From: a virus
Length of the DNA: 36,730 nucleotides
IMG/VR virus record: IMGVR_UViG_3300025301_000043
Span: 1-36,730 of that record
Reading direction: 5' to 3' (one strand)
Positions 1-36,730 of the stretch are shown here, one piece after another. A program made the translations under genes and the position numbers. Below the pieces are notes generated by a model that was given only the letters and a program-made list of their open reading frames with translations, did no database searches and was not told where the DNA came from. Within the stretch, counting starts at the first letter, position 1; every line of letters begins with the position of its first letter.

Positions 1-2
1 TA

Positions 3-1310
3 ATGCCACAAGATAAACAGGATATGCTTTCTCCTGTGGAGTTTCTTAATATCGGAATGCAGCTCCAAGATTTGTTTGGTCAAAAACAAGCATACAGCTA
101 TGCCCAACCAGATGTATCTGGTGTTGCACTAGGCGATATGGAGCAACCATCTGAGCCGGGAATATATCCCACACCTAAAAAATCTATCGGTAGTCGTGCT
201 CTTGACTTAGCTGAATTTATTACAGCTCCGGTTACTACTGAAGGATACAATCCAATACGTAGCATGCGGGAGTCTGAGACTGCCCTACAGGGACTTGGGC
301 ATTTACCGGGAGCTTTAATCAGTTTAGGAGCGTCTGGATTTGGTGCGAAGAAACTTGCTGGTGCCACTGGAAGAAAGGCATTAGGTGAGTTGGCAACGAG
401 GGCAATAAGACCTTATCGTTTTTCAACCAAATCAAAAGAAGTGATTAAAGCTATTCGCAATCCATCTTCTCTTAAAACCTTATCCACAAGAAGAGACCAA
501 TGGAGCAAATATCCTCATCATGTAGACGTCAATACCCATCTTGGAAGAATGTTTGCCTATCGCAAAGCTTTTAATCTGAAGCCACCGAAAGAGTCTCTAG
601 ACATGTTTACGAGAGAAGGTAAAAAACAATATTCTCTTAACCTGAGAAATGACAAATCGCGCCAGTTGGGACTGGATATACTGTCAAGAGAGGGTGTGCA
701 GGGAACACATCCAGTATTTGGACACTATACTAGAAGCTTTAAGCCTACAATAGTAAAGGGAAAGCCTACTTTTGAGACTAGCTATAAAGATGTATGGGAT
801 TGGGCTTTTAATAAGGGAGAAATTGCCTCAACCTTCAAAGATATGATGCGTGCTCCAAATCTGTATAAAGACATGGGTAATCCTCTTTCTTTATTTCTTC
901 AAAGAGGTGTGGCAAGTTCTCTCTCAAAGCCAATTACATTTAAGGGGACTATTTCTGGTAAAGATTATATGAATTTACTAGGACTTCCGAAGTCATTGTC
1001 TTCTACGGGAACAACTCAGGCAAGTCTTGCTTTGGAGCGTTATTTAGAACACATAAAACATACATTATTAGATGGTACTGGCATGGTAAAAAAACCATCT
1101 AAGGCGTGGTGGAAATCACATGATAATATGATTGAACGTCTTTTAAAGAATAAACGCTTTCAAATGGAGGCGGAGAGTCAGATTGGTGCGAGGGCAACCA
1201 CTCGCGCAGGCCTCGAAATTGATATGAATCCATTCTTCAGGTATTATGTAAACGCACTTTATGGTCTGCCAAAAGGTACTAAAAATGCAGCAGGACAGGT
1301 TATTAGATAA
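3..1310 (+). CDS. Putative virion-associated protein (435 aa), function unknown
   Basis: I do not recognise a family. The ATG lies inside TAATG, so the stop of an upstream gene (TAA at 1-3) overlaps the start and translation is probably coupled. The N-terminal 90 residues are polar. Residues about 98-116 are small and hydrophobic (LPGALISLGASGFG) and are followed by KK and a basic stretch, a layout shared with the gene at 2353. The rest is basic and rich in aromatic residues, with no Cys cluster or catalytic motif I can name. It is first of four long genes in one polarity, before the convergent early block. By position and by the membrane-active-looking segment it could be an internal or ejected virion protein; this is inference. 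Confidence 0.85.
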   Translation: MPQDKQDMLSPVEFLNIGMQLQDLFGQKQAYSYAQPDVSGVALGDMEQPSEPGIYPTPKKSIGSRALDLAEFITAPVTTEGYNPIRSMRESETALQGLGHLPGALISLGASGFGAKKLAGATGRKALGELATRAIRPYRFSTKSKEVIKAIRNPSSLKTLSTRRDQWSKYPHHVDVNTHLGRMFAYRKAFNLKPPKESLDMFTREGKKQYSLNLRNDKSRQLGLDILSREGVQGTHPVFGHYTRSFKPTIVKGKPTFETSYKDVWDWAFNKGEIASTFKDMMRAPNLYKDMGNPLSLFLQRGVASSLSKPITFKGTISGKDYMNLLGLPKSLSSTGTTQASLALERYLEHIKHTLLDGTGMVKKPSKAWWKSHDNMIERLLKNKRFQMEAESQIGARATTRAGLEIDMNPFFRYYVNALYGLPKGTKNAAGQVIR

Positions 1311-2353
1311 TGCCACAGGGTACCCAACAACAACCTATTGAACTGCCTGCTGTTACAGCTTATGGTGAACAGCCGGAGCGTTCTCTCTTACAGCAACTTG
1401 TAGCCCAATTCATACAGAGGGCGAATGAACCTAAAGACCCTTTTGCAATTCAGCCGTATAATGTAATTGCACGAAATGACCCCGCACTGCTAGAAAGTCT
1501 AAGAGGGTTAGTTCGGTTGCCCGGAGAGGTTAAAAGGCGCATGGGAAAAAGTGTATTTCATTTACCTCATCATCAAGAAGTAATGCAACAAAAACAAAGA
1601 GAAGCAGAGAATGTTTCCAATTGGATGAAGACTTGGTTTCGGAGTCCCATTACAAGAGAGCGTTTAGCAGAAGGTGGTAGGTCGCCACAAGACGTAGAAG
1701 CTCTAGCATCAAAAGCTGAGAATTTGCAATTTGAGATTGGCATGCCTGATATACCTGAAGGCTTACGAAGACTAGGTAGAATACCTAAAGAGCATCTGAC
1801 TCTTGGTGTATATGATGTAGAAGAGGATAAGTCGTATATTAAACCATATACTACAATTGGAGATTTTGGTGGCGAGTATGCTGGCATTCCTTACTTCAGG
1901 TCTAAACCATTTTTTGAGCAAACAGCGGCCCATGAATTAATGCATCAAATGACGATAGATAAAATGACCGATAAGGAAGCGAAGTTGATAAGCGAGGGTG
2001 TTTATGATTACAAAAAAGTGATGGATATGGCGTCCAAGCAAAAGGGTGCGTGGAGGGCTTTTGGGTATAAACATGAACCATACATGAAGGGTGGTCGTGG
2101 GGGTGACCCCGCTACTCTGAAGAATTATTTTTATTATGCTAAACCAGAAGAAATATACGCAAGAATTATGAGTGTTAGAAGGTCGCTTGGTTTGTTGCCG
2201 GGACAGTCGGTTGCTAAAAAAATGCTAGAAACCATTAAGAACTCCCCGGCTATGAATGACCTTCTTAGGTATATGCCAATGAAGCATGTTCAAAAACTTA
2301 TGAATACACTGGCAGTTAAAGAAGAAGATACTCCCACTGAGGTTTTTGTATAA
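1310..2353 (+). CDS. Putative zincin-type metallopeptidase, phage-associated (347 aa)
   Basis: Residues 208-212 read H-E-L-M-H in the context AAHELMHQM, the HExxH zinc-binding and catalytic signature of zincin peptidases. About 70 residues later, at 279-284, comes P-E-E-I-Y-A, a pattern seen after HExxH in phage-encoded zincins, where a Glu would be the third zinc ligand (E280 or E281). The first 200 residues resemble nothing I recognise. The gene starts in a TAATG overlap with its predecessor and ends in another with its successor. A virion peptidase acting on capsid or host proteins during maturation or entry is plausible. Coding status is sure; the peptidase call rests on motif spacing only. 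Confidence 0.8.
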   Translation: MPQGTQQQPIELPAVTAYGEQPERSLLQQLVAQFIQRANEPKDPFAIQPYNVIARNDPALLESLRGLVRLPGEVKRRMGKSVFHLPHHQEVMQQKQREAENVSNWMKTWFRSPITRERLAEGGRSPQDVEALASKAENLQFEIGMPDIPEGLRRLGRIPKEHLTLGVYDVEEDKSYIKPYTTIGDFGGEYAGIPYFRSKPFFEQTAAHELMHQMTIDKMTDKEAKLISEGVYDYKKVMDMASKQKGAWRAFGYKHEPYMKGGRGGDPATLKNYFYYAKPEEIYARIMSVRRSLGLLPGQSVAKKMLETIKNSPAMNDLLRYMPMKHVQKLMNTLAVKEEDTPTEVFV

Positions 2354-3762
2354 TGCCACACGGTTTTCCACATACACAGACTGCTGAAGCTGACCAGACT
2401 GTTGTCAGGCTCGGAGATTTAATGCTTGACATGCCGGAGGATACCACTCCGCAGGAAAAATCTGCATTGTCTTCTTTTCTTATGTCTATGCTGGAGCCTG
2501 CTCCCGGCTTTAATCCCATTCAAGACATTATACAGTCTCCCACACCTGTTAGGGAGGCAATTCGTCAGGCTCCTTTCCTGCCTATGGCTGCCGCTATGGC
2601 AGTAGGTGGCGGTAGTGGTAAGAAGAAGGTTGTTCAGGCTGGTGCTAGGCGTATACAATCTAAGAAAACAGTGGATAAGTTAGTAGAAACGCTAAAAAGA
2701 AATGAAGAAGGGCTTTGGGATGAGTTTAAGATGTCCGGTAGCACCGAGGGCACACTCCATGGCACGGGAATTGTTGGGAAAGGTGATATTAAAAAAACCA
2801 ATTATTCGATACGGTCTGATAGGGCGATGGATGAAATGCGACACCATATTTCAGTTAATAAGCCTGAAGGCATGGCTTCTGTAGACTTTGCAAAGCAAGG
2901 TGATGAAATATTCATTGGCACGCTTGAGTCGTTTGGTACGAAGTTACCGGAGAAGATAACGAAAAGTCAGCGCCATCAGTGGAAGCCCCTGCGTAAGCGT
3001 CATAGCATACAGAGGCAGTCTGCTCTACAGGAATTACTTGGAGCGGTTGCAGAGTATGCCAATAAAGGAGATGTTATTCATCCGGGAAGCCTTACATCAG
3101 ATTCGTTTACAATGATAACCAATGCTTTAAGGAATCCTAATTTAGGATTCATAAGGGGTGGGCTGAAAGAGAAATTTAAAATTGTAACCGCAGAAGACCT
3201 TAAGGCTATGGCTCAAAAGGGAAGCCGACCAGAGGGATGGACTGCGGAAAAAGCACGTGAAATGCTTGAGTATTCAAAGCTTATTGGAACCAGAAGACTC
3301 TCCACGGGAGGTGACCTTGGATATGCCGATGCTTTTGGGGCGGTTGGTAGAAAAAAGAAAGAATTGGGGACTGCAATGATGAGGATATTTGCTCCAAATA
3401 AGGCTTCGTTGGGTGGGATGGAAAAGCTTCTTAAAGACATTCAAGGAGTGCAGAGGCAAGCCTACAAGGTTGCAAGGAGAGCACCAAGCAATATAGATGC
3501 AGATATTAGTGACGAGTTTCTAGCCCAATTAAATAAAAGTAAAAGTGCAATTAAAAAACTTCAGGATGCGTATTGGCATTCTGCCGAACGTGCACATGGC
3601 AAGAGGGGAGCAAGGAAACTAAATGAGGCCCAAAGCAATGATATATGGAATTTCCTAATGGAACACCGTGCGGTTTCAGAGCAGGCAGAGGATTCCATTC
3701 TTGACCTTCTCGATACCAAAAATGTGTTTACCTATAAACCATTCGCTATTATAAAAAAATAA
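2353..3762 (+). CDS. Putative virion-associated protein (469 aa), function unknown
   Basis: No family recognised. The start is a TAATGCCACA overlap identical in its first ten bases to those of the two preceding genes. Residues about 74-89 form a hydrophobic Ala/Gly stretch (FLPMAAAMAVGGG) followed by GKKK, matching the layout at residues 98-116 of the first gene in the window. The middle is strongly basic (many KR pairs) and the C-terminal 120 residues look helical with heptad-like spacing. Length, charge and neighbours suggest a DNA-contacting or ejected virion protein, which is inference from context. Confidence 0.85.
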   Translation: MPHGFPHTQTAEADQTVVRLGDLMLDMPEDTTPQEKSALSSFLMSMLEPAPGFNPIQDIIQSPTPVREAIRQAPFLPMAAAMAVGGGSGKKKVVQAGARRIQSKKTVDKLVETLKRNEEGLWDEFKMSGSTEGTLHGTGIVGKGDIKKTNYSIRSDRAMDEMRHHISVNKPEGMASVDFAKQGDEIFIGTLESFGTKLPEKITKSQRHQWKPLRKRHSIQRQSALQELLGAVAEYANKGDVIHPGSLTSDSFTMITNALRNPNLGFIRGGLKEKFKIVTAEDLKAMAQKGSRPEGWTAEKAREMLEYSKLIGTRRLSTGGDLGYADAFGAVGRKKKELGTAMMRIFAPNKASLGGMEKLLKDIQGVQRQAYKVARRAPSNIDADISDEFLAQLNKSKSAIKKLQDAYWHSAERAHGKRGARKLNEAQSNDIWNFLMEHRAVSEQAEDSILDLLDTKNVFTYKPFAIIKK

Positions 3763-4760
3763 TGCCTAACACTATAGCATATAGAAAAAAAATAACGCCT
3801 AACACTAGCAAAGTACATTCAGCTCTAGATTATCTTATAAAACTCGCTGAAATGGCAACCGAACCACTCTTTGGTGAGCGGGCGCAGAGATATGGTTATG
3901 GGGCAAGGAAAGGTTTTGATGTTGCTGATATTATAGACGTACCATCGCGTGCCGTAAAAGGTGCTGTCGCTCCTATGTTGTCAGTGGCAAGGAAACCCCT
4001 TTCATCTATGGTGGATTTGGCTGACCTTTTACCACAATTAGCTGGAGACCCATATACCTCAGAAACTATTAGTCAGGCATTGGAAAAAGCAGGCGTGACG
4101 AAATCACCAAATATTGTATTTACAGAGGGTGGCTCCTCTCGCTATAGTCCTACTGGAAGCTGGATGTATCCGTTTGCGGATGTTTTAGAGCTGGGCATGG
4201 GGAGACATAGTAAATTAGGTAGAGAACTTCTTGGGAGAAAGAAAGGAGCGGAGCCAGTTACAGTTTTTGAAGAATTATCACACGCAAGGCCGGGCAAGTT
4301 CGGACACGATATTCAATCACTTATGGAAAAAGGTATAGAAAAAGGTGGTATACCGGAGCATCTGTCAAGGCTTTTAGAAGAAACGAGAGCAAAGGGTGTG
4401 TCTGCAAAAAATGTGTTTACGAAAGAGGGAATGGTAGAGGGTCTATTGTCTTTACCAGCGCTCTTAACAACCCTTGCAAGTTATGCTATTCCCCGTCCAG
4501 AGCATCTTAAAGACCCTGCGTCAAGACGTAGTATGCGATGGTATCAAGATGCGAAGAATATGGTACTTAATTATAATGACCCTAGTGGTCAGTATGCTAT
4601 AAACAGGGGTCAAGAAATGCTTGGTCAGACACGCGCACTACGCAAGGGATACTGGGAAAATCCTATAAGTCAGGGTTACATGAGAGCCGCAATGGCACAG
4701 AGTGCTAATCCATTAAACCAGTTAGCAGCATATTTTGGGATACAACCGTTAGGAAGATAA
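3762..4760 (+). CDS. Putative virion-associated protein with a degenerate zincin-like motif (332 aa)
   Basis: Last gene of the four-gene TAATG-linked run. Residues 167-175 read T-V-F-E-E-L-S-H-A, which resembles a zincin HELxH helix with the first His replaced by Glu (E170), and residues 204-210 read LLEETRA, resembling the downstream glutamate-ligand helix of such enzymes. A hydrophobic helix follows at about 224-243. If the similarity is real, the protein is probably an inactive relative of the zincin two genes upstream; it may also be chance. The C-terminus ends in a short polar segment. The gene has no visible Shine-Dalgarno (AT-rich AAAAAATAATG), so coupled reinitiation is likely. Confidence 0.82.
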   Translation: MPNTIAYRKKITPNTSKVHSALDYLIKLAEMATEPLFGERAQRYGYGARKGFDVADIIDVPSRAVKGAVAPMLSVARKPLSSMVDLADLLPQLAGDPYTSETISQALEKAGVTKSPNIVFTEGGSSRYSPTGSWMYPFADVLELGMGRHSKLGRELLGRKKGAEPVTVFEELSHARPGKFGHDIQSLMEKGIEKGGIPEHLSRLLEETRAKGVSAKNVFTKEGMVEGLLSLPALLTTLASYAIPRPEHLKDPASRRSMRWYQDAKNMVLNYNDPSGQYAINRGQEMLGQTRALRKGYWENPISQGYMRAAMAQSANPLNQLAAYFGIQPLGR

Positions 4761-4773
4761 ATAAGAGCCGCCA

Positions 4774-4824
4774 GCACGACGCACAGGGAAAGGAGTTAAA
4801 CCTGCATACTTCGACCTGTCGTGC
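4774..4824. terminator. Hairpin between convergent gene blocks, possible terminator
   Basis: GCACGAC at 4774-4780 pairs with GTCGTGC at 4818-4824, with a further AGG/CCT pairing just inside across a bulge. It sits between the last plus-strand gene (stop at 4760) and the last minus-strand gene (stop at 4842), where opposing transcripts must end. There is no U-tract on either side and the loop is long, so it is weak evidence for intrinsic termination. A CCTTTAAAGG perfect palindrome follows at 4831-4840. Confidence 0.35.
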
Positions 4825-4841
4825 CAGCGACCTTTAAAGGC

Positions 4842-4919
4842 TTACTTCCTCTCAAAGAAGTGAGAGTGTATGCCCCACGTTAACATTAGTATCACCAATC
4901 CAAAGTATAACCATTCCAT
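4842..4919 (-). CDS. Membrane microprotein, 25 aa
   Basis: A 25-codon ORF with the sequence AAGGAG nine bases before its ATG. Residues 3-18 (WLYFGLVILMLTWGIH) can form one membrane-spanning helix and the tail FFERK is positively charged. It begins three bases past the stop of the preceding gene, whose 3' end carries the ribosome binding site, so it is translated as the last cistron of the leftward block. Single-helix phage miniproteins can be holin-like, inhibit host membrane proteins or exclude superinfecting phages; nothing here decides among them. Confidence 0.6.
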   Translation of the reverse strand: MEWLYFGLVILMLTWGIHSHFFERK

Positions 4920-4921
4920 AT

Positions 4922-5257
4922 CTACATTCTCCTTACTGGTATTGTTTTCTTCATTTGAGCTTGCCATCTTCTTGTTTCCGCTTTATCCATTTTAAGTGGA
5001 CATTTAGGAAGGCTTGATACTCTTAAGTCCCAAGCAGCTGGCGCAGCCCCACAAAAAAGTCTTTCTTTGCCATCGTGCTCTCCGGTCTTGGGATTGAACG
5101 TGGATGACCCGCACATCGCACAACCTTTATTGTTGTTTAAAGGGCACTCTAAGAAGATTTTTGTTGAGTCGGTACTTACCCTCACACTAGGGGTAAAAAC
5201 TTCGTTAGAGCCTACGCTAGACCCCTTATTTGGTGCATTGTACCCCTTATCTGTCAT
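4922..5257 (-). CDS. Cys-containing hypothetical protein, possible zinc binding (111 aa)
   Basis: No known family recognised. Cysteines occur as C-P-L, G-C-A-M-C-G, F-C-G and K-C-P-L, enough for one or two zinc sites; the repeated C-P-L suggests an internal pseudo-symmetry. The C-terminus is basic (RRWQAQMKKTIPVRRM). The start overlaps the stop of the nuclease-like gene upstream by four bases (ATGA), indicating coupled translation. Confidence 0.7.
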   Translation of the reverse strand: MTDKGYNAPNKGSSVGSNEVFTPSVRVSTDSTKIFLECPLNNNKGCAMCGSSTFNPKTGEHDGKERLFCGAAPAAWDLRVSSLPKCPLKMDKAETRRWQAQMKKTIPVRRM

Positions 5258-5667
5258 AGAGTTAGCTTGATTACGGGGACTAAGACCATCTGGCTCTGAT
5301 TATTGTCCCCACCAGACACGTCTCTGGAAGTTCCAAGGTACTGGCTTATGATGTCCCTAAGCTTGCAAGTCTGTATAAGAATACAGACTTCTTCGTTGAT
5401 GAATAATGCCCACCACTTTGCTTTTGTGGAAGTTATTCCTGAAGGCTCACCACTGCAGGCGTACTCAATTGCTACATTTCCCGTGTCACCTGTCTTGAAG
5501 TCCCGCTTAACCTCAACCGTTGCAAGTATGGATGCCAACTTATTTTCGGATAACTTTCCCTCAGCCAAGTTAAGGTCAAACCGCTTATCTGCTTTACCGT
5601 TCTTTCTGGCTTGTAACAATAAACTGGTGAACTGTTCCTCTGTAATATCAATATTCATCTTCATCAT
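5254..5667 (-). CDS. PD-(D/E)XK nuclease-superfamily protein (137 aa)
   Basis: Residues 51-56 read V-E-V-K-R-D, an ExK motif at the end of a beta strand. It is preceded by helix residue E41 and D31 and followed by T-G-N-V-A-I-E-Y and P-S-G-I-T-S-T-K-A. The layout ExK ... TGNxxIE ... PSGIxxTxA is characteristic of small phage and archaeal PD-(D/E)XK proteins as I recall them. It would cut or process DNA during replication or recombination. The ATG at 5667 has AAAGG about seven bases upstream and overlaps the preceding gene by 20 bases; an in-frame ATG at 5658 is an alternative. Confidence 0.75.
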   Translation of the reverse strand: MMKMNIDITEEQFTSLLLQARKNGKADKRFDLNLAEGKLSENKLASILATVEVKRDFKTGDTGNVAIEYACSGEPSGITSTKAKWWALFINEEVCILIQTCKLRDIISQYLGTSRDVSGGDNNQSQMVLVPVIKLTL

Positions 5668-5914
5668 GTATTACCTTTATTACTTTTTCTTGACATATCG
5701 GACACTCTTTCTTTTTAAGTCCTAGGCTGGGGAAATCACCATAGACGTGCATTTTTGATGTATCGTCAACTTCATACTGCCAAGCGTATTGGTGTTCTTT
5801 ACACCATAAAGGCGTTGAAACCCTTGGCTTACTTCCCCTGCAGGGCCAGTAATTATCATCCAGATAAGTCCTAACAGCCTCCCAAATGCTGTCTTGTGTT
5901 TTTATTTCATTCAT
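5648..5914 (-). CDS. Zinc-ribbon-like small protein (88 aa)
   Basis: The protein carries W-C-K-E-H in its middle and C-P-I-C near its C-terminus, a plausible two-knuckle zinc site (Cys/His, Cys, Cys). N-terminal residues 1-25 look helical. It overlaps the downstream nuclease-like gene by 20 bases. An AAGGAG lies just before the ATG. Function unknown; such ribbons usually mediate protein or nucleic-acid contacts. Confidence 0.68.
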   Translation of the reverse strand: MNEIKTQDSIWEAVRTYLDDNYWPCRGSKPRVSTPLWCKEHQYAWQYEVDDTSKMHVYGDFPSLGLKKKECPICQEKVIKVIHDEDEY

Positions 5915-5918
5915 TGGC

Positions 5919-6125
5919 TTACTCCTTTTCTAGTCTTGCTGTTGTAAATAATGCTGATGCACTCTCTGCGGCAAATAAAAGCTCCTGTATGACTTGTCTC
6001 TCGTCGCCATCGCTATCCTCGTTATTTTCGAGAGTGGTACGTCTCAGTAAATCCAATGCTTTAATGAGAGTATCAATCTCTCTCTGGCTCTTGGGAACAA
6101 TTACTGGTACTTTTGCTATTCTCAT
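5919..6125 (-). CDS. Hypothetical protein (68 aa)
   Basis: The open frame extends to 6173, but the ATG at 6125 has AAGGA eight bases upstream while the longer start has none and lies deep in the upstream gene. The product is MRIAKVPVIV... with a basic/helical centre (IKALDLLRRTTLE), an acidic NNEDSDGDE segment and a C-terminal helix. No motif recognised. It still overlaps the upstream gene by 53 bases. Confidence 0.6.
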   Translation of the reverse strand: MRIAKVPVIVPKSQREIDTLIKALDLLRRTTLENNEDSDGDERQVIQELLFAAESASALFTTARLEKE

Positions 6126-6444
6126 CGGTACGTCCTTTGTATTTGATTTGCAGTAACTCAAGAAAAACTTCAAGTGGTATGGCTATCTGCGGTTCTTGCC
6201 TGTCTTCACGAAAGATTACACCGTCTTCCTGCTTCTCTGGCTTGACCCAAACTGGCACAGCCTTACGACGTTTACATCCATAGAACCTACCCTCTATTTC
6301 AACGTCACCCATCTCGTGTTGGGCACCACCCCTGTCTCGATTGTGTGCATCAAGAAGGTGAGCTTTTGCCATTCGCACAGACTCACGCTGTAGTTCAGCC
6401 CCGCGCTGCCGGTTACGCCTACCCCTTGTTGAATGATTACTCAT
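6073..6444 (-). CDS. Phage PD-(D/E)XK / Holliday-resolvase-like protein with altered active site (123 aa)
   Basis: The sequence follows the layout of small phage resolvase-like nucleases: basic N-terminus (RGRRNRQRGAELQRES, with E17 in the first helix), H-N-R-D-R-G-G at 34-40, G-D-V at 46-48, then Y-G-C-K-R-R-K at 55-61 and a C-terminal G-V-I-F-R-E-D-R part. In relatives I know the strand reads ECKRRK; here the Glu is Gly (G56). Either another acid (E49, E51) substitutes or the enzyme is inactive. The Shine-Dalgarno before this ATG is poor and a ten-codon ORF overlaps it, so translation may be coupled. Confidence 0.7.
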   Translation of the reverse strand: MSNHSTRGRRNRQRGAELQRESVRMAKAHLLDAHNRDRGGAQHEMGDVEIEGRFYGCKRRKAVPVWVKPEKQEDGVIFREDRQEPQIAIPLEVFLELLQIKYKGRTDENSKSTSNCSQEPERD

Positions 6445-6469
6445 TTGATTTTCTCAACGTAATTGTCAT
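6437..6469 (-). CDS. Possible 10-aa leader peptide
   Basis: ATG with GGAGAAGATACAA immediately upstream (GGAG, nine bases before the ATG) encodes MTITLRKSNE and stops inside the start of the resolvase-like gene. The downstream gene lacks its own good ribosome binding site, so this mini-ORF may deliver ribosomes to it. It is too short to be sure. Confidence 0.3.
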   Translation of the reverse strand: MTITLRKSNE

Positions 6470-6518
6470 TTGTATCTTCTCCGTTCACAGCTTCAAAATG
6501 CTAAAATCGTCAGAATTA

Positions 6519-6653
6519 TTAGAGCCACTTTTTTTGACTCTGTCTTTTGAGCTTCTTTCTTCTTATCTGAGCTGGAGTTCTGCCGTGCTTGGCAAGGTAC
6601 TCATTTTTTTCTAGTCTTTCCTGCTTTCTGCGTTTGGCTTTTTTGTTTGGCAT
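6519..6653 (-). CDS. Small highly basic protein (44 aa)
   Basis: ATG preceded by CTGGGAGCAAAAA (GGGAG, seven to eight bases). The product MPNKKAKRRKQERLEK... has about 40 percent Lys/Arg and contains GRTPAQIRRKKLKRQ. Small basic proteins of this composition, with a GRTxxQI core, are common in phage early regions; nucleic-acid binding is likely but the role is unknown. It overlaps the upstream coiled-coil gene in another frame by 53 bases, so this stretch is dual-coding. Confidence 0.6.
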   Translation of the reverse strand: MPNKKAKRRKQERLEKNEYLAKHGRTPAQIRRKKLKRQSQKKWL

Positions 6654-6756
6654 TTTTTGCTCCCAGTTTGAGTGTTTCGTCTAAAATATTAAAGAGTTTC
6701 TTAACATCTCTCTCAAGTTTGTCTATGCGATGCTCGTGTTCGATTGCTCTTGTCAT
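6601..6756 (-). CDS. Small coiled-coil protein (51 aa)
   Basis: ATG overlaps the stop of the upstream zinc-ribbon gene (ATGA), and GAGAGGA lies six to seven bases ahead within that gene. The first 35 residues (MTRAIEHEHRIDKLERDVKK...) show heptad spacing typical of a short coiled coil; the C-terminus is basic (KQKSQTQKAGKTRKK). Function unknown. Confidence 0.6.
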   Translation of the reverse strand: MTRAIEHEHRIDKLERDVKKLFNILDETLKLGAKNAKQKSQTQKAGKTRKK

Positions 6757-6935
6757 TCTGATTCCTCTCTTATGATGTCTATGTTGTAATTGTCACGATA
6801 GTCGTTATCGTAATCATCAAGACTTGGTCTACGTACGGGTAAGATATAGGTTGATTCATCGTCTTTGCAACAGATACAACCCCCTATCCTGCCGGGAATG
6901 GATATGTTGCGTCCACATACACTACATTCATTCAT
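6753..6935 (-). CDS. Zinc-ribbon small protein (60 aa)
   Basis: The chosen ATG (MNECSVCGRN...) has AGGTGA five to six bases upstream; the longer frame to 6965 starts inside helicase coding sequence. C-S-V-C-G near the N-terminus and G-C-I-C-C about 15 residues later form a four-Cys zinc ribbon. The tail is acidic. It overlaps the helicase stop by eight bases. Confidence 0.7.
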   Translation of the reverse strand: MNECSVCGRNISIPGRIGGCICCKDDESTYILPVRRPSLDDYDNDYRDNYNIDIIREESE

Positions 6936-8274
6936 TAAGTTCACCTGCTTTTTTCGCTCTTTCAATGGCTATATCCTGTGTTTCGGTAAGAAGACATCCG
7001 TCTCCGTAAAATCCCATTTCTGCGTATCCAGCTTCGCCGTATCTGTTCTTGTCAACAAGGAGACGAATATCATACTTTCCATATTCACCGTTGGGATGGT
7101 GGTCTCGATAGAGATATTTCCAAGGGTAGTAGACAAAGATTACGGACTCCGCATCAGTTTCAATTGAGCCTGATTCGCTAAGGTGCGACAGCCTTGGTCG
7201 CTTGTCACGTCCACGCTCAACTTCCCTGTTTAATTGTGATAAAAGTATGGCAGAGCAATTTAGAGACTTAGCCATCCATTTATAGTGTTGCATAATCTCC
7301 ACCACTTGCAATCTCTTGTCCTCAATTCCGGGCACGTTTACCATTTGAATATAATCGTCCACTACCACGTCAGGAGCAAACCTATTGACGTGCCTAACCC
7401 CAGACCTTAGGTCTTTAATATCATCGAACATAATAAGATTGCGATATTTGGATGAAATCTTTTCCTTAACAGCCTCTATTGACTGGTTATCGTGCTCAGT
7501 TAATTGCATCATTCTTAGCCTTCGATATGATATATCACCAGCCTCAAGAATAAATATCTTTTTCATCATCTCTACGTTGGTCATTTCTCTATTGAATACA
7601 ATGACCTTCTTGCCGTGGTCTATTAGGTTCTTTACAATGTTTATCATTACAGTGCTCTTACCCATAGACGGTCGACCTGCAATAACTGTTATCTCCCCCC
7701 TTGTCATGCCCCCGGTTATCTTATCAATGACTCCATACCCTGTCTTGATTAGATTTTTTTCATCGTAAATTCTTTCTACTGTCCTATCGAGTAGCTCATC
7801 AAGATTGAACTTTTTTGTTGGTCGGAGATGAAGAGCCTTGGTAACGGTACTGTTAAGGTCTTCCAGCGCTTTGTGGGCATCTGCGTTACTTCCAAATGCT
7901 GCTCTTTGTATCTGGCTTGCCTCAGTCACCACTTTTCTTAATAGCCACTTCTCATAAATAAGCTTTGCATAGCTTAAAGCATTAGCGGTACTGGCTATAT
8001 TGTCAATGAGACCAGATACGAAATAGTTTGATATGTATTTCTTTTGAGTTTCTGGAATATTGTCAATGACAGTGGCGAGGTTTATATCGTTATCATTTGA
8101 CCGCATCGATTGGAGCGTTTTCCAGATAGTTCTGTTATGGGTATTATAAAATACCTCAGGCTCTGGAATGAACTCTGTTACCTTGGAAATATTGTCAGGG
8201 TCAAGTATTAACTGCCCCAACAGGGTTTCTTCTGCCTCTTTATTGTGAGGCATTGTCTGGTCGTCTATAGACAT
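6928..8274 (-). CDS. dnaB: Replicative DNA helicase, DnaB family (448 aa)
   Basis: Hexameric 5'-3' helicase that opens the fork. Residues 9-110 are the DnaB N-terminal domain (PHNKEAEETLLGQLI). The RecA-like domain has Walker A G-R-P-S-M-G-K-S-T at 200-208, the catalytic Glu in FNREM (E230), Walker B V-V-V-D-D-Y at 303-308, and S-Q-L-N-R-E followed by the conserved KRPRLSHLSESGSIETDAE segment at 358-376. Length is normal for the family. AAAAGGAG precedes the ATG by six bases, just downstream of a 12-bp hairpin. No primase or loader was recognised nearby, so these are probably host-supplied or outside the window. Confidence 0.97.
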   Translation of the reverse strand: MSIDDQTMPHNKEAEETLLGQLILDPDNISKVTEFIPEPEVFYNTHNRTIWKTLQSMRSNDNDINLATVIDNIPETQKKYISNYFVSGLIDNIASTANALSYAKLIYEKWLLRKVVTEASQIQRAAFGSNADAHKALEDLNSTVTKALHLRPTKKFNLDELLDRTVERIYDEKNLIKTGYGVIDKITGGMTRGEITVIAGRPSMGKSTVMINIVKNLIDHGKKVIVFNREMTNVEMMKKIFILEAGDISYRRLRMMQLTEHDNQSIEAVKEKISSKYRNLIMFDDIKDLRSGVRHVNRFAPDVVVDDYIQMVNVPGIEDKRLQVVEIMQHYKWMAKSLNCSAILLSQLNREVERGRDKRPRLSHLSESGSIETDAESVIFVYYPWKYLYRDHHPNGEYGKYDIRLLVDKNRYGEAGYAEMGFYGDGCLLTETQDIAIERAKKAGELNE

Positions 8275-8296
8275 TATTGTCTCCTTTTAAATTTTT

Positions 8297-8326
8297 GTGG
8301 GGACTCAACGCGCATCAAGCCCCCAC
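8297..8326 (-). other. RNA hairpin between the SSB and helicase genes
   Basis: On the minus-strand RNA, GTGGGGGCTTGA (8326-8315) pairs over 12 positions with TTGAGTCCCCAC (8308-8297), counting three G-U pairs, with loop UGCGCG. The G-U pairs work only in the minus-strand transcript, so the structure is probably formed in the leftward mRNA. It follows the SSB stop by about 40 bases and is followed by AAAAATTTAAAAGGAG, the helicase ribosome binding region. It could be a processing or stabilising element or an attenuator; there is no U-tract. Confidence 0.6.
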
Positions 8327-8363
8327 TGTCTAGACTATACGATTCTAAAGTAGAGTTACTGGC

Positions 8364-8918
8364 CTAGAACGGTATCTCTTCAGACGCCGACAGCTTGTTG
8401 CCGTCGCCCCAGCTGTACAGGAGACTTGCTTCAACCGACGTTCTTAGCTCTCCATTCAGTTCGTACTGCTTATGTCGGACACGAATCATTACGGGGTATC
8501 CGTAAATGTCTTCTCTTGCTACGGCAGGAAGAGAGAAAGATGATTCTCCGCTGTTGGGGTCTTTATGCTCTTTAATGGGTACTTTGCACACGTCCAGAAA
8601 TTGCTTATACGAGCGATTACCAACTGTGCTGTCCCTTTTATCGCCAGAGCCGGGAGGTGTACTTTTATGCCTAAAAATGCCACCGCTTTTGACAACTCTG
8701 CCGACGTGGTTTCCAGACTCTTCCGCAATCTTGTAAACAGGCTTATATATATCAGCCTTGTTCCCAGTCTTGCGAATCGTTATGTCGTTAACGATATTGA
8801 GGTCTGTTATGTGGGCAGGGTATGTACCTTCAGCGACTTGTTCGTAGTCATCATCGCTTGGAATGTAATAAGCCCCACCGTCTGATGATTGTGACAGTAT
8901 GTCATCTATGTCTGCCAT
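8364..8918 (-). CDS. Putative single-stranded DNA-binding protein (184 aa)
   Basis: The acidic C-terminus ending S-E-E-I-P-F matches the protein-docking tip of bacterial and phage SSBs (consensus DDDIPF). The body begins with an acidic Ser/Gly stretch and then reads as a beta-rich domain (YPAHITDLNIV, GYPVMIRVRHKQYE) consistent with an OB fold. Position supports the call: it is directly downstream of the Rad52-like gene, whose stop overlaps its ATG (TAATG), and upstream of DnaB. GGAGG precedes the ATG. It would coat ssDNA and recruit partners. An alternative is a DUF669-like replication protein. Confidence 0.78.
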   Translation of the reverse strand: MADIDDILSQSSDGGAYYIPSDDDYEQVAEGTYPAHITDLNIVNDITIRKTGNKADIYKPVYKIAEESGNHVGRVVKSGGIFRHKSTPPGSGDKRDSTVGNRSYKQFLDVCKVPIKEHKDPNSGESSFSLPAVAREDIYGYPVMIRVRHKQYELNGELRTSVEASLLYSWGDGNKLSASEEIPF

Positions 8919-9538
8919 TATGTCACCTCCTGTGCTTTGCTATGTTCAATCCACTTAAGCGTAGTACGGAAGTTCGTGGCGTTTATTTTGCCATCTTCCA
9001 ACCCCTGCTCAACTGTCTTGAGTACTTCAGGGTCGTCAACTGTTGATGCACCGGATAGCAATGCTGTCTTTTGCTCGTCGCTGACATTGTAGGACTTCCG
9101 ATATACGTCGTCTGCTATGTTACATAGGCGGTTAACAGCAACTTTAAAAGCATCAGAGTTGGCAGCTTTAGTAGAGTTGCCAATGTCTGAATACTCATTC
9201 GAGTCACGTTTCTTATGTATCCTGTGTCCCGCTATGGAATCATAGCATCTTGGTACGCTGTTGTCTACGACCTCAAGGCGACCATGTACTATAACATACT
9301 GGTCACCAACGAACTCGTATCTCTCGACCTTCCAAGACCATATCGGGTATCTTTCGTTAAGAAGATTACGCATATAACCTTCTTCAACATAATCAAACCC
9401 GTCTGGCCTTCGTTTAACGTGGTGCTGTGGAGTCTCTTCCGATGATACCTCCCTATGCTTTGAACGAAGTTCGTCCTCAGCTTGGGTGAGGGTCTCATTG
9501 GGCGTATGAGTCGCCAGTACACCGTTTGGTTCTGTCAT
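8918..9538 (-). CDS. Rad52-like single-strand annealing protein (206 aa)
   Basis: Residues about 45-150 match the Rad52/Sak-type annealing core: a helix with an aromatic-rich strand (YPIWSWKVERYEF), a strand V-I-V-H-G-R-L, then Y-D-S-I-A-G and the region S-D-I-G-N-S-T-K-A-A-N-S-D-A-F-K-V-A-V-N-R-L, which fits the conserved KAAxTDAxKRAxxxLG element. It anneals complementary ssDNA in phage recombination. Flanking SSB-like and Cas4-like genes form a recombination operon. The N-terminal 45 residues are polar and probably disordered, and the C-terminal tail may bind partners. It abuts the nuclease gene with almost no gap. Confidence 0.85.
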   Translation of the reverse strand: MTEPNGVLATHTPNETLTQAEDELRSKHREVSSEETPQHHVKRRPDGFDYVEEGYMRNLLNERYPIWSWKVERYEFVGDQYVIVHGRLEVVDNSVPRCYDSIAGHRIHKKRDSNEYSDIGNSTKAANSDAFKVAVNRLCNIADDVYRKSYNVSDEQKTALLSGASTVDDPEVLKTVEQGLEDGKINATNFRTTLKWIEHSKAQEVT

Positions 9539-9540
9539 GA

Positions 9541-10275
9541 TTAGTCTCCAAGGAGTTCGGGACGCATTCCGCCACCGCAGGCATTGAAATAACTGCAGTA
9601 TTTCGGATTACATTCCCATCCCTGCATTGGGGCATTTCCCAATTCTACCTCTGGTATGCCATCTTTGAACTGTGATTTGAGGTCGAGCCAGTATTGCTTG
9701 GCTTCATCAACAATAGTTCTCTTATACTCCACCTCGCGCATTTTGGAGGTGTCTTTGTTGTAATATACAAGAGACATACCATCGAGTGTTCCATACTCCT
9801 GCTCAACCCAAATCCCGTATGTTCCAAGTTGCAGGGAATAGTTAGAACCAGCGGTAGGGTCACTGTCACGTCCAAACAGCTTTCGCCATTTGAAACTGTT
9901 ACATGTTTTGATGTCGTAAAGGTGAGAATGGTCTAAGAGAGAGAAATCAAAAAAGCCTCGAACATTAAGTTCCGGCAGTTGAATCTCCCTCTCTATGAGT
10001 ATTCGAGCACCTGTTGAGTCTGCATATTTTCGGAGAGCATCCTGAATGTCACCATGCACAACGTCTCCGAGCCTGAACAGGCGTAGCGTGTCAAAATCCT
10101 TTGGAGCAGGCTTTTCTTTTGCAATGCTCTCAAAGTATATCTTACGCTTACACATTCCAGCGGCACTAGCATGGAACCAGTGTTCCTGACCAGAATAGCG
10201 GTTAAGCTGATTTGCCCTGTTAAGGTCGGCTATGTGTGAGTCATAAATCTCACTTATGTTTGGTCGTTTCGCCAT
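9541..10275 (-). CDS. Cas4/AddB-like PD-(D/E)XK exonuclease with Fe-S cysteines (244 aa)
   Basis: RecB-family nuclease motifs are visible: H74 in GDVVHGDI, D110 in GFFDFSL, D121-I-K123 in LYDIKT, and Q149-L-G-T-Y153. One Cys in AAGMCKRK (C42) and three near the C-terminus (C222, C227, C233) match the split four-Cys 4Fe-4S arrangement of Cas4 and AddB. It would resect DNA ends to provide ssDNA for the Rad52-like protein next door. Such genes occur widely in phages without CRISPR, and no CRISPR array is seen here. The start overlaps the upstream RHH gene by 26 bases. Confidence 0.9.
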   Translation of the reverse strand: MAKRPNISEIYDSHIADLNRANQLNRYSGQEHWFHASAAGMCKRKIYFESIAKEKPAPKDFDTLRLFRLGDVVHGDIQDALRKYADSTGARILIEREIQLPELNVRGFFDFSLLDHSHLYDIKTCNSFKWRKLFGRDSDPTAGSNYSLQLGTYGIWVEQEYGTLDGMSLVYYNKDTSKMREVEYKRTIVDEAKQYWLDLKSQFKDGIPEVELGNAPMQGWECNPKYCSYFNACGGGMRPELLGD

Positions 10276-10444
10276 ATCCCTTCTCTTTGAAAAAGCGTGG
10301 AAGTTCAGACTTTACATAGTCAGAGATGAGCTTTCCAGCCAACTCTTCCATTTTTTCGCTTTTAAGACTACATAGAGCCTTAAACTCAGAGAAGGTATCT
10401 TTATCAACTGATGCCCTCAACCGTTTTGTTTCTTGTTCAACCAT
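10250..10444 (-). CDS. Ribbon-helix-helix-type small DNA-binding protein (64 aa)
   Basis: Residues 6-50 (TKRLRASVDKDTFSEF, then two helices with M-E-E-L-A-G-K-L-I) fit an RHH (Arc/MetJ-like) fold: one basic strand and two helices. It heads the recombination operon and lies directly after a near-consensus sigma70 promoter and an imperfect 22-bp palindrome, so autoregulation is likely. AGGA occurs 13-10 bases before the ATG, partly within the predicted transcription start zone. Confidence 0.72.
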   Translation of the reverse strand: MVEQETKRLRASVDKDTFSEFKALCSLKSEKMEELAGKLISDYVKSELPRFFKEKGYGETTKHK

Positions 10445-10457
10445 TTTTCATTTTCCT

Positions 10458-10485
10458 ATATTAGATAATTACTTCCTAATGTCAA
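10458..10485 (-). promoter_or_regulatory. Sigma70-type promoter for the RHH/nuclease/Rad52/SSB operon
   Basis: On the minus strand TTGACA (10485-10480), 16 bp, TAATAT (10463-10458). The ATG of the RHH gene begins 13 bases after the -10 box, so the untranslated leader would be only about six bases. Pattern match only. Confidence 0.65.
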
Positions 10486-10492
10486 CTTGAAT

Positions 10493-10514
10493 TTACTACC
10501 CTTAGGGGTGGTAA
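10493..10514. promoter_or_regulatory. Imperfect palindrome, candidate operator
   Basis: TTACTACCCTTAGGGGTGGTAA is a 22-bp near-palindrome starting eight bases upstream of the -35 box of the RHH promoter. Its position suits an operator for the small regulator it precedes, or an activator site. Confidence 0.4.
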
Positions 10515-10618
10515 ACAAGGCAATCCCAAAAGAAAAAAAGATTCTTTGCCCAAAAAGTAGAGTTGTACCAAAGATGAAAACCATCCATCAGGGGAATAAT
10601 TTATTTATTACCATGACT

Positions 10619-10663
10619 ACTATATATATATATATGTATATAGTATAGATTAATAAATAAATA
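10619..10663. repeat. AT-rich TA-repeat tract
   Basis: A run of alternating TA (ACTATATATATATATATGTATATAG-like) followed by TTAATAAATAAATAG. It lies in the 260-bp non-coding gap between the RHH gene and the next leftward genes. It resembles the tract at 19462-19581 in composition. It may be a melting region or just spacer. The rest of the gap (10515-10618) shows no ORF or strong motif. Confidence 0.6.
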
Positions 10664-10705
10664 GATGGTGTAGATGATTATATCTTGGTAGTTGGTACTA
10701 TCAGT

Positions 10706-10876
10706 CTAATCCCCATCGATAAGCCCATGAATGACTTCTTCAAGCAGGAGATAGTCATGCTTAACAGGCTCAATCAATTTTTTAAGAATCTTATGGCACT
10801 CATCACACAATTGAGTGGCAGTCTCTCTGTGGTAATCGTCCATATCATACGGTTCTTCTAACCATGGTTCACTCAT
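10706..10876 (-). CDS. Hypothetical acidic protein (56 aa)
   Basis: The ATG at 10876 (MSEPWLEEPY...) has GGAGGA six bases upstream and overlaps the stop of the preceding gene (ATGA); the longer frame to 10918 has no such support. The product is acidic with C-D-E-C in its middle and a helical C-terminus (KHDYLLLEEVIHGLIDGD). The two Cys could bind metal in a dimer. Unknown function. Confidence 0.6.
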   Translation of the reverse strand: MSEPWLEEPYDMDDYHRETATQLCDECHKILKKLIEPVKHDYLLLEEVIHGLIDGD

Positions 10877-11043
10877 TCTGATTCCTCCAGTATAGCACAC
10901 AGGCATATTGATGTACAATCTTCTTCAATCAGCAAATGCTCATACTGACTAAGAGCATCAGCTATGTCGTGCAGACGGACATAACGATAACTTCTATGGT
11001 TATTTTCCTCGTCGTTATGTGTCCAACTCAGTAGGTATTTCAT
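10873..11043 (-). CDS. Hypothetical protein (56 aa)
   Basis: Short ORF with AGGGGGG four bases before the ATG and ATGA overlaps at both ends, so it sits tightly inside a translation-coupled chain. Product MKYLLSWTHNDEENNHRSY... has a helical RLHDIADALSQYEHLLIEED part and ends in EESE. Unknown function. Confidence 0.55.
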   Translation of the reverse strand: MKYLLSWTHNDEENNHRSYRYVRLHDIADALSQYEHLLIEEDCTSICLCAILEESE

Positions 11044-11198
11044 TTAGCCCCCCTAAATTGACGTTCTCCATTCTTATATCTCTCTTCTAAGATGCGTAGT
11101 CTTTTGACTGATGCACCATTTATGCTTATTCTACCTTTGTCTAATAGCATGCGATAGAGTACCAAAGCACCCCATATTGATATAGTGGAATCATCCAT
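11040..11198 (-). CDS. Hypothetical small basic protein (52 aa)
   Basis: ORF with AGGAG eight bases before its ATG and an ATGA overlap with the next gene. Product MDDSTISIWGALVLYRMLLD... then a basic C-terminal half (KRLRILEERYKNGERQFRGAK). No family recognised. First gene after the non-coding interval at 11199-11398. Confidence 0.58.
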   Translation of the reverse strand: MDDSTISIWGALVLYRMLLDKGRISINGASVKRLRILEERYKNGERQFRGAK

Positions 11199-11286
11199 TT
11201 TCTAGTCTCCTATGTACTATTATTTACTCTGACCAAAGTTAATTTTATATGCCTAAAATTGTTTAACCCATCTTAAATTTTGAATA

Positions 11287-11358
11287 GCTATACGAAAAGC
11301 GTATATTCGCATAGAAATAACGCCTATGTAGGGCGTATAGTAGTTAAGGGGGCTATAC
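11287..11358. repeat. Cluster of GC(N)TATA-type short repeats, possible operator or iterons
   Basis: Within 72 bases occur GCTATAC (11287), GCGTATA (11299), GCATAG, GCCTATG, GCGTATAG (11333) and GCTATAC (11352), the outer copies mirrored by the inner ones. TATACG-AAAAG-CGTATA is a perfect six-base inverted repeat. The cluster occupies most of the 200-bp non-coding stretch between two leftward gene groups. Candidate regulator-binding or replication site. Confidence 0.45.
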
Positions 11359-11370
11359 ATTGAGCGTACC

Positions 11371-11386
11371 GCAGCACATTTGCTGC
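11371..11386 (-). other. Small hairpin after gene end
   Basis: GCAGCA-CATT-TGCTGC, a six-base stem with four-base loop, 13 bases after the stop of the gene at 11399-11587 in the direction of leftward transcription. No U-tract follows. Confidence 0.4.
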
Positions 11387-11398
11387 TGGATTACCCTG

Positions 11399-11587
11399 TC
11401 AATCGGAAGTATTGTCATTATACTCACGTTGGGCATGCGTTACGAGACTGTCGAAATCCAAGTCAGTCATAGTTTTACCACCGTTGAACCACCTCATTAT
11501 TCGATTCATAAGTAATCGACATTTGTAATCGTAATGTATGTCGCTATCTGATAACTCCAGAGTACGACCTTCATGTGTTATAGTCAT
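11399..11587 (-). CDS. Hypothetical protein (62 aa)
   Basis: MTITHEGRTLELSDSDIHYD... ATG overlaps the stop of the upstream gene (ATGA). The N-terminal 15 residues look like a short beta hairpin, followed by a basic helix (YKCRLLMNRIMRWFNGG) and an acidic tail. No family recognised. Confidence 0.6.
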   Translation of the reverse strand: MTITHEGRTLELSDSDIHYDYKCRLLMNRIMRWFNGGKTMTDLDFDSLVTHAQREYNDNTSD

Positions 11588-11841
11588 TTATACTTCCTCG
11601 GTTTGGCCCATATGCCTTTATCCTGCACTTCCTGAGTTACATCCTCAACTTGTTTATACATTGGGAACAACTCATCACGCAGGAGTGTCATATCTGCCAC
11701 GTTACTGGGTTCTTGCTCTCGCATTGGACGAGACTCTATTTCTTTAATCGCTAGACTGAGAGCCTGCCCTAGTATGTAGTGACCCCTTAAGGAATCTAAT
11801 AACTGCATAGCACGTTCTCTTGGTGTATCTGGTTTTACCAT
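11584..11841 (-). CDS. Hypothetical helical protein (85 aa)
   Basis: AAAGGAG stands six bases before the ATG. The product is mostly helical: ERAMQLLDSLRGHYILGQALSLAI, then an acidic stretch and DELFPMYKQVEDVTQEV, ending in a basic KPRKYK. The pattern resembles small helical phage early proteins that I cannot assign to a function. Confidence 0.66.
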   Translation of the reverse strand: MVKPDTPRERAMQLLDSLRGHYILGQALSLAIKEIESRPMREQEPSNVADMTLLRDELFPMYKQVEDVTQEVQDKGIWAKPRKYK

Positions 11842-11874
11842 CGCTACTCCTTTCTGTGTAAGTTCTGACAGTTG

Positions 11875-12081
11875 TTAAGTTACGGGAATGTTACAATCCA
11901 TTACTTTATCTTGTTTTTCAACAAAATGTATGTCTGTAGAGTCGAAAAATATGTCCAATAACTGGTTAATTTTATCAACTTTATCATTCATATGAAACTC
12001 AACACAGAACATCTTTGTTGTCAATAAAGACTTTACAATAATGTCTTTTTCTTCCTGTGTAATTTCCTTTGCCATTACCAT
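11875..12081 (-). CDS. Hypothetical small helical protein (68 aa)
   Basis: MVMAKEITQEEKDIIVKSLL... GGAGG is nine bases before the first ATG; the second ATG at 12075 is also possible and gives MAKEITQ. The start overlaps the end of the DnaJ-type zinc protein gene by seven bases. N-terminal helix-turn-helix-like composition, no motif I can name. Confidence 0.62.
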   Translation of the reverse strand: MVMAKEITQEEKDIIVKSLLTTKMFCVEFHMNDKVDKINQLLDIFFDSTDIHFVEKQDKVMDCNIPVT

Positions 12082-12545
12082 ATATCAAATCCTCCGCTAT
12101 TTACACAGAACTCTGCGAACTCAGCTACCTCTTCAACTGATGTGGAATAGTATGTATCAAAGGGTCTGTTCTTTCCCCTTCCATCGCATACGTTACACTT
12201 ACCCTGTACGAACTTATCATCTCTGGTGCCTGTTCCGTCACACCAAGTACAGATTTCATCAGCCATCTCTTCGAGTTGCTTTTGTTCTGCTTTGATTGTA
12301 TTAGCAATTTCACCATTGTCAATGGCTTTCTGCAGGCATTTAGCCATACGTATTGCCTTTGACTTGGCGATTCTATGACCACGATTACCTCCGCCCGATA
12401 TAGCATCTTTAACTGTCAAGATATGAGAACACGTCTCAACAGTCAGACCCCATAACGGTCGCCAACCCCAGACATTCTGGCGAAAGTATGTTCCTACTTT
12501 CCCATCAACATCTACGGGGTCGACTCCATATAGGACGAATCCCAT
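12075..12545 (-). CDS. DnaJ-type zinc-finger protein (156 aa)
   Basis: Near residues 99-125 there are two knuckles C-T-W-C-D-G-T-G and C-N-V-C-D-G-R-G, the CxxCxGxG repeat of the DnaJ central zinc domain. There is no J domain. The N-terminal 60 residues (VLYGVDPVDVDGKVG...WGWRPLWGLT) form a separate unknown domain with aromatic residues, followed by a helical, basic SKAIRMAKCLQKAI segment. Length 156 is shorter than a DnaJ. A zinc-ribbon adaptor role is inferred. AAGGAG precedes the ATG. Confidence 0.75.
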   Translation of the reverse strand: MGFVLYGVDPVDVDGKVGTYFRQNVWGWRPLWGLTVETCSHILTVKDAISGGGNRGHRIAKSKAIRMAKCLQKAIDNGEIANTIKAEQKQLEEMADEICTWCDGTGTRDDKFVQGKCNVCDGRGKNRPFDTYYSTSVEEVAEFAEFCVNSGGFDIW

Positions 12546-12550
12546 TGTAT

Positions 12551-12748
12551 TTACTCCTTATTTTGTTCTTTCCACTCATAAGCTTTAAGCCTAAGAAACG
12601 GAACTTTACCATCATACTTATATGCCTTGAGAAAATGTTTCTTTCCATTGATGGTAATATTCCCACTGAAAGAGCCATCATAGCCCTTCTTCAGAAAGAC
12701 TACACCGGTATTATCATACTCAGTATTATCCTTTTTTGACTGCTTCAA
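12551..12748 (-). CDS. Hypothetical protein, TTG start (65 aa)
   Basis: No in-frame ATG is available early, and a TTG at 12748 has GGAG ten bases upstream. The body GYDGSFSGNITINGKKHFLKAYK reads as a small beta-sheet domain seen in various phage early proteins. It overlaps the upstream zinc protein's end by 23 bases. Confidence 0.55.
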   Translation of the reverse strand: MKQSKKDNTEYDNTGVVFLKKGYDGSFSGNITINGKKHFLKAYKYDGKVPFLRLKAYEWKEQNKE

Positions 12749-13025
12749 GGCTAATAATCTCCGTTATGAGTTCTTTCGTTCCATACACTCTTTCTCTGTA
12801 GTCAAGAACATTATCGTGGAACGATTTCTCAATATCCCATATCTCATCTATTTCATCAGCATTGAGATGCTCTGGATTACGATAATCATGCGTTTCGCAA
12901 CAATCTCCGCATATGGCATACGAACCAATCAGGACTCCGCCCATGGTATCTTCTCCCTCATTGCAGAAATCACAAATGACAACCAGACCATGATTAGTCT
13001 GACTGACATGAACTCCTAAGCTCAT
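12726..13025 (-). CDS. Zinc-ribbon protein (99 aa)
   Basis: C-D-F-C near residue 19 and C-G-D-C-C about 20 residues later define a four-Cys zinc ribbon. The C-terminal 60 residues are acidic and helical (ADEIDEIWDIEKSFHDNVLDYRERV), suggesting a protein-interaction tail. AAGGAG lies before the ATG. Function unknown. Confidence 0.7.
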   Translation of the reverse strand: MSLGVHVSQTNHGLVVICDFCNEGEDTMGGVLIGSYAICGDCCETHDYRNPEHLNADEIDEIWDIEKSFHDNVLDYRERVYGTKELITEIISLEAVKKG

Positions 13026-13068
13026 TTTATTTTCTCCTTATCTTTGTCTTTGAATCCCATTTCCCATT

Positions 13069-13257
13069 TTACTCCCCTGACGGGAAAATGTAAGGGTCGT
13101 CCTCATCGATGGAAAACTCTTTTTCCATGCAATCACCACAGTATAATGCAGCGTCGCCCATAAAAACCACTGGAAATCCTTCTGTGCCACATCCCCACTG
13201 GCACTGTCGATGTTCTGGTACTTTCTCAATCTCGCGTTTCTGTTCGTTCGCCGTCAT
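13069..13257 (-). CDS. Zinc-ribbon protein (62 aa)
   Basis: The protein has C-Q-W-G-C-G and Y-C-G-D-C separated by about 18 residues, a clear zinc ribbon. GAGGAG lies six to seven bases before the ATG. An overlapping frame (13038-13229) lacks the motif and was rejected. The C-terminus is acidic. Confidence 0.7.
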   Translation of the reverse strand: MTANEQKREIEKVPEHRQCQWGCGTEGFPVVFMGDAALYCGDCMEKEFSIDEDDPYIFPSGE

Positions 13258-13272
13258 CTTACTACTCCTCTG

Positions 13273-13437
13273 TTAACCTTCTTCTTCCATGAAGAAATCT
13301 TCATAAAAATTTATTCGCATCAATTCCTCAACATCATCTTCCGATAGGAACTTACAAAAGGCTAAAATGACATAGTCTTTGTCAAACCATCCTTCTTCAA
13401 CTGCCTCAAGCAATTTGTTAGTAAATTCTCTTGCCAT
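13273..13437 (-). CDS. Conserved-looking small phage protein (54 aa)
   Basis: AAGGAG is eight bases upstream of ATG. MAREFTNKLLEAVEEGWFD... with a later F-L-S-E-D-D-V-E-E-L segment reads as a helical module resembling a small protein family present in many phages (helix, then S-E-D-D-V), from memory only. Acidic end. Unknown function. Confidence 0.66.
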   Translation of the reverse strand: MAREFTNKLLEAVEEGWFDKDYVILAFCKFLSEDDVEELMRINFYEDFFMEEEG

Positions 13438-13448
13438 TACTACTCTCC

Positions 13449-14444
13449 TTATCTGACAGCTTTTGCAGCATTAATAAAATCATACGAATTTCCACACTTA
13501 AATGCCTCACCTCGAAAACCATACCTTCGCCAGTGTGCCAGTACATCTGTCGACAAACGAGCGTAATCAGGCATATCTTCTTTAGCATCCCAATATTGTT
13601 TTTTATCAGGGTCAAAATGATGAGAGTTAGTCCCATAGTAACACGAGAGACCTTCATCATGCATAAAAGCATATATCTTCATACGTTCAGAAGCCCGCTC
13701 TACAGCCAACTGCCCATCAAAATCACCAAAAAAGATGGCGGTTCGACCTTGCCATCTTTCAGACCAACCATCATACGAAGGGTCTTTTTGAAGTCTATAA
13801 TAATGTGCATCCTCCGTATCGTATGCCTCGTCGGCGGATGAGAAAAAACTCTGCCATTTTCCTTCTCTCCTGTCGTAAAAAACTGTCGGAAACGCATTAG
13901 GTGCTTTAATCAGCTCCACATCACCCCTGTCAACAAGAGAAGACACCATTCTTGCATAGAATCTTGCCATATAACTACAGGATGGACTAGTATCAATGAT
14001 AAATAGTATACTCTCACGCTCTCTCTCCATCCTACAGGATTTTAATGGTACCTTAGAAAGTCTGCGATACATTAATCTATCCATATCCCATTCATCGTCC
14101 CCATCTTGGGGGTACCCTGTTAAATCTTCAGCCACTTTAGAAATGATTAAACTTGCTATAGATGCTATATGTCGTTCCCTGTCACCATCAAGGCTTACCA
14201 CGCTTTCAGCTTTATTATGATTTAACCCTGAACCACCAGCTTGAATACGCATCCTATTCTCATATGTAGCACACGCCTCATCCCATTGAGCCTGTGATGT
14301 CTTCTGTACCACGCACCTTGCTGGCACTTGCTTAAAAGATTTGGCTGGAGTGGGGACAGCAGTAGGCTTCTTATGCGAAGTAGGAGGAGCATCACTACTA
14401 TTACTGTCATCCCACGGTCTCCAGCCTTTAGATATAATCGGCAT
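13449..14444 (-). CDS. VWA-domain protein, partner of MoxR-like ATPase (331 aa)
   Basis: The central domain has a MIDAS motif D-T-S-P-S (D151, S153, S155) after a hydrophobic strand ILFII, and G-D-F-D-G at 240-244 after a strand TAIFF where the later MIDAS acid is expected. This is a von Willebrand A fold that binds a divalent ion and a partner protein. The first 50 residues are Pro/Ser/Lys-rich and probably disordered. The gene follows the MoxR-type ATPase directly, the usual pairing of MoxR ATPases with VWA proteins in bacteria, where they act as chaperone or remodelling complexes. The substrate is unknown. Ribosome binding site is weak. Confidence 0.82.
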   Translation of the reverse strand: MPIISKGWRPWDDSNSSDAPPTSHKKPTAVPTPAKSFKQVPARCVVQKTSQAQWDEACATYENRMRIQAGGSGLNHNKAESVVSLDGDRERHIASIASLIISKVAEDLTGYPQDGDDEWDMDRLMYRRLSKVPLKSCRMERERESILFIIDTSPSCSYMARFYARMVSSLVDRGDVELIKAPNAFPTVFYDRREGKWQSFFSSADEAYDTEDAHYYRLQKDPSYDGWSERWQGRTAIFFGDFDGQLAVERASERMKIYAFMHDEGLSCYYGTNSHHFDPDKKQYWDAKEDMPDYARLSTDVLAHWRRYGFRGEAFKCGNSYDFINAAKAVR

Positions 14445-14448
14445 CTAA

Positions 14449-16050
14449 CTAATTATCACCGTTCTGGATGGTAATGTTACGAGGACGCCATCCCAAATGT
14501 ATATGCTTTCTGTACACCCATCCATAACGTCTTTTATACTCAATCTCATCTGCTTTTTTCCAATGACATGCCTTGTCAATCTTACTCATACCTGCTAACA
14601 TCCATCCATTGCTAGTCCCCTCCGCAGAAGAATACTTATCTGCTCCAACGAATGCGTAAAATGCACTCTGATGTTTCAAGTTGACAATGACTTCAAGCTT
14701 TCCCATTCCACCGCTTACACCTTTGGTTCGTGTCCATCTCATATGTAAGCGATTACGGACTCTTCCGATGATTTCGGAACGTGAAAACTTAGTGATTTCC
14801 AGAGACATGGATTCCTGCAAAGCTTTAACTATCATCCAGTGCACGCCATCTTCTACAAAACATATCTCACCATCATGTTGCCACAGGCGTTGCAATCTAT
14901 ATGCCTCACGAAGGGGAATGGGTTTACGAATAAGCAGGTACTTTTTACTGACGAGTGTAAACTTGTCAAGGGATGCTGCCCGAGACATTGGAACATCTGC
15001 AAGGTCGTGCACAAATGCGTCATACGACTTCTTGCTGTACTTTATGAGGCCAAATATTTTATTTCCCTGAGATTCAATGTTGTCAGGAGCTTGGTGCATA
15101 ACAAATTGCTTTTGCATACCCCTTATCTTTGGTAATGCTGGCAACGCTACAGATGCCGTGTCAGACTCTGGGACAGACGCATCTTCTGACGAATACTTGT
15201 CTGCGCTCAAAGAAGATACACCACTTCCTCGCCAGACCTCAGGTAATCTGTCCTCTTCGTGTTCTTTCAGTATCTGATGATTCTCTGGCGTTTTCGTGAT
15301 ATACTCATATACCAGAGTATTCCAGTCCGCATCCTTACCGAGGACTTTGATGGCATCAAGCAACTGCCTCATTTCCTGTATTGTTACTGGCTTTTTGATA
15401 CCACTGACAACGCATCGCTTATACAGGGTAACAACCGCCTCAACCATAGCATTGTCTGGATGGGACATCTCTAATGCGTCCTTAACCAGCTCAGGATGGG
15501 GCATACTAAAGTTAATCATTGGTAATCGCCTGAGTAATGGCTCTGACAAATGCCTCTCGTCATTCATTGTTATGAACACGATTAAGTTGTCCAGATTAGC
15601 CCTGACCTCTACATTGGGAAAGGATATTCTCCCTGTTTGTAAGAAGTCAAGCAGAAAAGCGTCAGCACTATGCCGTGATTTGTCCCATTCGTCAAGGACA
15701 AGCATAGCCTTACGCCCCTCTGATGTTATCTTCGCAACTTCTACGAGTTTACCATCATACAGTGATATACCACTAATGGTAGACTCATTCGGTAGCATCT
15801 TCTGAACAAGGTCATCTTCCCGTGTTCCCGGACATATCTGATAGAAGCAGTACTCCATATCAAGTATGTTATTAAGGACTTCGGGCAGATAGGTCTTGCC
15901 TGAACCTGCCGAGCCAAAAAGAAATGCACCACCGACAGGCTTCTGGTGCAACGCAGAATATATCTGGGCTGCCAGCTCCTCTCGGTGAATGTATCCTTCT
16001 CCCTTAAGGCGACTGCTCAATGATTTAAGCGATAAGTGATTATTCGCCAT
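14449..16050 (-). CDS. MoxR-like AAA+ ATPase (533 aa)
   Basis: Residues 46-53 are Walker A G-S-A-G-S-G-K-T; Walker B is L-V-L-D-E (D120, E121); sensor-1 is T-M-N-D (N163); an arginine pair R174-R175 after E-P-L-L suits the Arg finger. These match the MoxR/AAA_5 group. The C-terminal half (290-533) has no family I recognise, and contains ADKYSS twice, near residues 290 and 480. The ATG at 16050 lies six bases after AGGAG and is preferred to the GTG at 16053. With the VWA gene it forms a pair that may remodel host or phage complexes using ATP. Confidence 0.88.
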   Translation of the reverse strand: MANNHLSLKSLSSRLKGEGYIHREELAAQIYSALHQKPVGGAFLFGSAGSGKTYLPEVLNNILDMEYCFYQICPGTREDDLVQKMLPNESTISGISLYDGKLVEVAKITSEGRKAMLVLDEWDKSRHSADAFLLDFLQTGRISFPNVEVRANLDNLIVFITMNDERHLSEPLLRRLPMINFSMPHPELVKDALEMSHPDNAMVEAVVTLYKRCVVSGIKKPVTIQEMRQLLDAIKVLGKDADWNTLVYEYITKTPENHQILKEHEEDRLPEVWRGSGVSSLSADKYSSEDASVPESDTASVALPALPKIRGMQKQFVMHQAPDNIESQGNKIFGLIKYSKKSYDAFVHDLADVPMSRAASLDKFTLVSKKYLLIRKPIPLREAYRLQRLWQHDGEICFVEDGVHWMIVKALQESMSLEITKFSRSEIIGRVRNRLHMRWTRTKGVSGGMGKLEVIVNLKHQSAFYAFVGADKYSSAEGTSNGWMLAGMSKIDKACHWKKADEIEYKRRYGWVYRKHIHLGWRPRNITIQNGDN

Positions 16051-16053
16051 CAC

Positions 16054-16174
16054 AGTCTCCTATCATGATAAATTGTTGGATGGTTAGCCCCTTACTCCGC
16101 AAACAGAGTATTAACCGTGTATGTTTATAGTCTAACACTTAATGGGACTCTAGATTCATTACGGCAACAACCCA
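16054..16174 (-). promoter_or_regulatory. Leader of the MoxR-like ATPase gene
   Basis: Non-coding stretch ahead of the ATPase. On the transcript GGTTA (16116-16112) and TAACC (16086-16082) can close an imperfect hairpin that includes ACTC/GAGT, ending about 30 bases before the ribosome binding site AGGAG. TATAAA (minus strand, around 16125) is a possible -10 box but no convincing -35 box was seen. A 16-codon TAATG-linked ORF also starts at 16179 and is unproven. Confidence 0.3.
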
Positions 16175-16279
16175 TTAGAGGTGTCCAGCATTTTTACCAA
16201 ATGATAAGAACTCACGACTCGCGTTCAAAACATAAGTCCTATCTTCTGGCTCATCGGTGACCATCCAAATCTTTCTCAT
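16175..16279 (-). CDS. Possible small protein (34 aa)
   Basis: MRKIWMVTDEPEDRTYVLNA... encoded between the hairpin at 16289 and the ATPase gene. No Shine-Dalgarno: the ATG follows AAAAATTTT directly. The peptide reads plausibly (a basic start, then a mixed polar strand) but there is no independent support. Confidence 0.3.
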   Translation of the reverse strand: MRKIWMVTDEPEDRTYVLNASREFLSFGKNAGHL

Positions 16280-16288
16280 AAAATTTTT

Positions 16289-16354
16289 GGGGCTGACAAC
16301 ACATTACACTGTAATCGTGGGTAATCAGCAAGGTAGGGTGATGCTGCCAGCCCC
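16289..16354 (-). other. Structured RNA element after the gene at 16362
   Basis: On the minus-strand RNA, GGGGCTGGCAGCAT (16354-16341) pairs with GTGTTGTCAGCCCC (16302-16289) over 14 positions including G-U pairs, enclosing an internal hairpin ATTAC-AGT-GTAAT. It is followed by AAAAATTTT. The G-U pairs indicate the leftward RNA as the folded form. It lies eight bases past the stop of the upstream gene. It is not a tRNA (no T-arm or anticodon arm pattern). Confidence 0.6.
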
Positions 16355-16361
16355 TGTTCAT

Positions 16362-16880
16362 TCAATCATATTCCCTATCATCCGAGTCGTCATCCATTGA
16401 ATCAAGTATCTGTTTCAGGACGTGCTTTGGCAGGCCGGAAAGTGCCATCTGAAGAATTTCATCCTTCTCCAGATGTCCCTTGACCGGTTCAACACCTCTG
16501 GCAAGTTTCTCCACCTGCATAGTATTGTTCAGTTCAGAGGCATCCTTGCCTGTGCTTTTTTCTACATACGTCTGATAACGGACTTTGATATTGAAAGCAA
16601 CAGCCAGAACCGCCATCAACCTATTGGCAAGCTGTGACACTTCTTCACATTCTTCCTCGGTGTCGGCATCATGCATCAACATTCCAAGTGCGTCTTCCAT
16701 ATTAATTTCCATAATACAGTCAGACAGCTCAAGAATGTAAGTAATGGCGTGCAGTGGTTCGTCATTGAACACATCACGCATCACTTCGCTTGCAGCATGG
16801 TGGCTTTGCTTCAGAATCTCACGCCCGCCCTCAGTGACGAGTCCGCCATCCGGAACGTCAAGTGGGGGTTTCGATTTCAT
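16362..16880 (-). CDS. Hypothetical acidic helical protein (172 aa)
   Basis: No family recognised. The centre is a strongly acidic helical stretch (MEINMEDALGMLMHDADTEEECEE) followed by a hydrophobic helix LANRLMAVLAVAFNIKV, and the C-terminus ends D-D-D-S-D-D-R-E-Y-D. GAGGAG lies seven to eight bases before the ATG. It is the nearest gene upstream of the ATPase/VWA pair on the same strand, separated by a structured RNA element, and could be a client or regulator of that pair, which is inference from order only. Confidence 0.75.
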   Translation of the reverse strand: MKSKPPLDVPDGGLVTEGGREILKQSHHAASEVMRDVFNDEPLHAITYILELSDCIMEINMEDALGMLMHDADTEEECEEVSQLANRLMAVLAVAFNIKVRYQTYVEKSTGKDASELNNTMQVEKLARGVEPVKGHLEKDEILQMALSGLPKHVLKQILDSMDDDSDDREYD

Positions 16881-16929
16881 TCTATACTCCTCTGTTGGTT
16901 ATTATCATTAACTTCGCATACGAAATTTA

Positions 16930-17013
16930 TCATAAGAAAAGAAATAGCATAACATAGCAAGATACCGCATATATTGCTAATGCTAACGCTAAAGTCCTGA
17001 TGATTCTGTTCAT
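16930..17013 (-). CDS. Membrane microprotein (27 aa)
   Basis: ATG with TGGAG six bases upstream. Sequence starts MNRIIRTLALALAIYAVSCY and continues with a hydrophobic run to a C-terminal LFLFL: one transmembrane helix with a basic N-terminus (N-in). Function unknown. Confidence 0.58.
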   Translation of the reverse strand: MNRIIRTLALALAIYAVSCYVMLFLFL

Positions 17014-17027
17014 TATTACTCCAGTAC

Positions 17028-17147
17028 TTACTGCTTGAGCCACCTGATTAGATTGTGAAATCTGGCAGACAGCGGTGGGCATACCCACACACCAAATGCT
17101 ATGACTGCTATCACCTGAAAGAACTCGATAACATTAGACCAGTTCAT
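17028..17147 (-). CDS. Membrane microprotein (39 aa)
   Basis: Begins MNWSNVIEFFQVIAVIAFGV and ends in a basic, amphipathic segment (ARFHNLIRWLKQ). One predicted transmembrane helix, residues about 6-23. The ATG overlaps the end of the preceding gene by 14 bases and has no clear Shine-Dalgarno, so coupled translation is likely. It lies 14 bases from the next membrane microprotein. Confidence 0.5.
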   Translation of the reverse strand: MNWSNVIEFFQVIAVIAFGVWVCPPLSARFHNLIRWLKQ

Positions 17148-17331
17148 CGTACAATTTTTCGGCTACATTTAGAAGTGCCAAAGACAGCCTCGATGCTTCT
17201 TCCAGTTGTTTCACACATTCTTCTTTCTTATCTGCCTCGATTGCTTTCAGAGCGTTCCTCGTTGCCAGAGCCAACGCCTTAGCATTACGCTTGGCCTGTT
17301 TGCCCGTAGCAATGATTTCATTTACTTCCAT
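17134..17331 (-). CDS. Hypothetical helical protein (65 aa)
   Basis: MEVNEIIATGKQAKRNAKAL... almost wholly helical, Ala/Lys/Glu-rich, with heptad-like spacing (CVKQLEEASRLSLALLNVAEKLYDEL). GGGAG is eight to nine bases before the ATG. Possibly a coiled-coil partner. No named family. Confidence 0.65.
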   Translation of the reverse strand: MEVNEIIATGKQAKRNAKALALATRNALKAIEADKKEECVKQLEEASRLSLALLNVAEKLYDELV

Positions 17332-17336
17332 TGATA

Positions 17337-17549
17337 TTACTCCCTGTTTATTTTAATGAGCTTCTGTCCTATGCCAAGCCCGACTCTACCATTCTGCATC
17401 ATCCAGTGTCCCTTGCACATATATGCCCAAGAGCCACCAAATGAAGTACTGGCGTCATACTCAGCATCTTTGTCGCAGAATTGACACTTAGGTATGTTAA
17501 AAACCTCAGCTTCTGTGCCTGACGGCTTAGTACCATAAGATTTAGCCAT
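17337..17549 (-). CDS. Zinc-ribbon protein (70 aa)
   Basis: K-C-Q-F-C-D-K-D-A-E-Y-D then W-A-Y-M-C-K-G-H-W: a Cys2 plus Cys/His zinc site with the pattern CxxC...AxYDA...GxWAYxCxxH that I have seen in many phage proteins. The ATG at 17549 (MAKSYG) is preferred to the upstream one at 17567, which precedes a weak AGAG. It overlaps the stop of the upstream gene. The C-terminus (GQKLIKINRE) is basic. Confidence 0.7.
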   Translation of the reverse strand: MAKSYGTKPSGTEAEVFNIPKCQFCDKDAEYDASTSFGGSWAYMCKGHWMMQNGRVGLGIGQKLIKINRE

Positions 17550-17727
17550 TATCATATACTCTAACAATGTTAGAAATGTCTACCTGCTCAACTTCTTTAT
17601 ACCATATTGCAAGCAACTGCAATTTAGTAAGTTTTTCGACTGAAGATTTAGACCATTTTTTGTGCTTAACAGCCCAATCCACCAGTTCATATTTTCTCTT
17701 GTATGGACATTCGTTCACAGGACGCAT
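17542..17727 (-). CDS. Hypothetical small protein (61 aa)
   Basis: AAGGAG nine bases before the ATG. Product contains C-P-Y-K-R-K-Y-E-L-V-D-W-A-V, then KKWSKSSVEKLTKLQLLAIWYKE: two helices with a K-L-x-K-x-x-L-x-A-I-x-Y pattern common in phage mini-proteins that I recall as SAP-like, nucleic-acid-binding in appearance. Uncertain. Confidence 0.65.
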   Translation of the reverse strand: MRPVNECPYKRKYELVDWAVKHKKWSKSSVEKLTKLQLLAIWYKEVEQVDISNIVRVYDNG

Positions 17728-17733
17728 TCTACA

Positions 17734-17916
17734 TTACTCCTTATCCCTGACGCTATCACAATGTCTAAAATGTTCTGTTTCTTTTCTACAAGAACCGCAT
17801 ATGCCATACTTACTTTTAATCCAGACCATAGTCCCGTCTGGTAAGTCACTGTCATATTCATACAGGTCATCAGGAGTGGTCATATTATCACACTCCTCAC
17901 ATTTGACTTTACGCAT
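17734..17916 (-). CDS. Zinc-ribbon protein (60 aa)
   Basis: K-C-E-E-C-D at the N-terminus and I-C-G-S-C-R 30 residues later give a four-Cys ribbon. The middle is acidic and aromatic (DDLYEYDSDLPDGTMVW). Function unknown; one of about a dozen such proteins in the window. Confidence 0.68.
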   Translation of the reverse strand: MRKVKCEECDNMTTPDDLYEYDSDLPDGTMVWIKSKYGICGSCRKETEHFRHCDSVRDKE

Positions 17917-17934
17917 TTAACTACCTCATGTTAA

Positions 17935-18423
17935 TCAAACGCACCATCTTTCTTTCTCTAATGATGCGAAGTGTTCTGCCAGACGTCGAGCATCTTCAGC
18001 TCTCTCTGGCTCGTTCCGTATGTCTACTCGCATACGATGTAGAAAGTCGTAGTAATGATACTCTACCCTATCCAGATGTGGGTTGTCTATGACCTGCATC
18101 TCGTCTGGAGTATATCGTGGGTAGTCATTCTTCTTAGGTCGCCTGTCAATCACGGGGCAGACAGAACTGTCGGGCATAAACTCACGCTCGTATGTAGTTA
18201 TCGAGTCCCTGATACGCCTGACCGACTGTACCCCTGCTATGAGGCATTTAATTGTGCCTGATATATTACGCTTACGCATATTACGTTCTATGCTCTTAAG
18301 TGTAGCATATAAAATCTTACGACTGGAGATAATAATCGGGTCAGCCATCTTGTTCGATGTTACAACAATTAGCACATATCCACGTTTAGATGGCATACGC
18401 TTGGCTACAATATGTTTGGTCAT
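17935..18423 (-). CDS. Hypothetical protein (162 aa), possibly leaderless
   Basis: The frame is open to 18456, but its 5' part coincides with a candidate promoter: TTGACA (18456-18451), 17 bp, CATAAG (18433-18428), then the ATG at 18423 four bases later. No Shine-Dalgarno precedes any candidate ATG, including the one at 18450. The product has a basic N-terminal half (VAKRMPSKRGYVLIVVTSN..., RNMRKRNISGTIK) and a C-terminal helical part (YYDFLHRMRVDIRNEPERAEDARRLAEHFASLEKE). No family recognised; start uncertain. Confidence 0.7.
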   Translation of the reverse strand: MTKHIVAKRMPSKRGYVLIVVTSNKMADPIIISSRKILYATLKSIERNMRKRNISGTIKCLIAGVQSVRRIRDSITTYEREFMPDSSVCPVIDRRPKKNDYPRYTPDEMQVIDNPHLDRVEYHYYDFLHRMRVDIRNEPERAEDARRLAEHFASLEKERWCV

Positions 18424-18427
18424 TCCG

Positions 18428-18456
18428 CTTATGTTATTATTAGTTGTCATTGTCAA
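18428..18456 (-). promoter_or_regulatory. Weak candidate promoter with embedded start region
   Basis: TTGACA, 17 bp, CATAAG on the minus strand. The -10 box is a partial match, four of six positions, so confidence is low. The geometry resembles the promoters of the methyltransferase and portal genes, where the ATG lies a few bases after the -10 box. Confidence 0.3.
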
Positions 18457-18481
18457 GTTTCATCATTTAGGTCAAATTTAA

Positions 18482-18504
18482 GGCTGGGTTTGAAGTCCCC
18501 AGCC
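18482..18504 (-). other. Hairpin after the gene at 18523
   Basis: GGCTGGG pairs with CCCAGCC around a nine-base loop, followed on the minus-strand RNA by TTAAATTTGACC. It lies 18 bases past the stop of the membrane-anchored gene. Possible terminator or processing site; no U-tract longer than three. Confidence 0.5.
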
Positions 18505-18522
18505 GATTACGTCAGGCAGAGT

Positions 18523-18984
18523 CTATTCTGTTACCTTCTCTACAGGAACCCATTTTTCCCCAGACCACTTTTTACCATGTCTGGTTATACCTAAGTCCCA
18601 AGTACCGTCATCCATCTCCCAGATTCCCGTCTGGAGAGCACCTGATGCAGATTTGACCTGTTTTACCCCATCAGACTTGAGGGAGTCAATAAACGCCTGT
18701 CTGGCGTTAGTTAGGGCAACATCAACAGGTTTTGTTGTTCTGGTACCTTTGGTTTTGTACTGAGTATCAATTGACTCAGATACCTTAGCTCTGAAACTGT
18801 CAACAGCTTCGAAGTCATTAGGGTCAAGTAGACCAGAGTCGATAGCGACCCCGACTTGAAGGTCGACTGTTGTCATTTTGTCGTCGACCGACAATGCCGT
18901 TGCCTTAACAGCTCCGACCACTAAGGCAGAACAGGTTAACAGTAACTGCAGAGAATTGTTCTCTGTTAGGAATTCAATAATCAT
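18523..18984 (-). CDS. Membrane-anchored or exported hypothetical protein (153 aa)
   Basis: Start chosen at 18984 (MIIEFLTENNSLQ...), which has GAGG 8-11 bases upstream; the frame to 19050 would need a TTG and runs through an inverted repeat. Residues about 10-31 (NSLQLLLTCSALVVGAVKATAL) form a hydrophobic segment, either a signal peptide or a membrane anchor. The rest is polar, and the C-terminus (TGIWEMDDGTWDLGITRHGKKWSGEKW) is Trp/Gly-rich. It is the first gene left of the divergent control region and could be an early host-envelope or superinfection protein. Function unknown. Confidence 0.72.
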   Translation of the reverse strand: MIIEFLTENNSLQLLLTCSALVVGAVKATALSVDDKMTTVDLQVGVAIDSGLLDPNDFEAVDSFRAKVSESIDTQYKTKGTRTTKPVDVALTNARQAFIDSLKSDGVKQVKSASGALQTGIWEMDDGTWDLGITRHGKKWSGEKWVPVEKVTE

Positions 18985-19031
18985 TGTAATTACCTCACTG
19001 ATTATTTTCAATTGCTCACGGTTAGGTGAGA

Positions 19032-19050
19032 TTGACAGACCAACTGTCAA
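19032..19050. repeat. Inverted repeat TTGACAG-N5-CTGTCAA, candidate operator
   Basis: TTGACAG at 19032-19038 and CTGTCAA at 19044-19050 form a perfect seven-base inverted repeat; a third CTGTCAA stands at 19071-19077 in the same orientation as the right arm. The sites lie between the leftward gene at 18984 and the rightward promoter zone, where a repressor or activator could act on both sides. TTGACA looks like a -35 box but no good -10 box lies at the right distance. Confidence 0.45.
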
Positions 19051-19220
19051 TTCTGGTTACCTCTGCCAAACTGTCAAAAAGCGTCTGCCCCATACGAGAG
19101 GGGTGATACTTAAATATAGCACCCTTGGGAGGATTAGACAAGGCTGTATCTCTCTATATTAGTGGACTTAGAGAGATATTCAATTAGAGCCCTCTCTCGG
19201 GAGCCTATCCAAGGCTCGGA

Positions 19221-19253
19221 TGGCTACCGCTTGGCTACCATTTGGCTACCATT
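19221..19253. repeat. Three 11-bp direct repeats (iterons)
   Basis: TGGCTACC starts at 19221, 19232 and 19243, exactly 11 bp apart, with units TGGCTACCGCT, TGGCTACCATT and TGGCTACCATT. Regular spacing close to one helical turn suggests a protein binding the same face repeatedly, as initiator or regulator. Confidence 0.6.
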
Positions 19254-19461
19254 CCTGCCAATTTGTCATAAATTTGGGCTTAATGCTTTCCAACGTAAAT
19301 GGCGACGGGAGCGAAAACCCGAGCGGGGGGGTCGACGGGGGGAAGAGAGACACACACATAGTGACCCTATTTTTTTGATTTCAAGTGTACTTTTCGGTTT
19401 TTCAACCTTTTTTGCTTACAAGGCCTAAATTTGCACAGAAAATCGCTTTTTTGCAAGGCCC

Positions 19462-19581
19462 CTATATAGTATATATATATATATATAGTATATGTAGTAG
19501 ATAATAGATGTTAATAGATAATAGATAATAGTAGATAATAAATAAATAATAATAATAGATAAGTATAGATAGTAGATATAG
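19462..19581. repeat. AT-rich tract with TAGATAATA repeats, candidate melting region
   Basis: Starts with alternating TA over about 25 bases, then repeats of TAGATAATA/AATAATAGATA. GC content is about 15 percent here, against roughly 40 percent overall. It lies 200 bp from the iterons and 60 bp before the methyltransferase promoter. Compatible with a DNA unwinding element. Confidence 0.6.
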
Positions 19582-19614
19582 GAACGGAGCTTTTTTCCTT
19601 GTCTAGCTCTTGCC

Positions 19615-19643
19615 TTGTTTCCTATTCCACGCTTTCGTATATT
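19615..19643 (+). promoter_or_regulatory. Promoter of the methyltransferase gene, leaderless arrangement
   Basis: TTGTTT (19615-19620), 17 bp, TATATT (19638-19643). The ATG starts six bases after the last -10 base, so transcription should begin at or within a base or two of the ATG. No Shine-Dalgarno precedes the gene except AGGG, which lies inside the promoter. Confidence 0.55.
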
Positions 19644-19648
19644 AGGGC

Positions 19649-20290
19649 ATGGTAATACACGGCGATTGCTTGGAAGAGCTTGCAAGGATGGAAGAGGATT
19701 CGGTTGACTTGGTGGTCACTGACCCTCCCTACAACATCGGTAAGGACTACGGAAACGACTCAGACCGCCAAGGTGAGGAAGAATACGTAGAGTGGCTTAC
19801 CAAGGTAGGAACAGAGGTGATGAGGGTAGCAAAGCCTACGGCTTGGGTATTGGTGTTTAACGGGGTAGATAGGATAAAAACTACGATTGAGGCGTTTGGT
19901 GAGGAAAACCACGTCTGGGTATCGTGCTGGTATGCCCCTAATAAGCGTTCTAAGAGCCTCTACGGCTACAATCTGTGGCAACCCCTTATCATGTTTCGAG
20001 GTGAGGGTAGAAAGTGGCTTAAATTGCGAGATTTCTATTCCTTCACTACCGGGCAAGAGAAGTATGGGCACCCTACTCCTAAACCTCAAAAGCTAATTGA
20101 AAAGCTAATAGTGGACTTTTCGGAAGAAGGAGACCTCGTGCTAGACCCTTTCCTAGGCTCGGGTACTACTTCGGCTGCATCTGAGTTACTTGATAGGAGA
20201 CATGTGGGTATTGAGTGTAATCAGGAATATGTAGAGATAGCTCGCTCTAGGCTTGAAATGGTCAAATCTCAAATAAAATTACCATTTTGA
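19649..20290 (+). CDS. DNA (cytosine-N4 or adenine-N6) methyltransferase (213 aa)
   Basis: D-P-P-Y at residues 25-28 (catalytic motif IV), H-P-T-P-K-P at 141-146 and D-P-F-L-G-S-G-T-T at 166-174 (AdoMet-binding motif I) give the order IV...I typical of beta-class amino-methyltransferases. It methylates bases in specific DNA sequences; no restriction enzyme is beside it, so protection from host restriction or regulatory marking is likely. It is the first gene right of the control region. The arrangement of promoter and ATG implies a leaderless message. Confidence 0.93.
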   Translation: MVIHGDCLEELARMEEDSVDLVVTDPPYNIGKDYGNDSDRQGEEEYVEWLTKVGTEVMRVAKPTAWVLVFNGVDRIKTTIEAFGEENHVWVSCWYAPNKRSKSLYGYNLWQPLIMFRGEGRKWLKLRDFYSFTTGQEKYGHPTPKPQKLIEKLIVDFSEEGDLVLDPFLGSGTTSAASELLDRRHVGIECNQEYVEIARSRLEMVKSQIKLPF

Positions 20291-20291
20291 C

Positions 20292-20320
20292 TTGACATAA
20301 GCGGTTTTTATGCTTATATT
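20292..20320 (+). promoter_or_regulatory. Strong sigma70-type promoter
   Basis: TTGACA (20292-20297), 17 bp, TATATT (20315-20320), starting right after the methyltransferase stop. The next ATG is 11 bases beyond the -10 box, preceded by AGGGAAG, so the leader is very short. It would drive the terminase-proximal operon. Confidence 0.75.
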
Positions 20321-20331
20321 AGGGAAGTGCT

Positions 20332-20547
20332 ATGGCAAAAGAAACGATTTTAGCTAAACAACATTGTGCAAACTTTGGTAAAGGAAAGGATTCTGGGGTG
20401 TGTTCGGGCGTTATGATAGCTAGGAATGGGCAATTGTGGGTACATAAGGACTACCAAGGCAAAAAATGCTTTGTGGAGCAGGGATGCGATTATTTTAAGA
20501 CAATAGTTATGCCGGGAATATCAAATGACAAGACGAAAAGGCGGTAG
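20332..20547 (+). CDS. Small Cys-containing protein (71 aa)
   Basis: H-C-A-N, G-V-C-S-G and later K-C-F-V-E-Q-G-C-D-Y give four Cys in a zinc-ribbon-like spacing. Basic tail KTKRR. First gene after a strong promoter, about five bases of leader predicted. AGGGAAG precedes the ATG. Function unknown. Confidence 0.7.
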   Translation: MAKETILAKQHCANFGKGKDSGVCSGVMIARNGQLWVHKDYQGKKCFVEQGCDYFKTIVMPGISNDKTKRR

Positions 20548-20713
20548 ATTCATTAATATTGCAGGGAGATGGTATACATATGGACAATACAAGCGACTGG
20601 AAAAGAAATCAATCGAAATCGTCCACGAAATGCAGGGACAAAGTGCCAACAGTGGCAGTAGGGGACGCTCCGTTCGTCCGGGCTTCGACGGAGGAATCCC
20701 ACACCGCGAGTAA
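20525..20713 (+). CDS. Hypothetical small basic protein (62 aa), overlapping frame
   Basis: MTRRKGGRFINIAGRWYTYG... with GGGA about seven to nine bases before the ATG, and overlap with both neighbours. The N-terminal half reads naturally (RFINIAGRWYTYGQYKRLEKK); the C-terminal half is low quality because it lies opposite the next gene in another frame. One of the two frames may be the real product; kept with moderate confidence. Confidence 0.45.
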   Translation: MTRRKGGRFINIAGRWYTYGQYKRLEKKSIEIVHEMQGQSANSGSRGRSVRPGFDGGIPHRE

Positions 20714-20921
20714 AAGTAACAATGCAGTAGTCATGGCTCTTATTAGACAGCGGTTAAATGAGGGGAATCGTAAGTTTGGTCGAGAAATGCCGCTTGATGG
20801 CACATATCGCCTACAGGATGCCCTTGAAGAGGCGTTAGACCTCTCAATTTATCTGTCAGCTAAAATAATAGAGCTAAAGACCGAGGAGATGAAGTATGTC
20901 AATAGAAATCGAAAATCTTGA
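20580..20921 (+). CDS. Conserved-looking phage protein (113 aa)
   Basis: The C-terminal half reads V-V-M-A-L-I-R-Q-R-L, F-G-R-E-M-P-L-D-G, then L-Q-D-A-L-E-E-A-L-D-L, a pattern I have seen in many phage genomes (xFGRxLxLDG...LQDALEEALDLxVYL). It is helical and acidic, and its function is unknown. The ATG at 20580 is used; a TTG at 20559 is possible. The first 50 residues are of low complexity (Ser/Thr/Lys), consistent with their overlap with the neighbouring frame. Confidence 0.65.
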   Translation: MDNTSDWKRNQSKSSTKCRDKVPTVAVGDAPFVRASTEESHTASKSNNAVVMALIRQRLNEGNRKFGREMPLDGTYRLQDALEEALDLSIYLSAKIIELKTEEMKYVNRNRKS

Positions 20922-21153
20922 TAAGGAACCAGTAGTTGTCAAGGCGGGTAGCTTTTTCCATCTGTGGTGTTGTGATTGCAGATTAAGACACATTGTGTTC
21001 GTTGACAAGGTAGGAAGTGACAATATTAAGCTTGGTCTTGTCCGTGACGATATAGCAACAAAGAATGCTCGAAAGCTTAATAACGTGGTAGTATATGAGA
21101 AAACAGGCAAAAAGAGGGTGAATGCGCCAAAAAAGAGCCGTAGTAGTTCCTGA
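20896..21153 (+). CDS. Small Cys-motif protein (85 aa)
   Basis: S-F-F-H-L-W-C-C-D-C-R-L-R-H near residue 20 forms a Cys-rich knot preceded by aromatics, and the C-terminus is basic (KTGKKRVNAPKKSRSSS). GAGGAG precedes the ATG by about seven bases. Sequence order WCCDCxLxH is familiar from phage proteins of unknown function. It overlaps both neighbours. Confidence 0.68.
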   Translation: MSIEIENLDKEPVVVKAGSFFHLWCCDCRLRHIVFVDKVGSDNIKLGLVRDDIATKNARKLNNVVVYEKTGKKRVNAPKKSRSSS

Positions 21154-21892
21154 CCTGCATTTTCCTCTACATGACCAACCTGCGGTCAATTGTGCACTAA
21201 AGGCGATTCGTCTTGTAAAGCCGGACGTGTTTATTTGCCTTGGGGACATAGGAGAGTGGGAAACAGTCTCTTCGTGGAAATACAAACGAAGAAAGCGTCC
21301 ACCCTTGGAGTATATGCTTCCTGAAGTGGATGAAGAGATAAAATCGGTTAACAAAGGGCTTGACCAGTTTGATAAGGTATTGGATGCGATAAAGTGCGAA
21401 GAACGACATATGATAGAGGGAAACCACGACGACTGGTTAAATCAGTTCGTTTTGGAGCATCCCTACCTCAAAGACAGGTATTCCTTTCAAAATGCGGTGC
21501 AATTGAAGGAAAGGGGGTATAAGTACCATCCTTATGGAAAATACCTTCGCATTGGGAAATTGTACTTTTATCACGGTGGGCACTATTCTACTGGGTACCA
21601 TACTAAGCAACACGCTCTTAATCTTGGCAAGAACGTAGTATATGCCCATATGCACGATGTTCAGCGTCATAGTGTTACTCACGTTGATGGAACACATGCA
21701 GCCTTTAGCCTTGGTTGCCTGAAAGAGATGTCGAGCGAGTCAAACTTGTGGATGAAGGGAAGGCGTAATAATTGGAGTCATGCCATTGGAGTCGTTGATT
21801 GGAACACCAGTGGAGACTTTAGGCTTGATGTGGTGGACATTACAAAGGGAAAAACTTTTTTGTGGGGGAAGGAACTAGATGGAAGAACTTAA
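21122..21892 (+). CDS. Calcineurin-like metallophosphoesterase (256 aa)
   Basis: Metal-binding motifs in order: D11-L-H13, G-D-I-G-E at 41-45 (D42), G-N-H-D-D at 100-104 (N101, H102), H151-G-G-H154 and H176-M-H178. These are the five blocks of the calcineurin-type phosphoesterase family, which includes phosphatases, nucleases and nucleotide hydrolases. The fold is probable and the substrate unknown. The gene begins 32 bases before the end of the Cys-motif gene and is beside the terminase genes. Confidence 0.9.
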   Translation: MRQKRAVVVPDLHFPLHDQPAVNCALKAIRLVKPDVFICLGDIGEWETVSSWKYKRRKRPPLEYMLPEVDEEIKSVNKGLDQFDKVLDAIKCEERHMIEGNHDDWLNQFVLEHPYLKDRYSFQNAVQLKERGYKYHPYGKYLRIGKLYFYHGGHYSTGYHTKQHALNLGKNVVYAHMHDVQRHSVTHVDGTHAAFSLGCLKEMSSESNLWMKGRRNNWSHAIGVVDWNTSGDFRLDVVDITKGKTFLWGKELDGRT

Positions 21893-22064
21893 TCTTGGCG
21901 ATACAATAGCACTATTAAAGGTATTCAAGTGGCAGCATGATGCAACCAAGGAGCTTGAGGCTGAAGCTGCCAAGGAAGTGCGGTCAGAATTGATGAAGAG
22001 CATTCTAGAAACCATTGATTTGCTAGAGGTTCCACAATTAGTACCAGATTTACATGAGCATTAA
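21879..22064 (+). CDS. Hypothetical helical protein (61 aa)
   Basis: MEELNLGDTIALLKVFKWQH... then K-E-L-E-A-E-A-A-K-E-V helix. Wholly helical and acidic. GGAAC lies just before the ATG. Overlaps the end of the metallophosphoesterase gene by 14 bases. Unknown function. Confidence 0.6.
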   Translation: MEELNLGDTIALLKVFKWQHDATKELEAEAAKEVRSELMKSILETIDLLEVPQLVPDLHEH

Positions 22065-22135
22065 AACAAGCATATGTCTTAGGAAGGGATGGAGAAAGGT
22101 GATAAAGTAATGAATGGTCGGGATAGGGGCTTTGC

Positions 22136-22900
22136 TTGTACTCTCGCAAGATAAAGAATAAACAACATTTCGTATATGATGACGAAAAAGAGTTTAGACT
22201 GCAATCAAGTGAGAGTTTAATTGACGACTGGCGAAATGCCAACACGAAGGAATGGACGAAGAGTGACGATGGAAAGGTTCTACAGGTGCTTAAGAGGGGT
22301 GTATTTACTAATCATTCAGGCCAGAAGGTCGAATATGTAAGAACGCTTCTCGGAACGTACACAGTCCGAAAGAAGGATAGGATGGCGGGAGACCCGCCTA
22401 AGAACATTTATTCCTTCTCTCGTGATAAGACTTCTTACGATATACAGACCTCAAAGCGGAAAGCGACCTCTGGGGAGGTTCTTTTTGCACAATATGTCGT
22501 AAGGGGGGTTGAACCGACGGAAGCCTATATTAAGGCTTTTCCAACAAACAAGAGGAGATGGGCGCAATCAGCGTCCCAGTCCTTGTTAAGGCAGGAGAGG
22601 ATAGTAAATTTGATTTCAAAAGAAGTAAAGAATGCACTGGAGGAGGTAGGGATTCACCATGAGGATATACTTGCAAAGGTATGGAGCATTGCTAACGATG
22701 ATGACCAGACTTCCAGTTCAAGAGTTAGGTGTCTTGAGTTGCTTGCTAAGATTTCTGATATGATGCCCAACTCGGAAAAGCGGTCAGAATCTTTGACTGT
22801 CTTTCAGGGATTCACCCCTGAGCAGCTCGCTTCTCTGTCTTCTGGAGATACGCAAATGATAGGACAAATGGAGGAACCCATTGAAGAGGGTGGAGACTGA
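22136..22900 (+). CDS. terS: Putative terminase small subunit (254 aa)
   Basis: Position directly ahead of terminase large subunit, and a segment T-S-G-E-V-L-F-A-Q-Y-V-V-R-G-V then E-A-Y-I-K-A-F-P resembles the helix-turn-helix of Terminase_2-type small subunits (xxxExFxxxYxxxGxxxxxAYxxAG). Then S-L-L-R-Q-E-R-I-V and a helical C-terminus. It binds DNA to choose the packaging start. The first 60 residues are extra. The likely start is TTG at 22136 with AGGGG upstream; an ATG ORF at 22089-22154 overlaps the start in another frame. Confidence 0.68.
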   Translation: MYSRKIKNKQHFVYDDEKEFRLQSSESLIDDWRNANTKEWTKSDDGKVLQVLKRGVFTNHSGQKVEYVRTLLGTYTVRKKDRMAGDPPKNIYSFSRDKTSYDIQTSKRKATSGEVLFAQYVVRGVEPTEAYIKAFPTNKRRWAQSASQSLLRQERIVNLISKEVKNALEEVGIHHEDILAKVWSIANDDDQTSSSRVRCLELLAKISDMMPNSEKRSESLTVFQGFTPEQLASLSSGDTQMIGQMEEPIEEGGD

Positions 22901-23117
22901 ATATATCATTAAGGAACTTAGCTTTTCTGCGCCTGACTATGATACTGTTTGTCATGCATGCGATTGCTCGGTAAATGTTAATTTTGATATTGCAGTTGAT
23001 GATTCCTTTGGGGAGTTCTATGGATGGAATTGTCCCTTTTGTAATACTCTTTATAACTGGAGAAACGAAATAGTAGAGCTTGGAGATTTTGGAGAGGTTG
23101 AACGAGGAGAAGCATAA
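22881..23117 (+). CDS. Zinc-ribbon protein (78 aa)
   Basis: V-C-H-A-C-D-C near residue 24 and N-C-P-F-C-N about 27 residues later form a four-Cys ribbon. Starts at TTG (22881) with GGAGGA upstream. It overlaps terS by 20 bases and the terminase large gene by 38. A similar zinc protein between terS and terL is unusual; function unknown. Confidence 0.65.
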   Translation: MKRVETEYIIKELSFSAPDYDTVCHACDCSVNVNFDIAVDDSFGEFYGWNCPFCNTLYNWRNEIVELGDFGEVERGEA

Positions 23118-24717
23118 AGAGACGCCAATAGAAGATTTTGAGAGTATCACCTTGTCGCAAAAGGGTGATATACTCCAGAAGGCTTATGATGACCTTCTTT
23201 TCTTTGGTAGGGCATTTCTTCCGGGGGATTTCCTTAGAAAGAGTGAGTCTCCCACTTTTCACTATGATATAGGGCAAAAGCTTACTACTACTAAGCCCGG
23301 TGCTAGAATTTGTAATATATTGCCACGCGGATTTGGCAAGTCGGTTTTAGCAAAAGCTGCCATCCTTCATAAGATTTGCTTTGCCCCCAAGGGAGAGCGT
23401 CAATTCATTGCTTGGGTAGCTGAAGAGCAGGGTCAAGCCATTGACCATCTTAAGTACGTTAAGACACATCTTGAGGCGAATAAGTATATTCATTACTATT
23501 TTGGTAATCTTGCCGGAGATTCAGTTGGTAATCGATGGACTGAGAAAGATATTGTTACGGCAAAGGGTGACAGGTTAATAGCAAAGGGGACTACACAGCG
23601 TCTTCGTGGTCGTGCAGAGATTGATAGGCGTTATACTGGAGTGGTGCTTGACGACTTTGAGTCCGAGTTAAATACTAAGACCCCGGAAAGACGTTCCGAA
23701 ATTAAGAAGTGGATTGTATCTACAGTCTATCCAGCTCTGGAAGAGACACCCGGCAATGAGGGATGGATATGGTTACTGGGGACAATAGTTCATTACGACT
23801 CATTTCTTCAGAATGTGCTTGATGGCTTTAACGAGGCGAAGGAGGCAGGAAGGTTACATTCTTGGGATGTTACGTTCTATCGTGCTATACAGGACGGAAA
23901 GTCCATATGGAACACTCAATTCTCCATTGAAAAGCTTGAAGCGAAGCGAAAGGAGTTTACTGAGGCTGGCCTTGTTAATAAGTTTTCTCAGGAGTATCTT
24001 AACGATGCTAGAGATATAACTAATGCTGCATTTAAGATTGACAGGGTACAGTACTATACAGGACATTTTGAGAGTAAGGATGGATTTGCCTATCTTGTCA
24101 CAAGGGATGACGCTATTCCAATCAATGTCTATGTTGGAGTGGACGTTGCCCATACTGCAACTTCTTCCTCTGACTATCAAGTAATACTTGTTCTTGGGAT
24201 TGATGCGGATAAGAACAGATATGTGATTGAGTATTTTCGTGAGAGGATTCCCACTTTTGATATTCCTGAAAAGATTATAGACATTGCGAAGAAGTATCAG
24301 CCGCTTCGCAGGGTCACCATTGAGACTGTTGCAGCTCAGGAGATGGTGAGAGACATGGCTGACAGGCTTTCGGTTAAGGAGAGACGCCTTGCGCCCGGAC
24401 TGTTTAAGGGCATTAAGCCACCTAGGGGAATTAAGAAAGAAGATAGGCTTGAGACAGCATTGGGGCCGATAGTTAACAGTAAGAAATTATTTATTCAGCG
24501 TGAGATGACAGAGATTGTTGATGAGCTTTTTGAGCATCCAAAATCTAAGAATGACGATATTCTAGATGCTATGTACTATGCGAATTACTTCGCTTGGCAG
24601 AGGCCTCCCAAGAGTGGACGGCTTACATTGGATGCTTTTCATAACGTCAATAATACACAAAAGAGCAGAAACTCTGCAAAAAAGGCATATAATTGGATTA
24701 CCGGCTCAAGAATTTGA
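23080..24717 (+). CDS. terL: Terminase large subunit (545 aa)
   Basis: ATPase Walker A is P-R-G-F-G-K-S at 82-88, Walker B V-V-L-D-D-F-E (D191, D192, E194); the RNase H-like nuclease domain shows V-G-V-D-V-A at 352-357 (D355), then T-I-E (E415) and N-D-D-I-L-D-A (D492/D493, D496). The protein pumps DNA into the procapsid and cuts it. Length is normal. The start is one of three TTG codons (23080, 23089, 23098) and is uncertain. No ATG precedes the conserved region. Confidence 0.93.
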   Translation: MEILERLNEEKHKETPIEDFESITLSQKGDILQKAYDDLLFFGRAFLPGDFLRKSESPTFHYDIGQKLTTTKPGARICNILPRGFGKSVLAKAAILHKICFAPKGERQFIAWVAEEQGQAIDHLKYVKTHLEANKYIHYYFGNLAGDSVGNRWTEKDIVTAKGDRLIAKGTTQRLRGRAEIDRRYTGVVLDDFESELNTKTPERRSEIKKWIVSTVYPALEETPGNEGWIWLLGTIVHYDSFLQNVLDGFNEAKEAGRLHSWDVTFYRAIQDGKSIWNTQFSIEKLEAKRKEFTEAGLVNKFSQEYLNDARDITNAAFKIDRVQYYTGHFESKDGFAYLVTRDDAIPINVYVGVDVAHTATSSSDYQVILVLGIDADKNRYVIEYFRERIPTFDIPEKIIDIAKKYQPLRRVTIETVAAQEMVRDMADRLSVKERRLAPGLFKGIKPPRGIKKEDRLETALGPIVNSKKLFIQREMTEIVDELFEHPKSKNDDILDAMYYANYFAWQRPPKSGRLTLDAFHNVNNTQKSRNSAKKAYNWITGSRI

Positions 24718-24726
24718 GCAAAAGAC

Positions 24727-24755
24727 TTGACAAAATGGCATTTTTGACTTATATT
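24727..24755 (+). promoter_or_regulatory. Promoter of the portal gene, leaderless arrangement
   Basis: TTGACA (24727-24732), 17 bp, TATATT (24750-24755); the ATG lies eight bases further, so the transcript should start within zero to two bases of it. No Shine-Dalgarno exists (AT-only sequence before the ATG). Near-consensus for sigma70. It starts the structural operon. Confidence 0.8.
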
Positions 24756-24763
24756 ATATATAC

Positions 24764-26773
24764 ATGGCATTAGAAACCGATTCCAAAGCTGAAATGAATC
24801 AACACATGTTTCGCCGCTGGCGAGATGCGCGTGCTGATTGGGATGTGCAAGCCCGTGAGGATTTGGACTTTTTTCTTGGTAATCACTTTACAAAGGAAGA
24901 GTCAGATGAGTTGTCTTCTCGCAATCAGGCAGATGTTCCGATGGATAGGATTTCTCCTGCGATAGATAAACTTAAAAGCGTACTCACAGCCAAGCCTCCT
25001 GTCTTCACAGTACTTCCTAGAGAAGATTCTGATGCCAAGGTCTCTTCCGTATGGCGAACCATCCTTGGTTATGTCTGGGATATTTCCGATGGAGATACTC
25101 AGATGAAACAAGCCATCACGGACTATGCTGTTACAGGACTTGGCTACTTGTACGCCTATATTGACCAAGAATCAGATTTTGGTAGAGGTGACGTCAAGTT
25201 TACTTATGTCAACCCGTTTCGTGTTTACGTTCCACCTGACTGCAGGGATAGGTGGTTTACTGATGCCGAGGGCATCATTCTTTCTACTATACTGACAGGT
25301 GAGCAGGTCGTTAACCTCTACCCGCAATTGGGAGACCAGATAGATGCTGAGACCGGAGAGGTAATTCCGGGAATGATTAATGATATTGAATCTTATATCG
25401 AAGAGGATTTTCCTGCAGCTCAGAATGCTAATTCGATGCGTGTGTTTACACCATATGAGGCAAAAGATAAGGATTTTGGCGTTCAGAAGTATCAGATTCT
25501 TGAAAGGTTCTATCCGACAAAGATTCCGTTCTTTCGCGTGGTGGATTCCAAGACAGCACAGGAGACAGTTTTGGATGAAGAAGCATTTACGACTCTTATT
25601 GAGGACAATCCCGGTGCTATTGAGCGGGGATTATTGGAGTTTGAGGAGATTCTTCAGACTCGTATAGCGGTGAGTGCTTGTATTGGCGGTACGATGCTTT
25701 ACGAGGCCGTTCTTAATACAGACGCTTATCCAATTATTCCTCTTCCCAATATTTATACTGGCACTCCTTATCCAAAGTCAGATATTTCTCGTTCTAAGCC
25801 GATGCAAAAATTACTTAATAGGCTCTGGTCACTTGCTTTGAGCCATGCTCAGGCTTCTGCAGGATTAAAGTTGATTGTCCCTATTGGCTCTGTTGATAAT
25901 ATGGAAGACCTTGAAAGGGATTGGGCAAATCCCAATGCTGTTATTGAGGTCGATACGAGTCAGGGTGAGCCTCATTATCCTGCTCCACAGCCGTTGGCTT
26001 CTGAGTTTTATAGGCTTATACAGCAGGCTGAGTTTTATATAGATTTTATTTTTGGCGTTCCTGAGATGATGCATGGATTTCCGGGGAAATCACCAGAGAC
26101 CGCTAAGGGTACGGAGCGTATGGTTGCGCTAGGAAGCGATAGGCCGAAGTCCAAACTCAGGGATATTGAGTTTAGCATCAATCGCCTTGGAAGAGTACTG
26201 TATTGCTTTGCTAAGGGACATTATACATTTCCGAAAATGTTTACCCTTTCTCAGGCTAATAATGACCTTACTGATGTTATGGTCAATATGTATGATGATG
26301 TTAGTGGAGCTGTAAATGATATTCAAAGGGATAGACTAAATATAGGACAGCATGACATAAGAATACAGCCCGGTTCGACTTTGCCTGAGAGCAAATGGGC
26401 TATCTATGGGGTTTACCTTGAAGCATTTCAGCTTGGTTTAGTTGACAGAAGAGAGGTGCTTAAGAAAAATCCTGAGATATTCGACAAGGAAGGGGTATTA
26501 CAAAGAATGGACGAAGTAGCACAGTTAAAACAATATGTTGGCCAATTAGAAGAAAAAATTAAGAATCTTTCTGGAGACCTGCAGACAGCAACTCGTGAGT
26601 CGATTTCAAGTCGTAAGCAGACTGCTGTTGAAAAGACAAAACGCAATCTCGCTGAGATTGAGGCTATGATGCAGGCGGACAGGAAAGTTAAGGCAGCCAA
26701 GCTTGACGCTGCCGTAAAGATTGGGGAGCGTGAATTAAAAAACATTGTCTCCTCAGAAAAAGGTCAGGCGTGA
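24764..26773 (+). CDS. Portal protein (669 aa)
   Basis: Located directly after terminase and before scaffold and capsid. Features fit a P22-like portal: conserved N-terminal region (RWRDARADWDVQAREDLDFFLGNHF), P-M-D-R-I-S-P-A-I-D-K-L at 59-70, a V-N-P-F-R-V-Y-V-P-P motif, and a long helical C-terminus with coiled-coil (QLKQYVGQLEEKIKNL) and basic ending. Length 669 suits this family. Forms the dodecameric DNA entry ring. Transcription probably starts at the ATG, with no SD, so translation of this abundant message would be leaderless. Confidence 0.9.
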   Translation: MALETDSKAEMNQHMFRRWRDARADWDVQAREDLDFFLGNHFTKEESDELSSRNQADVPMDRISPAIDKLKSVLTAKPPVFTVLPREDSDAKVSSVWRTILGYVWDISDGDTQMKQAITDYAVTGLGYLYAYIDQESDFGRGDVKFTYVNPFRVYVPPDCRDRWFTDAEGIILSTILTGEQVVNLYPQLGDQIDAETGEVIPGMINDIESYIEEDFPAAQNANSMRVFTPYEAKDKDFGVQKYQILERFYPTKIPFFRVVDSKTAQETVLDEEAFTTLIEDNPGAIERGLLEFEEILQTRIAVSACIGGTMLYEAVLNTDAYPIIPLPNIYTGTPYPKSDISRSKPMQKLLNRLWSLALSHAQASAGLKLIVPIGSVDNMEDLERDWANPNAVIEVDTSQGEPHYPAPQPLASEFYRLIQQAEFYIDFIFGVPEMMHGFPGKSPETAKGTERMVALGSDRPKSKLRDIEFSINRLGRVLYCFAKGHYTFPKMFTLSQANNDLTDVMVNMYDDVSGAVNDIQRDRLNIGQHDIRIQPGSTLPESKWAIYGVYLEAFQLGLVDRREVLKKNPEIFDKEGVLQRMDEVAQLKQYVGQLEEKIKNLSGDLQTATRESISSRKQTAVEKTKRNLAEIEAMMQADRKVKAAKLDAAVKIGERELKNIVSSEKGQA

Positions 26774-26853
26774 ACATAGGTGAAGTTCCGACTTGGAGAT
26801 TTGATAAAAGTCTAGCCATAAAGTTCGGAAACATCGAAGGAGATACGACATGA
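26770..26853 (+). CDS. Possible 27-aa bridging peptide
   Basis: GTG start overlapping the portal stop (GTGA) and ending in the ATGA of the scaffold gene. It encodes VNIGEVPTWRFDKSLAIKFG and seven more residues. AGGTCA lies before the GTG, and the end contains the scaffold ribosome binding site GAAGGAG. It may be a real miniprotein or only a coupling device. Confidence 0.4.
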   Translation: MNIGEVPTWRFDKSLAIKFGNIEGDTT

Positions 26854-27641
26854 CAGCAAGCACAGAAGATAGAGTGGTTGAAGAATCATCCGACCCGTTT
26901 GTGGACGCCGTTGATAGCATGGGGGAGGACTCTGACATTGTTGAAGATATGGCAGGGGCCTATGCAGAGGATGCGGTTGGGGACGAGCCTTTAGGAGAGG
27001 ACTGGGAAACAGAAGCAAAGAAGTTTCAATCAATGAAGGACAAGGCAGAGGCCAAGCTTCAGGATTGGGAACGATATGCTCCCTTAGTCAGCCTACTAGA
27101 GAGCCGTCCAGATTTAGTTGGTTTAATCCAGAATAATCTTAATCCAGAAATGGCTCCTGCGAATGGTGCTCAAGCGAGTAACCCGCAGGAAGAGTTCAGT
27201 GAAGAAGAGTTCAACCCTTGGGACGCTTTTTTTCGTCCAGACTCCGAGTCCTATCGCCATCGCGAGGCAATAGAACAGAATAGAGTAGATGAAACAATGC
27301 AGCGTCATTTTGGTGCATTACAAGAGCAAGTATTTATGAATAACTTGGTAGGTGAACTTAAAGGCACTTACAATATGTCTGAGGAAGAAGCTACGAAATT
27401 TATTGATTTCTATGCCCAACCCAAAGACCAGTTGTCTGTAGATACTTTAGTTGATGTGTTTCAGCGAAACAATAAGAAGGAAGGGTCGAAGCCTTCTTCT
27501 TCGTTGGACGCAGTGAGAGCGTCCAAGTCAGCCCCTAGGACAGCAGGTGCAGTCAGCAGCTCAGGTTCCATTCCACGGAACGAGACTGACAAGGTATTTG
27601 ATAATATCGTAGCGGCAGACAATAAAGGACGTGTTTTTTAA
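26850..27641 (+). CDS. Putative scaffolding protein (263 aa)
   Basis: Between portal and capsid, the usual place of scaffold. Acidic N-terminal half with a Glu/Asp-rich start, helical middle (KKFQSMKDKAEAKLQDWERY), and Ser/Lys-rich tail ending in R-V-F. No catalytic motif. It would fill the procapsid and leave during packaging. AAGGAG is seven bases before ATG. Confidence 0.78.
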   Translation: MTASTEDRVVEESSDPFVDAVDSMGEDSDIVEDMAGAYAEDAVGDEPLGEDWETEAKKFQSMKDKAEAKLQDWERYAPLVSLLESRPDLVGLIQNNLNPEMAPANGAQASNPQEEFSEEEFNPWDAFFRPDSESYRHREAIEQNRVDETMQRHFGALQEQVFMNNLVGELKGTYNMSEEEATKFIDFYAQPKDQLSVDTLVDVFQRNNKKEGSKPSSSLDAVRASKSAPRTAGAVSSSGSIPRNETDKVFDNIVAADNKGRVF

Positions 27642-27653
27642 GGGGAATATAAA

Positions 27654-29015
27654 ATGGCTATTACAACTGGTGTAAAAAAATCAAGTGACATAACTGCTGC
27701 TACAAAAGATGCTAGCGTAGGACAACGCCCCGACCTTCGTCGACTATTTAGTTTCGGCGATAGAGTCGCAGAGCTTGCCCCGGAGGAATCTCCGTTTTTT
27801 GTCTACTTGAGCAAAGTTGCAAAAGTCCCTACTGATGACCCTGTTTTCCGATTCCTTGAGAATCGGTCTAAAATCGACTGGACAAGCAGAGAGTTCTTCG
27901 TTGACGGTGTCGTTGGTACTGTTGCCGCTGGCTCTGACTATTCCTTTACGGTAGAAAGTGCTACTGGTAGCTCAGATTCTGCCGGACGGGTTGGTTGGCT
28001 TGTTAAAGGTATGGTATTTAGTGTAAATACTGTAGACGATAGTTCTGATGGTTGGGCATTGTCCCAATTTCGTGTAATTTCGTCTCCTGTTGCAAATACT
28101 GCTGACACTTCGTTCAGCGCTACGTGCATTAGCACTTCAAACCAATCTGGTTCTACAACAGTCTCAGATGAAGACCGCTGTCAAGTAATTGGTACATCTT
28201 TCGCAGAAGGCACAGGTGCTCCTGATGCTTGGTCTAGCGAGATTGAAGATGACTTTGGCTATACTCAGATTTTTAAGACAGCCGCTGAGATGTCGAATAC
28301 CGCTGTTGCTACCCGCTATCGTGGGTATGCTGACGAGTGGTCTCGTATCTGGGCTCTTAAACTTCGTGAGCATAAGGTAGATATTGAAAGAGCGATGCTG
28401 TTCGGTCAACGGGCACGTCAGAACTCTATTCAGTACACTGAAGGCCTAGTCGGAAATATCATTAAGAATGGTACAGCTCAAATGACGGATGCTACGGCGT
28501 TAAGTTACTCTTCTGGAGTTCCTTATTATCGCTCAGTGGCAAATATGTCATATGACGTCATTCTTGGGGATATGGAAGTCTTGTTTGACCCTGCCCGTGG
28601 TGGCAGTGCTGATAAGCTCGTGCTTGCTTCATTACCTGCAATTACAATCTTTAACAAGCTTGGTAGTGCCGGGTTTGTTGATACGTCAATTGGTAATGAA
28701 CACAGGTACAACTTCTCATCTAGCAAAGGCGCATTCGGTCACAACATTATGAAGATTGAAACCGTTCACGGTAGTCTTCATATGGTGAAAGAGCCTCTGT
28801 TTAGAGGTGTTGCTTCAGGGTGTTTGCTGATTGCCGATATGGGCAAATTAGCTTACAGACCTCTTGTTGGTAATGGTGTTAATCGTGATACGGCTGTTGA
28901 GACTAACGTGCAGGCTCCGGATGAAGACTTGCGTAAGGATATGATTCTTACGGAAGCTGGTCTGGAAATTACACTGCCAGAAGCTCATATGTTGTATAAC
29001 ATGGAGGACGCATAA
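27654..29015 (+). CDS. Major capsid protein (453 aa)
   Basis: Position after scaffold and composition identify the HK97-like capsid gene. The N-terminal region V-G-Q-R-P-D-L-R-R-L-F-S-F-G-D-R-V-A-E-L is a stretch I recall as conserved in capsid genes of uncultured phages; then E-S-P-F-F-V-Y-L-S-K-V. Residues 80-190 are Ser/Thr/Asp-rich, like an inserted decorated domain. AAGGGG lies nine bases before the ATG. The HK97 fold is inference from family and place. Confidence 0.85.
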   Translation: MAITTGVKKSSDITAATKDASVGQRPDLRRLFSFGDRVAELAPEESPFFVYLSKVAKVPTDDPVFRFLENRSKIDWTSREFFVDGVVGTVAAGSDYSFTVESATGSSDSAGRVGWLVKGMVFSVNTVDDSSDGWALSQFRVISSPVANTADTSFSATCISTSNQSGSTTVSDEDRCQVIGTSFAEGTGAPDAWSSEIEDDFGYTQIFKTAAEMSNTAVATRYRGYADEWSRIWALKLREHKVDIERAMLFGQRARQNSIQYTEGLVGNIIKNGTAQMTDATALSYSSGVPYYRSVANMSYDVILGDMEVLFDPARGGSADKLVLASLPAITIFNKLGSAGFVDTSIGNEHRYNFSSSKGAFGHNIMKIETVHGSLHMVKEPLFRGVASGCLLIADMGKLAYRPLVGNGVNRDTAVETNVQAPDEDLRKDMILTEAGLEITLPEAHMLYNMEDA

Positions 29016-29016
29016 C

Positions 29017-29511
29017 ATGAGTTATTTATCACAGATAAATGACAGTTCTGGTTCTCTTGGCGATTTTAGCGCGATTAGAAGGCCAGTAGAGGCTGTTACT
29101 AATGCGTCAGCAGTGACTCGTACGTTGCATGAGGAAGAATCGGGTACGCTTTTTTATCTGGACTTATCAGCAGTTGATAACGATATTGCATTTACTTTAC
29201 CAGAAGTATCAAATGCTAAGGGTGTTTTCTATGATTTTACTTATATAGTAAACTCAGATGACGATGCTGACTTTTCGTTAACTACTGGGGATAACAGTGT
29301 AGATATATATGGGTACATGGTTGCTGGTGCTGCTAACAGTACGGTTGACGATGTTGATGGTCTATCTAAGATAACCATAGATGGTTCAGTCTCTCAGGCT
29401 ACTAAAGGCTTGAGAATGTCTGTTGTGTCTGATGGAACAAGCTGGCATTTAAGCGGTTACGTTCCAGTAGCAATTGGTACGGTTGTCGTGGTAGAGTCTG
29501 CTTCAGCGTAG
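29017..29511 (+). CDS. Putative head decoration or capsid-associated protein (164 aa)
   Basis: Follows the capsid gene; GGAGGACGCATAAC precedes its ATG. Sequence is beta-rich and low in Lys/Cys: strands T-L-F-Y-L-D-L-S, F-T-L-P-E-V, W-H-L-S-G-Y-V. Position and character match small proteins that bind the capsid surface. No sequence family identified. Confidence 0.65.
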   Translation: MSYLSQINDSSGSLGDFSAIRRPVEAVTNASAVTRTLHEEESGTLFYLDLSAVDNDIAFTLPEVSNAKGVFYDFTYIVNSDDDADFSLTTGDNSVDIYGYMVAGAANSTVDDVDGLSKITIDGSVSQATKGLRMSVVSDGTSWHLSGYVPVAIGTVVVVESASA

Positions 29512-29547
29512 TCCTAATGAATAGGGATTAACAGTTTTGTTCACTGT

Positions 29548-29575
29548 GGGGCAGGTCGTATAAAGGGCTTGCCCC
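29548..29575 (+). other. Hairpin after the capsid genes
   Basis: GGGGCAGG pairs with CTTGCCCC (one G-U pair) around a 12-base loop that includes TATAAA. It stands 36 bases after the stop of the putative decoration gene and is followed by TAAAGAACAAGG, not a U-tract. It resembles the leftward hairpins in lacking a terminator tail; it may be attenuating or processing. Confidence 0.5.
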
Positions 29576-29586
29576 TAAAGAACAAG

Positions 29587-29688
29587 GTGGCTAGAGGGTC
29601 ATACTTCTTTCCACCACTAGGTGATAAGTTTATTAGGGATAATATTGGTAATTTTGTTCATGTTATACCATTTGGGAAGTCGTCCTAA
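29587..29688 (+). CDS. Possible 33-aa protein, GTG start
   Basis: GTG GCT AGA GGG... encodes (M)ARGSYFFPPLGDKFIRDNIG and 13 more residues. No good Shine-Dalgarno; a TTG upstream in the same frame lies in the hairpin. Aromatic and hydrophobic composition is compatible with a folded miniprotein, but support is thin. Confidence 0.3.
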   Translation: MARGSYFFPPLGDKFIRDNIGNFVHVIPFGKSS

Positions 29689-29712
29689 GTGGTACGAGAC
29701 TAGAGGTAAAGA

Positions 29713-29907
29713 ATGAAAATTGCAGGCATATGTAGGTCTCACGGTTATTATAAGGGACGGGATTGTCCCAAGTGTAAGGCTGTGCCAAAGAAAGAATCTC
29801 CATATTTCTTCATGCGGAGCGAGATTGGGAATAGAACAGACATTGAGTCAACACCAATAACGCTCGATGAGAGTGTTGATATTATGAGAGGTCAACAATA
29901 TGTTTAA
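29713..29907 (+). CDS. Small Cys/His protein (64 aa)
   Basis: MKIAGICRSHGYYKGRDCPK... shows C-x2-H and C-P-K-C, a compact zinc site at the N-terminus. AGAGG precedes the ATG by about six bases. In the structural operon, so it could be a minor virion or assembly component. Function unknown. Confidence 0.62.
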   Translation: MKIAGICRSHGYYKGRDCPKCKAVPKKESPYFFMRSEIGNRTDIESTPITLDESVDIMRGQQYV

Positions 29908-29937
29908 AGTTAATCAGTTAAGCAAGAGGAGGTAGTT

Positions 29938-30057
29938 ATGCCATACGGCCCCGGAACTTACGGTAAGCAGGTTGGAAGGCCTAAAAAGAAGGTAAAGGCA
30001 CTCAAGAAGAGGAAGCTCAAGCCAGCGAAAGGCAAGCGCATGCAGAGGAAGAAATAA
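29938..30057 (+). CDS. Small basic structural-region protein (39 aa)
   Basis: MPYGPGTYGKQVGRPKKKVK... then an unbroken Lys/Arg tail. AGAGGAGG is five to six bases before the ATG. The opening MPYGxGTYGxxVGRPKKK is one I recall from several phage structural gene clusters. The high charge suggests DNA or capsid-lumen binding. Stop overlaps the next ATG (TAATG). Confidence 0.6.
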   Translation: MPYGPGTYGKQVGRPKKKVKALKKRKLKPAKGKRMQRKK

Positions 30058-30419
30058 TGGCTAACGAATTAAGAATTGAAGCTCAACTGGAATACAGTAA
30101 GAGTGGAGTTAAGGAGAGTATGCATACCTCTGCTTTTGTGGATGTGTCAGGAGATTCGTTTAGCAAGGTAATACAAGAAATACCCACAAGCGGTAGGGAA
30201 CAGATTTCTGTACTAGCGGATTTAAGTACTTATGGGTATGTGTTTATAAAAAATATTGACCCAACTAATTATGTTCAAATTGCAGATGAAGATGATACTA
30301 ACTACTTTTGCAAGTTGAAAGCTGGTGAGTTTGCTTTGTTTCGTGCCGCTGATAGTGATTATTTTGCAATAGCAGATACAGATGCTGTTGATTTAGAAAT
30401 TATGGTGATTGAAGATTAA
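30057..30419 (+). CDS. Putative virion protein (120 aa)
   Basis: TAATG overlap with the upstream gene. Beta-rich acidic protein, with segments L-R-I-E-A-Q-L-E-Y, Y-G-Y-V-F-I-K-N-I-D and F-A-L-F-R-A-A-D that read as a compact sheet. It ends in acidic residues, IED. Gene order places it among head or neck proteins. No catalytic motif. Confidence 0.68.
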   Translation: MANELRIEAQLEYSKSGVKESMHTSAFVDVSGDSFSKVIQEIPTSGREQISVLADLSTYGYVFIKNIDPTNYVQIADEDDTNYFCKLKAGEFALFRAADSDYFAIADTDAVDLEIMVIED

Positions 30420-31057
30420 TGGCATCGTTTCAAGTTCAGATTGAAGACATGGTTGGGATTGTAGGAAGTTCGGCAGATACTACAAGTGATACCACTGCTA
30501 TAACTTCTTGGCTTACAGATGGAGCTAAGGAAATTATTAATGCAATGTCACCAAATTTACTTGCATTGTGCGCGACGGAACAAACACTTACGCCAAGGGC
30601 AGTAGGAAGCGAAAGTTCTGCGGCGACTCTTAAGACAGGAAGAGTTTTTAATGTAAGGCGTAACGATGGTACGATTGACCAGCCTTGTAGGCTTGTCTCT
30701 TCAAGAGTTAAGGGACGAGTATCTGACCCGGATGAGATGGATTATGCTACAGCAACAGACCCGGTATACTATATTGAGAGCAATTATCTCAATATTCTTC
30801 CATCTTCTTCTAGCGCAGTAGGAAAATATTCAGAGGTTCAGTACCCTTCGGTAACTTACGATATTGATGCAATATCTACTTTTCCTGACGAAGCTGAATA
30901 TTTGGTAGTATTATATGCTGCTATGAAAGCATCAGAAAGAATTGTTAGTGATAATATACGTGTTGATGAGGATATTGAGCTTGCAAACGCAAGGAAAGAC
31001 CAGTATACTTGGCTTCAGAATCAGTACGCAACAGGATTAAAGGCAATATCGGTATGA
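30419..31057 (+). CDS. Putative head-tail connector protein (212 aa)
   Basis: Starts in TAATG. The C-terminal half has a helical stretch with E-Y-L-V-V-L-Y-A-A-M-K-A and A-N-A-R-K-D-Q-Y, similar in character to gp4/gp6-type neck adaptors of podoviruses. The N-terminal half is Ser/Thr-rich and helical (TAITSWLTDGAKEIINAM). Its position between capsid and tail genes supports a connector role. Stop overlaps the next ATG (ATGA). Confidence 0.68.
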   Translation: MASFQVQIEDMVGIVGSSADTTSDTTAITSWLTDGAKEIINAMSPNLLALCATEQTLTPRAVGSESSAATLKTGRVFNVRRNDGTIDQPCRLVSSRVKGRVSDPDEMDYATATDPVYYIESNYLNILPSSSSAVGKYSEVQYPSVTYDIDAISTFPDEAEYLVVLYAAMKASERIVSDNIRVDEDIELANARKDQYTWLQNQYATGLKAISV

Positions 31058-31350
31058 CATTTAAAGAAATTTTATCGCGTGTAAGGCAGGTTCACGGAGA
31101 AGCAGGAGAAACCTATTGCAAGGCTCTTGCTAACGATGCGCTTATGGAGCTTAGAAAGTATAAGGTCTCTCGTAAGCGTTCAAAGATTAGTACAGTTGCA
31201 GACCAGCGTTGGTATAATATTGGAGATAAGAACTCAGATTTAAAGATTGATAAAATTTATTCGGTATATTACAAGGATGGAGATGGGGATTATCGTAAAA
31301 TTCCTCGCCTTGTAGATGCAGCATATTTAGTTAACATGGACGAAAAATAA
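31054..31350 (+). CDS. Putative neck protein (98 aa)
   Basis: Start at the ATG that overlaps the preceding stop (ATGA); the frame upstream to 31009 lies inside the neighbouring gene. The product MTFKEILSRVRQVHGE... has a basic helical first half and an aromatic second half (WYNIGDKNS, YSVYYKDGDGDYR). Place and tight coupling suggest assembly with its neighbours. No named family. Confidence 0.65.
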   Translation: MTFKEILSRVRQVHGEAGETYCKALANDALMELRKYKVSRKRSKISTVADQRWYNIGDKNSDLKIDKIYSVYYKDGDGDYRKIPRLVDAAYLVNMDEK

Positions 31351-31727
31351 TGGCTTATACTTATCCAGAAGATTATTTGGCTTGGTACATATCGGGAGAT
31401 AAGATTGCCCTCGTAACAAGAAAGAATACTTCTAGTAAGAATGTATATGAATCTATTGATGAGTCTCAGGGTGATGGATTGCTTATAGAATATAGCGCGG
31501 AGCCTCGCAAGATTGAGAATATTTCAGATGTGCCAGATTGTGACAATACGTTACATACAGCAATTGTTAACTATTTAAAATGGAAATTATTTGAGGACGG
31601 AAACGATGAGGGTTCTATTATGGGGGCAAGGCGATATGGCGGTCTTTGGAATAGGGCAGTTAAGGAGCATGCCACCAGAGACAAGGTGGGCGGCTCCAGA
31701 CAGGTCATTCCGTTTTCGTTCAGGTAA
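31350..31727 (+). CDS. Putative neck or tail-completion protein (125 aa)
   Basis: TAATG overlap with the upstream gene. MAYTYPEDYLAWYISGDKIA... has beta-strand-like patches and a helical stretch with T-L-H-T-A-I-V-N-Y-L-K-W. The end (VGGSRQVIPFSFR) is basic and aromatic. Position among connector genes suggests a neck role. Stop is AGG TAA, serving as the Shine-Dalgarno of the next mini-ORF. Confidence 0.65.
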   Translation: MAYTYPEDYLAWYISGDKIALVTRKNTSSKNVYESIDESQGDGLLIEYSAEPRKIENISDVPDCDNTLHTAIVNYLKWKLFEDGNDEGSIMGARRYGGLWNRAVKEHATRDKVGGSRQVIPFSFR

Positions 31728-31731
31728 AGAT

Positions 31732-31785
31732 ATGCCCATGTCAGTATTCTCGGGCGGAAAGGCATACAACTTAAAAGGAGATTAA
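31732..31785 (+). CDS. Possible 17-aa miniprotein
   Basis: ATG seven bases after AGG of the preceding stop region. Peptide MPMSVFSGGKAYNLKGD. The underlying DNA contains TCGGGCGGAAAG and AAGGAGATTAAATTATGG, which recur together 522-533 bases downstream, so the sequence may be kept for its DNA rather than its peptide. The in-frame alternative extends from 31591, overlapping the upstream gene. Confidence 0.4.
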   Translation: MPMSVFSGGKAYNLKGD

Positions 31786-31788
31786 ATT

Positions 31789-32124
31789 ATGGCGTATCCA
31801 GAATATTCGGTAGTAGATTCTCAGAATATAACACTAGGTCAGAAGGGTGCAATTTTTGTAACAGGTACAACGGCAGTCACAAGCTCTAGTGGGATTTTTT
31901 GTGCGATTCAATTCATAGAAGATACAGTTTTTGATTCTGGCACTGCTGGCCTCATAGCGGAGAGTACTCAAAAATGGCCAGACTCTACGGGAACGGGCAC
32001 TGCGATTGATTCTGATGGTGGTGCTGCAATAGATGGTGAAACCTTTCCTCAGGGGATGACTATATTTGGCAGATGGACAGGCTTTACACTTGCGTCTGGC
32101 GCATGTGTAGCCTATGTTGGATAA
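31789..32124 (+). CDS. Putative virion protein (111 aa)
   Basis: AAGGAG precedes the ATG by eight bases. Beta-rich product with I-F-C-A-I-Q-F-I-E-D-T-V-F-D-S-G at about 36-51 and a C-terminal G-R-W-T-G-F-T-L-A-S-G; the sequence pattern is one I recall from marine phage structural clusters. Low charge. Likely a tail or capsid surface protein. Stop overlaps the next ATG (TAATG). Confidence 0.65.
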   Translation: MAYPEYSVVDSQNITLGQKGAIFVTGTTAVTSSSGIFCAIQFIEDTVFDSGTAGLIAESTQKWPDSTGTGTAIDSDGGAAIDGETFPQGMTIFGRWTGFTLASGACVAYVG

Positions 32125-32318
32125 TGTTAAAATTAGGATTAAGCTTAGGGACGATGGTTACCCAAACTGCACGTCTTGCGCGTAACTTATGGGCAAGGAT
32201 TAGTGATGTATGGGAATTAGAAGAACGTAGCTGGGAAAAGATTGTTTAAATATCGCAACCATGTCAAAAGTTTCGGGCGGAAAGTTGCGAATCATACAAG
32301 GAAACTACAAGGAGATTA
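32124..32318 (+). CDS. Small basic protein (64 aa)
   Basis: TAATG overlap with the preceding gene. Product MLKLGLSLGTMVTQTARLAR... with a helical, basic character (RLFKYRNHVKSFGRKVANH). The end holds the ribosome binding site of the next gene. Function unknown; possibly an assembly factor. Confidence 0.55.
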
Positions 32319-32322
32319 AATT

Positions 32323-32991
32323 ATGGGTTTAACAGCACCAAGCAGTACATTAACTGGACAGGCTGTTGCAGACAGTTATGACCAGTTACTGTTTCTTGAC
32401 GCAGCTGCAGGCGTTACAGAGGCGACGTTAAAGGTTGTTTCGGGAACTGCAGGAAAGACGGCTCTTCAAGTATCCGATGAGCATGTATTAATTAAGGGGG
32501 TTGATACTAGTAATGCGGCAGCATTTGCTGTTCAGCAAACAGGTGGTACTGTTGTATTTTCAGTTAATGCTTCAACTCCGGGCGTTACCATTGGTGCCGA
32601 TGCTGATGGCACCGATAGAAGTATTACTTGGGGGCATTCTACCCTTAAGACAATTATGGGCATTGACGATAGTGCTGATGTATTTGCAATTAATACTGAT
32701 GATGCTTTTGAGTCAGGAAATGATTTGGAGATTGATGCAAGTGGAAATGTCATTATTGGTAATGGTACTTTAAAGCCTGCTGGAGATGGCACTCAAGACT
32801 TAGGTGCTTCGGGTGCTCAGTGGCAAAATGTATATACCTCTGATTTGAATTTAAACAATACAAGTAGGGATGGTAATGAGGTTGATGGAACTACTGGTCA
32901 TTGGGTCATTCAAGAGGGTGACGAAAACCTGTTTTTACTTAATCGTCAAAATGGGAAACAATACAAATTTAATTTAGAGGAGATAGGATAA
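32323..32991 (+). CDS. Tail-fibre-like protein (222 aa)
   Basis: Beta-helical, low-complexity repeats with D-A-S-G-N-V-I-I-G-N-G and L-G-A-S-G-A-Q-W-Q-N-V-Y, which are typical of fibre shafts ending in a repeat such as (G/A)xxWxNVY. The end H-W-V-I-Q-E-G-D-E-N-L-F-L-L-N-R, then G-K-Q-Y-K-F, matches the C-terminal caps of many phage fibres. It binds the host receptor or anchors the next protein. TAATG links it to the glycine-rich gene. Confidence 0.75.
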   Translation: MGLTAPSSTLTGQAVADSYDQLLFLDAAAGVTEATLKVVSGTAGKTALQVSDEHVLIKGVDTSNAAAFAVQQTGGTVVFSVNASTPGVTIGADADGTDRSITWGHSTLKTIMGIDDSADVFAINTDDAFESGNDLEIDASGNVIIGNGTLKPAGDGTQDLGASGAQWQNVYTSDLNLNNTSRDGNEVDGTTGHWVIQEGDENLFLLNRQNGKQYKFNLEEIG

Positions 32992-34349
32992 TGGCTTTTA
33001 TACAAAGCGCAAGCACCTTTGATGATTTATGGGGAACTGGTGTGGTTGGCACTTCAGACGATGTTGACTATGGTAGTGATTCGATAGTATCAGGTAATTT
33101 TGGAAATTGGGGAGCAAGTGCAACTCAGACTCCTACTTCCGGTGTGATTGTTCGAGCTACAGGAACTTTTGAGAATACAGGAGCTATATTGAATGTTGGA
33201 CTACAAACCGCTAAGGACAGAAATTCTGCTTTAACTGATACGGTTGGCGCACCCGGTGTTCCCATTGGTGCTATTGTGTCGGCAATTGGTGGTATTTTAC
33301 CAGTCCCTTGGAATGAAGGTGGTGATGAAGCAAGTAAATGTGGCGGTACGCTTCAAATTCTTGCAAAGGGTAATGTAACTATCGGTGCGGCAATAAACGC
33401 TAATGCATCGGCGGCCGGTTCCGGCAAGGGTGGCCAGAGTGGTGGTCTCGTAGTTGTTGTTTCTGGTGGAACAATATCAGGAAGTTCCGCAATTAGTGTT
33501 GCGGGCGTTGCAGGTCATGCTACAGCAGGTGCTAAGGGTGGTGGCGGTGGCTATTCGGGCGAACCCGGAGGCCATGCTGGTTTAGGTGGCTCTGGTGGTG
33601 GTGCATGCAAGGGTGCCGCCGTAGGCGCGGCAGGTGCAGGCTATATAGCAGGACAGGCTGGTGGAGAAGCCGACACAGACCAAGGTGGTGGCGGTGGTGG
33701 TGCTTTGGGAGCCGCAGGGTCTAATTCTGGCGGTGTTAATGGCGGAGCTGGTGGCGACAATGATGCTATAAGAATATCCAATCTTCCCCCATCAGCCGAT
33801 GGGGCAGACGGAGCGGCTGGCAACCAAGCCGGAGGCGCAGGTGGGACGTATGGAGGCGGCGGCGGTGGTGGCGGTCATCATGACGGTGGCGGTTCTACTG
33901 GCGGAGCTGGAGCCGCTGGTGGCGGTGCAGGCTCAGGTGGTGGCGGAGGCGGAGAAGGTGGCTCTGGAGGTTCTAGAGGAGTCGGAGGTGCTGGCGGAGT
34001 TGGAAGTCTTTATGTATTATCTTCTTCTTCTCCATATGCTGGCAAATCTGGCGGTCAAGGTGGCGGTGGAGGCGGTGGGTCTACTGCTGGCGGTGGTGGC
34101 GCAGGAAACGCAGGCGCCGGTGTTGCAAGTTCTGGTTTCGGAGATGGAGCAGGAGGTGCCGGAGCGGCAGGTAGTGCACGCAGTGGTGATGCTGGTGGTG
34201 CTGGCGGTCAAGGTGGCAATGGTGGCGGAGCGGCAGGTCTTGTTTTGCTGATTGGGGATGTTGTGAGCTTCACTGGTCCAGTGACTGGAAATCTTGTTAT
34301 TATGGAAGGTGCAGATGCACATGAATTTATTAGGGGATATTGGACTTAA
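32991..34349 (+). CDS. Glycine-rich adhesin-like protein (452 aa)
   Basis: Residues 1-140 form a polar beta-rich domain; from about 140 to 425 the protein is dominated by Gly with Ala, Ser and runs such as GGGGGG and GGSGGSRG. It then has a short hydrophobic end (LVLLIGDVVSF) and a polar C-terminus. Gly-rich segments form polyglycine-II helices in phage adhesins (for example in gp38 of Salmonella phage S16), which tip the tail fibre. Its place right after the fibre-like gene supports a receptor-binding role. GC content is raised relative to its neighbours. The alternative-frame ORFs inside it are by-products. Confidence 0.85.
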   Translation: MAFIQSASTFDDLWGTGVVGTSDDVDYGSDSIVSGNFGNWGASATQTPTSGVIVRATGTFENTGAILNVGLQTAKDRNSALTDTVGAPGVPIGAIVSAIGGILPVPWNEGGDEASKCGGTLQILAKGNVTIGAAINANASAAGSGKGGQSGGLVVVVSGGTISGSSAISVAGVAGHATAGAKGGGGGYSGEPGGHAGLGGSGGGACKGAAVGAAGAGYIAGQAGGEADTDQGGGGGGALGAAGSNSGGVNGGAGGDNDAIRISNLPPSADGADGAAGNQAGGAGGTYGGGGGGGGHHDGGGSTGGAGAAGGGAGSGGGGGGEGGSGGSRGVGGAGGVGSLYVLSSSSPYAGKSGGQGGGGGGGSTAGGGGAGNAGAGVASSGFGDGAGGAGAAGSARSGDAGGAGGQGGNGGGAAGLVLLIGDVVSFTGPVTGNLVIMEGADAHEFIRGYWT

Positions 34350-34433
34350 TTAGGGGCTTGGTTTTTAGGCTTACGTTCCACCACCACGCTTGAAGGCCAA
34401 GACTCCCTACAATTGTGAGGACTAAGAGTTAAG

Positions 34434-34634
34434 ATGGTATTAACACTTGGCGAGATAGATAAGCGACTTGCAGAGATTCCTAAACAGATAGCAGACATCA
34501 CTGCTGAACAACATCAGTTGATGGGATATAAAAAGGCATTGCAAGATGTAGAGGCTGAGGCCACACCTAAGAACGGTGAGGTAATGCCTTCTCCAGATAA
34601 GGAGCGAAAAGCCAAAGTTGCTAAAGGCGTTTAA
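34434..34634 (+). CDS. Small coiled-coil protein (66 aa)
   Basis: MVLTLGEIDKRLAEIPKQIA... is a heptad-patterned helix (IADITAEQHQLMGYKKALQDVEAEA), followed by a basic tail (KERKAKVAKGV). It lies 84 bases past the adhesin gene and may be its assembly chaperone or a minor tail part. Preceded by GAGGACTAAGAG. Overlaps the next gene by 17 bases. Confidence 0.62.
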   Translation: MVLTLGEIDKRLAEIPKQIADITAEQHQLMGYKKALQDVEAEATPKNGEVMPSPDKERKAKVAKGV

Positions 34635-35091
34635 ATGGTTGCTTCCGCTTATACTGTTCGGATGTCAATTAGACCCAGAGATAGTATATGTTCCTGAGAT
34701 ATTTGAAATCACAGATACTCTCTATGTCCAGATACATGACACTTCCTACGTGGAGAATGAAGCGTCCTTCGGATTATCAACCAATGCTACAATATACTTG
34801 GTTGGAATTGACTCTCTGGAAATCGCTTACTGGTACGCTCTCACGAAACTGGATTCGGCTGTGGTTGATTCTGTTTTTCTTACTGGCTACCTCATTGAGT
34901 GGAACGATTCAAAGACTTACGGAACTCTCATGAATAAGACTCTTCATGTTCCTTGGCCTAACAATGCAAGAGATTGGACTTATCCATGGAGTTATGGACA
35001 TGGAGAATTTTATGCGGATACGCTGTTGGCTATAAGTGATTGGCCCGAAGACCAGCAAGTATCATATTCAATACAATTAGAGTACAAATGA
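34618..35091 (+). CDS. Putative lipoprotein (157 aa)
   Basis: A TTG start opens a typical type II signal peptide: MLKAFK, hydrophobic WLLPLILFG, then Cys at position 16 with lipobox L-F-G-C. Mature protein begins C-Q-L-D, without Asp at +2, so outer-membrane sorting is expected in a diderm host. The mature part is acidic, aromatic and beta-rich. Candidates are a spanin outer component, a superinfection-exclusion factor or an entry-blocking lipoprotein. Position beside the membrane-protein cassette favours lysis or exclusion. The start overlaps the previous gene. Confidence 0.72.
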   Translation: MLKAFKWLLPLILFGCQLDPEIVYVPEIFEITDTLYVQIHDTSYVENEASFGLSTNATIYLVGIDSLEIAYWYALTKLDSAVVDSVFLTGYLIEWNDSKTYGTLMNKTLHVPWPNNARDWTYPWSYGHGEFYADTLLAISDWPEDQQVSYSIQLEYK

Positions 35092-35107
35092 AATTAGGAC
35101 ATGAGTA

Positions 35108-35362
35108 GTGATAGATGTTTTTGCTGAATATGGAGCCATAGGTGTTATTATTGCACTCTTTGTAGGGCAATTAGTATGGATGCAAAAGACTTTGACAAAA
35201 AAAGTAGATGACGTGATGAATATATGCGTTAAGCTGATAGATAGATGGAATAGGTCAGATGAGATTACAGCACGACATAGAGAAGATATTGTCAAAGAAA
35301 TGAATGACGTGTCAGATGGGATTTCGTTTTTAAAAGGAAGGATTAATGGTAGTGCAAGATGA
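35108..35362 (+). CDS. Holin-like membrane protein with coiled coil (84 aa)
   Basis: GTG start with AGGA nine bases upstream. Residues 8-24 (YGAIGVIIALFVGQLVW) form one transmembrane helix; the rest is a charged coiled-coil-like tail (ITARHREDIVKEMNDVSD). The layout resembles BhlA/UviB-type holin-like proteins. First of a series of small membrane proteins. Its stop overlaps the next ATG (ATGA). Confidence 0.68.
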   Translation: MIDVFAEYGAIGVIIALFVGQLVWMQKTLTKKVDDVMNICVKLIDRWNRSDEITARHREDIVKEMNDVSDGISFLKGRINGSAR

Positions 35363-35532
35363 CAAAAGACCCTGTACTTGCGGGTGCGATTGCAGTTGCG
35401 GGTGCGATGATAATGTCAGCGATAAGACCAGTGTATCCACACATATTTTGGGGAGTGCTCATAACTCTATTAATTTATGGGTGTCAACTCCTACTAAAAC
35501 AAAGTGGCTTTTCGTGGAAGAAGAAGAAGTAA
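35359..35532 (+). CDS. Small two-helix membrane protein (57 aa)
   Basis: ATGA overlap with the preceding gene. Helix 1 about 6-22 (VLAGAIAVAGAMIMSAI), helix 2 about 29-46 (IFWGVLITLLIYGCQLLL), then a KKKK tail: a class-II-holin-like topology. A second frame over the same bases (35346-35558) has the better Shine-Dalgarno (AAGGAAGGA) but yields a Cys-run protein without a natural domain, so this frame is preferred. Confidence 0.6.
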   Translation: MTKDPVLAGAIAVAGAMIMSAIRPVYPHIFWGVLITLLIYGCQLLLKQSGFSWKKKK

Positions 35533-35535
35533 AAG

Positions 35536-35763
35536 ATGAACGGACAAGAGCTGACTGATTGGAGAGAAAGCTTAAAAACTGACTTGGCAGAGGTCAAAAC
35601 TGATGTCAAATGGATTAAGGGCTATATTAGAGGATTGGATGAGCGTCAATCTGAACTTACGAAGCAGGTATCGTGGCTTAAAGGGATGGGTTCGTTTGTT
35701 GGTGTTATTCTTGGGAGCATTCTTGCTCTGGTTAGCAGCGTAGTATTTGGAGTAGAGAAATAA
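35536..35763 (+). CDS. XhlA/holin-associated-like membrane protein (75 aa)
   Basis: Residues 1-48 are a charged coiled-coil (ESLKTDLAEVKTDVKWIKGY, then R-Q-S-E-L-T-K-Q-V), residues 52-72 a transmembrane helix (GSFVGVILGSILALVSSVVF). This layout fits haemolysin XhlA-type proteins that cooperate with holins. Short spacing (three bases) from the previous stop; SD weak. TAATG to the next gene. Confidence 0.7.
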   Translation: MNGQELTDWRESLKTDLAEVKTDVKWIKGYIRGLDERQSELTKQVSWLKGMGSFVGVILGSILALVSSVVFGVEK

Positions 35764-35996
35764 TGGATGCTGAATCTGTATTAGGATTAATGGAGCAATA
35801 TGGTCTCCCCGTTATTCTTTTGGGGGCGGCAATATATGCACTGTATCGGTTCATAGTATTCAGCCTTTATGAGGTAAAGAATGAATTTGGCAGGAGACAC
35901 GAAGATAACGCAAAGGCTATGTCAGAAGTAAAGGTTGCTTTGGGTGAGATTAAATCCGACCTCAGACTGTTGGTTGGGATAATGACGAAGTCATAA
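35763..35996 (+). CDS. Holin-like membrane protein (77 aa)
   Basis: TAATG start. Residues 15-34 (LPVILLGAAIYALYRFIVFS) form one transmembrane helix followed by an acidic-basic coiled-coil (YEVKNEFGRRHEDNAKAMSEVKVAL). Resembles BhlA-type holin-like proteins; compare 35108. TAATG at the end as well. Confidence 0.7.
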   Translation: MDAESVLGLMEQYGLPVILLGAAIYALYRFIVFSLYEVKNEFGRRHEDNAKAMSEVKVALGEIKSDLRLLVGIMTKS

Positions 35997-36232
35997 TGAA
36001 GCTACCGCAAGCAAAATGGGAGAAGGAACTGGCAGATTGGAATCAGAATTTAGGTAATATGTTTGGTGGATTTTTGGGCATGTTCTTGGTGTTTGCTATT
36101 TGCATGTTTTTTTATGAAGGCTGTAGTTGGAGAAGTGTAAATGGGCCAGATAATATTGTTACCCCAGAAGAAGAAGAAACGGCTCCAGACCCAAGTTTTA
36201 ACGCCTCAGATTGGATACTATTTAGGGAGTAG
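35996..36232 (+). CDS. Single-helix membrane protein (78 aa)
   Basis: TAATG start. Residues 22-40 (MFGGFLGMFLVFAICMFFY) are a membrane helix. The N-terminal 20 residues are amphipathic and basic-acidic (KWEKELADWNQNLG), and the tail after the helix is acidic (EEEETAPD), which suggests N-in, C-out topology. No family named. Confidence 0.65.
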   Translation: MKLPQAKWEKELADWNQNLGNMFGGFLGMFLVFAICMFFYEGCSWRSVNGPDNIVTPEEEETAPDPSFNASDWILFRE

Positions 36233-36237
36233 AAGGT

Positions 36238-36666
36238 ATGTGGGAATCGGTCTTTATAGCAAGCATGTGGGCGTATTGGTTAAGCGAAGGATGCACGGAG
36301 GGGTACACGTTTGCAAATCCAGACAGGAGAAAAGAAAATAAACTTATTTGTGAACATAAAGGCAAGGGCGAGGGGGTACTAGATTATCATGCTTGGCGAC
36401 TTGGAGAGAATATTGGCACAGTGGGTGCTGTTGCCAGTGCATATATGGCCTCATCGGAGCCACTAAATTTTGCCATGATATTAACGGGGTCGTGGCTTAC
36501 TGGAACGTGGATATATGAAAGAGCATTGAACTATGTTTTTTCTAACGAACTATTTCCACAAAAAGGCCCGTATCATTTAATGGGGATTGCAATTCCCCGA
36601 AACCAGCTTGTTGAAGGTGTGCTTACAGCTGGAGTTGGAACAGTATTAATTATGGGAGGTCTATAA
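36238..36666 (+). CDS. Multi-helix membrane protein (142 aa)
   Basis: Begins MWESVFIASMWAYWLSEGCT. Hydrophobic stretches near the N-terminus and at about residues 62-73, 77-93 and 125-142 (GVGTVLIMGGL) suggest two to four membrane helices with a charged loop (RRKENKLICEHKGKGEG). Follows the previous stop by five bases. No endolysin motif. Function unknown; member of the membrane cassette. Confidence 0.65.
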   Translation: MWESVFIASMWAYWLSEGCTEGYTFANPDRRKENKLICEHKGKGEGVLDYHAWRLGENIGTVGAVASAYMASSEPLNFAMILTGSWLTGTWIYERALNYVFSNELFPQKGPYHLMGIAIPRNQLVEGVLTAGVGTVLIMGGL

Positions 36667-36730
36667 TGGACTGGGCAATGCAAAATTGGGAATACGTGAT
36701 GCTTGGTGTCATGGTCGTTGACAAGGTAGT
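36666..36730 (+). CDS. Partial membrane-type ORF, cut by window end
   Basis: TAATG start, at least 21 codons: MDWAMQNWEYVMLGVMVVDK... The hydrophobic YVMLGVMVV suggests another small membrane protein. Cut by the right edge, so no further call. Confidence 0.5.
   Translation, partial: MDWAMQNWEYVMLGVMVVDKV

Follow-up and report, generated by a model that had tools for sequence, protein, structure and literature searches.

Two adjacent genes of an uncultured phage encode what is very probably a remodelling chaperone of the NorQ/NorD kind, composed of a MoxR-type AAA+ ATPase and a VWA-domain protein and built with a finger-in-pore geometry. In NorQ/NorD itself, a MoxR AAA+ protein and a VWA protein make up the chaperone responsible for iron insertion into nitric oxide reductase. 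The best fold matches of the two phage proteins were the two halves of one solved complex, NorQ and the VWA domain of NorD, which supports this reading. The pair was present throughout much of a group of related phages and was always found side by side where the sequence allowed it to be seen.

The window, i.e. the whole stretch of 36,730 bases analysed here, is an IMG/VR virus record of an uncultured phage, probably of marine origin as read from sample numbers and phage types. A second contig, IMGVR_UViG_3300025296_000021 (49,958 bases), covers the window at approximately 99.9% identity with the order rotated. About 96 bases of the window (18518-18613) recur at both ends of that contig, which is therefore probably close to the full genome; a search within it for an exact end repeat found none. 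The terminase, portal and capsid genes are located on the plus strand in the 23-29 kb part of the window. On the minus strand, facing the structural genes, the pair shares one early-type cluster with the genes for DnaB and a Cas4/PDDEXK-type exonuclease. Between the minus-strand early and the plus-strand late genes lies a very AT-rich, low-complexity stretch (19425-19685), a possible origin or promoter region, and a gene for an N6/N4 DNA methyltransferase (Pfam PF01555, 1e-37) is found at 19649-20290 (+). Four long adjoining ORFs of 332-469 aa at 3-4760 (+) had no Pfam match and were, among the compared records, common only to the near-identical contig; their products are possibly tail or receptor-binding proteins. 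The features of the pair and its cluster are given in Table 1.

Table 1. Positions in the window of the ATPase and VWA genes, their motifs and two further genes of the same cluster.
Feature	Position	Strand	Remarks
MoxR-type AAA+ ATPase, 533 aa from ATG	14449..16050	-	Pfam AAA_5 1.6e-10; fold NorQ/CbbQ2
Walker A, GSAGSGKT, residues 46-53	15892..15915	-	G46, G49, G51, K52 invariant, 25 relatives
Helix-2 insert region, residues 80-106	15733..15813	-	P87, G94 invariant; T91 23/25
Walker B, MLVLDEWDKS, residues 116-125 (LVLDEWDK = 117-124)	15676..15705	-	DEWDK invariant 25/25
Sensor 1 N163, post-sensor-1 loop, R174/R175	15517..15576	-	N163, R166, R174, R175 invariant, 25 relatives
Sensor-2 region, residues 219-234	15349..15396	-	Q225, E226 invariant; R228 21/25
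ATPase C-terminal region, residues 264-533	14452..15261	-	alpha/beta domain modelled at ~334-468
VWA-domain partner (predicted fold), 331 aa	13449..14444	-	NorD VWA fold match; adjoins ATPase gene
MIDAS loop 1, DTSPSC, residues 151-156	13977..13994	-	D151, S153, S155, C156 invariant 22/22
MIDAS loop 3, FGDFDG, residues 239-244	13713..13730	-	F239, D241, D243 invariant 22/22
Pre-core segment, residues 109-145 (TGYPQDGDDEWDMDRLMYR...C)	14010..14120	-	G115, R127, C137 invariant; candidate NorD-finger counterpart
C-terminal tail, residues 322-331, hydrophobic with K/R end	13452..13481	-	putative ATPase dock
DnaB	6928-8274	-	pattern confirmed with Pfam DnaB_C across compared records
Cas4/PDDEXK-type exonuclease	9541-10275	-	

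The larger of the two genes encodes a MoxR-type AAA+ ATPase, putatively hexameric and active. Translation was taken to start at the ATG at 16050, with AGGAG upstream, although it could also begin at the GTG at 16053. Relatives were gathered from viral contigs, first via the terminase and later via ATPase profiles; the profiles were made from these relatives, and one template-free AlphaFold model was produced for each protein. The features by which MoxR proteins are recognised, Walker A, Walker B, sensor 1 and the arginine finger, showed little or no variation among 25 relatives, and the intact Walker A/B and sensor 1 of an earlier sequence-only reading were thereby confirmed. The model was confident over residues 10-265, a part that includes a helix-2 insert hairpin formed by strands 83-87 and 95-99. 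Such a hairpin is a hallmark of the MoxR clade. The NorQ motif GRxLL/IxxxxT was matched only loosely in this insert. The best PDB matches of the model in Foldseek were NorQ and then CbbQ2 (AfCbbQ2), with E-values of 5e-14 to 1e-13. In the C-terminal region the pLDDT was mostly 70-85 over residues 334-468 and below 50 over most of the remainder. The length of this part varies, from 270 residues here to more than 400 in most relatives, and it is absent from the L124-type ATPases described below. The two ADKYSS copies that had been pointed out in this region are genuine, only 18 of 20,000 shuffles having produced a repeated 6-mer. The second copy shows no conservation, however, and the repeat was rejected as a functional motif.

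The product of the smaller gene has a VWA fold according to its model. NorD VWA chains occupied ranks 1-3 when this model was compared with the PDB by Foldseek (E 2.6e-5, 3.2e-4 and 1.3e-3; probability 0.99 for the top match), in agreement with the VWA domain proposed earlier. The TM-scores of these matches were low (0.25-0.37), and the VWA call consequently rests on rank, E-value, motifs and context combined. Confidence in the model is modest (mean pLDDT 67) and its first 49 residues are disordered; strands and helices alternate in it, the DxSxS motif follows the first core strand and D241 follows a later strand. No model in Pfam, PHROGs or NCBIfam recognised the protein; across 22 members of the family VWA_CoxE scored best, with E 0.09. 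The residues invariant in the 22 relatives include D151, S153 and S155, the MIDAS residues named in the sequence-only reading, as well as C156, P182, N183, R234, F239, D241 and D243. In the family as a whole (22 sequences) the DxSxS and the loop-3 D of the MIDAS are thus invariant, and the loop-2 threonine is not conserved, which differs from NorD. The C-terminus carries [VLIM][KR] as its final residues or one residue short of the final position in 22/22 sequences.

The two ORFs were found, as first described, on the same minus strand, 4 nt apart and with the VWA gene downstream. In the main family the VWA gene adjoined the ATPase gene on the same strand in 38/38 contigs with sequence past the ATPase gene, a count made up of the window and 28 contigs with nine added later, some of them near-duplicates. 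Among the window and the 28 other contigs, the VWA gene often overlapped the ATPase gene. Thirteen further ATPase loci had no VWA match, and these contigs all end at, or within approximately 150 bases of, the end of the ATPase gene. Conversely, seven terminase relatives of 15-57 kb had neither gene. The absence is informative in G004, G006, G007 and G008, in which the exonuclease region is included, and carries less weight in G002, which is truncated, and in G005 and G009, which are short. No AAA_5 protein whatsoever was present in the four informative records, which the terminase tree places in a single clade and which keep homologous terminase, portal and capsid genes. Co-occurrence, which had been suggested as a check on the pairing, therefore holds in both directions: the genes are adjacent in every relative with room for them, and the clade without one lacks both. 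The portal and capsid trees arranged the records differently from the terminase tree, and the phages of this group thus probably recombine. In 50,697 phage records neither protein had a tblastn match at E 0.01, and no counterpart was found in bacterial and archaeal genome contigs by a pattern search reaching only fairly close relatives.

In two further phage lineages a related ATPase is accompanied by a VWA protein of different build. In contigs L124-L131 a 276-residue ATPase with LLDEWDKS, matching the window ATPase family at 1.5e-20 by profile, is followed by a VWA-type protein with DVSGSM and AADHDGE, which aligns weakly to the window VWA profile (0.014). In L226 the gene after that of the ATPase encodes a protein whose motifs DLSGSC and LFFGDWDG closely resemble DTSPSC and IFFGDFDG in the window. 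This partner reached 9.8e-5 against the window VWA family in a profile comparison and was the top non-family match against a background of 771 proteins, with a non-significant HMM score (E 0.067). It is very improbable that only the ATPase is genuine and that the neighbour is no VWA protein and the pairing incidental. Such a view could draw on the failure of every sequence library to recognise the neighbour and on its modest structural model, but the NorD fold match, the invariant MIDAS residues, the strict adjacency and the VWA-type partners beside related ATPases in these two lineages argue against it.

A conserved protein of 150-220 aa with a CxxCxGxG-like cysteine motif and a weak match to the DnaJ central domain lies 3′ of the pair in most relatives, at 12075-12545 (-) in the window. 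Several relatives encode, two genes after the VWA gene, proteins such as that at 10488-11282 in L085, which from their sequence we take to be ParB-like. The pair also occurs at 5893-9434 of L208, a 109-kb contig whose IMG number (2830247124) is of a different form and which may be an isolate genome able to supply a link to a host; its VWA protein has a long, acidic and repeat-rich N-terminus.

No conserved third gene that would point to a client was found. The acidic ORF at 16362-16880 (pI 4.5) and the structured RNA that had been noted ahead of the pair both exist, but neither belongs to the conserved module, since both are confined to the window phage and its near-identical contig. The three-gene order put forward for checking was not supported, as no relative of the acidic gene or of the RNA occurred near the pair in other phages. 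Alignments of the acidic protein to the relatives' neighbours were near those of shuffled sequences (z about 3), and it was rejected as a third component. The hairpin RNA gave z = -3.6 and -4.3; the strong hairpin (GGGGCUGGCAGC...UUGUCAGCCCC, z -4.3) at 16289-16354 (-) separates the acidic gene from that of the ATPase, has no T run directly after it and had no Rfam match. Rfam returned nothing above threshold, and a 14-bit match to sR5 was considered due to chance. For the upstream RNA only short chance matches were seen outside the window phage, and it was discarded as a conserved element.

The manner in which the two proteins may work together is suggested by the cryo-EM structure of NorQD, in which a finger of the VWA protein sits in the ring pore and contacts the helix-2 inserts, the last residues of NorD dock on the post-sensor-1 loop, and the finger is required for client remodelling (PMC13036017). 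The two predicted folds together with the observed motifs and gene adjacency make up the established part of the explanation, and complex formation, geometry and ATP-driven twisting are proposed by analogy. The ATPase would form a hexameric ring with the VWA protein on its concave face. VWA residues ~109-145, a conserved segment directly ahead of the MIDAS strand and proposed as the counterpart of the NorD finger from their position relative to the MIDAS and to NorD residues 403-448, would enter the pore and meet the helix-2 inserts. The conserved last residues of the VWA protein would dock on the post-sensor-1 loop, as proposed from the example of NorD. ATP turnover would twist the VWA domain and so pull on a client, which would be gripped by the VWA protein, through its MIDAS face or its N-terminal region, and possibly also by the variable C-terminal domain of the ATPase.

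NorQ and NorD are the closest solved folds for the two phage proteins and share with them the helix-2 insert and the conserved short VWA C-tail. The identity is approximately 10-17%, however, the phage ATPase has an extra C-terminal domain, and the phage VWA protein is only 331 aa long compared with 638 aa for Paracoccus NorD. CbbQ/CbbO is a Rubisco activase, and AfCbbQ2 ranks second among the fold matches of the ATPase. RavA/ViaA is another MoxR-VWA partnership and resembles the phage pair in the C-terminal extension on its ATPase, but no similarity of the phage ATPase to RavA was found by BLASTP. The gene arrangement of Thermus phage P23-45 resembles that of the window: gp51 is annotated as an ATPase and gp50 as a VWA protein, in the same strand and order, in a block with DnaB and a RecB-type exonuclease opposite the terminase genes. 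The P23-45 ATPase has only 270 aa, and the VWA protein beside it has 563 aa. Comparison of the VWA profile with CobT, ViaA and P23-45 gp50 gave no significant sequence match. A MoxR pair is also known in Bacillus phage 0305phi8-36 (PMC2147016).

Viral CobS/CobT, found in cyanophages, halovirus HHTV-2 and Roseobacter phage CRP-810, likewise consists of a MoxR-type ATPase and a VWA gene in tailed phages. Clusters of cobST are widespread in tailed viruses and were proposed to use the CobN of the host (PMC8651126), and the annotated CobS-CobT pair of CRP-810 has the gene order seen here. The window pair might accordingly complete a host cobaltochelatase with host CobN and boost the cobalamin supply, and the CobS-type family PHROG 249 does weakly match the ATPase (1.4e-5). 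We consider this quite unlikely, as the partner lacks any CobT-family match: CobT_C was not matched by it, while the CRP-810 CobT gave 1.9e-39 as positive control, and TIGR01651 CobT was reached by 1 of the 22 VWA members at E 0.1. The best folds, NorQ/NorD and CbbQ, also count against CobS/CobT. CobN was encoded in none of 15 records, which is not decisive because viral cobST also occurs without CobN and a host CobN could serve.

A viral MoxR ATPase has been shown by experiment to bind a VWA protein in Acidianus two-tailed virus, where p892 (VWA) binds p618 (MoxR) strongly and stimulates its ATPase activity (PMC4124505). That virus is an archaeal spindle-shaped one and its pair is connected with extracellular tail development. 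A comparable role of the phage pair as a virion-assembly chaperone remodelling tail proteins is improbable, because the pair is grouped with the exonuclease and DnaB genes, whereas the terminase, portal and capsid genes occupy the other strand, and neither gene is present in the clade whose terminase, portal and capsid genes are homologous. The phage assembly machine suggested as substrate in the sequence-only reading is for the same reason less favoured, the pair being located among replication and recombination genes and not among structural ones.

Comparison of 16 records showed that, besides the two pair genes, DnaB was the only gene cluster present in 11/11 pair-bearing and 0/5 other records. 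That the pair serves to remodel the replisome or to load the helicase, with the DnaB of the phage itself as target, is unlikely; still less likely is the particular form in which the pair does the job of a helicase loader by loading or remodelling DnaB or its recombination partners. DnaB, ATPase and VWA genes were jointly present in 11 records and jointly absent in 4, and DnaB is also carried by the L124 lineage and by P23-45. The four lacking records, however, are one clade in the terminase tree and represent one event, so that the co-occurrence was rejected as independent evidence and the DnaB link is only a lead. DnaB is moreover common in phages, and G022, CRP-810 and HHTV-2 have MoxR-VWA-type genes without a DnaB match.

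A device for counter-defence or conflict, with the pair remodelling a host immune complex or being related to MoxR-vWA ternary conflict systems, was also considered; bacterial conflict systems with MoxR-vWA modules have been described (PMC7159879). A neighbourhood of small early genes, of the kind typical for host take-over, would fit. This explanation is nevertheless unlikely, given that a third component such as a beta-propeller is not conserved beside the pair and that the pair is kept in phages of a diverse group, whereas rapid turnover is usual for anti-defence genes.

For the NorQ/NorD-like machine, a phage replication or recombination complex is tentatively favoured as the client because of the gene location. 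A host metalloenzyme or cofactor enzyme is a possible client, defence-related targets are unlikely ones, and a virion part or something else altogether would each be an improbable choice.

Viral MoxR-VWA pairs were already known, and that of the window is a divergent form. What is new is a VWA family absent from the profile libraries, found only via its ATPase neighbour and its fold, together with the strict linkage of the two genes and the way they are distributed among these phages. A dedicated MoxR-VWA machine is thus maintained by a group of phages that are uncultured. The parts likely to face the client, the VWA N-terminus and the ATPase C-terminus, vary around a fixed ring-VWA core, and the pair would therefore, if its client is found, offer a small model for client choice by such machines. 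To label phage MoxR-VWA pairs as cobaltochelatase by default is unwarranted.
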